Source of the DNA: Allopusillimonas soli
GTDB taxonomy: Bacteria; Pseudomonadota; Gammaproteobacteria; Burkholderiales; Burkholderiaceae_B
Direction of reading: 5' to 3'
Length of the DNA: 64,000 nucleotides
Assembly: GCF_004153445.1 (NCBI RefSeq)
Contig: NZ_SDQC01000002.1
Span: 744,001-808,000, forward strand
The notes under the pieces are model-generated. The model was not told the origin of the DNA. It saw only the letters and a list, made by a program, of their open reading frames with translations, and ran no database searches. Below are positions 1-64,000 of the stretch, one piece after another (the stretch's first letter is position 1; each line of letters opens with the position of its first letter). A program made the translations under genes and the position numbers.

Positions 1-74
1 CATAGTGATCTCCGTTGGTGATTATGAAAATATGGCTGCATCGGCGCATTGTGTGTGCCGACCCAACCCGGGAA

Positions 75-106
75 GCTTTCCGGCGCCGTGTACAGGCGCC
101 GGAAGC
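75..106 (-). terminator. Hairpin downstream of putA, probable terminator
   Basis: A perfect 10-bp stem (TTCCGGCGCC / GGCGCCGGAA) with a 7-nt loop, extended by two more pairs beyond a bulge, lies about 30 nt after the putA stop on the minus strand. It lacks a clear U-tract, so it may be a 3' stabilising hairpin or an imperfect terminator. Nothing coding is visible in bases 1-135. Confidence 0.45.
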
Positions 107-135
107 AGAAACTGTCTTGCTCTCCAGTGGCGCGC

Positions 136-3100
136 TCAGCCTATCATCATGAGGCTGGCATTGCCGCCGGCCGCCGTTGTGTTGATGCTGATGGATATCT
201 CTCTGAGCAATCGTTCGGGGCGGTATACCATGCCGATGGCCAGGTCGTCGCTGCTCAGACCTTGAACGGAAATGATCGCGCCGGGACGTGCCGCAACCGC
301 GCGATTCAATTCACGCAGCGCATCGCCGTCTCCCTCGAACAGCACGCCTTGGTAATCGCCTTGGCCGACATACGCATCATCCACAAGATCAATGCGCGCG
401 CGCGCATCCGCATCCAGCCTCTCAAAAAATTCATCCGCGGCTTTGCCGCGCATCAAGGCTGCTCGATTGCCGGTCAGGCGGCAGGCATCGTACTGCGCCT
501 GCGCGCCCGCGCGGGTGGCGGGGATGCATAGGACAATGCCGCGTGGCGCGACGTTGTACAGATTGCTTTCTCCTGTCGGTCCGGAGAGCGTCACGGGCTT
601 TTCCGGCATACCCGACGCCAGGCATCCAGGCATGCCCGCAGGCTGACGGCTCAACATGCGCAGCATATACAGCGGGCCGCCCGCCTTGGGGCCCGTCCCC
701 GACAATCCTTCGCCGCCAAAAGGCTGCACGCCGACCACGGCACCCACGATATTACGGTTGACGTAGATATTGCCCGCATGAATCCGCTCGGACACGCGTG
801 CCATGGTTTCATCGAGGCGGGTGTGCACGCCAAAAGTCAGCCCATAGCCCGACGCATTGATGGCGTCCACCAGGCGATCGAGGTCGCTGCGCCGGTAGCG
901 CATCACATGCAGCACGGGGCCGAATACCTCCTTCTTGAGGTCGCCGGCCTTCTTGATCTCGATAAGCGTGGGGGGCACAAAAGCGCCGTGGCGGCATTCG
1001 AGGTCGAGACTCACCTGGTCTACCCTATGCCCCGCCTCGCGCATTGCCTGAATATGCCCCTGGATAGCCGCGCAGGCCTGGGCATCGATCACAGGCCCGA
1101 CATCAGTACCCAGCCTGTCCGGATTGCCGACACGCAGCTCCTGCATGGCGCCGCGCAGCATGGCCATAAGATGATCGGCACAATCCTCCTGGACGCACAG
1201 CAGCCGCAGCGCCGAGCAACGCTGGCCGGCCGAATCGAAGGCCGATGCCAACACATCGCCCACCACCTGTTCGGCCAGCGCGGACGAATCGACAATCATT
1301 GCATTCAATCCGCCCGTCTCGGCGATCAGCGGGATGGGATGTCCGGCGTCGTCGAGCCGGTCGGCCAGCTGGCGCGAGATAAGATGCGCCACCTCGGTGG
1401 AACCCGTGAACAGCACACCGCGCACCGCCGGACTGGCGACCAGCGCCGCTCCGACTGTCTCTCCCTTGCCCGGCAGCAGTTGGACGGCATCGTTGGGAAT
1501 CCCGGCGCGGTGCATGGCCGCCACGGCCGCCGCCGCGATGAGGGTGGTCTGTTCCGCCGGCTTGGCCAGAACGGTATTGCCTGCCGCAAGCGCGGCCGAT
1601 ACCTGGCCGGTAAAAATGGCCAGCGGAAAATTCCAGGGACTGATGCAAAGCACTGGCCCCAGCGGGCGATGGGTATCGTTGGAAAAGTCGCGTTCGATTC
1701 GGCCCGCGTAATAGCGCAGGAAATCAACGGCCTCGCGCACTTCGGCAATGGCGTTGGGCAGCGACTTGCCCGCCTCCCGCACGATAAGCCCCAGCAGCAT
1801 CTGCATATCGCCCTCGAGAATCTGCGCGGTGCGCCGCAGGCACGCTGCACGGTCGCTGACCGGTGTCGCCGCCCAAATGGGCGCGGCGTGACGAGCGGCA
1901 GCCAGCGCGTCGCGCACATCGTCCTCATTGGCTTCAATGACGTGGCCGACAATATCGCGATGATCAGCCGGATTGACAACGGGCTTCGCCTGGGACTCGT
2001 CCCAGACCTCTTCCCGGCCCGCCAGGCGCGGCATTGCGCGCCAGGCATGGCTTGCACCGCTGAGCAGCGCGGGTGCCAGCGATCCCAGCCGGTGCTCGTT
2101 GCTGAGGTCTATGCCGGCGGAGTTGTCGCGCCCTTCGGAGGCCGCGTAAAGATCGCGCGGCAAGGGAATCTTGTCATGAGGCGCGCCCAGGGGGACGATG
2201 CGCTCGGCCGCCTGCACCGGATCGGCGATCAGCGTATCCACGGGAATGTCCTCGTCGCCAATCTGATTGACAAAGGAGGTATTGGCACCGTTCTCGAGCA
2301 GTCTGCGCACCAGATAGGCAAGCAGGGTCTCATGGGTGCCCACGGGTGCGTAGATGCGGCACGGCCGGTTGAGTCCACCCTGCGCCACCGGACCGGTGAC
2401 GTGTTCGTAGAGCGATTCGCCCATGCCATGCAGGCATTGGAACTCGTACTGCCCCGGATAATAGTTCTGTCCTGCCATGTAGTAGATGGCGGACAATGTA
2501 TGCGCGTTATGGGTTGCAAATTGCGGGAACACCGCCTGCGGCGCGGCCAGCAGCTTGCGTGCGCAAGCGAGATAGGACACGTCGGTATGGATCTTGCGAG
2601 TGAAAACCGGATACCCCTCCAGGCCATCGACCTGGGCGCGCTTGATTTCCGTATCCCAGTACGCGCCCTTGACCAAGCGCACCATGAGGCGGTGCTTGCT
2701 GCGCGCGGCGAGGTCGATCAGGTAGTCGAGCACGAACGGCGCGCGCTTCTGATAGGCCTGCACCACGAATCCGATGCCATTCCACCCCTCAAGTTCCGGA
2801 TCGAAGCACAACGCTTCCAGCAGGTCCAGCGACAGTTCGAGCCGGTCGGCCTCTTCGGCGTCGATATTCAATCCGATGTCATAACGGTGCGCCAGATGCG
2901 CCAGCGCCCGCAGACGCGGCAGAAGCTCGGCCATGACGCGGTCGCGCTGGCTGCGGGCGTAGCGTGGATGCAGCGCCGAAAGCTTGATGGAGATGCCCGG
3001 CCCCTCGTATATGCCCCGTCCCTGCGCGGCCTTTCCAATGGCATGAATGGATTGCTCATACGACGCATAGTAGCGATCGGCGTCGGCCGCCGTGGTGGCC

Positions 3101-3945
3101 GCCTCGCCCAGCATGTCATATGAATAGCGAAAGCCTTTTTCCTCATGCTTGCGGCTGTTTGCCAGCGCCGACGAAATGGTTTGCCCGCAGACGAACTGCT
3201 CGCCCATCATCCGCATGGCCAGGTTGACACCCTTGCGGATAAGCGGCTCGCCGCCCTTTCCTATCATGCGCGTCAGCGCGCGGGAAAGCGACTGCTCACT
3301 GTTCACGCTGACCAGCCGGCCCGTAACCATGAGCCCCCACGCCGCCGCATTGACGAAAAGAGAAGAAGACTCGCCCATATGCGAACGCCAGTCGCCGCGG
3401 CTGATCTTGTCGCGTATCAAGGCATCGCGTGTGGCACGGTCCGGAATGCGCAGCAACGCCTCGGCCAAGCACATCAGGGCGACCCCTTCCTGGCTGGACA
3501 GGGAGAACTCCTGGATCAGGTTTTCCACGCCGCCACTCTTGCGCCTGCCGCGCATGGTGGACACCAGTCGGTGGGCCAGCGCCTGCACATCGGCGGGTCG
3601 CGTCGTGCGGGCCTGATCGATGAGTATGGGAAGACACTCGGCTTCAGGTCGCCTATAGGCGGCCGTAATGGCCGCGCGCAGCACCGATTGGGGCTGCACA
3701 TCCTGAGCGAACTCATAAAACGGCGGCGCGGCCTCTGGCGTGCGGGGCAATTCGGCCCCCTCTTCGGCGCTGTTGTCGAAACGGGCGATTTCGGCTGGAA
3801 TCTGGCCGCGCTCTATGGCGTCTATATAGGCAAACAAGGCTTGTTTGTGCAGCCAGTGCGGCGTGCATCCGAGCCGCGATGCTGCCAGCCGAAGGCGCTC
3901 GCGCAATGTATCGTCGACTTTGACGCCCAAAGTGGTGGTGGCCAT
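136..3945 (-). CDS. putA: Trifunctional PutA: proline dehydrogenase / P5C dehydrogenase / transcriptional repressor
   Basis: Oxidises proline to glutamate in two FAD- and NAD-dependent steps at the inner face of the membrane; in this family it also represses its own gene when proline is absent. The 1269-aa length fits the long type of PutA that has a C-terminal ALDH-like domain. Residues 1-45 form a ribbon-helix-helix DNA-binding domain (TTLGVKVDDTLRERL). The proline dehydrogenase barrel covers about 240-560, with FATHNAHT at 476-483 and EFQCLHGMGE at 501-510. The aldehyde dehydrogenase domain follows from about 640, with catalytic Glu876 (AETGG) and Cys910 (GQRC). It is monocistronic, last in a run of minus-strand genes, with its own promoter region upstream. 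No putP is visible next to it. Confidence 0.97.
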   Translation of the reverse strand: MATTTLGVKVDDTLRERLRLAASRLGCTPHWLHKQALFAYIDAIERGQIPAEIARFDNSAEEGAELPRTPEAAPPFYEFAQDVQPQSVLRAAITAAYRRPEAECLPILIDQARTTRPADVQALAHRLVSTMRGRRKSGGVENLIQEFSLSSQEGVALMCLAEALLRIPDRATRDALIRDKISRGDWRSHMGESSSLFVNAAAWGLMVTGRLVSVNSEQSLSRALTRMIGKGGEPLIRKGVNLAMRMMGEQFVCGQTISSALANSRKHEEKGFRYSYDMLGEAATTAADADRYYASYEQSIHAIGKAAQGRGIYEGPGISIKLSALHPRYARSQRDRVMAELLPRLRALAHLAHRYDIGLNIDAEEADRLELSLDLLEALCFDPELEGWNGIGFVVQAYQKRAPFVLDYLIDLAARSKHRLMVRLVKGAYWDTEIKRAQVDGLEGYPVFTRKIHTDVSYLACARKLLAAPQAVFPQFATHNAHTLSAIYYMAGQNYYPGQYEFQCLHGMGESLYEHVTGPVAQGGLNRPCRIYAPVGTHETLLAYLVRRLLENGANTSFVNQIGDEDIPVDTLIADPVQAAERIVPLGAPHDKIPLPRDLYAASEGRDNSAGIDLSNEHRLGSLAPALLSGASHAWRAMPRLAGREEVWDESQAKPVVNPADHRDIVGHVIEANEDDVRDALAAARHAAPIWAATPVSDRAACLRRTAQILEGDMQMLLGLIVREAGKSLPNAIAEVREAVDFLRYYAGRIERDFSNDTHRPLGPVLCISPWNFPLAIFTGQVSAALAAGNTVLAKPAEQTTLIAAAAVAAMHRAGIPNDAVQLLPGKGETVGAALVASPAVRGVLFTGSTEVAHLISRQLADRLDDAGHPIPLIAETGGLNAMIVDSSALAEQVVGDVLASAFDSAGQRCSALRLLCVQEDCADHLMAMLRGAMQELRVGNPDRLGTDVGPVIDAQACAAIQGHIQAMREAGHRVDQVSLDLECRHGAFVPPTLIEIKKAGDLKKEVFGPVLHVMRYRRSDLDRLVDAINASGYGLTFGVHTRLDETMARVSERIHAGNIYVNRNIVGAVVGVQPFGGEGLSGTGPKAGGPLYMLRMLSRQPAGMPGCLASGMPEKPVTLSGPTGESNLYNVAPRGIVLCIPATRAGAQAQYDACRLTGNRAALMRGKAADEFFERLDADARARIDLVDDAYVGQGDYQGVLFEGDGDALRELNRAVAARPGAIISVQGLSSDDLAIGMVYRPERLLREISISINTTAAGGNASLMMIG

Positions 3946-3990
3946 ACCGTACTCCGAATCCCCTGCATGGAAATGCGAAATACTAAAGGA

Positions 3991-4029
3991 GTTATACCTT
4001 TTTATACATTCAGGTTAACCCGAACCTGA
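3991..4029 (-). promoter_or_regulatory. Putative putA promoter with inverted-repeat operator
   Basis: Upstream of putA on the minus strand a possible -35 TTAACC (4013-4018) and -10 TATAAC (3991-3996) are 16 bp apart. A perfect 7-bp inverted repeat TCAGGTT-N6-AACCTGA (4010-4029) overlaps the -35. PutA proteins with an N-terminal ribbon-helix-helix domain bind short GTTGCA-like sites in their own promoters; the GGTTCGGGTT stretch within this repeat is a candidate, but the match to the known motif is loose. Confidence 0.35.
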
Positions 4030-4069
4030 TTGAAACATGGAAAAGGTATAACCGGTCACGGAAAACGTA

Positions 4070-4699
4070 TCAGGCGCATTGGGCCGCGGCGTGCTTACCC
4101 GAGGGCGGGCTCCCGCCCCGCATTCCCTCGGCAATCAAGCCCGACAGCTGCCATAACGCCTGCCTATGCCCCTCGACCAGCGCGCCAATGCCGTCTCCGA
4201 CATCGACCATCAGGGTCGCCCGGCAAAACACCGGCTTGCGCTTGAGGTTCGACGGTGTCAACTGCCATGTAGCCTGCAGGACGGCCCGCTGGCCGTATAG
4301 GGACTCAAACCGCTGCACATTGACAGCCACGTTCCACAAAGAAAGCCTTTCCGGCACAGCCTGTCCGTCGGGCAACTGCAGGACCCCGAGGCGGCGCACC
4401 AGGTCGTCAGCCAGTGCCCTGCGTATCTCATCAGGCAACGGCGACGCCCAGAGGTAGGTATTGAGTGGCGTAACCTGGGTGGAGTCGGCCTCGGTCAGCA
4501 TGATCTGCTGGCGCGCAACCTGCTCAGGCACGGTCACCGCCTGCATGCGCATGGCATAACCAGGTTCGCCGGAAGATGGCGCGTCCTGCCGCACGGCGGC
4601 GGGGCTTATCAGTGTGTAGTAGTGGCTGGGCGGCGACGAGGCGCAGGCAGCCAGCACACAACTGCTTGCCACCAGTACCAGGGTTTTGATCGCATTCAT
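4070..4699 (-). CDS. pqiC: PqiC-like ABC-type transport auxiliary lipoprotein
   Basis: A 209-aa lipoprotein with a type II signal peptide and lipobox VLAAC (Cys19), followed by the ABC-transport-auxiliary domain (DUF330) marked by SHYYTLISP near the mature N-terminus. In the PqiABC system PqiC is an outer-membrane lipoprotein that receives the PqiB tube, completing a periplasm-spanning lipid path. It is the last gene of pqiA-pqiB-pqiC, starting 49 nt after the pqiB stop. The C-terminus ends in a short PPSGKHAAAQCA tail. The assignment rests on family features plus position next to pqiB and pqiA. Confidence 0.88.
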   Translation of the reverse strand: MNAIKTLVLVASSCVLAACASSPPSHYYTLISPAAVRQDAPSSGEPGYAMRMQAVTVPEQVARQQIMLTEADSTQVTPLNTYLWASPLPDEIRRALADDLVRRLGVLQLPDGQAVPERLSLWNVAVNVQRFESLYGQRAVLQATWQLTPSNLKRKPVFCRATLMVDVGDGIGALVEGHRQALWQLSGLIAEGMRGGSPPSGKHAAAQCA

Positions 4700-4748
4700 C
4701 CAGATTGCTCCGTGAACTTTCCGGCTACGCCCGGAAGCGGTCGATGGG

Positions 4749-6407
4749 TCATGGCGTGATGAACTCCGGATCCTTGGCGGTACCCCTCACCAGCGAGGCG
4801 GGGTGCGCCTGCAGATAATCCGCCAGGTCCCGCAGGGATTTGGCGGCGCGGCTCAGCTCCCGCATGGTTTGCTGCAGATTGCCGCTCAGGGATGAGTCGT
4901 CGCTGAGGGTGCGATTGACGCTATCCAGCGATTTCTGCGCCGACTTGAGCATAGCGGTAGCCTGCGGCGCCAATGTGCCATCCATCGTGCGAAGCAGGCC
5001 ATTAAGCGCGTTCAGGCTGTTACGCAACTCCTTGCCGATATCGTCGAAGGGCACGCCCTCCAGCTTGCCGACGATGCTGCTGATCTGCTGCTGCAGGCGG
5101 TCGAAGCTTCCTGCGATAGTCGGCAGGACGATGGGACTTTGATCGATATCGATGGTGACGGGCTCCGCCTTGGGGAAGAAATCCAGCGCCACATACTGCT
5201 GGCCTGTGAGTAGATTGGAGGGCCGCATCTGGCCGCGCAGGCCATGCTTGACCATATTGGCCAGCAGTCGCTCGCCGGCGACATCGCGATTCTTGCCCAC
5301 CTCTACCATTTCCCGGTACAGGCGGCCCAGGCGCAGCGGATACAGCCGCGTTCTCACACGAGCGAAAAACGTCTGGTTGTCGCGATCGTAGTCGATCTCG
5401 ATACCGGTCACATTGCCCAGCTCCATGCCGCGGAAATCCACAGGGGCGCCAACCTTGAGGCCGCGCACCGACTGCGTGAAATGCATTTCCAGATCAAAGG
5501 GCGGCCCGTCGGGGTCGGCCATGGCCTCCTCCCGGGTATTGGCCAGCGGGAAACGCGCATTGGGTTCGGCAGGCTCCGTGCTGCCGAGTCCCGCCTGCGC
5601 AAAAGCCACACCGCCCGCAACCACCGATACGAGCGAGCCCGTCTGCACATTGAAGCCTTCCGCGCTCAACGACAGATTGATGCCGCTGGCATTCCAGAAA
5701 CGCGCATTGCGCGTTACGAACTTGTCATTGGGCGCGTCGATGAAAACCTGGACATTGACGGAATTGCCGCTCTTGTCCAACGCATAGCCAACCACCTGCC
5801 CAACCTGGATTTTGCGATAGTAGACCGGTGACCCGATTTCCAGCGACCCCAGGTCGGGCGCCACCAGCGTGAAGCGAGTGCCCGGGCGGGTGCTGCTGAT
5901 TTCGGGCGGCGTCTCCAGGCCTTTGAATTCATAGACGGGTTCAGCATCCGGATCAGGTTTCTCGGGTGCATCCACACTGATATAGGCCCCTGAGAGCAAC
6001 GTATTCAGGCCCGTGACCCCGCTGATGCCGAGCCGCGGGCGCACCACCCAGAAACGCGTGCCGGGCTGTGTGACGTAGCTGGCGGCATCCCGGTTCACAT
6101 CCACCTTGACCAGCGCCTTCTTGCGATCGGACGACACTTTGATATTCGACACAATCCCGATATTGACGTCCTTGTAGCGTACCGTGGTTCGCCCCACCTC
6201 AAGCCCTTCGGCCGTATCGAAACTGATGGTAACGGTCGGACCGGCATGCAGCCAGTCGCGAAACAGCATGGAAGCGCCGACAATCGCGGCGATCAAAGGC
6301 ACCAGCCATATCCACGAAATACGTGCACGCCGGGGCGACCTGACTTGTGGTCTTGGCGGGCGGTCGCTGGATGACGGGGTCGGAGAGGTATCTTCGGATT
6401 CTGTCAT
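4749..6407 (-). CDS. pqiB: PqiB, MCE-domain intermembrane lipid-transport protein
   Basis: A 552-aa protein with one N-terminal membrane anchor (about residues 28-50, WIWLVPLIAAIVGASMLF) and then three MCE (MlaD-like) repeats: the first begins TVTISFDTAEGLEVGRTTVRYKDV, and later repeats begin RFTLVAPDLGSLEIGSPVYYRK and FDLEMHFTQSVRGLKVGAPVDF. The C-terminal third is helical and suits the needle-like coiled coil of PqiB. PqiB hexamers bridge the periplasm between PqiA in the inner membrane and the outer membrane. It starts 9 nt after the pqiA stop, so the two are surely cotranscribed. Length matches the family. Confidence 0.95.
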   Translation of the reverse strand: MTESEDTSPTPSSSDRPPRPQVRSPRRARISWIWLVPLIAAIVGASMLFRDWLHAGPTVTISFDTAEGLEVGRTTVRYKDVNIGIVSNIKVSSDRKKALVKVDVNRDAASYVTQPGTRFWVVRPRLGISGVTGLNTLLSGAYISVDAPEKPDPDAEPVYEFKGLETPPEISSTRPGTRFTLVAPDLGSLEIGSPVYYRKIQVGQVVGYALDKSGNSVNVQVFIDAPNDKFVTRNARFWNASGINLSLSAEGFNVQTGSLVSVVAGGVAFAQAGLGSTEPAEPNARFPLANTREEAMADPDGPPFDLEMHFTQSVRGLKVGAPVDFRGMELGNVTGIEIDYDRDNQTFFARVRTRLYPLRLGRLYREMVEVGKNRDVAGERLLANMVKHGLRGQMRPSNLLTGQQYVALDFFPKAEPVTIDIDQSPIVLPTIAGSFDRLQQQISSIVGKLEGVPFDDIGKELRNSLNALNGLLRTMDGTLAPQATAMLKSAQKSLDSVNRTLSDDSSLSGNLQQTMRELSRAAKSLRDLADYLQAHPASLVRGTAKDPEFITP

Positions 6408-6416
6408 AGGATGGCT

Positions 6417-7760
6417 TCATTCCTGCACGGGCATGGTGCGGCTGGAGGACGGCTCGGCGCGGTCCGGCACATGGGCGCGGTCGGGCGACCAGCCCGGCTC
6501 GAGATCCCACACCCTCCGGGGATCGTAGCATTCCGCGGCAAGCATGGTCAGAACGACGACCAGTCCGAAGCTGGCAGCGGCGGGCCCGGCGGTCACCTGG
6601 GAAATGCCGGGAAAGTTCGCCATGGCGGCCATCAGAATAACCACGAAAACATCCAGCATGGACCAGTGGCCAATGAAGTTGATGAATTCATAAAGGCGTG
6701 TACGCTGGCGCGCCAGATCCCTTCCCGCCCAGCGCCTATGCAGCAACAGCAACATCAGGATAAGCAGCTTGGTCACCGGCACGACAATGCTGGCCACGAA
6801 GACGATCAGGGCGAGATCCGGCGAACCCAGCCGCCATAGCTCTAGCACGCCGCCCAGAATCGTGTGGGCGCTGTCGCTTGCCAGCGTCTGGATGCGCATG
6901 ACGGGCAGCAGATTGGCGGGCAAGTAGAAAATGGCAGCGGCAATCAGCAACGCCCAGGCCCTGCGCTGCGCATCCTTCTTGCGTTTGTGCAGCGGGCTGG
7001 CACAGCGGCCGCAGACCGGATAGGCCAACAGATCGGGCACGGCTGCATGTTCATGCGCGATGAGCGCATCAGCGGCGGGCTGCACATAGCCGCAGCCATG
7101 GCACGCCACCATGTGCGAGGCGGGATGGCTCAGCGCGTGGCCCGACACCGGCGCAATGCCAGCGTCTTCGGCATACTGCCATATACGTTGCGGCGTGACG
7201 CGTTCCATAGCGGTCATGAGGAAGGCGAGAATCGCAAAGCCGAAGGCGGCGGGCCGCAGTTCCACGACGGCAAGACCCGCGAACTTGACGACGGCCACGA
7301 TGATGGCCAGCATGAGCACGGGAATCATGCTCCAGGGAATGACGAAGCGCAGCAGCCGCATGCCCTGGCGAAAATCGCCAGGAAGGCGGCCCGAGCGCAC
7401 GGCCATCAGTGCCCACAGCATGGCCAGCAACTGCGCCAGCGGCATCCAGAAGCCGAACATGCCGGTCATGATGGCGAGAACGCGGTGTCCGTTCGTCCAT
7501 GTCAGCCAAAGGGCCTGCGGCAGCGTTGCCTCCAGAAAATGCCCCTGAATATTGAGCCTGGCAATGGGGTAGTAATTGGACAGCGCGAATACAATCAAGC
7601 CTGTCAGCGTGAGCGCGATCCAACCGCCGAGCGAAACGCGGCTATTGCGATAGAGCTCGGTGCCGCAACGCGTGCACGACGCCACCGCGCCCGCCGCAAT
7701 GGGAACACGCTCATACAGCGTATCGCAATGCACGCAAGCTATGAGCGGCCTGCCCGCCAT
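6417..7760 (-). CDS. pqiA: PqiA, inner-membrane partner of the Pqi lipid transport system
   Basis: A 447-aa polytopic membrane protein with two PqiA repeats. Each is preceded by a cysteine-rich zinc-ribbon-like element: CVHC...CTRC at the N-terminus and CHGC...CGRC near the middle, each followed by about four transmembrane helices. The chosen ATG at 7760 overlaps the clpA stop by one base (TGATG); a TTG one codon earlier is open but unlikely. PqiA sits in the inner membrane under the PqiB tube. The overlap implies translational coupling to clpA, an unusual partnership between a protease chaperone and a lipid-transport operon. Confidence 0.93.
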   Translation of the reverse strand: MAGRPLIACVHCDTLYERVPIAAGAVASCTRCGTELYRNSRVSLGGWIALTLTGLIVFALSNYYPIARLNIQGHFLEATLPQALWLTWTNGHRVLAIMTGMFGFWMPLAQLLAMLWALMAVRSGRLPGDFRQGMRLLRFVIPWSMIPVLMLAIIVAVVKFAGLAVVELRPAAFGFAILAFLMTAMERVTPQRIWQYAEDAGIAPVSGHALSHPASHMVACHGCGYVQPAADALIAHEHAAVPDLLAYPVCGRCASPLHKRKKDAQRRAWALLIAAAIFYLPANLLPVMRIQTLASDSAHTILGGVLELWRLGSPDLALIVFVASIVVPVTKLLILMLLLLHRRWAGRDLARQRTRLYEFINFIGHWSMLDVFVVILMAAMANFPGISQVTAGPAAASFGLVVVLTMLAAECYDPRRVWDLEPGWSPDRAHVPDRAEPSSSRTMPVQE

Positions 7761-10081
7761 CAATCGACGAGCTCTGGTTCCGGTCGCGACGGGGAAGGCT
7801 GGCTGGCAGGGCCGGATTTGCCATGGTCGTCGGGGAATACCAGCACGACCTTGCCATCGTCATCCAGGCCCACTTCGACGCGCCCACCATCCACCAGCCG
7901 CCCAAACAGCAATTCGTCGGCCAGCGCCCGGCGTATGGTGTCTTGAATGAGACGCTGCATGGGCCGCGCGCCCATCGCGGGATCGAAGCCGCTCTTGGCC
8001 AGATGATCCCTCAACGCGGACGTGAAGGTGACCTCGACCCGCTTCTCGTGCAACTGATCCTCGAGCTGCATCAGGAATTTGTCGACTACGCGCAAGATGA
8101 TCTCGCGGGAAAGCGGTGTAAAACTAATCGTGGCATCGAGCCGATTGCGAAACTCGGGCGTGAACAGCCGCTTGATGTCCGCCATTTCGTCGCCGGTTTT
8201 TTCCGGGCTGGCGAAACCGATGGTGCTGCGATTCAGCGCCTCTGCACCGGCATTGGTGGTCATGACGATGATGACATTGCGGAAATCGGACTTGCGGCCA
8301 TTGTTGTCTGTCAGCGTCCCGTGATCCATAACCTGCAGCAGGATGTTGTACACGTCGGGATGGGCTTTCTCGATTTCGTCGAGCAGCAGCACGCAATGCG
8401 GTTGCTTGCTGATGGCTTCGGTGAGCAGGCCGCCCTGATCGTACCCAACATATCCCGGCGGGGCGCCGATAAGCCGCGACACGGTATGGCGCTCCATATA
8501 CTCGGACATGTCGAACCGCAAGAGCTCGATACCCAGAATGAACGCCAACTGCCGGGCAACCTCGGTCTTGCCCACGCCGGTGGGGCCCGAGAAAAGGAAG
8601 GAGCCGATGGGTTTGTCTGGCCGGCCCAGCCCCGAACGGGCCATCTTGATGGCGGCCGCCAAGGCCTCGATGGCCTTGTCCTGGCCGAAAACCACCGTCT
8701 TGAGATCGCGTTCCAGCGTAGCCAACTTGTTGCGATCGTCATGCGACACGGATTGCGGCGGAATGCGGGCGATCTTGGCCACCGTGGCCTGAATCTCGCC
8801 CTTGCCTATCGTCTTCTTCTGGCGCGAGCGCGGAAGCAGGCGCTGCGCGGCTCCCGCCTCGTCAATGACATCTATGGCCTTGTCAGGCAGGAAACGGTCA
8901 TTGATATAACGTGCGGACAGCTCCGCGGCGGCGGAAATGGCAGCGCTGGAATACTTGACGCCATGGTGTGCCTCAAAATGTCCTTTGAGGCCGCGCAGTA
9001 TCTGTACTGTTTGCTCCACCGTGGGCTCGGGCACATCGATTTTCTGGAACCTGCGGGAAAGCGCATGATCTTTCTCAAAGATGCCGCGATACTCGTTATA
9101 GGTGGTGGCCCCCAGGCATTTCAATTGGCCCGACGAGAGTGCGGGCTTGAGAAGATTGGACGCATCCAGCGTGCCGCCCGACGCGGAACCTGCACCTATC
9201 AGGGTATGGATTTCGTCGATGAACAGAATGGCGTTGCTGTTGTCCTTGAGCGATTTGAGCACGCCCTTGAGGCGCTGCTCGAAATCACCACGATACTTGG
9301 TACCCGCCAGCAGGGCTCCCATATCCAGCGCATAGACCTCGGCGCTCTTCAAGACCTCGGGGACGTCGTCGCGCGTGATGCGCCAAGCTAGCCCCTCGGC
9401 AATGGCCGTCTTGCCGACGCCGGCTTCGCCGACCAGCAACGGGTTGTTTTTGCGGCGGCGGCAAAGCACCTGGATGACCCGCTCCACCTCGAGCTCGCGT
9501 CCGATGAGCGGATCGATGCGACCTTTGCGCGCCTCCGCATTCAAATCGGTGGCATAAAGTTCAAGCGGTGATTTCTGCTGATCGGGCTTGTTGTCCGACT
9601 CGGCTGCCTGCGCCTTCGCCTGCTCGGCGGGGGGGTCATCGGCCTGCTTGGTAATGCCGTGCGACAGATAGTTGACGACATCCAGGCGGCTGACTCCCTG
9701 CTGTTGCAGGAAATACACGGCATGCGAATCCTTCTCGCCATACATGGCGACAAGAACATTGGCGCCCGTAACGGTATTCTTGTTGGAGTTGCCAGAAGAG
9801 ACGTGCATGATGGCACGCTGGATCACACGCTGAAAGCCCAGTGTGGGCTGCGTGTCGACCTCTTCCTGGCCAGGAAAGATGGGCGTGTTCTCGCTGATGA
9901 ACTTGCGCAACTCCTGGCGCAGAACATCGATATTGGCCGAGCAGGCGCGCAGCACCTCCGCCGCCGCCGCGTTGTCCAGCAAGGAAAGCAGCAGGTGCTC
10001 CACGGTAATAAATTCATGCCGGGCGCTGCGCGCTTCGACAAAAGCCATATGCAGGCTAACTTCAAGTTCTTCGGAGATCAC
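7760..10081 (-). CDS. clpA: ClpA, ATP-dependent Clp protease unfoldase subunit
   Basis: A 773-aa Hsp100 unfoldase that feeds substrates, including N-end-rule proteins delivered by ClpS, into ClpP. The N-terminal Clp-N repeat domain spans about 1-145. The first AAA+ module has Walker A GEAGVGKT at 218-225 and Walker B FIDEIH; the second has Walker A GPTGVGKT at 499-506 and [10 protein letters not shown]. The start is GTG, supported by a GGAGG Shine-Dalgarno four bases upstream on the minus strand. clpS lies 140 nt upstream in the same orientation, the standard clpS-clpA order. The stop overlaps the pqiA start (TGATG). Confidence 0.97.
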
Positions 10082-10221
10082 GCTTCCTCCATGCTTTTCG
10101 GAGCGGACGACAATTCGATAAATCCTATTCTATGACTAAATCGAAGTTGCGTATCAACATTACTGAATTAATAAAAAGGCCGCAACTTTCCCGCGCGGCG
10201 GACGGGGCCGGCAAATGCAGC

Positions 10222-10545
10222 TCACGCATCGGGCGCCGGCTCCATAATGCACTGAAGCGGATGCTGGCGAGCCTGCGCCATGCGGCGAACCATTTCCACG
10301 CGCGTGGCCGCAATATCGCGCGTGTAAACGCCGCATACGCCTCTGCCCTCATGATGCACTTTCAGCATGATGCGCGCTGCCTCATCCTCATTCTTGCCAA
10401 AAATCCGCTGAAGCACCACCACGACGAATTCCATGGGGGTGTAATCGTCGTTCAGCAGAACAACTTGATACATGGGCGGCGGAGCCACCTTGGCCGGCTC
10501 CCGGTCCAGGACGATTTCACGCTGGTTATCGAGCTGAGTTGCCAT
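10222..10545 (-). CDS. clpS: ClpS, N-end-rule adaptor for ClpA
   Basis: A 107-aa adaptor that binds N-degron substrates and docks on the ClpA N-domain. The core motif [17 protein letters not shown] carries the residues that bind the substrate amino terminus. The reading frame is open 14 codons further upstream, but the ATG at 10545 (MATQLDNQ) gives the expected family length and was chosen. It lies just upstream of clpA on the same strand. The 140-nt gap to clpA, with the AT-rich stretch 10090-10180, could hold a separate clpA promoter. Confidence 0.95.
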
Positions 10546-10706
10546 ACAAAATACTAGTGGTTTCCATAGTTGACTGCACAGGGGCAAATGCGCATCATCG
10601 TGCTATTCTGGGTGTCTGGAAGTTGCACGCATGCCAGAATCCGAAGGCTAAAGGTAACCCTTGTAGTCAAGTTTCAATTTAACACTATAGTCGAGAGGCA
10701 GTTCGC

Positions 10707-10952
10707 ATGTCCGATTCAACCGCAACCTCCGCGCCCGAGGATACCCAGAAGCTGACCGGTACCGTCAAGTGGTTCAATGATGCCAAAGGGTTCGGCTTTA
10801 TCACCCCGGACAACGGGGGCGAAGACCTGTTCGCGCATTTCTCCTCCATCCAGATGAATGGCTTCAAGACCCTGAAAGAGGGCCAGAAAGTAGCGTTCGA
10901 AATCGCACAAGGCCCCAAGGGCAAACAAGCACTCAATATTACTGCTGCCTGA
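10707..10952 (+). CDS. Cold-shock domain protein (CspA family)
   Basis: An 81-aa single cold-shock domain preceded by a 14-residue polar extension. RNP1 (KGFGFITP) and RNP2 (DLFAHF) are both intact, so it should bind single-stranded RNA or DNA and act as an RNA chaperone. A GAGAGG Shine-Dalgarno lies 8 nt before the ATG. It is transcribed divergently from clpS. An intrinsic terminator at 11010-11037 follows, within the start of the next gene. Which csp paralogue it is cannot be told from sequence alone. Confidence 0.95.
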
Positions 10953-10988
10953 TCCATTATTTTCAGGAAGCTGCTGCGTTTAATAATA

Positions 10989-11522
10989 ATGTATAAAATC
11001 TACCGGTCTGCGGGGCTTTTCAGCCCTGCTTTTTTTTGCCCCTCGGGCTGGCGCGCGGCCGCACGTGCCGCGGTCTTTTCCGGCCTGCTCGCGGCGCCAA
11101 TATGGGCCTGCGCCCAAGCGCTGCTGCCCACGAGCACACTACAAATCAAGGGACAAGCGGTCGAGGCCGAGATCGCTGCCACGCCCGAGACCCGCAGCTA
11201 CGGACTCATGAATCGGCAGTCCCTGCCGGAAAACCATGGCATGCTGTTCGTGTTTGAGCAGCCCGACATCTATTGCTTCTGGATGAAGAACACGCTGCTG
11301 CCCCTGTCCATTGCATTCGTGGACGCACAAGGACGGATCGTGACGCTCGCCGACATGCAACCGCAGTCGCTGGATACCCATTGCCCCGCCGAACCTGTGC
11401 AGTACGCGCTGGAGATGCGGCAAGGCTGGTTTACGGCCCGTGGCATCCAGCCCGGCGAACAGGTAAAGGGATTGCCCCGGGCAGGTCAGCCCCGGGCAGG
11501 CCAACCCGGAGCGGTTAAGTAG
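10989..11522 (+). CDS. DUF192 family secreted protein
   Basis: A 177-aa protein. A long N-terminal signal-like segment (hydrophobic core AAVFSGLLAAPIWACAQA, about 28-44) precedes a DUF192 domain containing the family signatures RSYGLMNRQSLPENHGMLFVF and YCFWMKNTLLPLSIAFVD. The biochemical role of DUF192 is not established here. The C-terminus holds a tandem RAGQP repeat. No other ATG, GTG or TTG occurs in frame before the domain, so the start at 10989 is forced even though its Shine-Dalgarno is weak; this places the terminator of the upstream csp gene inside the signal-peptide codons. Confidence 0.85.
   Translation: MYKIYRSAGLFSPAFFCPSGWRAAARAAVFSGLLAAPIWACAQALLPTSTLQIKGQAVEAEIAATPETRSYGLMNRQSLPENHGMLFVFEQPDIYCFWMKNTLLPLSIAFVDAQGRIVTLADMQPQSLDTHCPAEPVQYALEMRQGWFTARGIQPGEQVKGLPRAGQPRAGQPGAVK
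11010..11037 (+). terminator. Intrinsic terminator of the cold-shock gene, inside the DUF192 reading frame
   Basis: Stem GCGGGGCT / AGCCCTGC (8 pairs, one G-U) with a TTTC loop, followed by eight T residues (11030-11037). It is 58 nt after the csp stop. It overlaps codons 8-17 of the DUF192 gene, so expression of that gene from the csp promoter would need read-through. Confidence 0.8.
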
Positions 11523-11644
11523 GCGACCGCAAGGCGGGGACGGTTATCCCCATCGCGCGGTTAGGCATGCGGAATGGGGCGCTGTGTTTCGCTGTCGGGA
11601 CATCGAGGCCATGAGTACGCCTTCGGCGCCGACCAGCCGCCTGC

Positions 11645-12850
11645 TCAGACTCTTTCCAGCACCACGGCGATCCCCTGCCCCACGCCTATGCACATCGTGC
11701 ACAGCGCGTAGCGCCCGCCCTGCGTGTGCAACTGATTCACCGCCGTAAGCGCCAGGCGCGCGCCGCTCGCGCCCAGGGGATGTCCCAGGGCAATCGCGCC
11801 GCCATTGGGGTTCACGCGCGGGTCGTCGTCCGCCACACCCAGCATGCGCAGCACGGCCAGCCCCTGGGCCGCAAAAGCTTCATTCAGCTCAATGACATCC
11901 ATCTGGTCTATGCCGAGCCCGGCCAACTCCAGTACCTTGCGGGACGCCGGCGCAGGCCCGATGCCCATGATGCGCGGCTCCACCCCCGCCGTTGCCATGG
12001 CGACAATACGCGCGCGCGGCGTCAGCCCATGCTTGCCCGCGGCCGCTTCCGAAGCCACCAGTAAAGCGCAGGCGCCGTCGTTGACACCCGAGGCGTTCCC
12101 GGCTGTCACGGTACCGTCCGCACGCACGATCGGCTTCAAGCGCGCCAGCGCTTCGAGCGAAGTGGCGCGAGGATGTTCATCCTTGTCGACGACCACTGGA
12201 TCGCCCTTGCGCTGCGGAATCACCACAGGCACGATTTCCCGTGCGAAGAAACCCGACGCCTGCCCCTGCGCCGTCTTGGTCTGGCTGGCCAATGCAAATG
12301 CGTCCTGGTCCTCGCGGCTGACCTTGAACTGGTCAGCCACATTTTCCGCCGTTTCAGGCATGGAATCGATGCCGTACTGGGCCTTCAGTTTGCGGTTGAC
12401 AAAACGCCAGCCTATGGTGGTATCGAAGATCTCAGCACTACGCGAAAAAGCGGTTTCGCCCTTGCCAATGACAAAAGGAGCCCGCGACATGCTTTCGACC
12501 CCGCCGGCCAGGATGAAGCTCGCGTCGCCCGCTCGGATCGCCCGCGCGGCCGAGCCCACGGCATCAAGACCCGAGCCGCAGAGGCGATTGATGGTCGCAC
12601 CGGCGACCTCGACGGGCAAGCCGGCCAGCAGGGTGGCCATATGGGCCACATTGCGGTTGTCCTCGCCAGCCTGGTTGGCACATCCCAACAAAGCATCGTC
12701 CAGCGCCGCCCAGTCCGCGCCGGCATTGCGCTCCATCAGGGCCTTGATCGGCGTGGCGGCCAGATCGTCTGTGCGAACCGGGGACAGTGCGCCGCCGTAG
12801 CGGCCAAAAGGCGTGCGAACAGCGTCGCAGATGAAGGCTTGTGTGCTCAT
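11645..12850 (-). CDS. pcaF: Acetyl-CoA acyltransferase, 3-oxoadipyl-CoA thiolase type (PcaF-like)
   Basis: A 401-aa thiolase that in the beta-ketoadipate pathway cleaves 3-oxoadipyl-CoA to succinyl-CoA and acetyl-CoA. The nucleophilic Cys91 is in NRLCGSGLDA, the active-site His in GHPLGASGAR (about 357) and the second Cys387 in CTMCIGVGQG. The N-terminus FICDAVRTPFGRYGGALSPVRTDDLA and the GCANQAGEDNRNVAHMA segment resemble PcaF more than acetoacetyl-CoA thiolases. No other pca genes flank it, so substrate specificity is inferred and it could serve phenylacetate or general beta-oxidation (PaaJ/FadA-like). Confidence 0.8.
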   Translation of the reverse strand: MSTQAFICDAVRTPFGRYGGALSPVRTDDLAATPIKALMERNAGADWAALDDALLGCANQAGEDNRNVAHMATLLAGLPVEVAGATINRLCGSGLDAVGSAARAIRAGDASFILAGGVESMSRAPFVIGKGETAFSRSAEIFDTTIGWRFVNRKLKAQYGIDSMPETAENVADQFKVSREDQDAFALASQTKTAQGQASGFFAREIVPVVIPQRKGDPVVVDKDEHPRATSLEALARLKPIVRADGTVTAGNASGVNDGACALLVASEAAAGKHGLTPRARIVAMATAGVEPRIMGIGPAPASRKVLELAGLGIDQMDVIELNEAFAAQGLAVLRMLGVADDDPRVNPNGGAIALGHPLGASGARLALTAVNQLHTQGGRYALCTMCIGVGQGIAVVLERV

Positions 12851-12918
12851 GGAAGAACCCGTTGTGAGATTGACGAAGGATAGTGAGCCATATTAGCGAC
12901 GGCCGATCCTCATGCAAA

Positions 12919-12994
12919 CGCCCACAGCGCGGAATGTCCACGCTGTGGGCGTCCCCGCCGGCCCCGAAGGCCGACACCCGGCCTTCGGGGCCGG
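12919..12994 (-). terminator. Tandem strong hairpins downstream of sodB
   Basis: Two perfect hairpins follow the sodB stop on the minus strand: a 15-bp stem at 12958-12994 (CCGGCCCCGAAGGCC, 7-nt loop) and an 11-bp stem at 12919-12951 (CGCCCACAGCG, 11-nt loop). Neither has a long U-run, although GTTTG follows the second. Together they should stop transcription before pcaF or protect the sodB 3' end. Confidence 0.65.
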
Positions 12995-13006
12995 GCTTTG
13001 GAACCA

Positions 13007-13585
13007 TCAGCCCAGGTTGCTGGCGGCGAATTCCCAGTTCACCAGCTTCCAGAAGCTTTCAAGATATTTTGGCCGCGCATTGCGGTAATCGATGTAATAC
13101 GCGTGCTCCCAGACGTCGCAGGTGAGCAGGGGCACGTCATCGCCAGTGATGGGTGTCTGGGCATTGCTGGTATTGACAATGTCCAGCGAGCCGTCGGCCT
13201 TCTTGACCAGCCACGTCCATCCGGAACCGAAGTTACCGGCAGCGGATGTATTGAATGCTTCGATGAAGGCATCGACGCTACCCCATTTGGCATTGATCGC
13301 CTCGAGCAGCTTGCCGGTTGGTTGTCCGCCCCCATTGGGCGACATACAGCTCCAGTAGAAGGTATGGTTCCAGACTTGGGCTGCGTTGTTGAACACGCCA
13401 CCCGAGGCCTTCTTGATGATTTCCTCAAGCGAGGCGGAAGCGAACTCGGTACCTTCGATCTGCTTGTTCAGATTGGTAACGTATGCCTGATGGTGCTTGC
13501 CATAGTGGTACTCAAGTGTTTCCTTGGAAATAGTGGGCGCCAAAGCGTCCATTGCATACGGAAGTGGGGGAAGCGTAAAAGCCAT
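13007..13585 (-). CDS. sodB: Iron superoxide dismutase
   Basis: A 192-aa cytoplasmic superoxide dismutase. The four metal ligands are in place: His27 (HYGKHHQAY), His74 (WNHTFYW), Asp157 and His161 ([11 protein letters not shown]). The [20 protein letters not shown] segment is of the Fe type rather than Mn. Length equals that of E. coli SodB. It starts 115 nt after xseA on the same strand and ends just before a pair of strong hairpins, so it may be transcribed both alone and with xseA. Confidence 0.96.
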
Positions 13586-13700
13586 GATTCAATTCCTTCA
13601 AAAAAAGCCGTTTCAAGGTACCGAAGAAATGCAGCAGGCGGAGCGGCGCATACCCTCCGCCGGCAACCGGTGCATAACACGGACGCAGACACCCGGCCGC

Positions 13701-15077
13701 TCACAGCAGACCATGCGCTTGCAGCACACGCACCTGCAGCTCGCCCTGGCCCAGTTCCACACCGAGTTGATCGCCGACTTTTAAGTCTAACGCATTTTTG
13801 ACAATCTTCCCGTTCGCCTGACGCACGATGGCATAGCCACGGTCAAGCACTGTGTGCGGGTCGAGCGCGCGCAGCGTCTGCAGCTCTGCGGCAAGACGAT
13901 GGCGGCGGCGTTCAAGCAGCCTTTCAGCGCTTGCCGCCATATCCCTGCGCAAACGAGCCAGCCGGTCGCGACGGATCTGCATATCGGGTCCGGCCATGGC
14001 CAGGCGCGCCTGGATGGCTTGCAAGCGCTGTGCCCGCGCCTGCGCAGGCTGGCCGGCGGCGCGTGCCAACCGCTGCGTCAGCGCGGCTAGTCTGTCGCCC
14101 TGCTGGCGCAAACGTTCCTGGGGCGAAACCAGCATGGCGACCGCCCTGTCCAGCCGCATGGCGGCGTGCTCGAGAAAACGCGATTGGCGCGATGTTAGGG
14201 CGCGCACCAGCGCTTGCAACTGGTCTGTGCATGATGACAAGCTGCGGCAGCACAGTTCGGCAGCCGCGGTAGGTGTGGGCGCGCGCACATCCGCCACGAA
14301 ATCGGCGATGGTGAAGTCGGTCTCGTGACCCACCCCGCTGATGACAGGAATCGGGCTGGCGGCCACCATGCGCGCCAGGGTTTCGTCGTTGAAGCTCCAT
14401 AGATCCTCCAGACTGCCTCCGCCGCGCACCAGCAGCAGCGTGTCGACCTCTTTGCGGTCGATCGCCCGGCCAAGCGCCTCGCAGAGCCGCCCCGCCGCGG
14501 CCATGCCCTGCACAGGCGCGGGATAAATGATGACACGCACATGCGGCGCCCTGCGGGCCAGCGCGGATAGCACGTCACGCAAAGCGGCGGCGGCCAGGGA
14601 GGTAATCACGCCCACCGCGCACGGCATGGACACCGGCGCACGTTTGCGCGAGGGCTCGAACAGGCCTTCGGCGGCAAGGCGCTCCTTGAGCGCAAGAAAC
14701 GCTTCGTGGAGATCGCCGCGACCGGCCCGGCGCATGGCCTCGACTTGCAGCTGATAATCGCCGCGCGGCTCGTACAGCGTCACCGTGGCCCGAAATTCAA
14801 ATTTCTCGCCTGCGCGCGGCACGAAGCCAACGGCCTGCGCCCTGCCCCGGAACATGACGGCGCGTACAGTGGCGCGCTCGTCCTTGATGGAAAAGTACCA
14901 ATGCCCCGATGCGGCCTGCGTGAAATTCGAAATCTCACCGCGCACCCACACGCGGCTGAACGCGCCCTGCAACAGTTCGCCCACACGGCGATTCAGTTGC
15001 CCGACCGACCAGATCTCCTGGCCTTCCCGGTCATCCCGGCCGGCCGTAAAACGGGGGAAATCATCCATATTCGCCAT
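13701..15077 (-). CDS. xseA: Exodeoxyribonuclease VII large subunit
   Basis: The large catalytic subunit (458 aa from the chosen ATG) that degrades single-stranded DNA in repair. It has an N-terminal OB fold (about 20-115, VWVRGEISNF...GHWYFSIKDERA), then the catalytic domain with PCAVGVITS, RGGGSLEDLWSFNDE and PVISGVGHETDFTIADFVAD, and a long coiled-coil region of arginine-rich heptads. A GTG at 15089 is also in frame, but GAAAGAG close upstream favours the ATG at 15077. The xseB small subunit is not in this window. Confidence 0.95.
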   Translation of the reverse strand: MANMDDFPRFTAGRDDREGQEIWSVGQLNRRVGELLQGAFSRVWVRGEISNFTQAASGHWYFSIKDERATVRAVMFRGRAQAVGFVPRAGEKFEFRATVTLYEPRGDYQLQVEAMRRAGRGDLHEAFLALKERLAAEGLFEPSRKRAPVSMPCAVGVITSLAAAALRDVLSALARRAPHVRVIIYPAPVQGMAAAGRLCEALGRAIDRKEVDTLLLVRGGGSLEDLWSFNDETLARMVAASPIPVISGVGHETDFTIADFVADVRAPTPTAAAELCCRSLSSCTDQLQALVRALTSRQSRFLEHAAMRLDRAVAMLVSPQERLRQQGDRLAALTQRLARAAGQPAQARAQRLQAIQARLAMAGPDMQIRRDRLARLRRDMAASAERLLERRRHRLAAELQTLRALDPHTVLDRGYAIVRQANGKIVKNALDLKVGDQLGVELGQGELQVRVLQAHGLL

Positions 15078-15279
15078 CACTCTTTCCACAGCGGATTCTT
15101 TCTTGTCAAATCAGTGAAATATCAATCCAATTCAGCCCAATGATTAAACCTTGCTTTAGATTTTCTCTGTAATAGATTGATTTTTATGAATTTTCTAAAA
15201 AGTTTCCATTTGAATGCAAATTAACCATTGAACCGCAAAGTCCCATGAATAGCGCACATCAGGGAAGTTCTGCACAGAA

Positions 15280-15302
15280 TTATCCACAGATTCTGTGGAT
15301 AC
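15280..15302. promoter_or_regulatory. 21-bp palindrome with DnaA boxes between xseA and exbB
   Basis: TATCCACAGA-T-TCTGTGGATA (15281-15301) is a perfect palindrome. Its left half includes TTATCCACA (15280-15288), an exact DnaA box, and its right half read on the minus strand gives GTATCCACA, one mismatch from the consensus. It lies in the 477-nt gene-free gap 15078-15554, which otherwise holds only AT-rich promoter-like sequence next to xseA. A smaller TTCTG-CA-CAGAA repeat is adjacent (15268-15279). Confidence 0.5.
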
Positions 15303-15554
15303 CCGACGGAAAGCCAGCATCGACGCCATTCGCGGTACCGACGACAAGGAATCGCCGGGTTCTTCAGCCCTTCGATCTGGCATCATTCGCATTCGCGCGG
15401 CTTCCATGTCACGACCACTTCCGCAACTGGCCCCGCCACGCCATACCGCCGCCTTTGACGCAACGCGGCACGCGCACCCCTGTAAAATGCCGCTGACAGA
15501 CATCGCACTGGCAGACATTGCAGCAACTCATTATCTTATCGCGGAGAAAACATC

Positions 15555-16163
15555 TTGTTGGATATCCTCGAAGCCGCCGGTTGGCCCATCTGGCTGCTGG
15601 TTGCCACCTCCGTGCTAACGCTCGCCCTCATTATCGAACGCTTGCTGTCGCTGCGCGCAAGCGTCGTCTTCCCCAAACGCCTTCCCAGCCAGGCGTTAGA
15701 CCTGCTGCGTCAAGGCAATATCAGCGGCGAGGCACTGATGCGTCTGTCTGACCAGGCACCATTGGGCCACGTCCTGGCCGAGATCCTGCTGTATCGGGAC
15801 GAAACCAACACCTATCGCATTGCCGCCGCGGAAGACGCCGGCAAGGACGTGGCCTACAGGCTGAACCGCTACCTGCCGGCCCTCTCCACGATCGCTGTCG
15901 TTGCCCCCCTGCTGGGACTGTTTGGCACGGTTGTCGGCATGATAGACATCTTCGCTTCGTACACGCCCGAGGGCGGCGATCCCGCTCAATTGGCCCGGGG
16001 CATTTCAATTGCACTCTACAACACGGGTTTTGGCATCATCATCGCCGTGCCTGCACTGGTGTTTCATCGCTACTTTCGTTCGCGCGTGGAAGAATACCTG
16101 CACCGCATGGAGCGCGAGGCCAGCGCACTGAATCGCATCATCAACCGGGGAGGCCCACGATGA
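15555..16163 (+). CDS. exbB: ExbB/TolQ/MotA-type proton channel protein
   Basis: A 202-aa inner-membrane protein with three transmembrane helices: near the N-terminus (WPIWLLVATSVLTLALII), and two further on (LPALSTIAVVAPLLGLFGTVVGMIDIF and GISIALYNTGFGIIIAVPALVFH). With ExbD it forms a proton-driven stator that energises TonB or a similar partner. The start is TTG (15555 or 15558), supported by a GGAG eight bases upstream; no ATG fits. Its TGA overlaps the exbD ATG (ATGA). It heads a lipid A/KDO synthesis run, an arrangement common in Burkholderiales. Confidence 0.92.
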   Translation: MLDILEAAGWPIWLLVATSVLTLALIIERLLSLRASVVFPKRLPSQALDLLRQGNISGEALMRLSDQAPLGHVLAEILLYRDETNTYRIAAAEDAGKDVAYRLNRYLPALSTIAVVAPLLGLFGTVVGMIDIFASYTPEGGDPAQLARGISIALYNTGFGIIIAVPALVFHRYFRSRVEEYLHRMEREASALNRIINRGGPR

Positions 16164-16570
16164 ATTTCCGGCGCCACCCATACAATGACGAGCCGGAGAT
16201 CAACTTGATTCCGCTTATCGATGTATTGCTGGTCATTCTCATCTTTCTCGCCGCCACCACCTCCTTCACCCGCTACCAGCAGTTGAGACTGGACCTGCCG
16301 CAGGCGCGCGGCGATGCGCCGCAACGCCATACGCTCGACCTCGCCATCAGCCAGGAAGGCATGTATGCGCTGGACGGCCAGTTGCTGGACGGCGCCAGCA
16401 TACAGGCCATGGCCGAGGCGCTGCGCACGGCGCGCCAGGCGCGCGGGCTGGATATACTGGTCATCGAGGCAGACGGTCAGGCTCCGCATGCCTCGGTGAT
16501 CCGGGCCATGGAGGCGGCGCGCATGGCCGGCATCGGGCGCGTGAACTTCGCTACGCGCAGTCCCGAGTAA
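16160..16570 (+). CDS. exbD: ExbD/TolR biopolymer transport protein
   Basis: A 136-aa protein with one N-terminal transmembrane helix (INLIPLIDVLLVILIFLAATTSF) containing the conserved proton-path Asp21, followed by a periplasmic domain with the ALDGQ element. It works as the ExbB partner and overlaps exbB by 4 nt. No tonB is adjacent, so whether the pair serves TonB or another envelope task is open. lpxK begins 103 nt downstream on the same strand. Confidence 0.92.
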   Translation: MNFRRHPYNDEPEINLIPLIDVLLVILIFLAATTSFTRYQQLRLDLPQARGDAPQRHTLDLAISQEGMYALDGQLLDGASIQAMAEALRTARQARGLDILVIEADGQAPHASVIRAMEAARMAGIGRVNFATRSPE

Positions 16571-16673
16571 TGACGACGTCCACGCCCGCCACAGCGTCTC
16601 GGCGCAGCCCGCCACCCCGTTTTGTGGAGCGAGCGAGGCGATGGACCGCCGCCGGCAGGAAGGAGCGGCGTAT

Positions 16674-17759
16674 ATGAACGGTGTGATCGAGCGTCTGCAT
16701 ACCAGTCTGCAATCCGCATGGCAGCACAAGGGCATGCTGTCCAACCTGCTGTACCCCCTGTCGCTGATTTCCCGCGCCGTTGCCGAATACCGGCGGGTGC
16801 GCATCTCCCGTGACCCGGGCCGAGTGTGCATCGGCCCCGTGCCAGTAATCGTGGTCGGCAATATCTATGTGGGCGGCACGGGCAAGACGCCCGTCGTCAT
16901 AGCGCTCGCGCAATCCCTGCGGCGTCAGGGCTGGCGGCCCGGCATTATCAGCCGCGGCTACGGCGTGCGCGTCGGCACCCATCCACGCTGCGGCCAGGGC
17001 AGCCTCGACGCCGCCCGTTTCGGCGATGAGCCGGCGCTCATTGCCGCAGCCACGGGCGCGCCGGTTTCGGTGCATCCCCGGCGCTGCCTGGCCCTGGGCG
17101 CAATGATCGCGCATTATCCTGCCGTGAATGTCGTCATTGCGGACGACGGCTTGCAGCACCATGCACTGGGTCGCCATGTCGAGATTCTGGTTCAGGATGC
17201 GCGGGGCACCGGCAACGGGCGCATGCTGCCGGCAGGTCCGCTGCGCGAGCCGCCAGACAGGATTGCTTCGGTCGATCTCGTCGTGACCAACCTGGGGCCC
17301 GCCGACACACCGCCGACCATGCCTGTCGAGCCGGCGCAGATGGTCGTCATGCGGCTGACTCCCGCAAGCGCCGAACATCTGGTATCGGGCACGACAATGC
17401 CCTGGGACGCCTGGCTGGCCAAGCATGGGTGTGCGCCTGCGGCCGCAGTCGCGGCCATCGGCAATCCTGCCCGCTATTTTTCCATGCTGCGCGAATCGGG
17501 TGTCACGCTCTCCGAATGCATCGCGTTGCCGGACCACGACGACTATGCCCAGCCCCCCTTCAGCCAGATTGATGCCGAATGCATACTCATCACGGCCAAG
17601 GACGCCGTGAAATGCAGGAAGGTGCGCGACGACCGCCTCTGGGTGGTGCATGCCGCCCCCCGGTTTTCCGACCCTGCATGGACCCGCCGCATCGACGAGC
17701 GACTTCGCGCCCTGCCCCGCAGTGGAGCAGCAATGGCCGCAAGCCCGCCCAGGGATTAA
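16674..17759 (+). CDS. lpxK: Tetraacyldisaccharide 4'-kinase (lipid A biosynthesis)
   Basis: A 361-aa membrane-associated kinase that phosphorylates the 4' position of the lipid A disaccharide precursor to give lipid IVA. The P-loop is GGTGKTP at 67-73, preceded by [11 protein letters not shown], and DDGLQHHAL is a conserved family motif. An in-frame ATG lies 11 codons upstream (16641), but an AGGAG Shine-Dalgarno eight bases before 16674 makes this the better start. It is followed by Trm112, kdsB and adk on the same strand. No msbA is visible here. Confidence 0.95.
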
Positions 17760-17793
17760 ACTCTCCTTTTGCCTCTTCGTTCTGGAATCGCCC

Positions 17794-18060
17794 ATGGAAT
17801 CCCGTCTGCTTCAAATCCTGGTCTGCCCGCTCTGCAAGGGCCCGCTGCGCGTGGACCGCGGCAGGCAGGAACTGGTGTGTGGCGCCGACAAGCTGGCGTT
17901 TCCCATACGAGACGGCATTCCCGTCATGCTGGAAAGCGAAGCCCGCAAACTGACCGCCAGTCGCCCCCCAGACGGCTCCCCAGGCCAGGCCGATGCCTGG
18001 GGTGCGGCACCGGGCTCATCCTCCGAATCGGAGAACAGCGGCACGGAAGACCGGCAATGA
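17794..18060 (+). CDS. Trm112 family zinc-ribbon protein (YcaR-like)
   Basis: An 88-aa protein. The first 60 residues match the bacterial Trm112/YcaR family ([18 protein letters not shown], then [20 protein letters not shown]), which sits next to kdsB or lpxK in many proteobacteria. The hydrophilic tail of about 28 residues (SPGQADAWG...SGTEDRQ) is longer than in E. coli YcaR. The molecular role is not known for certain; eukaryotic Trm112 activates methyltransferases. Its stop overlaps the kdsB start (ATGA), so the two are translationally coupled. Confidence 0.88.
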
Positions 18061-18821
18061 GCTTCATTGCCATAGTGCCCGCCAGGGCAGCTTCCTCGCG
18101 CCTGCCCGACAAGCCGCTCCTGGACATCGGAGGTCTGCCCATGGTGGTTCGCACCGCACGCCAGGCTGCGCGCTCCCGTGCGGAGCGTGTCATTGTGGCC
18201 ACCGACGATGCGCGCGTACAGGCAGCAGCCCGAGAACATGGCATCGAGGCGGTGCTCACGCGCGGCGACCATCCCACTGGTACCGACAGGCTGGCCGAAG
18301 TCTGCCAGCAACTGACGCTGGCGCCCGATCGCATCGTGGTCAACGTGCAGGGCGACGAGCCGCTAATCGAGCCTGGATACATCGACAAAGTAGCCGCTGC
18401 GCTCGAAAAAGACGCGAGCGCAGCCATTGCAACCTGCGCCGCGCCTATTTCCCGGCAAGACACGCTTTTCAATCCCAACGCCGTCAAAGTCGTGTGCACG
18501 GCCGACCGGCGCGCCCTGTATTTCTCTCGCGCACCCATCCCGTGGGCGCGCGATGCCCTGGCTGGCGGCGCGCACGTCCTGGCACCAGGCCTGCCAGCCT
18601 TGCATCATATTGGCCTATACGCTTATCGGGCGGCGTTCCTGCTAGGCTTTCCCTCGCTGCCCGTAGGGCCGCTGGAAACCTTCGAGTGCCTGGAACAGCT
18701 CAGAGCGCTGGAAAACGGCCACGCCATCACTGTTCAGCAGGTGGACGCACTGCCTGCACCGGGCGTGGACACCCCTGAAGACCTGGCGCATATACGCGCG
18801 CTCTTTGCAAATCGGTTATAA
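18057..18821 (+). CDS. kdsB: 3-deoxy-manno-octulosonate cytidylyltransferase
   Basis: A 254-aa enzyme activating KDO with CTP to CMP-KDO for lipopolysaccharide inner-core synthesis. The N-terminal nucleotide-binding motif [21 protein letters not shown] is diagnostic, and [21 protein letters not shown] and HHIGLYAYR follow in the family order. The ATG overlaps the upstream Trm112 stop. It belongs functionally with lpxK, as both act on lipid A-KDO assembly. adk starts 137 nt downstream with its own probable promoter, where an AAAACATGTTTT palindrome is seen at 18831-18842. Confidence 0.96.
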
Positions 18822-18958
18822 AAACATGTTTTGCCCGAAATTCGCATGCTTGGCCCTGATTCCGCACGCCCATGCGTGCCTAGCGGGCCAAGCAGATCAT
18901 GCTGCATTGCGGCATAATCCATAACTTAAAAAAACGACACACTCCTGGAGAAGAAAAC

Positions 18959-19615
18959 ATGCGACTGATATTGCTCGGTCCTCCCGGCGCTGGCAAGGGA
19001 ACCCAGGCTGCCTACATTACGCAAAAATATGGCATCCCGCAGATTTCCACCGGCGACATGCTGCGCGCAGCGGTCAAGGCAGGCACGCCGCTGGGTCTGG
19101 AAGCCAAGAAAATCATGGATACGGGAGGCCTGGTATCCGACGATCTCATCATCGGTCTGGTCAGAGACCGTCTTGCCCAGCCCGACTGCAGTCAAGGCTA
19201 CCTGTTCGACGGCTTCCCTCGCACCATTCCCCAGGCTGATGCCCTGAAACACGCAGGCATCCCCTTGGACTACGTCGTGGAAATCGTGGTGCCGGAGGAA
19301 AACATCATCGATCGGATGAGCGGCCGGCGCGTACATCCGGCCAGCGGGCGCACCTATCATGTCACGTTCAACCCGCCTCAAGCCGCCGGCGTCGACGACA
19401 TCACCGGCGAGCCGCTGGTCCAGCGCGACGACGACCGGGAGGAAACCGTGCGCAAGCGGCTGGCGGTGTACCGCGAGCAAACACGACCGCTGGTCGACTA
19501 TTACTCGCAATGGGCCGCGTCGGGCGACAAAGATGCGCCCGCCTATCGCCAGCTTTCCGGGTTGGGCACGGTGGACGAAATCCGCGAGCGCATATTCGAG
19601 GCCCTGCAGCGCTGA
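18959..19615 (+). CDS. adk: Adenylate kinase
   Basis: A 218-aa cytosolic enzyme interconverting ATP + AMP and 2 ADP. The P-loop GPPGAGKGT is at 8-16, the AMP-binding [10 protein letters not shown] follows, and [14 protein letters not shown] is conserved. The LID domain ([19 protein letters not shown]) lacks the four zinc cysteines, so it is the long, zinc-free form. The ATG is preceded by a TGGAGAAG Shine-Dalgarno. The reading frame is open 20 codons upstream but that extension has no adenylate kinase similarity. Confidence 0.98.
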
Positions 19616-19658
19616 TTCGCGCCAGAATCTGCCACACACTCAAAGGACAGAGACAGAC

Positions 19659-20417
19659 ATGGAAATAAAGGACAAGGTTTTCATCGTGACCGGCGGCGCC
19701 TCCGGCCTGGGCGCCGGCACAGCGCGCATGCTGGTCGGGGAAGGCGCCCGCGTCGTGATCGCGGATGTGCAGGACGAAGCGGGGCAACAGCTGGCCGCAG
19801 AGCTGGGGCAGACCTATGTACACTGCGATGTCACGCAGGAGGCCGATGGCCAGGCGGCCGTTGACGCCGCGCTGAAGGCCGGCCGCCTGTTCGGTCTGGT
19901 CAACTGCGCGGGCGTGGCGCCTGCTACCCGCACCGTGGGCAAAAACGGGCCCCATCCGCTCGACATGTACCAGAAGGTCGTGATGATCAACCTGGTGGGC
20001 ACCTTCAACATGATACGGCTTGCGTCGCAGGCCATGAGCCAGAACGAACCGGAGCCTACAGGCGAACGAGGCGTGCTGATTAACACCGCATCGGTCGCCG
20101 CCTACGACGGCCAGATCGGGCAGGCTGCCTATGCATCATCCAAGGCCGGCGTGGTCGGGCTCACGCTGCCCGTGGCGCGCGATCTGTCCAAGCTTGGTAT
20201 CCGCTGCGTCACCATTGCGCCGGGCATATTCGGCACGCCTATGGTATTCGGCATGCCCCAGGAAGTGCAGGACAGCCTTGCCGCCAGCATTCCCTTCCCT
20301 TCCCGCCTGGGACGACCGGACGACTACGCCAAGCTGGTGCAGAGCATCGTGACCAACGAGATGCTCAATGGCGAGACCATACGGCTCGATGGCGCCATCC
20401 GTATGGCGCCAAAGTAA
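19659..20417 (+). CDS. Short-chain dehydrogenase, 3-hydroxyacyl-CoA dehydrogenase type II-like
   Basis: A 252-aa Rossmann-fold oxidoreductase with NAD-binding TGGASGLG (11-18) and the catalytic Ser145, Tyr158 and Lys162 (YASSK). The layout, including VNCAGVAPA and the HPLDMYQKVVMINLVGTFNM segment, resembles the HSD17B10/3-hydroxyacyl-CoA dehydrogenase type II branch, suggesting fatty-acid or branched-chain acyl-CoA oxidation. An AAGGACAG Shine-Dalgarno precedes the ATG. It is 43 nt downstream of adk and 19 nt upstream of murJ, so likely in one transcript, though there is no clear functional link. Confidence 0.85.
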   Translation: MEIKDKVFIVTGGASGLGAGTARMLVGEGARVVIADVQDEAGQQLAAELGQTYVHCDVTQEADGQAAVDAALKAGRLFGLVNCAGVAPATRTVGKNGPHPLDMYQKVVMINLVGTFNMIRLASQAMSQNEPEPTGERGVLINTASVAAYDGQIGQAAYASSKAGVVGLTLPVARDLSKLGIRCVTIAPGIFGTPMVFGMPQEVQDSLAASIPFPSRLGRPDDYAKLVQSIVTNEMLNGETIRLDGAIRMAPK

Positions 20418-20436
20418 ACAAGGACAGCGTACAGCC

Positions 20437-21993
20437 ATGGGCCTGCTTCGCTCGGCCGCAACCGTCAGCAGCTTCACCCTGGTTTCCCGTATCACGGGCC
20501 TGGTGCGCGACGTCCTGATCGCCGGCATATTCGGGGCGGGCGCACTCACCGACGCCTTCTGGGTGGCGTTCCGCATCCCGAATCTCCTGCGCCGGCTCTT
20601 TGCCGAAGGCGCCTTCTCACAGGCTTTCGTGCCCATTCTCGGTCAGGCCCGCACACAGCGCAGCCAGTCCGAGGTGCGCCTGCTGCTCGATCGGGTCGCA
20701 TTGCTGCTTACCTTTGCACTCATGGCGGTCACTGCGGTCGGCATACTCGCCGCGCCCTGGGTGGTCAGTGCCATGGCCAGCGGTCTACGAGCCGCTTCCC
20801 GCCAGCCCGAGTTTCACGCAGCCGTATGGATGACGCGCGTGATGTTCCCTTACATTATCTGCATGTCGCTGGTGGCATTTGCGTCGGGCGTGCTGAATAC
20901 ATGGAGCCGCTTTGCCGTACCCGCCGTCACGCCCGTACTGCTGAACCTGTCCATGATCGCCTCAGCCTTGTTGCTGGCACCGCACCTGCAGGTGCCCATA
21001 TATGCACTTGCCGCCGGCGTCATGGCGGGTGGTGTGGCGCAGCTTGTAGTGCAATGGGCAGCCCTGGCCCGCCTGGGCCTGCTGCCGCGTTACCGCATCG
21101 ACCTGCGCGGAGCCTGGCGCGATCCAATCGTCAAACGCATCATGCGGCAAATGCTGCCAGCGGTGTTGGGCGTATCGGTTGCCCAGATATCCCTGCTCAT
21201 CAATACGAATATCGCCACATGGCTTGCGCCGGGCAGTGTCAGTTGGTTGTCGTTCGCGGATCGACTGATGGAGTTTCCGACTGCCCTGCTTGGCGTGGCG
21301 CTGGGCACCGTGCTGCTGCCCAGTCTGTCGGCCGCGCATGCGAGCGCCGACCAGGGGGGCTACAGCGCCCTGCTCGACTGGGGCCTGCGCCTGGTATGCC
21401 TGCTGGGACTGCCGGCTGCGCTGGGCATGGCGTTGCTGTCCGACGGACTGGTTGCAACATTATTCAACTACGGCGCTTTTTCGGCCCATGACGTGGCGCA
21501 GACAAGACTGGCCGTGACCGCCTATTCGGCCGGCCTCATCGGCCTGCTTGCCATCAAGATCCTTGCCCCCGGTTTCTACGCCAAGCAGGACATACGCACG
21601 CCGGTCAAGATTGCGCTGGGCGTGCTGGTTCTCACCCAGCTATTCAATGTGATATTCGTGCCCTTGTTTGCCCATGCGGGGCTGGCACTGTCCATCGGAC
21701 TCGGAGCCAGCGTCAACGCCCTGTGCCTGGTGTATCTGCTGCGCCGCCGCGGGGTGTACCAGCCGCGACCCGGCTGGATGGTCTTTCTTCTGCGCTTGGT
21801 TCCCGCTCTGGCGGTGCTGGCCGGCATTCTGTGGCTGGCTCAGGTCCACCTCGACTGGCTGGCCCTGGGCACGCATCCCGCGCGCCGCGCCGGATGGCTC
21901 GCCCTGGTCGTGCTGGGCGGAATCGCAGGCTACTTCGCCATGCTCCTGCTGTGTGGTTTCAGAGCCTCTGACTTTACAAGACGCGCCAAATAA
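20437..21993 (+). CDS. murJ: MurJ, lipid II flippase
   Basis: A 518-aa polytopic inner-membrane protein of the MurJ/MviN family that moves lipid II across the membrane for peptidoglycan synthesis. The family start MGLLRSAATVSSFTLVSRITGLVRD is intact, with GAGALTDAFWVAFRIPNLLRRLFAEGAFSQAFVP just after; about 14 hydrophobic helices follow. The frame is open 23 codons upstream inside the SDR gene, but the ATG at 20437 matches the family start. rpsT follows 54 nt downstream, an order seen in many betaproteobacteria. Confidence 0.96.
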   Translation: MGLLRSAATVSSFTLVSRITGLVRDVLIAGIFGAGALTDAFWVAFRIPNLLRRLFAEGAFSQAFVPILGQARTQRSQSEVRLLLDRVALLLTFALMAVTAVGILAAPWVVSAMASGLRAASRQPEFHAAVWMTRVMFPYIICMSLVAFASGVLNTWSRFAVPAVTPVLLNLSMIASALLLAPHLQVPIYALAAGVMAGGVAQLVVQWAALARLGLLPRYRIDLRGAWRDPIVKRIMRQMLPAVLGVSVAQISLLINTNIATWLAPGSVSWLSFADRLMEFPTALLGVALGTVLLPSLSAAHASADQGGYSALLDWGLRLVCLLGLPAALGMALLSDGLVATLFNYGAFSAHDVAQTRLAVTAYSAGLIGLLAIKILAPGFYAKQDIRTPVKIALGVLVLTQLFNVIFVPLFAHAGLALSIGLGASVNALCLVYLLRRRGVYQPRPGWMVFLLRLVPALAVLAGILWLAQVHLDWLALGTHPARRAGWLALVVLGGIAGYFAMLLLCGFRASDFTRRAK

Positions 21994-22047
21994 TCTAGAA
22001 TAGCGGTCTTTGCCAGATTAGACCTTTACTAGGATTGCACGCATAAC

Positions 22048-22311
22048 ATGGCCAATTCAGCACAAGCCCGCAAGCGCGCCCGCCAGTCGGTGCAGCGCAA
22101 CAAGCACAACGCCAGCATGCGTTCCATGCTGCGCACGTCCATCAAGCGCGTTCGCCAGGCCATTGCCGCCGGCGACAAAGCCGCCGCGACGGAAGTTTTT
22201 CAGAAAACCACCAGCATCATCGATCGCGTAGCCGACAAGAACATTATTCACAAAAACAAGGCGGCCCGTCATAAAAGCCGTCTTGCCGCTGCAGTCAAAG
22301 CCCTTGCCTGA
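22048..22311 (+). CDS. rpsT: 30S ribosomal protein S20
   Basis: An 87-aa, lysine/arginine-rich protein of the S20 family ([21 protein letters not shown]), which binds the 5' domain of 16S rRNA. The length and the C-terminal [20 protein letters not shown] are typical. It has its own short leader after murJ and ends ahead of a textbook intrinsic terminator at 22366-22394, as expected for an abundantly expressed gene. Confidence 0.98.
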
Positions 22312-22365
22312 CAGCACAGGAAAGGTTTGATACGGCAAAGACGCCGGCCCGGCCGGCTACCAAGG

Positions 22366-22394
22366 AACAGGACGCACCGCGTCCTGTTTTTTTT
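22366..22394 (+). terminator. Intrinsic terminator of rpsT
   Basis: Perfect 10-bp stem AACAGGACGC / GCGTCCTGTT with an ACC loop, running straight into a U-tract (T 22387-22394). It lies about 55 nt after the rpsT stop and just upstream of the next gene on the same strand. Confidence 0.93.
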
Positions 22395-22407
22395 GGCTGG
22401 AGTATAG

Positions 22408-23676
22408 TTGCGAAAGACTGACTCCATGCCCCTGCCTGGGCACCGGACCATGCACTCGAGCCACGACACGCACACAAACGCACCACCCAGCAATCCGCTT
22501 GATGCGGCCGGCCCTGCGGGCCATGCAGCTGCCGCCACTGACTTGGCGCCCACGCACGAGCCTTCCCCCCCAGCCGACAAGCGGGAAGTCGCACTGACCA
22601 TCCTGGCCGCCATCGCCGTCATCTTTGCATTGCAATGGGCCGAGGACTTTTTCATTCCCTTGGTTTTCGGCATCTTTATCGCCTATACGCTCAATCCCAT
22701 TGTGGCGTGGCTGGAGCGCTATCGGGTGCCCCGCGTCGCCGGCGCCAGCCTGGTCATGCTCGTGCTCCTGGGATCCGGTGCAATGGCGGGCGCCACCGTC
22801 TATCGCGAAGCGCGGTCCATCGTGGATGAACTTCCCTATACCACCTACAAGATAACGCATGCTATGCGCGAAGTCCGCAGCAGCGGCGAGCTCAGCACGC
22901 TGGACAAGTTGCGTCGCATGGCTGACGAACTGAAGAAGGCGGCAAGTCCCGAACCTGCGCAGACCACACCCCCGGCAGTCGTCAAGGACGGACAGACGAT
23001 ACCGCAGGTTGTCATTCAGCAGCCTGAGAAGGATCTGGACGATTGGCTATGGGCGGGATCGCTAAGTGCGGCCCGCTTTGTCGGCCAGATGATCATGGTG
23101 CTGTTTCTGGTGTTCTTCGCGCTGGTGTCGGGCGATATCTTCAAGCGCAAGCTGGTCAAGTTGACCGGGCCCTCGCTGTCGCGCAAGAAGATTACCGTGC
23201 AGATTCTGGACGACATCAATATGTCCATCCAGAAATATATGTTCATGCTCTTGGTCACCAACGTCTTGCTGGGCCTTCTTGCCTGGGTCGCCCTGCATCT
23301 GATCGGCCTGGACAACCCGGGCGCGTGGGCTGTTGCCACGGCCTTGTTGCACATCATTCCCTATTTTGGCGTGCTTATTGCCGCCTTGGCCGCGGGCGTG
23401 GCAGCCTTTCTTCAATTCGAGTCTTTCTCCATGATGCTACTGGTCATTGCCGTGACGGTGGGCATTTCGTCTTTTGTGGGTACGCTGGTCACCACATGGA
23501 TGACGGGACGCATTGCCAGGATGAATGCGACCGCCGTATTTGTCGCACTGCTGTTTGGCGGCTGGCTGTGGGGCGTCTGGGGATTGCTGCTGTGTGTGCC
23601 GGTAATTGTGGTGATACGCGTGATTGCCCAGCATGTGGATGCCATGCAGCCGATTGCAGAGCTGCTGAGCGACTGA
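22408..23676 (+). CDS. AI-2E family transporter (PerM/YdiK-like permease)
   Basis: An integral membrane protein of up to 422 aa in the AI-2 exporter superfamily. A polar N-terminus is followed by paired helices (EVALTILAAIAVIFALQWAEDFF, VFGIFIAYTLNPIVAWLERYRV), a long soluble segment at about 135-200, and a C-terminal bundle of helices including LGLLAWVALHLIGLDNPGAWAVATALLHIIPYFG. Members carry varied substrates (AI-2, sodium/proton exchange), so no substrate is proposed. The TTG at 22408 has GGAG five bases upstream; ATGs at 22426 and 22450 are alternatives. Confidence 0.85.
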   Translation: MRKTDSMPLPGHRTMHSSHDTHTNAPPSNPLDAAGPAGHAAAATDLAPTHEPSPPADKREVALTILAAIAVIFALQWAEDFFIPLVFGIFIAYTLNPIVAWLERYRVPRVAGASLVMLVLLGSGAMAGATVYREARSIVDELPYTTYKITHAMREVRSSGELSTLDKLRRMADELKKAASPEPAQTTPPAVVKDGQTIPQVVIQQPEKDLDDWLWAGSLSAARFVGQMIMVLFLVFFALVSGDIFKRKLVKLTGPSLSRKKITVQILDDINMSIQKYMFMLLVTNVLLGLLAWVALHLIGLDNPGAWAVATALLHIIPYFGVLIAALAAGVAAFLQFESFSMMLLVIAVTVGISSFVGTLVTTWMTGRIARMNATAVFVALLFGGWLWGVWGLLLCVPVIVVIRVIAQHVDAMQPIAELLSD

Positions 23677-23715
23677 CGGCCCTGCTCTGCATCCTGAGTG
23701 CCAAGGCCCAGCCTG

Positions 23716-24624
23716 CTAGGAAGGCTGCCCAGAAGACATCAGGCGTTCGCCGAGAAAATCCAGAAAGGCGCGAACCGCCGGCACCATGCCCCGTCGCGAA
23801 CTGAACACGGCATGCACGATGCCGGGGGCGGTCGACCACTGCGGAAGGGGTTGCACCAGCCTGCCCTGGGCAATCTCGTCGACGCACATATAGTCGGGCA
23901 GGAGCCCCGCCCCGACGCCGCCCAGAATGGCATATTTGAGCGTCAACATGTCATCGGCCACAAGGCGGGGCCTATGCGTCAGGCGGTACTGTGCGCCGTT
24001 GGGCCCGAACAGCGTCCAAATGGCCCGCTCATCGCTGACGGACATGGCCACGGAATCGAGCAGCGTCAGGTCGCTGGGCTGACTGGGCACGCCTTGGCGT
24101 TCCAACTGTCCCGGACTGGCCACCAGGAGCACCTGCGATCTGCCCAGGTGCTTGACCACCAGGCTCCCGCTTTCCGCGAGCGACACACGCACGCGCAATG
24201 CAATATCCACCCCCTCTTCCACCACATCCACAACACGGTTGCTGACCGCCATGTGCACCTGAACCAGCGGATGAAGCTGCTGGAAATCGGGCAGCAAGGG
24301 CCCGACCATGGTCTGGGCTACCGTCACGGGACACGCAACACGTATGATGCCACGCGGCTCCACCTGCACTTGCGCCACCGCCGCCGATGCGGCCTGGGCC
24401 TGTTCGCACATGGCCAGGCAGTGCCTGTAATACAGTTCGCCCGCCATTGTGAGAGAAAGCTTTCGGGTCGTCCGCTGCAACAGCCTTACCCCAAGCTCGT
24501 CCTCCAGCCTGGCGACGCGCCGCGACAGGCGAGACTTGGGAATGCCCAAGGTGCGGCCTGCCGCCGCAAAACTGCCCTGGGTCACCACTTCGGCAAAATA
24601 CATCATGTCATTCAGATCCTGCAT
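23716..24624 (-). CDS. LysR-family transcriptional regulator
   Basis: A 302-aa LTTR. The N-terminal winged helix (MQDLNDMMYFAEVVTQGSFAAAGRTLGIPKSRLSRRVARLEDELGVRLLQRTTRKLSLT) is complete, and residues about 90-300 form the effector-binding domain. The DLNDM start is frequent in the AaeR/DsdC-like branch that sits next to oxidoreductases. It is divergent from the azoreductase gene with a 154-nt shared AT-rich promoter region (24625-24778), so it probably controls that gene and itself. The inducer is unknown; quinones or electrophiles are plausible given the neighbour. Confidence 0.92.
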   Translation of the reverse strand: MQDLNDMMYFAEVVTQGSFAAAGRTLGIPKSRLSRRVARLEDELGVRLLQRTTRKLSLTMAGELYYRHCLAMCEQAQAASAAVAQVQVEPRGIIRVACPVTVAQTMVGPLLPDFQQLHPLVQVHMAVSNRVVDVVEEGVDIALRVRVSLAESGSLVVKHLGRSQVLLVASPGQLERQGVPSQPSDLTLLDSVAMSVSDERAIWTLFGPNGAQYRLTHRPRLVADDMLTLKYAILGGVGAGLLPDYMCVDEIAQGRLVQPLPQWSTAPGIVHAVFSSRRGMVPAVRAFLDFLGERLMSSGQPS

Positions 24625-24778
24625 GATCGTGCCTCTCGATATGTAACCTCAATAGCGTTCAAATTCAGGACAATCTATCGCATCTGCGCCTACTTATAAA
24701 TATTATTGTATCTATTCATAATTCAACATACCAGGTCGCTAATTAGGCCATTCCTCTAACAAACGGAGCGCAACACAC

Positions 24779-25426
24779 ATGAAACTGCTGCATATCGACT
24801 CAAGCATCAATGGCACACAATCCATATCCCGCAAGTTGAGCGGCGATATCGTTTCGCAGTGGCTAGCCGGTCACCCCGATACCGAGGTCCAGTATCTGGA
24901 TTTGGCCGTGGACACGCCCAACCACTTTTCAAGCGATGCCATGGGCATCCGGGTGCCGCAGGATGACCGGCAAACCGAGGCCCAGCGCCGCGAGAACGCG
25001 CTGTCAGAAGCGCTGGTCAGCCAGTTTCTGGATGCCGATGTGGTCGTTGTCGGGGCGCCGCTGTACAACTTCTCGATTCCCAGCCAGCTCAAGGCATGGA
25101 TAGACCGCATTGCGCAAGCCGGGCGCACGTTCCGCTACACAGAAAGCGGTCCCATTGGCCTGTGCGCGGGCAAGACCGTGATTGTGGCGCTTAGCCGCGG
25201 CGGCATCTACTCCACGAGCGAGGCGGGCCAGGCCATGGAGCACCAGGAATCCTACCTGAAAGCGATTTTCGGCTTCTTCGGCATAACCGACCTGCGTGTA
25301 ATACGCGTGGAAGGCACCGCCATGGGTGGCGAGGTTCTTGCCAATGCCATGAGCGCGGCGGCGGTCAACATTCCGAAAGTGCTGGCTCAACGGCTCCCGG
25401 CGCAGGCAGACGTCCAGGCCGCCTGA
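24779..25426 (+). CDS. azoR: FMN-dependent NADH-azoreductase (AzoR-type quinone reductase)
   Basis: A 215-aa flavodoxin-fold enzyme. [25 protein letters not shown] forms the FMN phosphate loop region, and [36 protein letters not shown] is the family's most conserved block. AzoR enzymes reduce quinones and azo dyes by two-electron transfer from NADH, giving resistance to thiol-specific and quinone stress. It is divergent from the LysR gene. The ATG follows a weak Shine-Dalgarno (CGGAGCG, spaced about 11). It converges on ribA 25 nt downstream. Confidence 0.9.
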
Positions 25427-25450
25427 CCGCGGCCAGGGACGCCACGCCCC

Positions 25451-26125
25451 CTAGCTGCGATCTTTGAGCCAGTGCCCGAGCTTGCTGGCCTTGGTAGTGA
25501 GATAGTTTTCGTTGTACGGATTGCGGTTGACCTGCAGTGGCAACCGCTCCACAACCTGAATACCCAGCTTTTCCATGGCAGCCACTTTGCGGGGGTTGTT
25601 GGTCATGAGACGCAGCGAACGGATGCCGGCGTGATCCAGCATGGGGCGACAGAGATCGTAGCGCCGCATATCCGCCGGGAAGCCCAGGCGCTCGTTGGCT
25701 TCGACGGTGTCGGCGCCCTGATCCTGCAACTGATAAGCGCGTATCTTATTGACCAAGCCTATGCCGCGTCCTTCCTGGCGCAAATACAGCAAAGCGCCGC
25801 GCCCCTGCTTCGCAATCGCCTGCAGGGCCGCTTCGAGCTGAGCGCCGCAGTCGCAGCGCTGGCTGAACAACGCGTCGCCGGTCAAGCATTCTGAATGTAC
25901 ACGCGCCAGGACGGGAAGGCCGTCGCCGACGTTGCCCAGCGTCAGTAGGAGGTGCTCCTTGGCTGTGGCGGGATCCACAAATACATGGATGTCGAAGACA
26001 GCCCAGGGCGTGGGCAGCTTGCTGGCGGCAATGTAGTCCAGCCTGTACGCCGCCCCGTGCTCGCTGGCCGCAGCCGCGCGCTGATGGTTTGTCAGGTCGG
26101 AATCATCGCCGGGAGTGGAAGGCAT
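25451..26125 (-). CDS. ribA: GTP cyclohydrolase II
   Basis: A 224-aa enzyme opening the GTP imidazole ring to start riboflavin synthesis. The zinc ligands Cys80, Cys91 and Cys93 ([17 protein letters not shown]) are intact, and [11 protein letters not shown] and [17 protein letters not shown] are the catalytic and GTP-binding motifs. It carries a roughly 25-residue N-terminal extension relative to E. coli RibA. It is a stand-alone RibA, not fused to RibB. No FMN riboswitch was recognised in the 100 nt upstream. Confidence 0.95.
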
Positions 26126-26186
26126 CGTTTACCTCTGTCGGAAAGCAGGCAAGCTTAACACTGTCTGCCATGCAGCGCCTCCCGCC

Positions 26187-26204
26187 GCCGGGCGTGCGCC
26201 CGGC
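26187..26204 (-). terminator. GC hairpin between livF and ribA
   Basis: Stem GCCGGGC / GCCCGGC with a 4-nt loop about 20 nt after the livF stop on the minus strand. There is no U-tract, so it may only weakly terminate the liv transcript ahead of ribA. Confidence 0.3.
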
Positions 26205-26225
26205 TGCGTCCCTTCCATCATACTG

Positions 26226-26930
26226 CTATACCTTCACGCCGAGATATTTCTCGATTACTGAATTATCTGCATGCAACTGCTCAGGTGTGCCGTCGAACAC
26301 CACATGGCCATTATTAATGATGTAGCAACGATGCGCCAGCGACAAAGCCGCCCGCCAGTTCTGCTCCACCAACACTATGGTGTGGCCACTTTCGGCCAGC
26401 TTGCGGCACACCTCGATGAGATCCTGCACAATAAGCGGCGCAAGGCCCTCGAATGGCTCATCCAGCATGATAAGCCGGGCATTGCGTATCATGGCGCGGG
26501 CAATGGCCAGCATCTGCTGCTCGCCGCCCGAAAGCTGCTTGCCACGATTGCGCCGCCGCTCAGCCAGGCGTGGAAAGGTTTCGTAGATCTCATCGAGCGT
26601 GCGGGCCGGCTTGGCCGTCATGGCCGCAAGCTGCAGATTCTCCTGTACCGTGATGGCCCCGAAGATGCGTCTTTCCTCGGGCACCAGTTGTATTCCACGG
26701 CGCGCCAGCTGGTATGGCGGCAAATGCTGCACGGCCTCACCGTTGTGCCGAATGATGCCGCTCTTGGGCGGAACCATACCCATCAGCGACTTCAGTGTCG
26801 TGCTCTTGCCCGCGCCATTGCGACCCAGCAAGGCCACGACCTCGTTCTCCTCCACACGCATGGAGACATCGAAGAGGATATGCGAATCCCCGTAATAGCT
26901 GTTGATTTTTTCGACCTCAAGCAGACTCAT
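26226..26930 (-). CDS. livF: Branched-chain amino acid-type ABC transporter ATP-binding protein (LivF)
   Basis: A 234-aa ATPase of the HAAT (LivF) branch: Walker A GRNGAGKST, signature LSGGEQQMLAIARA, Walker B LIMLDEPFEGLAP. The chosen start MSLLEVEKINSYYGDSHILFDV at 26930 matches the family; it overlaps the end of the livM-livG fusion by 14 nt, showing tight coupling. It pairs with the LivG half of the upstream fusion to power import by LivH and LivM. It is the last gene of the SBP-livH-livMG-livF operon. Confidence 0.93.
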   Translation of the reverse strand: MSLLEVEKINSYYGDSHILFDVSMRVEENEVVALLGRNGAGKSTTLKSLMGMVPPKSGIIRHNGEAVQHLPPYQLARRGIQLVPEERRIFGAITVQENLQLAAMTAKPARTLDEIYETFPRLAERRRNRGKQLSGGEQQMLAIARAMIRNARLIMLDEPFEGLAPLIVQDLIEVCRKLAESGHTIVLVEQNWRAALSLAHRCYIINNGHVVFDGTPEQLHADNSVIEKYLGVKV

Positions 26931-28752
26931 GCTCGTCCATCCCTCCGAGATAGGCAGCCTGTACTGCCGGATTGGTCCGGATTTCGTCCGGCGTGCCTTC
27001 CGCAAGCTTGCGGCCTTCGTACAGCACCGTTATACGCTCAGCCAGCTCGAACATGGCATCCATGTCGTGCTCGACGATAACCATGCTGCGCCCTTGCCGT
27101 ATGGACTTGAGCAGCGCCACGACATGCACGCGCTCCTCGGGGCCCAGCCCCGCCAGCGGCTCGTCAAAGAGCAGCACATTGGCGCCCGTGGCAAGCGCCA
27201 GCCCGATCTCCAGTCTGCGCTTCTCGCCGTACGACAGTTCCGAGACAAGGGTGTCCGCCTGGCGCGTCAGATCCACCAATGCGATGGCGGCATTGACCTG
27301 CTCGTCCATCTCATGCGAATGATGCAGGCTGCGTAGCAGGTCGATGCGGAAGTGTCCGCGACGACGCGCCAGCACCGGAATCATGACGTTCTGGCGCACC
27401 GAGAGGTGTTCGAACAGCTGGTTGATCTGGTAGCTCTTGCTCATGCCCAACTGGCACACCGCCGTGACGCCGATGCCCGTGATTTCTTGTCCACGAAAGA
27501 ACACCTGGCCCCGCGTGGTGGCAAGCTCCCCGGCCAGCATGGCAAAGAACGTGGATTTGCCCGCGCCGTTCGGCCCGATCACCCCGCGCATCTCGCCTTC
27601 GGCCAATGAAAAGTCCACATCGCTGACCGCCATCAATCCGCCATACTGCTTGGTGATGCCACGCGCCTCAAGCACCGGCGCGCCCGGACGCGATGACTGC
27701 GTTGGCGTGACGATATCCAGTTGTGCGATGGCATGCGTGTCGGCATCGAGGTCCACTACCTGCGAGCTGCGATGCCGGCGCTTGTACCAGGCAATGACGC
27801 CGCCTGCGACACCGTGCCTGAATACGGTGACCAGCACCACGAACACGATACCGAGTATCAGCTTCCAATATGCGCCGATCTCCGCGATCTGTTGCAGGCC
27901 GTCATACAGATACAGCCATATGGTGGCGCCGAATACCGGGCCCAGCAATGTGCCCGCGCCGCCCATCACCGTCTGTATCACCAATTGCGCGGACGTGTCG
28001 AGCGAAAAGGCATCGGGTGGCATGTACGACTGAAAGACGCCAAGCAGCCCTCCTGCCAGGCCGCCGTATGCCGCCGCAATGACAAATACCATGAGCTTGT
28101 AACGCTGGATTGCATGCCCGAGGGCCAGCGCGCGCTTGGGATTGCCGCGGATCGCCTTGAGCACCGCGCCCACGGGCGACCGCACGATGCGCCGCGCGAT
28201 CACATATCCTATGAAGAAAAAGATGGCCACGAACCAGTACATCGGCCACCCACTGGAAATGTGGATTGTAGTAAAGCCCAGCGATATCTCTGGCGGAGGT
28301 ACGCCGGCAATGCCGTTTTCGCCTCCGGTGTACTCCTTGAATGCGGAGTTTTCCAGGAAATAGAACATCTCGCCGAATGCCAGCGTACTCATGGCGAAGT
28401 AGATGCCTGTGCGCCGCAGGGTCAGATAGCCGATGACCAGTCCCGCCAGCGCGGCGACGATGACGCCGATCAGCAGGGCCAGCAGCATATGCGGCACGAT
28501 ACCGGATGTCAGCAGATAAGCGGACACAAAGCCGCCCGTGCCATAGAAGGCCGACTGCCCGAAGGAAAGCAGGCCCGTGTAGCCGAACAGCAGGTCAAAA
28601 CCCAGGCCGAACAGGCCCCAGATGAGTATGCGGGTCAGCAGATCGGCACTCATGCCGAGATACGGCAATACAAAGGGCGCAGCCAGCAGACAGACGCCGA
28701 CGATCATCTCGGGAAGTTGACGGCGCGCAAGGGAAACGGTGTGCGTGCTCAT
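26917..28752 (-). CDS. Fused ABC permease and ATPase (LivM-LivG)
   Basis: A 611-aa fusion. Residues 1-325 are a LivM-type permease with about eight or more helices and the motif GYTGLLSFGQSAFYGTGGF; a linker of about 25 residues (RHRSSQVVDLDADTHAIAQ) leads to a LivG-type ATPase from about 352, with Walker A GPNGAGKST, signature LSYGEKRRLEIG and Walker B VLLFDEPLAGLGPEE. The usual separate livM and livG are therefore one chain, an arrangement known in several betaproteobacteria. It overlaps livH by 4 nt and livF by 14 nt. No frameshift is involved, as the reading frame is continuous. Confidence 0.93.
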   Translation of the reverse strand: MSTHTVSLARRQLPEMIVGVCLLAAPFVLPYLGMSADLLTRILIWGLFGLGFDLLFGYTGLLSFGQSAFYGTGGFVSAYLLTSGIVPHMLLALLIGVIVAALAGLVIGYLTLRRTGIYFAMSTLAFGEMFYFLENSAFKEYTGGENGIAGVPPPEISLGFTTIHISSGWPMYWFVAIFFFIGYVIARRIVRSPVGAVLKAIRGNPKRALALGHAIQRYKLMVFVIAAAYGGLAGGLLGVFQSYMPPDAFSLDTSAQLVIQTVMGGAGTLLGPVFGATIWLYLYDGLQQIAEIGAYWKLILGIVFVVLVTVFRHGVAGGVIAWYKRRHRSSQVVDLDADTHAIAQLDIVTPTQSSRPGAPVLEARGITKQYGGLMAVSDVDFSLAEGEMRGVIGPNGAGKSTFFAMLAGELATTRGQVFFRGQEITGIGVTAVCQLGMSKSYQINQLFEHLSVRQNVMIPVLARRRGHFRIDLLRSLHHSHEMDEQVNAAIALVDLTRQADTLVSELSYGEKRRLEIGLALATGANVLLFDEPLAGLGPEERVHVVALLKSIRQGRSMVIVEHDMDAMFELAERITVLYEGRKLAEGTPDEIRTNPAVQAAYLGGMDEHESA

Positions 28753-29624
28753 TCGCGGCCCTCCTGGCCCATCAGGCCTTGGGGGCGCAGAATGAGAACG
28801 AGTGCCATGACCACGAACAGCATGACATGGGAATAAGCAGGATTGAACATGGATGTCAGACTCAGGATTTCACCGGCAATGATGCCGCCGATAATGGCGC
28901 CCGGAAATGATCCGACTCCGCCAATGACGACAACCACGAATGAATCGACCAGCACGCGGTGGCCCATGTCGGGCGACAGCGTGACAATGGGTGAATCGAT
29001 GACGCCGGCATAGCCGGCCGCCATGGCACCAATACCGAAAACGAGCAGAAAGGTGCGCTTTACATTGATACCCAGCACGTTGACCATCTGCGCATCCTCG
29101 ATGCCCGCGCGCACGATGAGTCCCAGACTGGTGCGATAAAGGACGTAGTACAGCACAGCAAGCGTGGCGGCGGCGATGCCGAGGGCCTGAAGCCTGTATA
29201 GGGGATAGATCAGCGATCCGATGCGGGCAATGCCTTGGCCCCATTCAGGCGTGGGCACCGACAGGCTGATGCCGCCAAATATGGAGCGCACTATCTCGAC
29301 CAGAATAATACCTATCCCAAAAGTCACCAGGATTTGGTCTTCGGGCGGCCTGCTGTAATACATCCGCATCAGGCCGCGCTCGATGACCAATCCCAGCACC
29401 AGCGCCACGGCTGCGCCGATGACAATGGCTGCCACGAAGGACTGCGTAATGCCATAGGCGGTGTAACCCGCGTAGGCGCCCACAACAAACAGAGCGCCAT
29501 GCGCGAAGTTCACCACCCCCAGCGTGCCGTAGATGATGGTCAGGCCCGTGCTGATCAACGCCAGCAGCAGGCCCATGGCCAGCCCATTGAATAACTGGGA
29601 AAAAAACAACGACATGCTTGGCAT
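28749..29624 (-). CDS. livH: Branched-chain amino acid-type ABC transporter permease (LivH)
   Basis: A 291-aa inner-membrane permease with roughly eight helices. Family motifs LALISTGLTIIYGTLGVVNFAHGALF and SFVVVVIGGVGSFPGAIIGGIIAGE are intact. A GGAGG eight bases before the ATG at 29624 supports this start. It lies 49 nt after the binding-protein gene and overlaps the livM-livG fusion by 4 nt. Substrates of HAAT systems include leucine-type amino acids, urea and amides; the sequence does not decide between them. Confidence 0.93.
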   Translation of the reverse strand: MPSMSLFFSQLFNGLAMGLLLALISTGLTIIYGTLGVVNFAHGALFVVGAYAGYTAYGITQSFVAAIVIGAAVALVLGLVIERGLMRMYYSRPPEDQILVTFGIGIILVEIVRSIFGGISLSVPTPEWGQGIARIGSLIYPLYRLQALGIAAATLAVLYYVLYRTSLGLIVRAGIEDAQMVNVLGINVKRTFLLVFGIGAMAAGYAGVIDSPIVTLSPDMGHRVLVDSFVVVVIGGVGSFPGAIIGGIIAGEILSLTSMFNPAYSHVMLFVVMALVLILRPQGLMGQEGRE

Positions 29625-29673
29625 TCAAAGTTCCTCCTTTTCAGCTCATATGCCTCTCAGCCAGGTCGTTGCG

Positions 29674-31032
29674 TCAGATGTAGTCTCCGAGCTTGCATCC
29701 GAGCAGGCCTACCTCGGGCAGCGCCTTGCGGCCATCAACGACTTCGACCACTTCGAAGTAATCGTCCTCGTTCTGCATGTCGGCCTTCTTCTTGCCGCGC
29801 ACAATGGGGAAGTTGATGACCCCCTGGTGGTCTTCGGCGCGGAAGGTGACATCGCCGATCGGCCCCTGCCGTACTTCCCCGGCCTCATAGGCCTTGATGA
29901 CATCAGGCGGATAGAAGGAACCCGCCCGCTCGCACGCATCCGCCCACAAGGCCGTCTGCAGATAAGCGATATAGGCTGAATCGCGCGGCTTGGCCTTGTA
30001 CTTCTTCTCGAACGCCGCCACGAAGTCCTTGGCAATGGGATACTTGTCCTGCAGCGTCCACCAGAAGCCAGTGGCGGCATAGACGCCTTGCATGATGTCC
30101 GCGCCGATTTCCTTTTCCAGGAAGGCCGACATGTAGGGCACCACAATCTGCATCTTTTCCAGCAGCCCAAACTGCTTGGCCTGCTTGATGGAGTTTGCGG
30201 CATCCGCGCCGTAGGCGATGACGACCAGCGTATCCGCGCCGCTGTTGGCGATATTGATAAGGAAGGAACTGTAGTCCTTGGCACCCAAAGGGTGAACTTG
30301 TTCGCCCACGGTGGTCCAGCCCTCTTTCTCGGTGAACTCCTTCATCGAATCGAAGGTCGTGTGCCCATAGGTGTAGTCAGGCACCAGATAGATGGCCTTG
30401 CGGTCCTTGCCCATGTTCTTGGCCAGCACAGGTGCGATGGCTTTGCAGGCGGTGTATGCGAAGTAGCAAAGGCGAAAGCCGTAACGCTGGCAGTCCACGC
30501 CCGTGGTTTCGTTTGAGCCGCTGATGGCGGGAAGATAAATGGTGTGCTCGCGGTTGCACACCTTCTGCAAGGCAATGGCCACTGCGCTGCTGGTGCTGCC
30601 CGACACCACCATGGCCTTGTTGTCGTGAATAAAACGCGTAGCCGCCTGCACGGCGGTATTGGGCTTGGTTTCCGCATCCGCCACGCCGAACTTGACCGTC
30701 TTGCCCAGAATGCCCTTCTTGGTCAGCGGAGAAATCTTCTTGATTTCCGGCGCGCCCGCATTGAGCTGCTCGATCGCCAGTTCGTAGCCCTTCTGCTGGT
30801 CGGCGCCTTGCGCCGAATATGGGCCGGTGATATCCAGTGTCAGGCCCATAAAAACCGAATCACCTTCCGTGCCAGCGGGGTAGTTTCCAACCGGCTTCTT
30901 TTCATCCGCGGCCATTGCGGATGCGCCATGCATCAGCATGCCGCCGGCCGCCGCGCCGGCAACCCCCATCTTCAACATGGTGCGCCGATCAATGAATGTA
31001 TCCTGCACCGTGCCTGTTTTCTTGTCTTCCAT
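29674..31032 (-). CDS. ABC transporter periplasmic substrate-binding protein with Tat-type signal
   Basis: A 452-aa periplasmic binding protein of the LivK/AmiC class. The N-terminus has DRRTMLKMGVAGAAAGGMLMHGASAMA, a twin-arginine signal with a hydrophobic core and an AMA cleavage motif, so it is probably exported folded by Tat, which is less usual for this class. The mature part has the two-lobe periplasmic binding fold (TLDITGPYSAQGADQQKGYELAIEQLN; VVSGSTSSAVAIALQKV). It opens the liv operon. Its length exceeds that of LivK (about 370) and suits amide, urea or aromatic ligand binders; ligand not assigned. Confidence 0.88.
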   Translation of the reverse strand: MEDKKTGTVQDTFIDRRTMLKMGVAGAAAGGMLMHGASAMAADEKKPVGNYPAGTEGDSVFMGLTLDITGPYSAQGADQQKGYELAIEQLNAGAPEIKKISPLTKKGILGKTVKFGVADAETKPNTAVQAATRFIHDNKAMVVSGSTSSAVAIALQKVCNREHTIYLPAISGSNETTGVDCQRYGFRLCYFAYTACKAIAPVLAKNMGKDRKAIYLVPDYTYGHTTFDSMKEFTEKEGWTTVGEQVHPLGAKDYSSFLINIANSGADTLVVIAYGADAANSIKQAKQFGLLEKMQIVVPYMSAFLEKEIGADIMQGVYAATGFWWTLQDKYPIAKDFVAAFEKKYKAKPRDSAYIAYLQTALWADACERAGSFYPPDVIKAYEAGEVRQGPIGDVTFRAEDHQGVINFPIVRGKKKADMQNEDDYFEVVEVVDGRKALPEVGLLGCKLGDYI

Positions 31033-31231
31033 CCTAATATCTCCTGTTTGTCATGCCTGATTTGAAATCACATGGGAGTACCGATCTGCGCCGATTTAAT
31101 GTCCCGTCTGCAGGCCTGCGTCCCTGGTTGCCAGGTCGCCAGGTATTTCCTGATATGCTCGGGTGCAATAGAAATACAAATTGAAACTTACGTAAAACTT
31201 ACGCTTCCTCTTCTGTCAAGGAAAACCCTGC

Positions 31232-31429
31232 GTGAAAGTCTGGATGGTTTTGCTCAGTCTTGCTGCCATGGCGGCCAGTTGGTGGTGGCACGCCCGGCGC
31301 GGCGCCGATGGCCGAGGCAAAGTGACGACCCCGCGCATTCTGCTGCGCAGTGTGGCGGCAGGCGTCGCGACCTATTTCGTATTGATGGCGTGCGCGCTGA
31401 CCTATCTGCTGGCGACCGGCCGCGTCTGA
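31232..31429 (+). CDS. Small hypothetical membrane protein
   Basis: A 65-aa protein starting at GTG, with AAGGA eight bases upstream. Two hydrophobic segments (VWMVLLSLAAMAASWWW and SVAAGVATYFVLMACALTYLLA) flank a basic loop (HARRGADGRGKVTTPR), giving a helical hairpin topology. It is not recognised as a known family. It stands alone between the liv operon promoter and a secreted protein gene; codon use resembles the neighbours. Confidence 0.6.
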   Translation: MKVWMVLLSLAAMAASWWWHARRGADGRGKVTTPRILLRSVAAGVATYFVLMACALTYLLATGRV

Positions 31430-31585
31430 GAAGAATACGCCTGAGAAAAAGATAAGCTGGGCCTTGTCAGATAGGCCGCTTGCCCGATTTGCATCGGCAA
31501 AAAGAAATGTAATATAAATTACAATGTATCAACGTATGCACTTAATTGTAACAATCTTGTCTTTTGCTGTGAAAAGGACATCGAT

Positions 31586-32077
31586 ATGAACGTTCTTTTG
31601 CGCATCTTCATTCCCCTGGTAATGCTGCTGGCTTGCATGCCGGTGCGAGCCAATTCGCCCCAGACCTGGCCGGTAAGCCCGTCCCGGCTGAGCCTGACCA
31701 CGCCCTACGGGCGGCTGCATATCGACACCAATGAATATATCTACGAATCGCGCCTGCTGATCGATGATGCGGAGGTGCAGCCGCATGTGCGCGGCATCCT
31801 CAATATCACCTACGCATTCAAGCGGCCCGATGCGCTGATCGCCCTGGTATCCATCAATGATGGCAACGGAGACTGCCCCATTTCCTATCGCTGGGTGATA
31901 TTGAAGAAATCAGGCTATACCCTCTCTCCCTCGTTTGGCTCCTGCTCCGAACGCATTGCCGTAACCGCCAAGGGCCACAAACTGACCATGCGCACCCCCA
32001 GTGCCATGAAGCCGGATAAAATCGACGTATACACGTACGACGGCAAGGAAATCCGCCGTACCACGACATCGAACTGA
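31586..32077 (+). CDS. Hypothetical secreted protein
   Basis: A 163-aa protein with a clear signal peptide (MNVLLRIFIPLVMLLACMPVRA, cleavage after VRA) and a predicted beta-rich mature part of about 140 residues containing two cysteines (GDCPIS and SFGSCSER) that could form a disulphide. AAGGA lies 8 nt upstream of the ATG. It is not recognised as a known family. The next gene, also uncharacterised, starts 14 nt downstream, so the two may be cotranscribed. Confidence 0.7.
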   Translation: MNVLLRIFIPLVMLLACMPVRANSPQTWPVSPSRLSLTTPYGRLHIDTNEYIYESRLLIDDAEVQPHVRGILNITYAFKRPDALIALVSINDGNGDCPISYRWVILKKSGYTLSPSFGSCSERIAVTAKGHKLTMRTPSAMKPDKIDVYTYDGKEIRRTTTSN

Positions 32078-32091
32078 TCCGGGACAGCATA

Positions 32092-32448
32092 TTGACGACC
32101 GAAAAGAGAGAATGGGGTTTTCTGCATCCTGAATGCCATGGGCGCAATGCGCTTATGTTCTTCAGTTGGGATCTTGCCCGCTGCATCGAAGAGCAGTTTC
32201 GCCTGCATGAATCCGCGTCGCTTGAAACGCGTCTTGCCGAAGCGCAGAAGGCAGTCGACCGGCTGCTCAATCAATATGTGCAGATTCAGGCCAATCCTGA
32301 TGCCTTCGAGGGCCAGAGCATCACCCTGCATCTGGAGCCGGATGAAAACGAACCCGACAAGCCGGTTCTGGCGTTGCATACATCGCCACATCTGGAGCAA
32401 TTGATCCTGGACGTGCAGTCTGAACAAGGATCTCAAAGCATCAATTGA
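32092..32448 (+). CDS. Hypothetical cytoplasmic protein
   Basis: A 118-aa acidic protein beginning at TTG (32092) with no good Shine-Dalgarno; an in-frame ATG at codon 22 (NALMFFSWDLAR) is an alternative start. It has a central amphipathic helix (ESASLETRLAEAQKAVDRLLNQYVQIQ) and no signal peptide or membrane segment. The family is not recognised. Its end overlaps the leader of the cytochrome b561 gene, whose ATG is 18 nt downstream of the stop. Confidence 0.5.
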   Translation: MTTEKREWGFLHPECHGRNALMFFSWDLARCIEEQFRLHESASLETRLAEAQKAVDRLLNQYVQIQANPDAFEGQSITLHLEPDENEPDKPVLALHTSPHLEQLILDVQSEQGSQSIN

Positions 32449-32465
32449 TCCGCGCAGGAGCAGGC

Positions 32466-33167
32466 ATGAGTAGCCATTCAGTCAGGGTCTGGGATCTGCC
32501 CACCCGCATTTTTCATTGGGCGCTGGCCGCATGCGTCGCAGGCGCCTACATCAGCGTGAAGGTGGGCGGGCTGTGGATGGACTGGCATGTCCGGTTCGGC
32601 CTTGCGGTGTTGGCGCTGCTGATTTTCCGCCTTGTGTGGGGATTTGCCGGGCCGCGCTATGCGCGCTTTGGACAGTTCGTACGCGGTCCTTCCACCGTAT
32701 TCGCTTACCTGCGCGGCAAAGTGCCTCATACCCTGGGGCACAATCCGCTGGGTGCCTGCTCGGTTATTGCGCTGCTGCTGGTATTGGGGGTGCAAGCGGG
32801 CAGCGGCCTGTTTGCAAACGACGACATCATCACGACCGGCCCGCTGGCCTATCTGGACGACACTTGGTCGGCGCGCCTGACGGCGCTGCATAACCTGAAC
32901 GAATGGCCGATCATCGTGCTGGTCGCGATGCATGTGGCGGCCATCTTCTGGTATCAGTTCCGGCGCAGGCAGAATCTCATCGGCCCGATGGTGACAGGCG
33001 ATACTATGCTGCGCGACGAGGAAATCGGGGCATTGGATCCGGCGCAGGCACATGCCCGCGACAATCTGTGGCTGCGCCTGGCGGCGCTGGTGCTCTTGCT
33101 CGCCATCTCGGCGGGGGTCTGGTGGCTGACGACGCTTGAACCGGTGGGCGACTATTCATTCATGTAG
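32466..33167 (+). CDS. Cytochrome b561-type membrane protein
   Basis: A 233-aa di-haem b-type cytochrome with four core helices plus an extra C-terminal helix (LWLRLAALVLLLAISAGVWWL). The start RVWDLPTRIFHWALA places the first haem-ligand His in helix 1; further candidates are in DWHVRFGLAVLA and VLVAMHVAAIF. An AGGAG five bases before the ATG fixes the start. Members pass electrons between quinol and soluble c-type cytochromes. A cytochrome c' gene lies 1.6 kb downstream with purB in between, and pairs of this type are often adjacent. Confidence 0.88.
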   Translation: MSSHSVRVWDLPTRIFHWALAACVAGAYISVKVGGLWMDWHVRFGLAVLALLIFRLVWGFAGPRYARFGQFVRGPSTVFAYLRGKVPHTLGHNPLGACSVIALLLVLGVQAGSGLFANDDIITTGPLAYLDDTWSARLTALHNLNEWPIIVLVAMHVAAIFWYQFRRRQNLIGPMVTGDTMLRDEEIGALDPAQAHARDNLWLRLAALVLLLAISAGVWWLTTLEPVGDYSFM

Positions 33168-33289
33168 GCCGCCCGCAGCCATGATGAAACCTGCGCCAGG
33201 CCTGGAATCTCGCCCGATCTTGCCGGCCTGTGAGTTCGTTTGGCTCATCGCGCGGAATGTTAGAATTCAGGCTGAATTTTCCATCCTGA

Positions 33290-34672
<1,383 letters not shown>

Positions 34673-34734
34673 TTTTCCCCGACCCATGCCGTTTTGGCGG
34701 CCTGCTTCCCACGACCGACCTTCAGGAGATCACG

Positions 34735-35190
34735 ATGAAAACCAAGCTCGCCCTCCTTGCAGCAACCGCCCTCATCGGCGTTGCCTGTATGCCGGCGCAC
34801 GCCGAATCGAAAAAAGCCAAGGATGCCCATCAGTACCGGGAGTCCGTCATGCATGTGATGGCCTACCATTTCGGCAGCATGGCGCCAATGGCCAAGAAGG
34901 AAATTCCCTTCGACGCGGAAGTCGTCCGCAAAAACGTCGCTGTCCTTGACGTCCTGGCTACACTGCCCTGGAAGGCTTTCGGCCCGGACACCCAGGCAGG
35001 CGATGCCAAACCCGAGATATGGAGCGATCCCGAGGGCTTCAAGCAAGCTCAGGAAAAATTCCTGGATGGCATGAAGAAACTGGACGCCGCCGCCGCATCC
35101 GGCGACTTTGACGCGTTCCGCGTTGCCTTTGGTACAGTCGGCAAAAGCTGCAAATCCTGTCACGACTCCTATCGCGAGAAGGATGATTGA
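34735..35190 (+). CDS. Cytochrome c' (class II c-type cytochrome)
   Basis: A 151-aa periplasmic haem protein. It has a signal peptide (KTKLALLAATALIGVACMPAHA, cleaved after AHA) and a four-helix-bundle domain with the CKSCH haem site at the C-terminus (Cys139, Cys142, His143), typical of class II cytochromes. These bind NO and may detoxify it or shuttle electrons. An AGGAG Shine-Dalgarno precedes the ATG. It lies 62 nt after purB and just before tRNA-Lys; the b561 gene upstream of purB is a likely redox partner. Confidence 0.92.
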   Translation: MKTKLALLAATALIGVACMPAHAESKKAKDAHQYRESVMHVMAYHFGSMAPMAKKEIPFDAEVVRKNVAVLDVLATLPWKAFGPDTQAGDAKPEIWSDPEGFKQAQEKFLDGMKKLDAAAASGDFDAFRVAFGTVGKSCKSCHDSYREKDD

Positions 35191-35217
35191 CCTTTGAGGT
35201 GGCGCCCTCACACCCGA

Positions 35218-35247
35218 TTGGCGCGATGGAAATTTTTGCGCTAAAAT
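35218..35247 (+). promoter_or_regulatory. Promoter of tRNA-Lys
   Basis: TTGGCG (35218-35223) and TAAAAT (35242-35247) are separated by 18 bp and lie 20 nt upstream of the mature tRNA 5' end, giving a short precursor leader. Confidence 0.65.
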
Positions 35248-35266
35248 TTCGTTCTTTGCAGCACAC

Positions 35267-35342
35267 GGGCTGTTAGCTCAGTTGGTAGAGCAGCGGACTC
35301 TTAATCCGTAGGTCGAGTGTTCGAGCCACTCACAGCCCACCA
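35267..35342 (+). tRNA. tRNA-Lys, anticodon CTT
   Basis: A 76-nt cloverleaf. Acceptor GGGCTGT pairs with ACAGCCC, discriminator A, and CCA is encoded. The D-arm contains AGCTCAGTTGGTAGAGC. The anticodon stem GCGGA/TCCGT encloses loop CTCTTAA, so the anticodon is CTT, reading AAG. The T-arm is GAGTG/CACTC around TTCGAGC. The gene stands alone; an intrinsic terminator follows at 35369-35400, and the sequence downstream looks like an accessory insertion, for which tRNA 3' ends are usual sites. Confidence 0.97.
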
Positions 35343-35368
35343 AGAATTTTCTTGTAGATCAGTACGTT

Positions 35369-35400
35369 AAGGCCGCTCTCTCAAGCGGCCTTTTCTTTTT
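35369..35400 (+). terminator. Intrinsic terminator of tRNA-Lys
   Basis: Perfect 9-bp stem AAGGCCGCT / AGCGGCCTT with a CTCTCA loop, followed by TTTTCTTTTT. A small CAAGAA-TT-TTCTTG inverted repeat (35341-35354) lies directly after the tRNA CCA end. Confidence 0.93.
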
Positions 35401-35736
35401 TGTCCATTTCTGGGCCTGTCAGTGTCAAGAACTGGCCTTTGCCGGAATTTTGCCGGAACGGAAGAATGCCAACCCAAGCGATCGCTAAACCTATCGCATG
35501 GCGTCTTCTGGCATGGCATATATCAGTCAGCGCGACCAGTTGTTAACGATGTCTCGGGATGCACAGCATCAAGCCCCTAAGCAGATAACGCCATCCTGGC
35601 CAGGGTGTCCGGCCACCCACTACGTCGCAATGATGAGCGAGGAGCGCCACCCAGCTGGCCGCGCCCTTTTCTCTTTTCCCGATGCATCTTGCGCTAATCG
35701 CGCGGCCCGCCGCCGGGGGAATGAGGATGATCACAC
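35401..35736. other. Gene-free stretch after tRNA-Lys
   Basis: No coding region with support is seen in these 336 nt. A TTGCCGGAA sequence occurs twice in direct orientation (35439-35447 and 35450-35458). Short frames on either strand have no recognisable protein features. No integrase gene or second copy of the tRNA 3' end was found, so if this is the scar of an integrated element it has decayed. Confidence 0.5.
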
Positions 35737-36057
35737 TTACGTCAGGATATCCGCCCCCTTATGGCCTTCCGCCACGCCTTGTACCAGCAGCACGTCACCT
35801 TCGGTATTGGCGGTCCGAAGCGGGCGAATCGCAGCATAGGCATCGGAGTTATACCAGGCCTGTGCCTGCTCCATCGACGGAAATTCGATTACCACCAAAT
35901 CCCCAGACCAGGCGCCCTCCAGCGGCTGATACGGGCCACCGTGAATCAGATACTTGCCGGAGAACGGCGCCAGCGTCGCATCGATACCCTGCAGATACCC
36001 GACCACTTCGTCATTGAATCGTGTTTCCCGAATCACAGCTACAGCATAAGCAGTCAT
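35737..36057 (-). CDS. DUF1330 family protein
   Basis: A 106-aa alpha+beta (dimeric ferredoxin-like) protein: TAYAVAVIRETRFNDEVVGYLQGID, then YLIHGGPYQPLEG and LVVIEFPSMEQAQAWYNSDAY, all characteristic of DUF1330. The family has no proven function; its fold is shared with small monooxygenases and stress-responsive proteins. A GGAGGGAG sequence six bases before the ATG makes this start firm. It stands alone between the tRNA-proximal region and a repeat-bearing gap before the MerR gene. Confidence 0.85.
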   Translation of the reverse strand: MTAYAVAVIRETRFNDEVVGYLQGIDATLAPFSGKYLIHGGPYQPLEGAWSGDLVVIEFPSMEQAQAWYNSDAYAAIRPLRTANTEGDVLLVQGVAEGHKGADILT

Positions 36058-36167
36058 TACTCCCTCCAAGAGATCACAAGCCCATTTTTATATCACGCTT
36101 GCACAGCTAGAAGCGGGACAGCGCCACGCGCCAATTAAAAATCAAAGACGAAGTAAAAGTATTAAAG

Positions 36168-36225
36168 GTCAAGCAAAACGGGGAGACCTCTCGAGATTGG
36201 GTGCCATAATCGAGTCAAGCAAAAC
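36168..36225. repeat. Short direct repeat in the DUF1330-merR gap
   Basis: GTCAAGCAAAAC occurs at 36168-36179 and 36214-36225, each followed by a G-rich run (GGGGAG, TGGGGTG). A GGAGACC / GGTCTCC inverted pair lies around them (about 36182-36188 and 36257-36263). This could be debris of an insertion-sequence end, but no transposase fragment is visible. Confidence 0.35.
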
Positions 36226-36284
36226 TGGGGTGCTCTGCATTTATTTCCAACAGAAGGGGTCTCCAGTTCCGCAACAGAATCGCA

Positions 36285-36725
36285 TCATGTCATGGGCGCA
36301 TCAGGCTGAACGGATGGGCAGGCGCGACGGCTCAACGACTCAATAATGCGGCATTCGTCAATAATGCCGCCATGGCAATTGGACAGCAGGCGTTCCAACT
36401 CCCGCTCGAGATCTTGCAAATCATGGATGCGCACCCTTACTTGGTCCAGTTGCGCCGCCACCTTCCCATCAACCCGAGCGCAAGAATCCTCATGAAGCCC
36501 CGCCAGCTCCAGCAACTCCCGAATATCGTCGAGACCAAACCCCAACGCCCGACAACGACGAATGAAGAGCAAGCGATTACGGGCCGCTTCGGAATACTTT
36601 CTGTAGCCAGAGGCATTGCGGGAAACCATTGGAAGCAAGCCGACTCGCTCGTAGTACCGAATCGTCACCGGTTTCACGCCGGTCGCGCGGGCCAGCTGTC
36701 CGATGCTGAAAGCGATCTTGTCCAT
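36285..36725 (-). CDS. MerR-family heavy-metal-responsive regulator (CadR/PbrR/ZntR type)
   Basis: A 146-aa regulator. The N-terminal helix-turn-helix (IAFSIGQLARATGVKPVTIRYYERVGLLP) is followed by a dimerisation helix and a metal-binding C-terminus with Cys82 (DSCARVDGK), Cys117 (NCHGG) and Cys125 (DECRII), the pattern of Cd/Pb/Zn sensors. The ATG at 36725 matches the family start; the frame is open 16 codons further upstream, across the operator. It is divergent from a cation-efflux gene, whose promoter it probably activates by twisting when metal is bound. Confidence 0.93.
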   Translation of the reverse strand: MDKIAFSIGQLARATGVKPVTIRYYERVGLLPMVSRNASGYRKYSEAARNRLLFIRRCRALGFGLDDIRELLELAGLHEDSCARVDGKVAAQLDQVRVRIHDLQDLERELERLLSNCHGGIIDECRIIESLSRRACPSVQPDAPMT

Positions 36726-36730
36726 GGCAC

Positions 36731-36761
36731 TTGACCTTATAGCGGCTATAACCTTCATTGT
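36731..36761 (+). promoter_or_regulatory. MerR-type operator/promoter for the cation-efflux gene
   Basis: A perfect dyad TTATAGC-G-GCTATAA (36738-36752) sits between a -35 TTGACC (36731-36736) and a possible -10 CATTGT (36756-36761), 19 bp apart. The overlong spacer with a central palindrome is the hallmark of MerR-activated promoters. It reads toward the gene at 36797. Confidence 0.8.
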
Positions 36762-36796
36762 AATAGGCGTCATATGCTTCAGTGGAGATCGCCGCC

Positions 36797-37468
36797 ATGG
36801 ATAGTTGCTGTCAGGACAAATCGGCCGAATTGGCCCAGTTGCGTGTGCGGCAGGGCCGGGTACTGTACGCGGTTTTCGCTATCAACGCGGTAATGTTTCT
36901 TGTGGAATTCATTGCTGGCTGGCTGGCGCGGTCAACCGCCCTGTTGGGCGACTCGTTGGACATGTTCGGCGATGCCGCCGTCTACGCACTGACTTTATTT
37001 GTCCTCCACCGAGGCAAGCGCGCCCGGGCCAGGGCGGCGATGGCCAAGGGAGGGCTTATGCTGATGTTCGGCACTGTGGTTATTGCCGAGGCCATTCGTA
37101 AACTGCTCGTACCCGAGGTGCCGGCGGCGGACTGGATGGGTGGAACCGGCGCGCTGGCGCTGCTGGCCAATGGCGTATGCTTCGCGCTGCTTCATCGCCA
37201 TCGCGCCGACGACCTGAATATGCGGTCGACCTGGATCTGCTCGCGTAACGACTTGCTGGCCAACAGCAGTGTCATTGCTGCTGCCATTCTGGTCGCTTTC
37301 ACCGACAGCCTATGGCCCGACCTACTTATCGGCGTGGCGATTGCCGTCCTGTTTCTGTATTCAGCCCGCCAGGTGACCAAGGAAGCCTGGTTGGCATTGC
37401 GGCCATCCTCGCCAGAGAGCGCATCGCACAGTTGCGATCACGCCTCCAACGGAAAACCCGGCTGCTGA
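36797..37468 (+). CDS. Small cation diffusion facilitator-type metal transporter
   Basis: A 223-aa membrane protein with about six helices and the CDF-like helix 2 region (LVEFIAGWLARSTALLGDSLDMFGDAAVYAL). The usual His-rich HxxxD metal sites are altered: helix 2 has DSLDMFGD and helix 5 has NDLLANSSVI. The short N-terminus has MDSCCQ and the C-terminus HSCDH...GC, cysteine-rich ends that may capture soft metals. It lacks the long cytoplasmic C-terminal domain of typical CDFs. Control by the divergent MerR regulator suggests export of Cd, Pb, Zn or Hg; the metal is not determined. Confidence 0.8.
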   Translation: MDSCCQDKSAELAQLRVRQGRVLYAVFAINAVMFLVEFIAGWLARSTALLGDSLDMFGDAAVYALTLFVLHRGKRARARAAMAKGGLMLMFGTVVIAEAIRKLLVPEVPAADWMGGTGALALLANGVCFALLHRHRADDLNMRSTWICSRNDLLANSSVIAAAILVAFTDSLWPDLLIGVAIAVLFLYSARQVTKEAWLALRPSSPESASHSCDHASNGKPGC

Positions 37469-37621
37469 ACTGAAGGGGCATAGTCAAACGCAATTTATGC
37501 GGTGGCCGCTGCATGCCGAACCGCGCCGCACCTGCCTGTGGCCAGCCAAGCGAGCACCCGCAATTATGTTCTGTTACCAACAAAGCGTTGGATCAAGGAA
37601 TTTTAAGCATACCGGCCCGGG

Positions 37622-37870
37622 TCACCAGTCTGCACTGCGCCGCAACCGGGCCGAGGCCGCCTTGTTGAGACGTTTTGCCTCCTCTTCTGCATAGCCCCGT
37701 TCGCCGGGCTCATACCGCCCCTCGTACATGCAACTGCTGCGATCCCGTTTGCATGCATTTGCCCGGCCATCGTCGCCATCTGAATCGCCAAGTCCAATCA
37801 GAGAACACCCCGAAACAAATGCGGCGGCGAACAGCACGGCGCCCCATCGGCTTAAAGTTTGAATGGACAT
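37622..37870 (-). CDS. Small hypothetical lipoprotein
   Basis: An 82-aa protein with a type II signal peptide, lipobox VSGC (MSIQTLSRWGAVLFAAAFVSGC), and a charged mature part rich in Asp, Arg and Glu (GDSDGDDGRANACKRD; EEEAKRLNKAASARLRR) with two further cysteines. The longer open frame upstream has no merit; the ATG at 37870 gives a proper signal peptide. Family not recognised. It lies between the accessory stretch and kynU. Confidence 0.65.
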   Translation of the reverse strand: MSIQTLSRWGAVLFAAAFVSGCSLIGLGDSDGDDGRANACKRDRSSCMYEGRYEPGERGYAEEEAKRLNKAASARLRRSADW

Positions 37871-38006
37871 GCTCGCTGGCCTCAAAAAAGACGGTACAGG
37901 CGTTTTTATACCAGACGCATGAAAGAACGATTGCGCCTGCCGTAAATGAAAATGTAAAGCGATGTCTCCAGCACGGATGCAGAGGCCCTGGCAGCGATGA
38001 TGCAAG

Positions 38007-39260
38007 TCAGGTCACCAGGCCGCGCACGCGAAATCTGTCCTGGTCCCATTCTCGATCCTGCAGCACTGCCTTCAGGTTCTGCACTGCATGCCATATGTCG
38101 CTGTAGCCAAGGTAAAGCGGGGTCACACCGAAACGCATGACCTCGGGCTCCCGGTAGTCGCCGATCACGCCGCGCGCAATAAGCGCCTGCAGCACGGCGT
38201 ACCCTTGCGGGTGGCGAAAGCTGACATGGCTGCCCCGGTGTTGGTGATCAAGCGGCGTGATCAGCATCATGTCCAGGCCGGCGCACTCCTGCTCCACCAA
38301 CTGAATGAATAAATCAGTCAATCTCAGCGACTTGCTGCGGATGATCTGCATGTCCGTTTGCCGGAAGATGTCCACACCGCATGCAATCAGGCTCATGGAA
38401 ACGATGGGCTGCGTCCCGCAAAGAAAACTGCGTATGCCCGTGGCAGGTACGAATTCGGTCGACATATCGAAGGGGCGTGCATGGCCCCACCAGCCAGACA
38501 GCGGCTGCCATAGGGCGCCATGATGCCGCGGGTTGGCCCATAGCATGGCCGGCGCGCCCGGCCCACCGTTTAGATACTTGTAGGTGCAGCCGATGGCAAA
38601 GTCCGCGTCCGCGGCTTTCAGGTTCATGGGAACAGCGCCTATCGAATGACATAAATCCCAGATAATCAGAGCATCATGCGCATGTACCAATCCAGTGACG
38701 GCCTCCATGTCGTACAGGTAGCCTGTTCGATAATTTACATGTGACAGCACCACCACTGCCGTCTGCTCCGTGACTGCTGTTGCCAGATCTCCGGGTTCAT
38801 CCAACAATTGCAGAGCATAGCCTTGATCAAGGAGTTCGATCAGTCCCTGAATCATGTACAGATCAGTCGGAAAGGCATCGCGCTCCGCCAGGATGATTTT
38901 CTTTTCCGGATGGCGGCTATTCTGGATGCGCACCGCATTGGCCAGAACCTTGAACAGATTCAATGAGGCGGTGTCGGTGACGACGATTTCACCCGCCCCG
39001 GCACCTACCAAAGGGGCGACATGATCGCCCAGTCGGACGGGGAGTGACCACCACCCTGCCTTGTTCCAACTGTTGATGAGGTCGGCGCCCCATTCCCTGC
39101 GGATTACATCCTGGGCGCGACTCATTGCGCTCCGGGGCAAGACCCCCAGGGAGTTTCCATCCAGATAGATGATGCCATCGGGCAAATCAAATTGCTGCCT
39201 TAGCGCCGCCAGTTCGTCTGCCTGATCCCAGACTCGACATTGCTCCAGAGTAATCAACAT
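38007..39260 (-). CDS. kynU: Kynureninase
   Basis: A 417-aa PLP enzyme that cleaves kynurenine to anthranilate and alanine in tryptophan catabolism. PLP lysine is Lys228 in GCTYKYLNGGPGAPAMLW; DGNSLGVLPRSA near the N-terminus and WDLCHSIGAVP are conserved. Length equals that of bacterial KynU. It is divergent from an Lrp/AsnC-type regulator. The companion genes kynA and kynB, often in one operon with kynU, are not in this window, so either they lie elsewhere or kynurenine comes from outside. Confidence 0.96.
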   Translation of the reverse strand: MLITLEQCRVWDQADELAALRQQFDLPDGIIYLDGNSLGVLPRSAMSRAQDVIRREWGADLINSWNKAGWWSLPVRLGDHVAPLVGAGAGEIVVTDTASLNLFKVLANAVRIQNSRHPEKKIILAERDAFPTDLYMIQGLIELLDQGYALQLLDEPGDLATAVTEQTAVVVLSHVNYRTGYLYDMEAVTGLVHAHDALIIWDLCHSIGAVPMNLKAADADFAIGCTYKYLNGGPGAPAMLWANPRHHGALWQPLSGWWGHARPFDMSTEFVPATGIRSFLCGTQPIVSMSLIACGVDIFRQTDMQIIRSKSLRLTDLFIQLVEQECAGLDMMLITPLDHQHRGSHVSFRHPQGYAVLQALIARGVIGDYREPEVMRFGVTPLYLGYSDIWHAVQNLKAVLQDREWDQDRFRVRGLVT

Positions 39261-39317
39261 GCCTCCCGCGCATCATTGTTTCCTGAAAATAGTTTAGCAT
39301 CGGCAATGAGGTGAAGG

Positions 39318-39396
39318 ATTCGATTATTCGATTAAAAATATGGTTTTATTGAATATAATCCCACTAATATTAAATTTATTCGAATAGAATTCGAAT
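39318..39396. promoter_or_regulatory. Four ATTCGA(A/T)T boxes, putative KynR operators
   Basis: In the 137-bp gap between kynU and the Lrp-type gene, ATTCGATT is tandemly repeated (39318-39325 and 39326-39333), and two palindromic ATTCGAAT boxes flank AGA (39378-39385 and 39389-39396), ending one base before the regulator ATG. The region between is AT-rich and contains promoter-like TATATT. Regularly phased sites like these fit an Lrp-family octamer controlling both directions. Confidence 0.7.
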
Positions 39397-39397
39397 C

Positions 39398-39859
39398 ATG
39401 CAAATAGATCCCGTCGATCTGAAAATTCTGGCCATCCTGCAGCAGGATGGACGCCTGAGCAATCTGGACCTTGCCGAACGCGTTTCCCTGTCCCCTTCAG
39501 CCTGCCATCGGCGCGTGAAACTTCTCGAGGAGCAAGGATTCATCGAAGGCTATGGCGCAGTTCTAAACGCAAAAAAGCTGGGATTCGACATCCAGGCCTA
39601 TGTCGAATTGAACCTAGGCCAGGTCAGCGATGCCGAACACCGTTACTTCACGCGCGAAATCAGCGCCATGCCCGAAGTCGTTAGTGCCAGCATCGTTACC
39701 GGAGAGGCCAATTACATGCTGTACGTGCGTACCCGCAATTTCGAAGAATTTTCGCAATTTATTGTGAACCGTCTGAGCAAGCTCAAGGGGGTGACCAGGA
39801 TACGTTCACAGCTAGTTCTCAGCGAACTGAAGGCCCACGAGGGACAGGTGCCGGTCTGA
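39398..39859 (+). CDS. Lrp/AsnC-family regulator, probable KynR
   Basis: A 153-aa regulator with an N-terminal helix-turn-helix (DPVDLKILAILQQDGRLSNLDLAERVSLSPSACHRRVKLLEEQGFI) and a C-terminal RAM ligand-binding domain (about 65-150). Divergence from kynU parallels the KynR-kynBAU arrangement described in other proteobacteria, where kynurenine is the inducer. The four ATTCGAWT boxes in the shared promoter reach its start codon, so autoregulation is likely. No strong Shine-Dalgarno is visible, since the boxes occupy that space. Confidence 0.88.
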   Translation: MQIDPVDLKILAILQQDGRLSNLDLAERVSLSPSACHRRVKLLEEQGFIEGYGAVLNAKKLGFDIQAYVELNLGQVSDAEHRYFTREISAMPEVVSASIVTGEANYMLYVRTRNFEEFSQFIVNRLSKLKGVTRIRSQLVLSELKAHEGQVPV

Positions 39860-40292
39860 TTATTTCGCAGTCGGATCGACGTGCGGCCAGACGGCCTTCG
39901 CCGAATTACGGTATTTGCAATGTTTGACACCCCTGGCCAAATGACGCATTGCAAAATACCGTCAAAAATGACACTATCCTGTTTCATCCAGACTACTGTG
40001 ACGAGCGACAGGTGTTCTATTCCGAAAACGTGCCTGGGCTGCTTTATTGCGTTGCCGCGCTTGCCTGGGGATTGCTCTACCTGGTATCCAGAAGATAGGC
40101 ACACTATGGCATCGCGCCAAACCTGGCGCGGACCAGGGGCGCACTCTACCCTTCAAGCGGCATCCATATTCGCAGATAAACGACAGTTTTGTTAAACAAG
40201 GGCAATTCAGCCTTCTTTAGCTGCCGCAGCGCAAGGATCGCGTCGCTATCCTGCTATACTTTTTTCGCCCCCTGAAACTCATCGACCTACTC
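39860..40292. other. Intergenic region with long inverted repeat and possible small ORF
   Basis: This 433-nt gap has no confident gene. ACGGTATTTGCAATG (39908-39922) and CATTGCAAAATACCGT (39947-39962) form a near-perfect inverted repeat, one base inserted, around a 24-nt spacer. A 49-codon frame (39949-40098, TTG start) ends in a hydrophobic segment (VPGLLYCVAALAWGLLYLVSRR) and may be a small membrane protein or a gene remnant. TGCTATACT at 40252-40260 is an extended -10 for the next gene. Confidence 0.4.
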
Positions 40293-40907
40293 ATGAAACT
40301 CATAGGCTCGTTAACCAGCCCTTACGTGCGCAAGGTGCGCGTCGTCATGGCGGAAAAAAAGCTGGATTACGAATTCATACTCGAAAATGTGTGGGCCGAC
40401 GACACCAGCATCCAGCAGCACAATCCGCTGGGCAAAATTCCCTGTCTGCTCATGGACGATCACGGCAGCCTGTTCGACTCGCGGGTGATCGTCGAGTATC
40501 TGGATACGCTGTCACCGGTGGGCCGGCTTATTCCCCAGCCTGGCCGCGACCGTGCCGCCACCAAGTGCTGGGAAGCCATTGCAGACGGCATGCTGGACGC
40601 GGCCGTGGCCATCAATATCGAGAACAACCGCCGGGAGCCGCAATTCCGCAGCGAAAAGTGGATAGCTCGCCAGCGGAGCAAGATCGAATCGGCGCTGGAG
40701 TCCATGGACAAAAGCCTGGACGATCAGCCATTCTGTATGGGCGTCAATTTCAGCCTGGCTGATGTCGCCGTGGGTTGTGCCCTTGGCTATCTCGATCTTC
40801 GCTGCCCTGAGCTCGATTGGCGAGCCGGCTATGGCAATCTGCACAGGCTGAACGAAAAACTGCAGGCCCGGCCCTCTTTCAGCAGCACGGCACCCGCGCA
40901 GGCCTGA
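40293..40907 (+). CDS. Glutathione S-transferase family protein
   Basis: A 204-aa GST-like protein. The N-terminal thioredoxin-fold domain starts KLIGSLTSPYVRKVRVVMAEKKLDYEF, with NPLGKIPCLLMDDHGSLFDSRVIVEYLD including the cis-Pro and the SxxI glutathione-binding element; the helical C-terminal domain carries FSLADVAVGCALGYLDLR. The S-P-Y-V-R start fits the beta-type/YibF-like branch. The substrate is unknown. It converges with mnmA 33 nt downstream. Confidence 0.92.
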   Translation: MKLIGSLTSPYVRKVRVVMAEKKLDYEFILENVWADDTSIQQHNPLGKIPCLLMDDHGSLFDSRVIVEYLDTLSPVGRLIPQPGRDRAATKCWEAIADGMLDAAVAINIENNRREPQFRSEKWIARQRSKIESALESMDKSLDDQPFCMGVNFSLADVAVGCALGYLDLRCPELDWRAGYGNLHRLNEKLQARPSFSSTAPAQA

Positions 40908-40940
40908 TTCACGCGGCGGGTCGAATAATGCCCAAAGGCG

Positions 40941-42059
40941 TCAGATGATGATGCCGCCTCCCAGACAGATTTCGCCCTCGTAGAGCACGGCCGACTGCCC
41001 CGGAGTAACCGCCCATTGGGCCTGAGGAAATGCGAGCGCACAATGCGCCGCATCCGCCGAGACCAGATCGCACGCCGCATCGGGCTGCCGGTAGCGCGTC
41101 TTGGCTGCATAGCGCCCGGCCTGCGGCGCATGACCCGCAACCCAGCTCACATCTTGCGCATTCACTGCCTGGCTGAGCAGCCATGGATGATCGTGACCCT
41201 GCACCACATACAGTGTGTTTTCATCCAGATCCTTGCGTGCCGTATACCAGGCGTCGGCCGTGCCATCGTCGCGCTGGCGCCCTTTAACGCCGCCAATACC
41301 CAAGCCTTTGCGCTGGCCCAGCGTATAAAACGAAAGCCCTTGATGCTGTCCCACCACGGCGCCTTCCGGCGTCTTGATGGGGCCGGGATGCGTCGGCAAA
41401 TAGCGGTTCAGGAATTCTCGAAATGGCCGTTCACCGATGAAACAGATACCGGTGGAGTCTTTCTTGGCCGCATTTGGCAAGCCCAGCGACCGGGCAATGC
41501 GCCGCACTTCCGTCTTGTGTATTTCACCCAATGGAAATAAAGTGCGGGCCAACTGTTCCTGGTTAAGCCTGTGCAGAAAATAGCTTTGGTCCTTGCTGCC
41601 ATCCAGCGCTTTGAGCAACTGGTACGTGTGGCGGCCATCAGGGCCCTGCACCTGCCTGACGCGCGCGTAGTGCCCAGTGGCGATATGCTCGGCACCCAAG
41701 GACATGGCATGATCCAGAAAAGCCTTGAACTTGATTTCGGCATTGCAAAGCACATCGGGGTTGGGTGTGCGGCCTGCGGAATACTCGCGCAGGAAATCGG
41801 CAAACACGCGATCCTTGTACTCGGCCGCAAAATTGACGGCTTCGATGTCAATGCCGATGACATCCGCGACGCTGGCCGCGTCGAGCCAGTCCTGCCGTGT
41901 GGAACAGTACTCCGAGTCATCGTCGTCTTCCCAGTTCTTCATGAACAGGCCAAGAACGTCGTAGCCTTGCTCCTTGAGCAGCCAGGCGGTAACGGACGAG
42001 TCGACGCCGCCCGACATGCCGACAACGACTCGTCTCTTTGAAATGGTGGTATTGGACAT
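40941..42059 (-). CDS. mnmA: tRNA-specific 2-thiouridylase MnmA
   Basis: A 372-aa enzyme inserting sulphur at C2 of wobble uridine-34 in tRNAs for Lys, Glu and Gln. The PP-loop GMSGGVDSS is at 14-22; the catalytic cysteines are Cys105 ([10 protein letters not shown]) and Cys206 ([13 protein letters not shown]). Length is as expected. It is downstream of the glc genes on the same strand but 72 nt away from glcF, probably a separate unit. Confidence 0.97.
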
Positions 42060-42131
42060 GTCTGTATTGTAATCGGTGGCAAGCCGGGAGCCCGCCGTCA
42101 GTGGCGGCCCGTACCGCGCTGGCGGCGCCGC

Positions 42132-43388
42132 TCAGGCGGCATTGCGCATGCCGCCATCTCCCGCGGAAAGCGCCTCGTCAACCACCTCGATCCAGTGGCG
42201 CACAGGCGTTTCGGTGCCGGCCTGCAGATGCGTTATGCAGCCGATGTTGGAAGAAACGATGCAGTCGGGCTGCGTCTCGCCTATGGCCTGCAGTTTGCGT
42301 TCGCGCAAGCTGCCCGACAGCGACGGCTGTGTCACTGAGTAAGTCCCCGCCGACCCGCAGCACAGATGGGACTCGTTGAATGGCTGCAGCGCAAAGCCCA
42401 GGTCGGTGAGCAGGCGCTCGCTCACCGACCGTAGGCCCTGCCAGTGCTGCAATGTGCATGGCGGATGAAAGGCCACCCGTGCCGGCAGGCTAGCCATTCG
42501 CGCGCGTAACTGTTGCGCATGAGGCGCAAGAATCTCCGATACGTCACGCACCTTGTCCACCACACGCAGCGCCTTGGCCGCGTAGTTTGGATCGTGCCGA
42601 AGATGATGGGCATACTCGCGCACCATGCCGCCGCAACCGGACGCGTTGATAACAATCGCTTCGACCTGGCCGCTATCCAGCAGCGGTAGCCAGGCATCGA
42701 TATTGGCCCTCATTTGATCCAATGCCCTGTCCTGCGCATCGAGATGGAACTGGATGGCCCCGCAGCACCCCGCGGCGGGTACATCGCGCGCGCCTATGCC
42801 CACGGCATCCAGAACACGCAACGTTGCGGCATCGATACTGGGCAGCATGTCCGGCTGTACGCAGCCGCGCGGCATCAGAACCTGCCGCGCATGACGCCCA
42901 CCATGGCGAGGCACAGCGCCTGCAGGCCGCCGGGCCGGAATCTTATTGCGCAGCAGCACGGGCAGCATGGGACGCATCAGCCTCCCCAATGCCAGTGCCG
43001 GCCCGAACAACCGGGAGGTCAGCAGCGTGCGCAACGCGCCGCGTTGCAGGCGCTGTGCGAGCGGGCGTTCCACGCGCTCATCGACAAGCTTGCGGCCGAT
43101 ATCCACCAACGCGCCATATTCCACCCCCGAAGGACAGGTTGTTTCGCAGTTCCGGCATGTCAAGCAGCGGTCGAGATGCTGTTGCGTGGCGCGCGTGGGT
43201 TCTGCACCTTCCAGAACCTGCTTGATGAGATAAATGCGGCCGCGCGGGCTGTCCAGCTCGTCCCCAAGTATCTGATAGGTCGGGCAGGTGGCCAGACAGA
43301 ATCCGCAATGCACGCAGCGGCGCAGGATTTCCTCCGCATCATTACCTTCGTTCGTGCCGCGCGCCCAGGATGCCAGATTTGTTTGCAC
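42132..43388 (-). CDS. glcF: Glycolate oxidase iron-sulfur subunit
   Basis: A 418-aa subunit with two 4Fe-4S ferredoxin motifs near the N-terminus (Cys25-x2-Cys28-x2-Cys31-x3-Cys35 and Cys75-x2-Cys78-x2-Cys81-x3-Cys85) and two CCG-type domains (PAAGCCGAIQFHL and NESHLCCGSAGTYS). It relays electrons from the GlcD/GlcE flavin subunits to the membrane quinone pool during glycolate oxidation to glyoxylate. Start is GTG with GAGG upstream. It follows glcE by 9 nt, forming glcD-glcE-glcF. Confidence 0.94.
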   Translation of the reverse strand: MQTNLASWARGTNEGNDAEEILRRCVHCGFCLATCPTYQILGDELDSPRGRIYLIKQVLEGAEPTRATQQHLDRCLTCRNCETTCPSGVEYGALVDIGRKLVDERVERPLAQRLQRGALRTLLTSRLFGPALALGRLMRPMLPVLLRNKIPARRPAGAVPRHGGRHARQVLMPRGCVQPDMLPSIDAATLRVLDAVGIGARDVPAAGCCGAIQFHLDAQDRALDQMRANIDAWLPLLDSGQVEAIVINASGCGGMVREYAHHLRHDPNYAAKALRVVDKVRDVSEILAPHAQQLRARMASLPARVAFHPPCTLQHWQGLRSVSERLLTDLGFALQPFNESHLCCGSAGTYSVTQPSLSGSLRERKLQAIGETQPDCIVSSNIGCITHLQAGTETPVRHWIEVVDEALSAGDGGMRNAA

Positions 43389-43397
43389 GTTATTGCC

Positions 43398-44588
43398 TCA
43401 AAAATCGGGATACAGGCGGCCGGGATTGAAAATGCCGACCGGGTCCAGCTCCTGCTTCAGGCGCCGGGTAATGTTTCTCAATGCGGGGGCCAGGGGATGA
43501 AACACGGTTACGCCCGCCGGCCGCTCCTCATAGCGATAGAGCGTGGCGTGGCCGTGATGCCGGGCCACCGCATCACGCAAGCCGCCGTCGCGTGGCCCAT
43601 TGCCCGGCTGGGCGGCCAGCTTGGCTGGCCCCGCCACCCAACGTAGCCCGCCATTCCACTCCAGCATGGTGTGGCCAAAATCCAGAGCAGGGGTTCTTGG
43701 CGGCACCGCAATGCGCCACAGGGGACGGTGCCCGAAGAAGGGCAATGTCTGGTCGCGCAAGGCAGTCCAAAAAGTGGCGGCCTGCGGCGCAGCCAGCACC
43801 GTCCCGCCAATCTTACGTGCGGCGGCAGCCACGGCCGGATCACTGCCCGACAGCCGCAGCAGCAAGCATCCCTGCCTCTGGAATGATGGCGCGTCCCCAT
43901 TTGCGGTATCGCGTTCGGCGTCGGGAGACACTATGCTGGCCAGGTCAGCCTGGCCCAGCCAGCAGCTCGCGCTGATGGGTAAAGGCTGGCTGCGCCATTG
44001 GTTGAAGAGATCCAGCGCCTGGGCCTGATCCACCTCCAGCACTTGTGTCTGCTCACCCTGCGGCAAAGGCAGAACCTTGAGCGATACCTCGGTCAGCGCG
44101 CCGAAGATACCCATGGAGCCGGCCAACAGGCGCGAAATATCAAAACCTGCCACGTTTTTCATGACCTCGCCGCCAAATGACAGCACCTCGCCCGACGCCT
44201 CCAGCAGCTTGGCGCCCTGAACAAAGTCGCGCAACGGCCCCGCCGCCACACGCCGCGGGCCAGACAGACCGCTTGCCACCGCGCCGCCCAGTGTGGATCC
44301 GGCGCCAAAGCGAGGCGGTTCGAAGGCCAGCATCTGACCTTCGGCATGCAGTACCGCCTCTATTTCTTCCAAGGTCGTGCCGGCTCGCGCGGTGATCACA
44401 AGTTCGGAAGGCTGGTAATTGACAATCCCCTTGTAGCCCGACATGTCCAGTACCGCCGGCCCCTCGGGGTCGGCCGGACAGGGTTCGCCGTAGAAATCCC
44501 GGGTGCCCCCTCCTCTTATGTAGACAGGCCGCTCCGCCCCGTGGGCGGTCATGACGTGCTCACATAATTCCGAAAGCATGTATTCCAT
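43398..44588 (-). CDS. glcE: Glycolate oxidase FAD-binding subunit GlcE
   Basis: A 396-aa subunit with a shortened FAD-binding PCMH domain (LVITARAGTTLEEIEAVLHAEGQMLAFEPPRFGAGSTLGGAVASGLSGPRR) and a variable C-terminal half. AGGA six bases before the ATG at 44588 supports this start over a TTG two codons upstream. It lies 8 nt downstream of glcD and 9 nt upstream of glcF, so the three subunits are cotranscribed. Confidence 0.93.
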   Translation of the reverse strand: MEYMLSELCEHVMTAHGAERPVYIRGGGTRDFYGEPCPADPEGPAVLDMSGYKGIVNYQPSELVITARAGTTLEEIEAVLHAEGQMLAFEPPRFGAGSTLGGAVASGLSGPRRVAAGPLRDFVQGAKLLEASGEVLSFGGEVMKNVAGFDISRLLAGSMGIFGALTEVSLKVLPLPQGEQTQVLEVDQAQALDLFNQWRSQPLPISASCWLGQADLASIVSPDAERDTANGDAPSFQRQGCLLLRLSGSDPAVAAAARKIGGTVLAAPQAATFWTALRDQTLPFFGHRPLWRIAVPPRTPALDFGHTMLEWNGGLRWVAGPAKLAAQPGNGPRDGGLRDAVARHHGHATLYRYEERPAGVTVFHPLAPALRNITRRLKQELDPVGIFNPGRLYPDF

Positions 44589-44596
44589 CTTCAATC

Positions 44597-46090
44597 CTAG
44601 AAACGCGGCAGATCGGGGAAACGCAGTTCGCCGCCATGTACATGCATCTTTCCGTACTCGGCACAGCGCGCGAGCGTCGGCACGACCTTCTCCGGATTCA
44701 GGAGACTGTACGGGTCAAAGGCGCGCTTGAAGGCGCTGAAGAAATCCAGCTCGGGGCGGGTGAACTGCACGCACATCTGATTGATCTTCTCTATGCCCAC
44801 GCCATGCTCGCCGGTAATGGTTCCGCCCACCTGTACACAGAGCTCCAGGATGGCGGCGCCGAATTTCTCGGCGCGCTCGACCTCGTCGGGCTTGTTCGAA
44901 TCGAACATGATGAGCGGGTGCAGATTGCCGTCGCCGGCATGAAAGACATTGGCGCAGCGCAGGCCGTATTCGTCTTCCATCTCTTCGATGGCGTTGAGCA
45001 CCCGCGCCAGGTGGCGGCGCGGAATAGTGCCGTCCATGCAATAGTAGTCAGGCGAGATCCGTCCCGCAGCGGGAAAGGCATTCTTGCGGCCCGCCCAGAA
45101 TGTGAGTCTTTCCTGCTCGCTGGACGATACCTGCAGGCGCGTGGCGCCGGCTTCGCGGAATACCGCCTCCATGCGCTGTATTTCGTGCTCCACTTCTTCT
45201 TCCGTGCCGTCTGACTCGCACAGAAGCAAGGCATTGGCCTCAAGATCATAGCCAGCATTGACGAAGGGCTCGACCATATGCACGGCGCGCTTATCCATCA
45301 TTTCCAGCCCAGCGGGAATGATGCCAGCGCCTATGACGTTGGCGACAGCGTGCCCGGCTGACTCGACGCTGGCAAAACTGGCCATGACGACGCGCGCGCA
45401 CGCGGGCTTGGGAATGAGCCGCACGGTGGCTTCGGTGACGAAACCCAGCATCCCCTCGGAACCGATGAAGGCGGCCAGCAGCTCCAGCCCCGGACTGTCA
45501 GGCGCCTCGGAACCCAGCTCCAACACCTCTCCGTCAATCGTAATCACGCGCGCGCGCAATATGTTGTGCACCGTCAGCCCGTACTTCAGGCAGTGAACGC
45601 CGCCGGAGTTCTCGGCGATGTTCCCGCCGATGGTACAGGCGATCTGGCTGGAGGGATCCGGTGCATAGTACAGACCGAAAGGGGCCGCCGCTTCGGAAAT
45701 GGCGAGGTTGCGCACGCCCGGCTGCACGACGGCGCTTGCCGAAGCCGGATCTATGCTGAGAATGCGGTTCAGCTTGCTCAAGCCCAAAATAATGCCTTGG
45801 GCGTGCGGCATGGCTCCGCCGGAGAGCCCTGTACCCGCCCCGCGCGCCACAATGGGAATGTTGAGCACCTTGCAGGCCGTGACAACAGCAATGAGCTGGG
45901 CTTCGTTTTCGGGCAGGATGACTACCGGCGGGAGCGTACGGTAAAGCGACAGGCCGTCGCACTCGTAGGCACGCGTGTCCTCGACCCGGGACAGTATGCA
46001 GTGCTGGGGCAGCTTGCCCGCAAGACGCGCCAGCAGTCCGGGAAAGTCGGGGGTCTGCTGGTACGCTGGGCTGATCAGGGTATCAGTCAT
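44597..46090 (-). CDS. glcD: Glycolate oxidase subunit GlcD (FAD-linked)
   Basis: A 497-aa flavoprotein with a PCMH FAD-binding domain (PIVARGAGTGLSGGAMPHAQGIILGLSKLN) and a C-terminal FAD-oxidase domain with FHAGDGNLHPLIMFD and TITGEHGVGIEKI. It is the catalytic core of glycolate oxidase. It starts 87 nt after a second GlcD-like gene. No glcC regulator or glcB malate synthase is visible nearby. Confidence 0.94.
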   Translation of the reverse strand: MTDTLISPAYQQTPDFPGLLARLAGKLPQHCILSRVEDTRAYECDGLSLYRTLPPVVILPENEAQLIAVVTACKVLNIPIVARGAGTGLSGGAMPHAQGIILGLSKLNRILSIDPASASAVVQPGVRNLAISEAAAPFGLYYAPDPSSQIACTIGGNIAENSGGVHCLKYGLTVHNILRARVITIDGEVLELGSEAPDSPGLELLAAFIGSEGMLGFVTEATVRLIPKPACARVVMASFASVESAGHAVANVIGAGIIPAGLEMMDKRAVHMVEPFVNAGYDLEANALLLCESDGTEEEVEHEIQRMEAVFREAGATRLQVSSSEQERLTFWAGRKNAFPAAGRISPDYYCMDGTIPRRHLARVLNAIEEMEDEYGLRCANVFHAGDGNLHPLIMFDSNKPDEVERAEKFGAAILELCVQVGGTITGEHGVGIEKINQMCVQFTRPELDFFSAFKRAFDPYSLLNPEKVVPTLARCAEYGKMHVHGGELRFPDLPRF

Positions 46091-46177
46091 TGTCTCTCGT
46101 TATGCGCTCATGTCGCGCCTCCGCCCGCAACCGTCGCATGAGGTTGGCTCGGGCGACAGGCGTTCCGGCTGGTGGGT

Positions 46178-47590
46178 CTACGCCCGCGGAATCATCTTGC
46201 CGGGATTAAGGATGTCATGCGGATCGAACGCCCGCTTCAGGGAAGTCATTAGGTCCAACGCATCCTGGCCGTGCTCGGCCAGCATGAATTCCATCTTGTG
46301 CATGCCCACCCCATGCTCGCCAGTGCAGGTGCCCTCCATTTCGATGGCACGCTGCACCAGCCTTTTGTTCAGTCGCTCGGACTCTTCCCACTCCTGCTGG
46401 CTGTCGGGATCGAGTAGCATGAGCACATGGAAGTTTCCGTCTCCCACGTGGCCGACGACGGTATAGGGAAAGCTGGCGTTGTCCAGGTCTGCCGCAGTCG
46501 CTGAAACACAGTCCGCCAGGCGGGAAATAGGCACGCAGACATCGGTGGTGCTGGCTCGGCAGCCCGGGCGAAGTTGCAGGCCGGCAAAATAGGCATTGTG
46601 CCGGGCAGTCCAGAGGCGGCTGCGATCCTCGGGGCGTTCGGCCCAGTCGAAATCCATACCGCCATTGCCGCGGGCAATTTCCTGCACCACCTCGGCCTGC
46701 TCTCGTACTCCCGAAGGCGTACCATGAAATTCGAACAGCAGCAGCGGCGTCTCTTTCAGTTCGAGCTTGCTGTAAGCGTTGGTGGCCTTGACTGCCCAGG
46801 CATCCATGAACTCGACCCGCGCCACCGGCACGCCCATCTGAATGATCTCGATAACGCTTTGCACAGCCGCATCCAGCGACGGAAAATTGCAGATCGCGGC
46901 CGAAAGCGCCTCGGGCTGAGGATAGAGGCGCACGGTCACCTCGGTAATGATGCCCAGGGTGCCTTCGCTTCCGACAAAAATTCGAGTCAGGTCGTAGCCC
47001 GCCGACGATTTGCGGGCCCGGTTCGCGGTTTCAATGATGCGCCCGTCGGCGGTCACGACTTTGAGCGACATGACGTTTTCGCGCATGGTGCCGTAACGCA
47101 CGGCATTGGTGCCCGAGGCGCGCGTGGCCGCCATGCCGCCAAGGCTGGCATCCGCGCCGGGATCTATGGGGAAAAACAGGCCGGTGTCGCGGATTGACTC
47201 GTTTAGCTGCTTGCGGGTGACACCCGCCTGCACGGTGACGGTGAAGTCCTCCGCGTGCAGCGCCACAATATGGTTCAGGCCCGACAAGTCCAGGCTGATG
47301 CCCCCATGCAGCGCAAGCAAATGGCCCTCAAGCGACGAGCCAGCCCCATAGGGAATCAGCGGCACGCGGTATTCGTGGCAATGGCGCGCCACCCAGGCGA
47401 CATCCTCGGTGCTTTGCGCAAACACGACACCGTCCGGCAGCATGGGCGGATAGGGAGACTCGTCGCGCCCGTGATGTTCGCGCACCGCCTCAGCAGTTGA
47501 AAACCGGTCTCCGAATCGCTCGGACAACGCCTGCAGAAACCCCGCGGGTATGTCTCGACGCAACCCTTGCGCCTGGGCTGGGGCATTCAT
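46178..47590 (-). CDS. FAD-linked oxidase, D-lactate dehydrogenase (cytochrome)-like
   Basis: A 470-aa paralogue of GlcD with PLIPYGAGSSLEGHLLALHGGISLDLSGLN in the FAD domain and VVGHVGDGNFHVLMLLD and TCTGEHGVGMHKMEFM in the C-terminal domain. The SSLEGH and WTARHNAYFAGLQLRPG segments resemble eukaryotic-type D-lactate dehydrogenase (DLD) and related 2-hydroxyacid dehydrogenases. It sits immediately upstream of glcD on the same strand, so it may feed lactate or 2-hydroxyglutarate oxidation in step with glycolate. D-2-hydroxyglutarate dehydrogenase is an alternative. Confidence 0.85.
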   Translation of the reverse strand: MNAPAQAQGLRRDIPAGFLQALSERFGDRFSTAEAVREHHGRDESPYPPMLPDGVVFAQSTEDVAWVARHCHEYRVPLIPYGAGSSLEGHLLALHGGISLDLSGLNHIVALHAEDFTVTVQAGVTRKQLNESIRDTGLFFPIDPGADASLGGMAATRASGTNAVRYGTMRENVMSLKVVTADGRIIETANRARKSSAGYDLTRIFVGSEGTLGIITEVTVRLYPQPEALSAAICNFPSLDAAVQSVIEIIQMGVPVARVEFMDAWAVKATNAYSKLELKETPLLLFEFHGTPSGVREQAEVVQEIARGNGGMDFDWAERPEDRSRLWTARHNAYFAGLQLRPGCRASTTDVCVPISRLADCVSATAADLDNASFPYTVVGHVGDGNFHVLMLLDPDSQQEWEESERLNKRLVQRAIEMEGTCTGEHGVGMHKMEFMLAEHGQDALDLMTSLKRAFDPHDILNPGKMIPRA

Positions 47591-47653
47591 GGTAACTGGA
47601 CCTCCTTGTGTCAGGGCGGGCGCCCCCCATGATCATAGCGCCAAAGACGATTT

Positions 47654-48739
47654 TCATGCAGCCTGGCTGTGCGCCGGCGAGGATTGCGCCTGCCGGCGTG
47701 CTCGCACCGCCTCTGCCAGGCGATCAAGCACCTGCACGGTGGTGTCCCAGTCTATGCAGCCGTCGGTAATGCTCTGGCCATATACCAGAGGCTTGCCCGC
47801 AACCAGATCCTGCCGCCCCGCAACGAGATGGCTTTCGATCATGACGCCACAGACCGAGACGCTGCCGGATTCAAGCTGGCCCGCGATGTCGTCGATGACG
47901 CGCGGCTGATTGCGATAGTCTTTGTTGCTGTTCGCATGGCTGGCGTCAATCATGACACGGTTGCCCAACCCAGCCTGCGCCAGGGTCTCGCAGGCGGACC
48001 CGACGCTGGCCGCATCGTAATTGGGCTGCTTGCCGCCGCGTAGAATAACGTGGCAATCATTATTGCCCACAGTGGAAACAATGGCCGAATGACCGCCCTT
48101 GGTCACCGACAGGAAATGGTGCGGCTGGGAAGCGGCCTTGATGGCATCAATGGCAATGCGCGTATTGCCGTCTGTGCCATTCTTGAACCCCACGGGGCAA
48201 GAAAGGCCGGAGGCAAGCTCGCGGTGCACCTGGCTTTCGGTGGTGCGCGCTCCTATGGCGCCCCACGATACCAGGTCGGCAATATATTGGGGCGTAATCA
48301 TGTCAAGGAACTCGCAGCCGGCTGGAAGCCCCAAGGCATTGATGTCAATGAGCAATTCGCGTGCTGTGCGCAGCCCCTGGTTGATGTTGAAGCTGCCGTC
48401 CAGACCCGGATCGTTGATCAGGCCTTTCCAGCCCACGGTCGTGCGGGGTTTTTCGAAATACACCCGCATGATGATTTCCAATTCGCCCCGCAGCCGGCTG
48501 CGCTCGTTGGCGAGACGACGGGCGTACTCGAGGCCGGCCTCCGGATTATGGATGGAACACGGGCCCACGACGACCACCAGGCGGTCGTCTTCGCCATGCA
48601 AAATGCGGTGTGCCGCACGACGGGCATCGTAGACCGTCGAGGAAATGGCAGTGGTGCAGGGAAATTCGCGCATGACATGGGCAGGCGGGCTGAGTTCCTT
48701 GATTTCGCGGATTCTTAGATCGTCAGTATTGTGCGACAC
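47654..48739 (-). CDS. aroG: 3-deoxy-7-phosphoheptulonate synthase (DAHP synthase, AroG type)
   Basis: A 361-aa class I-alpha DAHP synthase, condensing PEP and erythrose 4-phosphate at the entry of the shikimate pathway. Motifs VVVGPCSIHNPEAGLEYARRL, MRVYFEKPRTTVGWKGLINDP and MIDASHANSNKDYRNQ are intact. The start is GTG with GGAG seven bases upstream. A 173-nt leader precedes it, encoding a phenylalanine-rich peptide and an intrinsic terminator, which strongly suggests attenuation by phenylalanine supply. This fits the Phe-sensitive AroG isozyme rather than the Tyr- or Trp-sensitive ones, though feedback specificity cannot be read directly. Confidence 0.95.
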   Translation of the reverse strand: MSHNTDDLRIREIKELSPPAHVMREFPCTTAISSTVYDARRAAHRILHGEDDRLVVVVGPCSIHNPEAGLEYARRLANERSRLRGELEIIMRVYFEKPRTTVGWKGLINDPGLDGSFNINQGLRTARELLIDINALGLPAGCEFLDMITPQYIADLVSWGAIGARTTESQVHRELASGLSCPVGFKNGTDGNTRIAIDAIKAASQPHHFLSVTKGGHSAIVSTVGNNDCHVILRGGKQPNYDAASVGSACETLAQAGLGNRVMIDASHANSNKDYRNQPRVIDDIAGQLESGSVSVCGVMIESHLVAGRQDLVAGKPLVYGQSITDGCIDWDTTVQVLDRLAEAVRARRQAQSSPAHSQAA

Positions 48740-48778
48740 GGTTCAACTCCAGGGTGTTTGCCAGCCAGTATGCGGAAC

Positions 48779-48811
48779 AAAAAAGCCGCCTAGCGAAGCT
48801 GGCGGCTTTTT
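48779..48811 (-). terminator. Attenuator terminator in the aroG leader
   Basis: Minus-strand stem GCCGCC / GGCGGC extended by AGC / GCT (loop TTC, one bulged A) and by an A5/T5 run, ending in TTTTTT at 48784-48779. It lies 17 nt after the leader-peptide stop and 39 nt before the aroG GTG. Its 5' arm CCGCCAGC (48798-48805) can instead pair with GCTGGTGG (48855-48862) in the leader ORF, an 8-bp helix with one G-U pair, and TTCCC (48812-48816) with GGGAA (48845-48849) inside it. Confidence 0.85.
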
Positions 48812-48828
48812 GGGAATTTGATGATTTT

Positions 48829-48912
48829 TTACTGCGTACAGCGCTTCCCTTCCTCCACCAGCGGTTTTGGAAAAGCAAAATAAAAGAAAAAAAACGAAAT
48901 GGCGCGGTACAT
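48829..48912 (-). CDS. Phenylalanine-rich leader peptide of aroG
   Basis: A 27-codon ORF, MYRAISFFFFYFAFPKP..., with six Phe and one Tyr among residues 7-14, closely recalling E. coli PheL and PheM control peptides. It starts at ATG 48912 with AGGA nine bases upstream and ends in TAA, 17 nt before an intrinsic terminator. Ribosome stalling at the Phe codons would free GCTGGTGG (codons 17-20) to pair with the terminator arm and let transcription reach aroG. The tail after the Phe run (LVEEGKRCTQ) is longer than in enteric leaders. Confidence 0.8.
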   Translation of the reverse strand: MYRAISFFFFYFAFPKPLVEEGKRCTQ

Positions 48913-48920
48913 AGTCGATA

Positions 48921-48949
48921 ATCCTAGCACAGAGACCCCGCTTTGCCAA
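48921..48949 (-). promoter_or_regulatory. Promoter of the aroG leader
   Basis: Minus-strand -35 TTGGCA (48944-48949) and extended -10 TGC-TAGGAT (TAGGAT 48921-48926) are separated by exactly 17 bp. Initiation is expected about 7 nt downstream, only a few bases before the leader-peptide ATG at 48912. Confidence 0.75.
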
Positions 48950-48972
48950 GCCCGGCGCACAGCGGGCTTGGC
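48945..48972. repeat. Inverted repeat over the aroG -35 element
   Basis: GCCAAGCCCG and CGGGCTTGGC form a perfect 10-bp inverted repeat with an 8-bp spacer. It overlaps the -35 of the aroG promoter and lies 120 bp upstream of the ehu promoter on the other strand. No U-tract follows on either side, so an operator is more likely than a terminator. Confidence 0.55.
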
Positions 48973-49092
48973 CCTCATGACGCTTGGCATGCCCCTTGCT
49001 GCCGGCGCAGCATTGCGGCGCGATGCAGGCACGCCGATCCGGCCTGTTTTCCACAAAGCAAATATGTCGCACGATAATCATGCGCTATCAAT

Positions 49093-49126
49093 TGATTTGA
49101 ACTCAAATAATTATGTAGTGTATGAT
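49093..49126 (+). promoter_or_regulatory. ehuBCDA promoter with putative EctR operator
   Basis: -35 TTGAAC (49097-49102) and -10 TATGAT (49121-49126) are 18 bp apart. The imperfect palindrome TGATTTGAACTCAAATAA (49093-49110) covers the -35 and matches the ectR-promoter palindrome at 14 of 18 positions. An ATCAATTGAT palindrome (49087-49096) abuts it. Binding here would block RNA polymerase. Confidence 0.75.
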
Positions 49127-49213
49127 TTTCTTCGAGACTATTGCACAAGAAGGGGCTGGTCGCCGGCCCGTGCAGCGAGCTTTCGCATCGAAACAACGAT
49201 AAGGACGACATCT

Positions 49214-50074
49214 ATGCTCAATATCCGCCGAACCACATTCATCGCCCTGGCAGCATTGCTCACGGGCGGCGTGGCTGCGCAGGCAAGTGCCGCCAGCCTG
49301 AAGGAAATCAAGGACAACGGTACCATCCGCATCGCCGTCGCCAACGAAATACCCTATGGCTACATGGATATGAACGGCCAGGCAAAGGGCGCCGGCCCCG
49401 ACGTTGCCAAACACATCATGGAGCAGCTGGGCATCAAGAACATCAAATGGGTCACTACGAATTTCGGCTCCCTCATTCCGGGGTTGCGGGCCAATCGCTT
49501 TGACATGGTGGCTGCCGAGATGGCCATTCTTCCCCAGCGCTGCAAGGAAGTTCTTTTTTCCGAGCCCAACAGCTCGTATGGTGAAGGCCTGCTGGTAGCC
49601 AAAGGCAATCCCGACGGCCTGCATTCCTATGACGCATTTGCCAAGAACGACAAGAAAATCGCCATCATGGCAGGTGCGGACCAACTGGAAATGCTGCAGA
49701 AACTGGGCGTGCCCGGCGACCGCATGGTCACCATCTCGAGCAATGCGGACGCTATTTCAACCGTATCCACCGGCCGCGCGGCGGGCTATGCCGCCACCAG
49801 CCTGACAGTGGCCCAATTGGCGGCAAAGAGCGACAAGGTCGAGGCCGCAGCCGAATTCGAGGATCCCGTCGTGGATGGCAAGCCCGTGCGCAGTTGGGGC
49901 GGCTTCACATTCAGCCAGGATTCCGGGGCGCTGCGCGACGCTGTCAATGCCGAACTCGCCAAATTCAAGAAGACGCCCGAGTGGCAGAAGATACTGACCG
50001 GCTACGGCTTCAGCGAGCACGACGCCAAGGCTTCGTTCGACCAATCCACCAAGCAGCTCTGCACGGCCGAGTAA
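49214..50074 (+). CDS. ehuB: EhuB, ectoine/hydroxyectoine ABC transporter substrate-binding protein
   Basis: A 286-aa periplasmic binding protein with a signal peptide (LNIRRTTFIALAALLTGGVAAQASA). The mature start LKEIKDNGTIRIAVANEIPYGYMDMNGQAKGAGPDVAKHIMEQLGI is highly typical of EhuB. Aromatic residues that cage the ligand are expected; PYGYMD and SYGEGL are in place. AAGGA lies eight bases before the ATG. It is first in ehuB-ehuC-ehuD-ehuA and next to the ectoine synthesis operon, which makes uptake of ectoines for osmoprotection likely. No eut/doe catabolic genes are present. Confidence 0.93.
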   Translation: MLNIRRTTFIALAALLTGGVAAQASAASLKEIKDNGTIRIAVANEIPYGYMDMNGQAKGAGPDVAKHIMEQLGIKNIKWVTTNFGSLIPGLRANRFDMVAAEMAILPQRCKEVLFSEPNSSYGEGLLVAKGNPDGLHSYDAFAKNDKKIAIMAGADQLEMLQKLGVPGDRMVTISSNADAISTVSTGRAAGYAATSLTVAQLAAKSDKVEAAAEFEDPVVDGKPVRSWGGFTFSQDSGALRDAVNAELAKFKKTPEWQKILTGYGFSEHDAKASFDQSTKQLCTAE

Positions 50075-50099
50075 TCTCGTCCGCCATGGACGCATCCAG

Positions 50100-50144
50100 G
50101 CACCCCATCGCGCGGCCAGCCTTGCCGGCCGCGAAGTGGGGTGC
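50100..50144 (+). other. Intercistronic hairpin between ehuB and ehuC
   Basis: GCACCCCA (50100-50107) pairs with TGGGGTGC (50137-50144), then after a 3x3 internal loop CGCGGCC (50111-50117) pairs with GGCCGCG (50127-50133). This 15-bp structure lies 25 nt after the ehuB stop. Such hairpins behind binding-protein genes usually stabilise the upstream message or reduce read-through, so EhuB is made in excess over the permeases. Confidence 0.65.
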
Positions 50145-50181
50145 GCGTCTTCCATTTGCTTGAAACCAGGAAACAACCCTG

Positions 50182-50853
50182 ATGGAATGGATCAGCTACC
50201 TGAATCCCCTGTTGCAGGGGGCATGGGTGACCGTGGAGCTGACGGTGTACTCAACCATCCTGGGCGCCATTGCCTCGTTTGCCTTCGGCATAGGCAAGCT
50301 GTCCCGCAACTGGCTGATCAAGGCGATCTCCGTATGCTTTATTGAAGTGTTCCGGGGTACCTCGCTACTGGTCCAGCTCTTCTGGCTGTATTTTGCCCTG
50401 CCCATTCTTGGGCAGAAAATCGGCGTGGACCTGCGCCTGGACCCGGTGATGGCCGGCACGCTGGCGCTGGGCCTGAACATTGGCGCCTACGGCGCGGAAG
50501 TCGTGCGCGGCGCCATCCAGGCCGTGCCCGGCTCCCAGCACGAGGCGGCCAAGGCGCTGGACTTCACGCCCAGACAGGTACTGTGGCGGATCGCGCTGCC
50601 GCAAGCCATCCCGGAAATGATGCCCAGCTTCGGCAACCTTGCCGTGCAGAATCTGAAGGATACGGCGCTGGTGTCGCTGATCAGCCTGGGCGACATGGCT
50701 TTCCGCGCGGAACAGATTCGCAACTTCACCCAGGACAGCATCGGTGTGTACACGCTGCTGTTGTTCATGTACTTCGGCATGGCCCTGGTGCTGACGGGCG
50801 TCATGAAGCTGCTGGAGCGCTCCGTCGGGCGCTGGCGCGTGGGGAGGACCTGA
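50182..50853 (+). CDS. ehuC: EhuC, ectoine ABC transporter permease
   Basis: A 223-aa permease of the HisMQ/polar amino acid family with about five helices. WISYLNPLLQGAWVTVELTVYSTILGAIASFAFG opens the protein, and the EAA loop EAAKALDFTPRQVLWRIALPQAIPEMMP contacts the ATPase. AGGA precedes the ATG. It is 1 nt from ehuD, with which it forms the heterodimeric channel. Confidence 0.92.
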   Translation: MEWISYLNPLLQGAWVTVELTVYSTILGAIASFAFGIGKLSRNWLIKAISVCFIEVFRGTSLLVQLFWLYFALPILGQKIGVDLRLDPVMAGTLALGLNIGAYGAEVVRGAIQAVPGSQHEAAKALDFTPRQVLWRIALPQAIPEMMPSFGNLAVQNLKDTALVSLISLGDMAFRAEQIRNFTQDSIGVYTLLLFMYFGMALVLTGVMKLLERSVGRWRVGRT

Positions 50854-50854
50854 C

Positions 50855-51543
50855 ATGTTGTTCGGCATAGAATGGGACACCAGCAGCAACTGGACGCTCG
50901 CCGTCTCGATCTTCCCCATCCTCCTGCGCGGGCTCGTGGTGACCATCGAGGCCACGGTGGTTGGCTTCTTCATCGCCAGCGTCCTGGGTCTGGTCCTGGC
51001 GGCGCTCAAGTCCGCGCGCCTACGCATCATTTCATGGCCCGCCCGCTTCATCACCGAGTTTCTGCGCGACACGCCACTTCTTGTCCAGGTCTTTTTCCTG
51101 TACTACGTGCTGCCGGAATACGGCATCCTGCTGCCAGCCTTCCTGACCGGCGCGCTGGCGCTGGGCCTGCAATACAGCGCCTACACATCCGAGGTCTACC
51201 GGGCGGGCATCGAATCTGTGGCCCACGGGCAGACCGAGGCAGCGCGAGCGCTGGATCTTTCACCCTTGCGGCTGTTCGGCGTCATCATCGTGCCGCAGGC
51301 GATTCCGCGCATCATTCCCGCTCTGGGCAATTATCTGGTCTCCATCATGAAAGATGTGCCTGTGTTGTCCGTGGTGGCCATACTGGAAATGCTCAATGTC
51401 GCCAAGATCATCGGCGATCGCACGTTCAACTATCTGATCCCGCTGTCCATGGTCGGCGGCCTGTATCTTGTGCTGACACTGCTGGCATCGGCCGCCGTGC
51501 GCCACCTGGATCGCCGCCTGCCCAAGCAAGGAATACCATTACG

Positions 51544-51547
<4 letters not shown>
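50855..51547 (+). CDS. ehuD: EhuD, ectoine ABC transporter permease
   Basis: A 230-aa HisMQ-type permease starting [49 protein letters not shown], with EAA loop [31 protein letters not shown]. It begins 1 nt after the ehuC stop and its stop overlaps the ehuA ATG (ATGA), a tightly coupled arrangement. Confidence 0.92.
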
Positions 51548-52395
<848 letters not shown>

Positions 52396-52433
52396 TGTCC
52401 TGCGAGAGCGGATTGCACGAACAGGCTTTATAG

Positions 52434-52466
52434 AAAACACCCCGCGGGCCAGGCCGGCGGGGTGTT
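52434..52466 (-). terminator. Terminator between converging ehuA and ectD
   Basis: A 10-bp stem AACACCCCGC / GCGGGGTGTT with an 11-nt loop lies between the two stop codons. On the minus strand it is followed by a TTTT run (52437-52434), so it serves the ect transcript best; on the plus strand only TTCGTT follows. Confidence 0.75.
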
Positions 52467-52505
52467 CGTTCATCGGCACCGCTATTCGATGCCGGGCCGT
52501 CCAGT

Positions 52506-53426
52506 TCAGCCCGCGGTGGCCGGCGCCTCGACGGGCTCCAGCGCCTGGAAACGCTTACGCGTGGCGATGTGCTCCGGACGCGGCTTGAGGCCGTACTTGG
52601 GCGGCTGCAAGGTATTTTCCATGCTGTTGTAGACCATGAACACATTGGCGCGCGGCCACGGCGAGATATTGCCGTTCGATCCGTGCATGGTATTGCAGTC
52701 GAAAAATACCACCGAGCCCGCCTTGGCGGTCATCGGTTGAATGCCGCCCTGCTCCACCAGAAGTTGGAGGCTAAGCGTATCCGGTACGCCATACTCCTGC
52801 TTCTTGAGCGATTTCTTGTAGTGGTTCTCAGGCGTCTGGCCCTGGCAGGAAATGAACTGCTGGTGTGAACCCGGTACCAGCATGAGCGGCCCGTTGCAGG
52901 CATTGTTGTCGGTCAGCAGCACCGAGCAGCTCAGGGCCCGCATGGCCGGCATGCCATCTTCAACATGCCAGGTCTCGAAGTCAGAGTGCCAGTAGAACTC
53001 CTTGCCCTTGAAACCGGGCTTCATATTGGCACGGGACTGGTGCATGTACACCTCCGAGCCGAGTATCTGCCGTGCCACATTGATCAGGCGCGGATCGCGC
53101 GCCAGAAGGCCGATCCGTTCGCTGAGTTCGTGGACTCTGAATATGGAGCGCACGGCATCGCTGCCAGGCTCCGTAATCGCTTCCTCCAGCACCGTGATGG
53201 CGGGATCCGCGCTCATGCGCTTGATTTCGTCCAGCAGCGCCTGGACTTCGTCCTCGCTGAAAACATCCTCCAGCAGCAGGAAGCCATCGCGCTCATAGCT
53301 GGACAGTTGCGCGGGCTCGATCGCCTGCGCATAGCTGCCGCCACCATATACGACAGGATCTTGGCGGGCAATAATGGCCGCCGTCCTGTCGGTGCGCGAG
53401 GCGTACAGGTCTTGCATCGTATTCAT
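52506..53426 (-). CDS. ectD: Ectoine 5-hydroxylase EctD
   Basis: A 306-aa iron(II)/2-oxoglutarate dioxygenase converting ectoine to 5-hydroxyectoine. The iron triad is His147, Asp149 (FYWHSDFETWHVEDGMP) and His248 (NTMHGSNGN); the EctD signature region is complete. AGGAG lies five bases before the ATG. It is the last gene of ectR-ectA-ectB-ectC-ectD and shows the cell makes both ectoine and hydroxyectoine. Confidence 0.96.
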   Translation of the reverse strand: MNTMQDLYASRTDRTAAIIARQDPVVYGGGSYAQAIEPAQLSSYERDGFLLLEDVFSEDEVQALLDEIKRMSADPAITVLEEAITEPGSDAVRSIFRVHELSERIGLLARDPRLINVARQILGSEVYMHQSRANMKPGFKGKEFYWHSDFETWHVEDGMPAMRALSCSVLLTDNNACNGPLMLVPGSHQQFISCQGQTPENHYKKSLKKQEYGVPDTLSLQLLVEQGGIQPMTAKAGSVVFFDCNTMHGSNGNISPWPRANVFMVYNSMENTLQPPKYGLKPRPEHIATRKRFQALEPVEAPATAG

Positions 53427-53459
53427 GGCAACTCCTTTCTCGCGATGTGGCCTGCGGAC

Positions 53460-53855
53460 TTACGCCGCAGTCGACTCAAGAGGATAGACCCCCTTGTCGT
53501 CATGCACCTCATAGCCTGTCAGCGGCGGGTTGAACACGCAGATGACACGCAGCGGCTCCTTGCCGCCGCGCAGCCAGTGCTCGTCGTGCTGGTCCAGGGC
53601 ATACACGACGCCAGGACCCAGTGCGTATTTCTTGCCGTCGGCAATGGTTTCGACTTCGCCATCGCCTTCTATGCACCACACCGCCTCGAGGTGGTTCTGA
53701 TAATGAATGTGGGTTTCGGTACCGGGAAAGATGACCGTTTCATGAAAGGAAAAACCCATGCCATCCTTCTTCAGCAGGACCCGGCGGCTCAGCCAGTTTT
53801 CCGTCTTGACCTCGCCATCGGTTCCAATGACATCCTTCACGTTTCTCACGATCAT
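53460..53855 (-). CDS. ectC: L-ectoine synthase EctC
   Basis: A 131-aa cupin that closes N-gamma-acetyl-diaminobutyrate to ectoine. MIVRNVKDVIGTDGEVKTENWLSRRVLLKKDGMGFSFHETVIFPGTETHIHYQNHLEAVWCIEGDGEVE is the canonical sequence, including the iron-binding Glu/His residues of the cupin barrel. The ATG overlaps the ectB stop (ATGA). Confidence 0.97.
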   Translation of the reverse strand: MIVRNVKDVIGTDGEVKTENWLSRRVLLKKDGMGFSFHETVIFPGTETHIHYQNHLEAVWCIEGDGEVETIADGKKYALGPGVVYALDQHDEHWLRGGKEPLRVICVFNPPLTGYEVHDDKGVYPLESTAA

Positions 53856-55162
53856 CGTGCTTGACCTCCAAATTTCAATACACGGGCACTGACGCCCTTC
53901 TCCGACAGAATTTCACCCACGCTGCGTTCAATGACCTCGAGCCCGCGCGCCAGTAGATCGTCCTCAATGGTCAATGCCGGCAGCAGCTTGAGCACTTCAT
54001 CGTTGGCGCCCGACGTTTCGATGACCACGCCATGCTCAAACGCCCTATGCGCGATTTCGTTGGCCAGATCGTCGCCCACCGGCGTAACCAGACCTTGTAT
54101 CAGGCCGCGCCCGCGCACGCTGAGGCCAGCCATGGGATAGCTGTGCACCAGGTTCTCGAGCCAGTCGCGCACCATATGCTCCTTGCGCGCCGTCTCTGCG
54201 GCAAAGCGGTCGTCGCTCCAATAGCTTTCAAGCGCCTGGGCCGCGGTCACGAAGGCCAAGTTGTTGCCTCGGAAGGTGCCGCTGTGCGCGCCCGGCTTCC
54301 AAATATCCAGTTCTGGCTTCATCAGAACGAGGGACATGGGCAGGCCAAAGCCCGACAAGGACTTGGACAGCGTGATGATGTCTGGCTGAATGCCGGCGGA
54401 CTCGAAGCTGAAGAAGCTGCCCGTGCGGCCGCAGCCCACTTGGATGTCGTCCACGATGAGCAGCATGTCATGCTTGCGGCACAGCTTTTCCAGCTCCTTG
54501 AGCCAGCGGCGGGTCGCGACGTTGACCCCGCCTTCACCCTGCACAGTTTCGACGATGACCGCCGCCGGATGGTCCATGCCGCTGCTCGGATCATCAAGCA
54601 TGCGCTCGAGATAGGCCATGGTGTTGACATCGGGCCCCAGGTAGCCGTCGAAAGGCATGAATGTGGTATTGCCCAGCGCCACGCCCGCCGCCTTGCGGAA
54701 TTTGGCATTTGCCGTGACGGCCAGCGAACCGCCGCTGACGCCATGGAAACCATGGGTAAAGGAAATGACGTTCTGGCGGCCCTTGACCTGGCGGGCAATC
54801 TTGAGTGCCGCCTCCACCGCGTTGGTGCCCGTGGGGCCGGTGAATTGAAGGGTGTATTCCATATTGCGCGGCTTAAACAGCACGCGCTCGACGGTTTCAA
54901 GAAAGTACTGCTTGGCGCTGGTGGCCATGTCCAGGCCATGCACCACGCCATCAGTGTTCAGATAGTCGATGACCTTCTGCTTGAGAATAGGGTTGTTGTG
55001 ACCGTAATTCAGTGTACCGGCACCGCTGAAAAAGTCGATGTATTCCTGGTTTTCCTCATCTGTCAGGATCGATCCGGTGGCTTTCTTGAAAACGACGGGA
55101 AATGACCGGACGTAGCCCCGTACTTCCGACTCCATCCGGTCAAAAATTTTCAAATCCATCAT
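53852..55162 (-). CDS. ectB: Diaminobutyrate-2-oxoglutarate transaminase EctB
   Basis: A 436-aa class III aminotransferase forming L-2,4-diaminobutyrate from aspartate semialdehyde. The PLP lysine is Lys267 (ITLSKSLSGFG) and Asp238/Asp239 lie in LLIVDDIQVGCGRTG. MDLKIFDRMESEVRGYVRSFP is the standard EctB N-terminus; ATG ATG permits either of two starts one codon apart. It follows ectA by 92 nt. Confidence 0.96.
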   Translation of the reverse strand: MMDLKIFDRMESEVRGYVRSFPVVFKKATGSILTDEENQEYIDFFSGAGTLNYGHNNPILKQKVIDYLNTDGVVHGLDMATSAKQYFLETVERVLFKPRNMEYTLQFTGPTGTNAVEAALKIARQVKGRQNVISFTHGFHGVSGGSLAVTANAKFRKAAGVALGNTTFMPFDGYLGPDVNTMAYLERMLDDPSSGMDHPAAVIVETVQGEGGVNVATRRWLKELEKLCRKHDMLLIVDDIQVGCGRTGSFFSFESAGIQPDIITLSKSLSGFGLPMSLVLMKPELDIWKPGAHSGTFRGNNLAFVTAAQALESYWSDDRFAAETARKEHMVRDWLENLVHSYPMAGLSVRGRGLIQGLVTPVGDDLANEIAHRAFEHGVVIETSGANDEVLKLLPALTIEDDLLARGLEVIERSVGEILSEKGVSARVLKFGGQAR

Positions 55163-55254
55163 GTTTTCTCTCCTATTTTGAGAAACGCCACGTTCTGGCA
55201 GCCCAGTGCGCTGCCGGACGTTCCGGTTTCAGACTATCGGCCCGATCCTGGGGA

Positions 55255-55818
55255 TCACAGGGGCTGCAGAGGGCCGATACGCAACAATGGCTCGTCGTCA
55301 TGTCCCTGCGCGCCAAAGAGGGCGCGATCGAACAGGGGGCTTTCATGTACGGGAGCCTTGTACAGACGGGCCAGACTGGCAAACATGGCACGCGATGCGC
55401 CATTGTCCGGACCCACGGTGGTTTCGATATAACGCACGCCGGCCAAGCCAGGACGGTGCAGCAGATGCGCCAGCATGCGCTTGCCCAGCCTCTGGCCCCG
55501 GGCATCGGCATGCACGGCAACCTGCCAGACAAACAATGTATCCGGGCGTCCGGGGACAAGGTATCCCGAAATAAAGCCCAGGAATGCGTCCGCCCTGCCC
55601 GCCACCACGCTGGTGGCGCTGAAGTGCTCGCAGAGCAGTAGATAACTGTAAAGTGAATTGAGATCGAGTGGCGGGCACTCGGAAATCAGGCGATGGACAG
55701 CGGCGCCGTCCGTTCTTTGCGGCGGCCGCAGCCAGGCAGCGGCGGCCTCGCCCTCGTGTTTGGCGAGGAGGTCAGGGGGAGATCGAAGAGGTTGCGCGGT
55801 TGTTGGGCAATTTGTCAC
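55255..55818 (-). CDS. ectA: L-2,4-diaminobutyrate acetyltransferase EctA
   Basis: A 187-aa GNAT enzyme that acetylates diaminobutyrate with acetyl-CoA. [28 protein letters not shown] and [19 protein letters not shown] (acetyl-CoA loop RGQRLG) are diagnostic. The GTG start overlaps the ectR stop (GTGA). Its first 28 residues are a variable extension. No dedicated aspartokinase (ask_ect) gene accompanies the operon. Confidence 0.95.
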
Positions 55819-56360
55819 ACCACCAGTCCCGATTCGGGAAGCGTCCCGCTGGTTGTCGGTACATCCAGTATGGGCGAGGCTTGCTCGCCGGGCGCTTCGG
55901 CCGGCACGACGCCATCGGACTCCATGAGATCGACGATGCGTTCGAGCGACATTGTGATGGTGGCCTGCTCTAACTCGGGCAGCGCCTTGAAAGCCTCGGA
56001 CAGCTTTTTCTGCAGCGGCGAAGGCGTATCGGCCGCCAGTTTCCGGCCGGCATCGGTGGCGGACACAAAGACGATGCGGCGGTCTTCGCGGCCTCGTTCG
56101 CGCCGCACCAGCCCCTTGTCTTCCAGGCGGTCAAGAATACCCACGACCGTGCTGGCGCTGACGTGAATTTCACGGCTGATGGCCGTGGCTGTAAGCGGGC
56201 CATGGTCGATGACCGCACCCAGGCACACCAACTGCGGCGCGGTAATGTTGCTGCATGCGGCCAGTTGCCGCGAGTGCAACGCAACCGAACGCGTAATGCG
56301 GCGCAAAGCACGCAATATGCGCAGGTCGTAGTGTTGGGAAGGCATCAAGGGCGTAGTCAT
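55815..56360 (-). CDS. ectR: EctR, MarR-family regulator of ectoine genes
   Basis: A 181-aa winged-helix regulator ([71 protein letters not shown]) of the EctR type. Unlike the divergent ectR1 of methylotrophs, here it is the first gene of the ect operon and overlaps ectA by 4 nt. Its promoter carries a perfect palindrome on the -10, so autorepression is likely, and the same motif lies at the ehu promoter. The ATG has no good Shine-Dalgarno, which may limit regulator synthesis. Confidence 0.92.
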
Positions 56361-56391
56361 TTACGTAGTGTTATAAAGAATTCAATAAAAT

Positions 56392-56434
56392 TGATTTCTA
56401 CTGAAATCATAAGAGTATCGAACAATTAAGTCAA
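56392..56434 (-). promoter_or_regulatory. ectR-ectABCD promoter with putative EctR operator
   Basis: Minus-strand -35 TTGACT (56429-56434) and -10 TATGAT (56406-56411) are 17 bp apart, five of six matches each. The perfect palindrome TGATTTC-TACT-GAAATCA (56392-56409) starts in the -10 and covers the start site. A second small repeat TCAAT-AAA-ATTGA (56382-56394) overlaps its edge. Confidence 0.82.
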
Positions 56435-56500
56435 GCCGCGGCGCCGGCGTTTCCCGCTCCGCTCGCCAGGGAAAATGAGGAATTCCGTGGGCCAAACGGC

Positions 56501-56542
56501 CATCGCCCCAGCGCCGCGATTCATGCGGCGGCTGGGGCGATG
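56501..56542 (-). terminator. Strong hairpin downstream of tldD
   Basis: A 12-bp stem CATCGCCCCAGC / GCTGGGGCGATG continues into 5 bp (GCCGC / GCGGC) with one bulged base and a 7-nt loop. It lies 46 nt past the tldD stop on the minus strand and separates tldD from the ect promoter. The U-run is short (GTTTG). Confidence 0.6.
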
Positions 56543-56588
56543 CTTCCAGGACTAGGCGCCCAGGTATTTGCCGCTACGGGCGGGAGAC

Positions 56589-58046
56589 CTAGGCAGTCCC
56601 TCCCACCGTCAGGCCGTCCATTCGGACAGTCGGCATGCCGACACCAACCGGGACGCTCTGCCCCTCTTTGCCGCAGGTGCCTACTCCCGAGTCCAGCCGC
56701 AGGTCGTTGCCGATCAGGCTGATGGTATTCATGGCATCGGGGCCGTTGCCGATCAGCGTGGCTCCCTTGACCGGATAAGTCAGCTTGCCGTTCTCGATCA
56801 TATAGGCCTCCGACGCGGAAAAAACGAACTTCCCGCTGGTGATATCGACCTGACCGCCTCCGAAATTGGCTGCGTACAAGCCTTTGCCTACCGAGGCAAT
56901 GATCTCCTCGGGCGGCACTTCGCCAGCCAGCATATAGGTGTTGGTCATGCGCGGCATGGGCAGGCAGGCATAGGACTCGCGCCGTCCATTGCCCGTTACG
57001 GGCATGTTCATCAAGCGTGCATTCAGCGTATCCTGCATATAGCCCTTGAGAATGCCATCCTCGATGAGCACATTGCGCTGGCTGGGGTTGCCCTCGTCAT
57101 CGATATTGAGTGAGCCGCGGCGGTCGGCCAGCGTGCCGTCATCCACCACCGTAACACCCGGCGACGCCACCCGCTCCCCTATCCGGCCCGAGAACACGCT
57201 GGCCCCCTTGCGATTGAAGTCTCCCTCCAGGCCATGCCCCACGGCTTCATGCAGCAATATGCCTGGCCAGCCTGAGCCGAGCACCACGGTCATTTCACCC
57301 GCCGGCGCTGGGCGGGACTCCAGATTCGTCAGCGCTTCGTGCACGGCTCTGTGCACATAGCCGCGCAGAATGTCGTCGGTAAAATAGGCCAGCCCGGTGC
57401 GGCCGCCGCCTCCGCCCACGCCGACTTCGCGGCGGCCATTGCGTTCGGCGATCACAGTCAGCGACAGCCTCACCAGCGGACGCACGTCGGCAGCCAGGCG
57501 CCCGTCGCTGCCTGCGACCAGCACCACGTCGTACTCGGCGCCAAGGCTGGCCATGACCTGGATGATATGAGGATCTGCCGCGCGCGCCATGGCTTCGAAA
57601 CGCTCGAGCAGCGCGACCTTCTCAGGCGCGCTGAGCGTGGCCACCGGATCCAGCGGCGCATACAGGCTGGATCGCGCGTGGGCAGGCTCCGCCAGTACCT
57701 TCTGGCGCCCAGCACCGCGCCGCGCAATCGTGCGCACCGCACGCGCGGACGACAACAGCGCATCGGGCGACAGGCTATCCGAATAGGCAAATGCGGTTTT
57801 CTCTCCACTGACAGCCCGCACGCCCACGCCCTGCTCTATGGAAAAGCTCCCCGTCTTGACGATGCCTTCTTCCAGGCTCCAGCTCTCGCTGCGCGTGTAC
57901 TGAAAATACAGATCGGCATAATCGATTCTGTGAGTGAAAATGGTGCCCAGCGCCCGCGCCATATCGGATTCGCTCAAGCCCCAGGGATCAAGCAAAAGCG
58001 TTTTGGCAGTAGCCAGAGATGCGATGGAAGAATCAACTATTTTCAT
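56589..58046 (-). CDS. tldD: Metalloprotease TldD
   Basis: A 485-aa subunit of the TldD/TldE zinc metallopeptidase, which degrades unfolded peptides (microcin and CcdA processing in E. coli). The catalytic HExxxH is His266-Glu267-x3-His271 ([13 protein letters not shown]), present only in the TldD subunit. The frame extends five codons upstream to 58061; MKIVDSS at 58046 was preferred. tldE (pmbA) is not in this window. The nitrilase gene lies 164 nt upstream on the same strand, a common pairing in proteobacteria. Confidence 0.95.
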
Positions 58047-58210
58047 AAATAAGGGAATCAAGTGCGATTAATTCGCGATAATCTGGATTTATAAATAAAT
58101 ATAAACAAATATATTCAGAAAAATTCATCAAATAACAATTAATATCATCCAGATAATCGCCAGATCAGTCGGGATGCCCATGCGCCCGCATATGCGTGGC
58201 CTTTACACCT

Positions 58211-59026
58211 TTACATCGTTCTATGCCTGAGTGCCGGCAATGCCGTGCGCACCTCCTCCAGGCGCTGCTCATTTACACTTCCAGCAACAATGCCGGGGCC
58301 TTCCGGCAATACGTCCACAATATCGCCCCATGGGTCCACCAGCATGGAATGCCCCCAGGTGCGGCGTCCGTTTTCATGCTTGCCGCCCTGCGCCGCCGCG
58401 AGCACATAGCATTGATTCTCGATGGCGCGCGCGCGCAGCAACAGCTCCCAATGGGCCGATCCAGTCGTATAGGTGAAGGCCGCGGGTACAAGAATTAGCG
58501 TCGGCGTGGCCAAGGCGCGATAATATTCGGGAAAACGCAAGTCGTAGCAAATGGACAGCCCCACTGTTCCGCAAGGCGCCTCGAAGCACTGGGGCCCGTT
58601 CTCTCCTGGCCGTATTGCCACGGACTCGTCATAGGACTCCTCGCCCTTGCGAAACCCAAACAGATGGATCTTGTCGTAACGGGCAACCCGCTGCCCGTCG
58701 GGGCTGTAGACCAGGCATGAATTGTAGATGCGGTTCGAGTCGGGGCTTTTCAAGGGCAGCGTCCCGCCCGTCAGCCATATGCCGTGCCGCTGGGCCTGCA
58801 CGGCCAGGAAATCCTGTATGAGGCCGCCGCCGGGCTCCTCCATGATGGCCAGCTTGTCCTCGTCCTTGCGGCCCATAAGGCAGAAATATTCCGGAAGCAA
58901 AACGAGCTTTGCACCCTGGGACACCGCCTGGCCAATAAGCACCGCCGCCTGCTCGAGATTATCGTGGACATTGGTGGAAGAAACCGTCTGTATTGCGGCA
59001 ACCTTGAAATCAGTATCTGCGGTCAT
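58211..59026 (-). CDS. Carbon-nitrogen hydrolase (Nit1/Nit2-like)
   Basis: A 271-aa nitrilase-superfamily amidase with catalytic Glu46 (LLPEYF), Lys119 (RYDKIHLF) and Cys160 (SICYDLRFPEYYR). Sequence and length resemble NitFhit/Nit1-type omega-amidase or deaminated-glutathione amidase, so repair of deaminated glutathione is the likeliest role. It precedes tldD on the same strand. The stretch 58047-58210 between them is AT-rich, with no gene, and may hold a tldD promoter. Confidence 0.9.
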   Translation of the reverse strand: MTADTDFKVAAIQTVSSTNVHDNLEQAAVLIGQAVSQGAKLVLLPEYFCLMGRKDEDKLAIMEEPGGGLIQDFLAVQAQRHGIWLTGGTLPLKSPDSNRIYNSCLVYSPDGQRVARYDKIHLFGFRKGEESYDESVAIRPGENGPQCFEAPCGTVGLSICYDLRFPEYYRALATPTLILVPAAFTYTTGSAHWELLLRARAIENQCYVLAAAQGGKHENGRRTWGHSMLVDPWGDIVDVLPEGPGIVAGSVNEQRLEEVRTALPALRHRTM

Positions 59027-59129
59027 AATGCAATATTAGCTGTTGGTAATATAAATAAACGCCTCGATAATCCATTCAAATTAATCCGAACAGTCAAGCT
59101 GTCAACGTTTACAGCTGTTATCAAAGGCT

Positions 59130-59159
59130 TTGACAATAAAAACTGCGATAGAATATCCT
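59130..59159 (+). promoter_or_regulatory. Promoter of the H-NS-like gene
   Basis: A perfect -35 TTGACA (59130-59135) and -10 TATCCT (59154-59159), 18 bp apart, lie 40 nt upstream of the ATG in an AT-rich tract typical of autoregulated H-NS genes. Confidence 0.55.
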
Positions 59160-59198
59160 ACCTTTTTACGGACGCATTTCCATTTACAGGAATATTAA

Positions 59199-59552
59199 AT
59201 GACCCGCGAAACAAATTCGGCCATTCAGAAAATCGAAAAAGAAATACAAAAGTTGCAAAAACAGGCCAAGGCATTGCAGGCCAAGCAACGCACGCCCGTC
59301 ATAGCATCCATTATCCGCTCAATGCGTGAGTACGATATCACGCCTACGGATATCGCCGCGGCCTACACCCGTAACAGCGGCCGCAAGACCGCCAAAAAGG
59401 CGGCGGGCAGCGCCCCCAAGCGCGTGGTGCCGCCGAAATACCGGCACCCCGACAGCGGCGATACCTGGACCGGCCGCGGCAAGGCGCCACGTTGGATAAC
59501 CGAAGCCGAAGCCCAAGGCAAAAGCCGCGACGAGTTTCTCATCAACAACTGA
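59199..59552 (+). CDS. H-NS family histone-like nucleoid protein
   Basis: A 117-aa protein with an N-terminal coiled-coil dimerisation helix (TNSAIQKIEKEIQKLQKQAKALQAKQ), a lysine/arginine linker, and the H-NS DNA-binding motif YRHP...TWTGRGKAPRWI at the C-terminus. It should bind AT-rich DNA and silence horizontally gained genes. It resembles the short betaproteobacterial H-NS homologues such as BpH3. An AGGAAT sequence precedes the ATG. Confidence 0.93.
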   Translation: MTRETNSAIQKIEKEIQKLQKQAKALQAKQRTPVIASIIRSMREYDITPTDIAAAYTRNSGRKTAKKAAGSAPKRVVPPKYRHPDSGDTWTGRGKAPRWITEAEAQGKSRDEFLINN

Positions 59553-59636
59553 CCGGCCCGAACCCGGCCCGGCGTCTGTCCGGAGCCGGATTCGAGCGCC
59601 CGGCGAGCGATCCCGGGTGCGATTGAAAATCATCAC

Positions 59637-59667
59637 GGCAGGCGCTCCAGACCTGCGCGCGCCTGCC
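59637..59667. terminator. Hairpin between converging H-NS-like and DUF4136 genes
   Basis: Perfect 9-bp stem GGCAGGCGC / GCGCCTGCC with a 13-nt loop lies between the two stop codons. No U-tract on either strand, so a bidirectional terminator role is only suggested by position. Confidence 0.4.
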
Positions 59668-59686
59668 TGCCGGTGGCACCGCCGCC

Positions 59687-60331
59687 TTATCGGCCGCGCT
59701 CGTACTCCACTTCCCTCACCTGTCCGTTGTTGCCCGGGAAGCCGTCAAATACGGCGCGGGCAAGGTAGGGCATGGCCTGAAGCAGGTTGTCGTCCGTGCT
59801 GACATTGATGGCGCTGGAGCGGTATACCTCTTTGCCGCCCTGGGATTTGTCATCAATGACGACGGTAAGGGTGTTTTTGTACACAACCACTGGCACCGTT
59901 GCCACCGGCGGCGGAAAGTAAATCGCGCCGCCCCAGCTGCGATAGCCCCCATACCACCCAAACGCAGGGCCAAATCCCCATCCGTCATAAAGATATGGGT
60001 CGGCATAGCGCTGCACATAGGTGCGCGACGTGGGGTTGTCGTACTGTATATGGACGGCGAAGCGGGACGCGGAAGCGGAAGGCGCCTCGACAAGGCCTAT
60101 GGGCCCGATGTTGGCACGCACCATGTCGGCGATGCTCTGGAATTCCAGGTTGTTTTCCTGTCCCGCCGCGGTCACGATGGCATATGTGGCGCCCTGGCTG
60201 TCCGCAGGCCATTTCTGAAAACTTGTGACCCGGGCGGACAAGGTCGAGGCGCAGCCCGTGACGAGCGTGATCGCGGCCAAGGCAAACCAGAATCGCATGA
60301 ATGTGGCAAAACGCCCTTTGGATATCGGCAT
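59687..60331 (-). CDS. DUF4136 family lipoprotein
   Basis: A 214-aa lipoprotein: signal MRFWFALAAITLVTGC with lipobox VTGC, then a DUF4136-type domain (FQKWPADSQGATYAIV...LEFQSIADMVRANIGPIGLVEA) and a glycine/tyrosine/tryptophan-rich stretch (YDGWGFGPAFGWYGGYRSWGGAIYF). GGGGA six bases before the ATG at 60331 supports this start, which adds 11 residues before the signal; ATG 60298 is an alternative. Function of the domain is not established. It is divergent from pepN. Confidence 0.82.
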   Translation of the reverse strand: MPISKGRFATFMRFWFALAAITLVTGCASTLSARVTSFQKWPADSQGATYAIVTAAGQENNLEFQSIADMVRANIGPIGLVEAPSASASRFAVHIQYDNPTSRTYVQRYADPYLYDGWGFGPAFGWYGGYRSWGGAIYFPPPVATVPVVVYKNTLTVVIDDKSQGGKEVYRSSAINVSTDDNLLQAMPYLARAVFDGFPGNNGQVREVEYERGR

Positions 60332-60503
60332 AATGTTCCCCGCGGGCGGTCGCCCGGCGCCCATGCGCCAGGCGCGACAATGACTCGCCCGTTGTTGCCA
60401 TGAGACCACCAATGCGGCCGCAAGGTTGCATCTTTATTATAAAAACGGCAACACGCGGCAAACACTACAATAAGGCACATTGGAACCCGTTGAAACAGCT
60501 ACC

Positions 60504-63185
60504 ATGCGCACAGAATCCTCGCCGACAATATCACGCAACGATTATCAGCCCTACCCTTACGCCTTGCCCAGGGTCGAGCTGACATTCGACCTCGATCCCG
60601 CCTGCACGCGGGTGTACAGTCGGCTGCATCTTGAACGCCAGTCCGAAAGCCCCGAGCCCCTGGTGCTGAACGGCGAGGAGCTGGCATTGGAGTCCGTCTC
60701 GCTGGATGGCCGGCGCCTTGCCGTATCCGACTATCGGCTTGAGGATGGACGCCTGACACTGTTTCCCGAAGCGGCCCGCTTTGTTATCGAGTTGGTGAGC
60801 ACCTGCCGGCCGCAGGAAAACTCTACCCTCATGGGCCTGTATGTCTCCGGCGACCACCTGTTCACGCAATGCGAAGCGGAAGGCTTCCGACGAATTACCT
60901 GGTTTCCCGACCGGCCCGACGTCATGGCGCGCTATACGGTGCGCCTGCGCGCCGACCGCGCGCGCTACCCGCTTCTTTTGTCCAATGGCAATCTTGCCTC
61001 TAACGACGAACTGCCGGACGGCCGCCACGAGGCCGTCTGGGAAGACCCCCATCCAAAACCGTGTTATCTCTTCGCGCTGGTGGCCGGCAGCTTCGACTGC
61101 CGCGAGCAGTCCCTGGACAAGGACGGCGGGGGCCAAGCCCTGCTTCAGGTCTATAGCGACCGGGGCTCGAACAGCAAAACCGCCTGGGCACTTGCCTGCC
61201 TCGAACACGCCGTACGGTGGGACGAAAGGCGATTCGGACTGAAGCTGGATCTCGACCGCTTCATGATCGTTGCGGCCCGCGACTTCAACATGGGCGCCAT
61301 GGAAAACAAGGGCTTGAACATCTTCAACTCGGCATACGTCCTGGCCGACAAGGACACCGCCACCGATGCCGCCTATCGGGCCATCGAGGCTGTCATCGGC
61401 CATGAGTATTTCCACAACTGGACGGGCAACCGTGTCACTTGCCGCGACTGGTTCCAGCTTTCGTTGAAGGAAGGGCTGACTGTATTCCGCGACCAGGAGT
61501 TTTCCGCCGACATGCTGGCGCAGGGTCTGACCGGCACCGAGGCCCGCAGCGCCCGCGCAGTCAAGCGCATCGATGACGTCAGCACCCTGCGCATTGCGCA
61601 GTTTCCCGAGGATGCCGGTCCCATGGCCCACCCCATCCGCCCTGAAAGCTACCAGGAAATCGGAAACTTCTATACGGCCACCGTGTATGAGAAAGGCGCG
61701 GAAGTCATACGCATGCAGCATACACTGCTGGGCGAAGCCGGATTCCAGGCCGGCATGGCTGAATATTTCCGCCGCCACGACGGGCAGGCAGTCACATGCG
61801 ACGACTTCGTCAGCGCCATGGAGTCGGTCTATACGCGGCTGCATCCGGGCAAGACGCTGGCGGTTTTTCGCCGCTGGTACAGTCAGGCCGGCACTCCGCG
61901 TGTCACGGTCGAGGTTTCCTGGGATCCGGCGCAGCAGGCCTGCAACATTACGCTGACCCAGCGCAATGCGCCGGCGGGCATAGAGAAGCTGCAGGACCCG
62001 CCCACAGCCAAGCCGCCACTGCACATCCCCTTTGCCATCGGCCTGCTGACCCGCGAAGGCAAGCCCATCACACTGCATCACGAAGGACGCCAAAGCGATA
62101 CCGCCCTGCTTGAACTGACAGAGGCTTCGCACACGTGGACCTTCACGGGAATTCCGGAAAGCCCCGTTGTGTCGCTGCTGCGCAATTTCTCAGCGCCCGT
62201 CATCGTAGAGTATGAACGTCCGGACACCGACCTGGCACTGCTCGCCAGGCATGATGCCGATCCCTTCGCGCGCTGGGAGGCTGGGCAGGCGCTTGCCAGC
62301 CGCCAATTGCTGGCCATGATGAAAACCGGCGAAGCGCCCAGCGCTCTGTTCATCGATACCTGGCAAGCCCTGCTGCTGGACGCTGACATCACCGACGCCT
62401 ATCGCGCCCGTGTGCTAGCCCTGCCCAGCGACCGGGAGCTCCTGGAAAAGACCACGCCGATGGATCCGTTGGCTGCCGTGCGCGCATGCCGCCACCTGCA
62501 ATCGGCTTTGGGCAACAGGCTGACGCCGTACTGGATGGATGTCTATCGCAAGACCGCCGCGGACGCACAGGCCGACTACAGCCCCGATCCCGCCAGCGCC
62601 GGCCGGCGCGCCCTCAAGAATCTGGCGCTCTCCTACTTGATGGCCGCAGGCCACCCGGATGCGGCCGAGCTGGCCCGCATGCAGTACGACGTCGCCAGCA
62701 ACATGACGGACCGCATGGGCGCTCTGTCCTGCATGCTGCGCTACGGCGCCTCCGGCGTGGCCATTCAGGTGCTCGATCATTTCTACCAACAATGGCAACA
62801 TGACCCCCTGGTCATGGACAAGTGGTTTGCATTACAGGCAACGGCACCCGACGCCACGGTCGAGACAGTGCGCTCACTGATGCTGCACCCGGCCTTCTCG
62901 TTGCGCAACCCGAATCGGGCCCGCTCGGTCGTGTTCCAGTTCTGCATGAACAATCTTCAGGGCATACATGGCCCCGGCGGCTACGATTACTGGGCTGAAC
63001 AGGTTCTGGCCCTGGACAGCCTGAATCCCGAGATCGCCGCGCGTCTGGCACGGGCCTTCGACAGCTGGAGCCGCTATGCCGACGCGCCGCGTGAGGGCAT
63101 GCGTGCGGCGCTCGAGCATGTGCGCGGTCACGCGGGCCTGTCGCGCAATGTGTCCGAAATCGTCAATAAAGCCCTGAAAATATAA
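60504..63185 (+). CDS. pepN: Aminopeptidase N (M1 family)
   Basis: An 893-aa zinc metallopeptidase removing N-terminal residues from peptides. The GAMEN exopeptidase motif is at 264-268 ([13 protein letters not shown]) and the zinc site HEYFH-x18-E starts at His300 ([28 protein letters not shown]). The C-terminal domains are of the E. coli PepN type. A TTG eight codons upstream is also open, but MRTESS at 60504 matches the family start. fbp follows 14 nt downstream on the same strand. Confidence 0.95.
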
Positions 63186-63199
63186 TTCCTGGAGCACAC

Positions 63200-64000
63200 A
63201 TGTCACGTAAAACCCTGACTCAGTATCTGGTCGAACAACAACGCAAGGAGCAGGCTGTATCGGCCGAGGTCAGGCTCCTTATAGAAACCGTGGCCCGGGC
63301 CTGCAAGGCCATTGGACATGCTGTCAGCAAGGGTGCGCTGGGCGGCGTGCTGGGCAGTCTCGATACTGAAAATGTTCAAGGCGAAGTACAGAAGAAGCTG
63401 GACGTCCTGTCCAATGAAATTCTGCTCGAAGCCAATGAATGGGGCGGTCACCTTGCCGCCATGGCGTCGGAGGAAATGGAAACCATCCATCTGATTCCCA
63501 ACCGCTACCCCAAGGGCGAATATCTGCTGCTGTTTGATCCGCTGGACGGCTCATCGAATATCGACGTCAATGTCTCCATCGGCACGATTTTCTCCGTACT
63601 GCACGCGCCGCACCATACCTCCGGCCAGGAAGTTGGCGAGGCGGATTTCCTGCAGCCGGGTTCGCAGCAAGTTGCCGCGGGCTATGCCGTATACGGCCCC
63701 CAGACCATGCTGGTCCTTACTGTCGGCACAGGCGTGGTGGGCTTTACGCTCGACCGGGAAATGGGGTCCTGGGTGCTCACGGATGAAGACATCCGCATTC
63801 CCGAGCAAACGGCGGAATTCGCCATCAATATGTCCAACATGCGGCACTGGGAGGCGCCCGTAAAGCGCTATATCGACGATTGCCTCGCGGGCAAGACCGG
63901 CCCGCTGGGCAAAGACTACAACATGCGGTGGATTGCCTCCATGGTGGCCGACGTGCATCGCATCCTGACCCGAGGCGGTATCTTCATGTACCCCCGCGAC
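63200..64000 (+). CDS. fbp: Fructose-1,6-bisphosphatase class I (partial, cut by window end)
   Basis: The first 267 codons of a class I FBPase, a key gluconeogenic enzyme. [17 protein letters not shown] is a typical proteobacterial start, [43 protein letters not shown] holds the metal-binding DPLDGSSN motif, and MYPRD at the window edge is a conserved element about 70 residues before the usual C-terminus. A GGAG five bases before the ATG supports the start. The reading frame is still open at base 64000. Confidence 0.95.

Follow-up and report, generated by a model that had tools for sequence, protein, structure and literature searches.

Phenylalanine leader peptides of enterobacteria lie upstream of pheA (pheL) and of pheST (pheM). 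Leaders upstream of a DAHP synthase gene have been described in other bacteria: for Corynebacterium glutamicum aroF a leader peptide, cg1129, containing Phe-Tyr-Phe is predicted (PMC4046766), and the uORFC-13-1 motif upstream of Acholeplasma aroF is presented as a short ORF with a U run and a terminator (PMC8632094). Attenuator ORFs at the start of the message are also on record, with the leader ORF of the Sinorhizobium meliloti trpL attenuator at the very 5′ end of its transcript and peTrpL reported to act in trans (PMC7298713), and with leaderless leader peptides of attenuators in Streptomyces lividans (PMC8079986). For aroG itself, a regulon study of Proteobacteria places the gene under TyrR in Vibrionales.

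We analysed a 64,000-nucleotide stretch of Allopusillimonas soli DNA (the window) in which aroG is preceded on the minus strand by a 27-codon ORF, 48829–48912, that runs from ATG to TAA, encodes MYRAISFFFFYFAFPKPLVEEGKRCTQ and carries FFFFYFAF as residues 7–14. The initial annotation had described this ORF, with its own start codon, 90–173 nt upstream of aroG, and both ORF and position are confirmed: the stop codon lies 90 nt from the aroG GTG at 48739, and the gene product scores 578.1 bits against the NCBIfam AroG equivalog NF006723 (cut-off 568). AroG matches itself alone in its own genome (E ≤ 0.001), and its best solved relatives, at 502–503 bits, are chains named DAHP synthetase, Phe-regulated or Phe-sensitive DAHP synthase. 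The leader ORF and an intrinsic terminator sequence both lie between a promoter-like site and aroG. A detector that calls for a start codon, then at least five F/Y/W within 10 codons, then a terminator returned a single match on both strands of the window, the aroG leader; a simple consensus scan listed no terminator on the minus strand there and only a hairpin on the other strand. We propose, with a probability of about 0.9, that the leader is a ribosome-mediated transcription attenuator of the trp/phe type, a reading in which the switching is predicted from sequence. The locus combines an upstream ORF rich in codons for the pathway's products, a terminator recognized by sequence and a mutually exclusive antiterminator obtained by computed pairing, and because this terminator/antiterminator pair is present the leader should act on transcription. 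The elements, all on the minus strand, are as follows.

48944–48949, minus strand: −35 hexamer TTGGCA, from a consensus scan; the family majority has TTG there.
48921–48929, minus strand: extended −10 element TGCTAGGAT, which contains an AGGA; from the consensus scan and the family −10 spacing.
48829–48912, minus strand: predicted leader ORF of 27 codons, probably leaderless, with the start of transcription placed by promoter geometry.
48871–48894, minus strand: control codons FFFFYFAF, also strand 1, a pyrimidine tract that partners strand 2; from the codon test and from 1:2 pairing in the free fold.
48845–48864, minus strand: strand 2, CCGCTGGTGGAGGAAGGGAA, within leader codons P-L-V-E-E-G-K; from alignment and covariation.
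48862–48855, minus strand: antiterminator arm GCTGGTGG, part of strand 2; from pairing with strand 3.
48798–48816, minus strand: strand 3, TTCCCAAAAAGCCGCCAGC, both terminator 5′ arm and strand 2 partner; from alignment and folds.
48779–48810, minus strand: intrinsic terminator, AAAAGCCGCC with GGCGGCTTTT and then a T run (strands 3:4); from fold, detector and covariation.
48747–48750, minus strand: GGAG, the aroG Shine-Dalgarno sequence; from the sequence and family Shine-Dalgarno counts.
47654–48739, minus strand: aroG, DAHP synthase, the regulated gene; NF006723 over cut-off, and solved relatives.

On the plus strand, the longest frame of a divergent EhuB-like ABC binding protein (48899–50074) extends back across the leader; this overlap is probably spurious, since the likely true start, judged by eye, is near 49214.

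The leader resembles the enterobacterial Phe leaders (RF01859) in its Phe-run peptide, pyrimidine-tract strand 1 and GC-rich terminator, but differs in that the gene is aroG, Tyr and often Trp codons accompany Phe, strand 2 lies inside the ORF and the ORF is probably leaderless. RF01859 Phe_leader was the best-scoring Rfam family at the leader (26.9 bits, E 0.018, whole model), far from its gathering score of 55. No Rfam family reached its gathering score at the leader or in 20 relative loci, so membership of a known Rfam family was rejected and routine annotation will miss the aroG leader. No known riboswitch or T-box matched; within the window, only a tRNA (35267–35339) reached the gathering score of an Rfam family. 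C. glutamicum cg1129 resembles the aroG leader by its description, as a predicted attenuator leader that has both Phe and Tyr and precedes a gene for DAHP synthase, but it belongs to an actinobacterium and has three aromatic residues named (PMC4046766). The uORFC-13-1 motif shares the short ORF, a U run coding at least one Phe, a terminator and a DAHP synthase gene, and differs in the ribosome-binding site and additional paired substructure described for it and in being reported only from Acholeplasma and environmental sequences (PMC8632094). S. meliloti trpL and the S. lividans leaders have the attenuator ORF at the 5′ end, a position that promoter geometry suggests here, but read Trp, Leu, Ile and other amino acids before other genes. 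Control of aroG by such a peptide had been put forward in the initial annotation as not known to be described, and we found no account of it in Rfam at threshold or, among the matches listed, in open-licence literature; an earlier prediction in print is possible, for instance in the surveys Vitreschak 2004 and Lopatovskaya 2010. The attenuator type is textbook; what appears to be new, on sequence comparison, is this aroG leader and its recurrence in several proteobacterial groups.

Conservation across the family was assessed at 105 loci (the 30 best and 75 chosen as a few per genus) read from the 145 of 151 family genomes with an AroG match at E 1e-100 or better. The aromatic ORF with its terminator was detected at 96 of these 105 loci, compared with 0 of 105 reverse complements and 1 of 315 dinucleotide shuffles. 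The conserved Phe run, whose absence from relatives the initial annotation had named as grounds for refutation, is thus widespread among them. The nine family loci at which no element was detected belong to genera g8, g14, g22 and g26, and in the second aroG copy (~61% identity) that some family genomes carry, no leader was detected in any of five upstream regions (L106–L110). The detector undercounts: L230, L231, L235 and L176 have four clustered aromatics against the threshold of five and are scored as misses throughout.

The codons of the aromatic run appear to be selected as codons. Among 68 distinct family cores, F/Y/W make up 70.9% of codons in frame versus 36.5% and 34.9% in the shifted frames, and the corresponding values for 56 distinct cores outside the family are 64.6% versus 19.8% and 13.6%. 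A pyrimidine tract alone would allow Leu, but Leu occupies only 2 of 680 positions in family cores (Ser 31, Pro 19); this in-frame excess and the rarity of Leu indicate selection on aromatic codons and not just on a U tract. Both synonymous pairs vary (TTT/TTC 280/63, TAT/TAC 87/43). The emphasis of the initial annotation on Phe needs widening, for Tyr is nearly as constant: all 68 family cores hold both F and Y and 9 hold W, and outside the family F occurs in 56 of 56 cores, Y in 53, W in 37 and all three in 34. A Phe-only sensor was accordingly rejected. The 'other' group of our codon and fold analyses at first mixed in named Alcaligenaceae, and all outside-family values given here come from the separated sets.

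We aligned 62 of 69 non-redundant leaders (from the 96), omitting seven divergent ones (L095–L101), a choice that favours clean pairing counts. In this alignment the strand 2 segment GCUGGYGG, the column of GCTGGTGG, pairs with CCGCCAGC of the terminator 5′ arm in 96.4% of cells, compared with 13.7–60.1% when the helix is slid, and both partners have changed in 7 cells, spread over three of its pairs (shuffles give 0.7). The terminator stem is paired in 98.9% of cells, versus 30.3–78.2% in slid versions, with 5 cells in two pairs changed on both sides, although its further pair types were not above shuffles (163 of 500 reach the number). A second antiterminator helix, GGGAA:UUCCC, is poorly kept in the alignment. 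Strand 2 coincides with the end of the peptide, where P-L-A/V-E-E-G after the aromatic run is strongly conserved in 56 family peptides lined up on those residues. Such conservation is what would be expected if the nascent chain, with its FPKPL-EEG end, itself arrested the ribosome in response to free Phe or Tyr, in the manner of TnaC, a peptide that stalls the ribosome with Trp. However, the Leu codon never changes in its third base and the Val/Ala codon hardly ever does, which points to RNA pairing and not the peptide as what holds the strand 2 end; Massilia and Rugamonas peptides end differently (for example SNSNPKAVE) and yet keep the GGCGGTGGAG stretch; and the aromatics drift among F, Y and W and in number, as is not expected of an arrest motif. 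We consider arrest by the nascent chain very improbable, even as the best surviving of the alternatives to attenuation by codon-dependent stalling. The leader peptide may have an additional role in trans, by analogy with that reported for peTrpL.

Folds computed up to strand 3 are consistent with ribosome-dependent switching between the two helices. In the 69 family sequences, the leader captures strand 3 with a mean probability of 0.75 when a ribosome is stalled in the aromatic codons, 0.41 without a ribosome, 0.23 when the ribosome sits on strand 2 and 0.41 with a stalled ribosome and a shuffled spacer; capture exceeds 0.5 in 57 of 69, 28 of 69, 10 of 69 and 115 of 276 cases, respectively. 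The 59 sequences from outside the family give 0.88 stalled, 0.51 ribosome-free, 0.30 on strand 2 and 0.30 with shuffled spacers, with 57 of 59, 31 of 59, 17 of 59 and 62 of 236 above 0.5. With a ribosome parked at the stop codon strand 2 stays open (mean 0.68 in the family, 0.55 outside it), and termination must therefore rely on a moving ribosome or on 1:2 pairing. At z −1.11 the whole-leader fold does not stand out, and 29 of 200 shuffles equal it. That 28 family transcripts already favour the antiterminator when free of ribosomes, with switching a matter of prediction, is compatible with a constitutive partial terminator, or with leader translation acting by coupling only, and no sensing of amino acids. 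Neither in-frame selection of aromatic codons nor stall-dependent pairing above that of shuffled spacers is expected from such an arrangement, and we give it hardly any weight, slightly less than arrest by the nascent chain.

A promoter-like site, TTGGCA-17-TAGGAT with extended TG, was found by consensus scan on the minus strand immediately before the leader. In 91 of the 96 family leaders an extended −10 element of the TGnTAnnnT kind (score of at least 8 of 11) ends 6–9 nt upstream of the ATG, a count towards which our procedure leans since the ATG was picked from up to three in-frame candidates by the better −10; at random places in the same regions, scored with no such choice, 8 is reached in 9.5% and 9 in 1.2% of 1,718 trials. 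Aligning 64 family promoters by their −10 gives TTG as the majority bases at the −35 place (56–73% per base). The AGGA at 48925–48922 that had been taken for the leader's own ribosome site falls inside the −10 hexamer TAGGAT, leaving no separate Shine-Dalgarno sequence, and as a conserved Shine-Dalgarno it was rejected: a 4-base match precedes the leader ATG in only 40 of 96 family leaders and overlaps the −10 element in all 40. By comparison, a match of 4 to 6 bases precedes aroG in 92 of 92 placed starts (92 of the 96 family loci). From the −10 spacing and the Shine-Dalgarno overlap, the predicted start of transcription is the ATG itself or a position no more than about 4 nt away, and the leader ORF is probably leaderless as judged by promoter geometry. 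Several Xanthomonadales and Rhizobiales leaders have promoter-like boxes at a similar distance by eye, and in some Oxalobacteraceae the distance from box to leader is longer.

In the proposed attenuation mechanism, transcription would start at or a few bases from the leader ATG and the leader would be translated without a Shine-Dalgarno sequence. A shortage of charged tRNA-Phe or tRNA-Tyr would stall the ribosome in codons 7–14, where it would block the pairing of strand 1 and free strand 2 for strand 3; the 2:3 pairing would keep the terminator from forming and aroG would be transcribed. When the amino acids are plentiful, the ribosome would advance onto strand 2 as strands 3 and 4 are being synthesized, the terminator would form and transcription would end ~40 nt before aroG. 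Charged tRNA-Trp would also be read where Trp codons are present. We infer the direction and size of the aroG response from this same scheme. The suggestion in the initial annotation that a stalling-type leader peptide controls aroG is supported by the conservation, the codon selection and the alternative pairing, with stalling as its predicted step. The proposed attenuator gives the committed step of aromatic amino acid synthesis a regulatory rule that can be tested in Alcaligenaceae, other Burkholderiales, Xanthomonadales and Rhizobiales, where the initial annotation had only TyrR control of E. coli aroG as a model. Its natural variants, F+Y versus F+Y+W, form a series for studying how one leader integrates several amino acids; the probable leaderless start raises the question of how leader translation is primed; and the leader probably offers a point of control for engineers of aromatic compounds in such hosts.

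Two long minus-strand frames follow closely behind aroG, at 46178–47590 (63 nt gap) and 44597–46090, and may share its transcript; the first resembles the glycolate-oxidase subunit GlcD, below cut-off. Elsewhere in the same genome, trpE (360895–362304, minus strand, of contig C13) is preceded by an ORF, MTATLYYRSSPGANWRWWRSRSGWR, that contains four Trp codons and has an intrinsic terminator behind it, apparently a Trp attenuator by its sequence. Within 1,500 nt of pheS and of the prephenate dehydratase gene in this genome, we detected no aromatic leader with terminator even when the threshold was lowered to 4. The idea that the same device governs a wider aromatic regulon was rejected, with pheS and the prephenate dehydratase gene lacking the leader and trpE having a Trp leader.

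We next looked beyond the family. Among the 80 best named relatives the detector was positive in 70, comprising 27 of 30 records of Alcaligenaceae/Burkholderiaceae type, as assigned by record name, and 43 of 50 others. Leaders were detected among these 80 in Bordetella, Achromobacter, Advenella, Alcaligenes and Castellaniella; in Massilia, Rugamonas, Duganella and Oxalicibacterium; and in Xanthomonas, Stenotrophomonas, Pseudoxanthomonas, Dyella, Kaistia, Devosia and Bradyrhizobium. The broader samples are, like the named set, non-random: with the own locus and one shared locus set aside, the class set (the best 29 of 101 matching genomes) gave 1 positive among 29 loci and the phylum set (the best 28 of 106) 11 among 28, and the order set (40 of 91 genomes) gave 9 among 40. 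These low counts indicate that most gammaproteobacterial orders sampled are without the leader; some alphaproteobacterial leaders fall just below the detector threshold. Controls for the named, class, phylum and order sets gave 0 of 177 reverse complements and 0 of 531 shuffles. From 62 family leaders we built an RNA model whose sole structure is the terminator. In its own genome the model matches at full length once, at aroG (E 1.8e-23), and four further matches are weak and partial. Searched against 60 genomes of the order, the model matched in 17, with 14 full-length and 3 partial matches; all 14 full-length matches, the own genome included, lie directly upstream of aroG and the 3 partial ones lie elsewhere. 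Each of the 13 full-length matches outside the own genome codes for a leader rich in aromatic residues, with 6 to 9 F/Y/W per 10 codons. The initial annotation had spoken of Alcaligenaceae, but an Alcaligenaceae-only element was rejected: detector and RNA-model matches occur outside the family, and the leader is also found in Oxalobacteraceae, Xanthomonadales and Rhizobiales. Least probable of the alternatives to attenuation is that the ORF, a short hydrophobic peptide kept across genera, is a small functional protein whose transcript the terminator merely ends, given that full-length model matches occur only before aroG in the genomes searched, that leader length and ends vary, that strand 2 codons follow RNA pairing, and that the window leader matches no NCBIfam family and the leaders of five relatives none in NCBIfam or Pfam.

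The distribution of the leader is one-sided in the AroG tree. In an unrooted tree of 116 of 144 AroG proteins, near-copies having been dropped (LG+G4, short search), all 64 leader-bearing proteins fall among the 75 on one side of a single branch (SH-aLRT 97), and none of the 41 on the other side has a detected leader. Presence and absence of the leader require 6 changes on this tree, and at least three 'none' rows on the leader side carry a sub-threshold leader (L176, L230 and L231). The simplest reading is one origin of the leader with some losses, for which an unrooted tree from a short search offers support and not proof. Going further, we lean towards a single ancestral pan-aromatic attenuator on a leaderless message that would have arisen once with this AroG branch and stayed or travelled with aroG across beta-, gamma- and alphaproteobacteria. 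It would sense Phe and Tyr in part of these lineages and Trp as well in the rest, such that the pathway entry enzyme would be switched by one element reading every end product.

Three aroG genes on the leader side of the tree that have no leader (L122, L134 and L173) lie within ~200 nt of the end of a same-direction gene, as if aroG had moved or been joined to this neighbour and the element lost; the C-terminus encoded by the neighbouring gene is presumably TldD-type. AroG proteins from three contigs titled Planctomycetes (L155, L181 and L185) also fall inside the leader side, with no leader detected upstream of their genes. On a contig titled Mycobacterium sp. KBS0706 (L152), AroG groups with alphaproteobacterial proteins and its gene has a leader of their kind; the record is perhaps mislabelled or contaminated.
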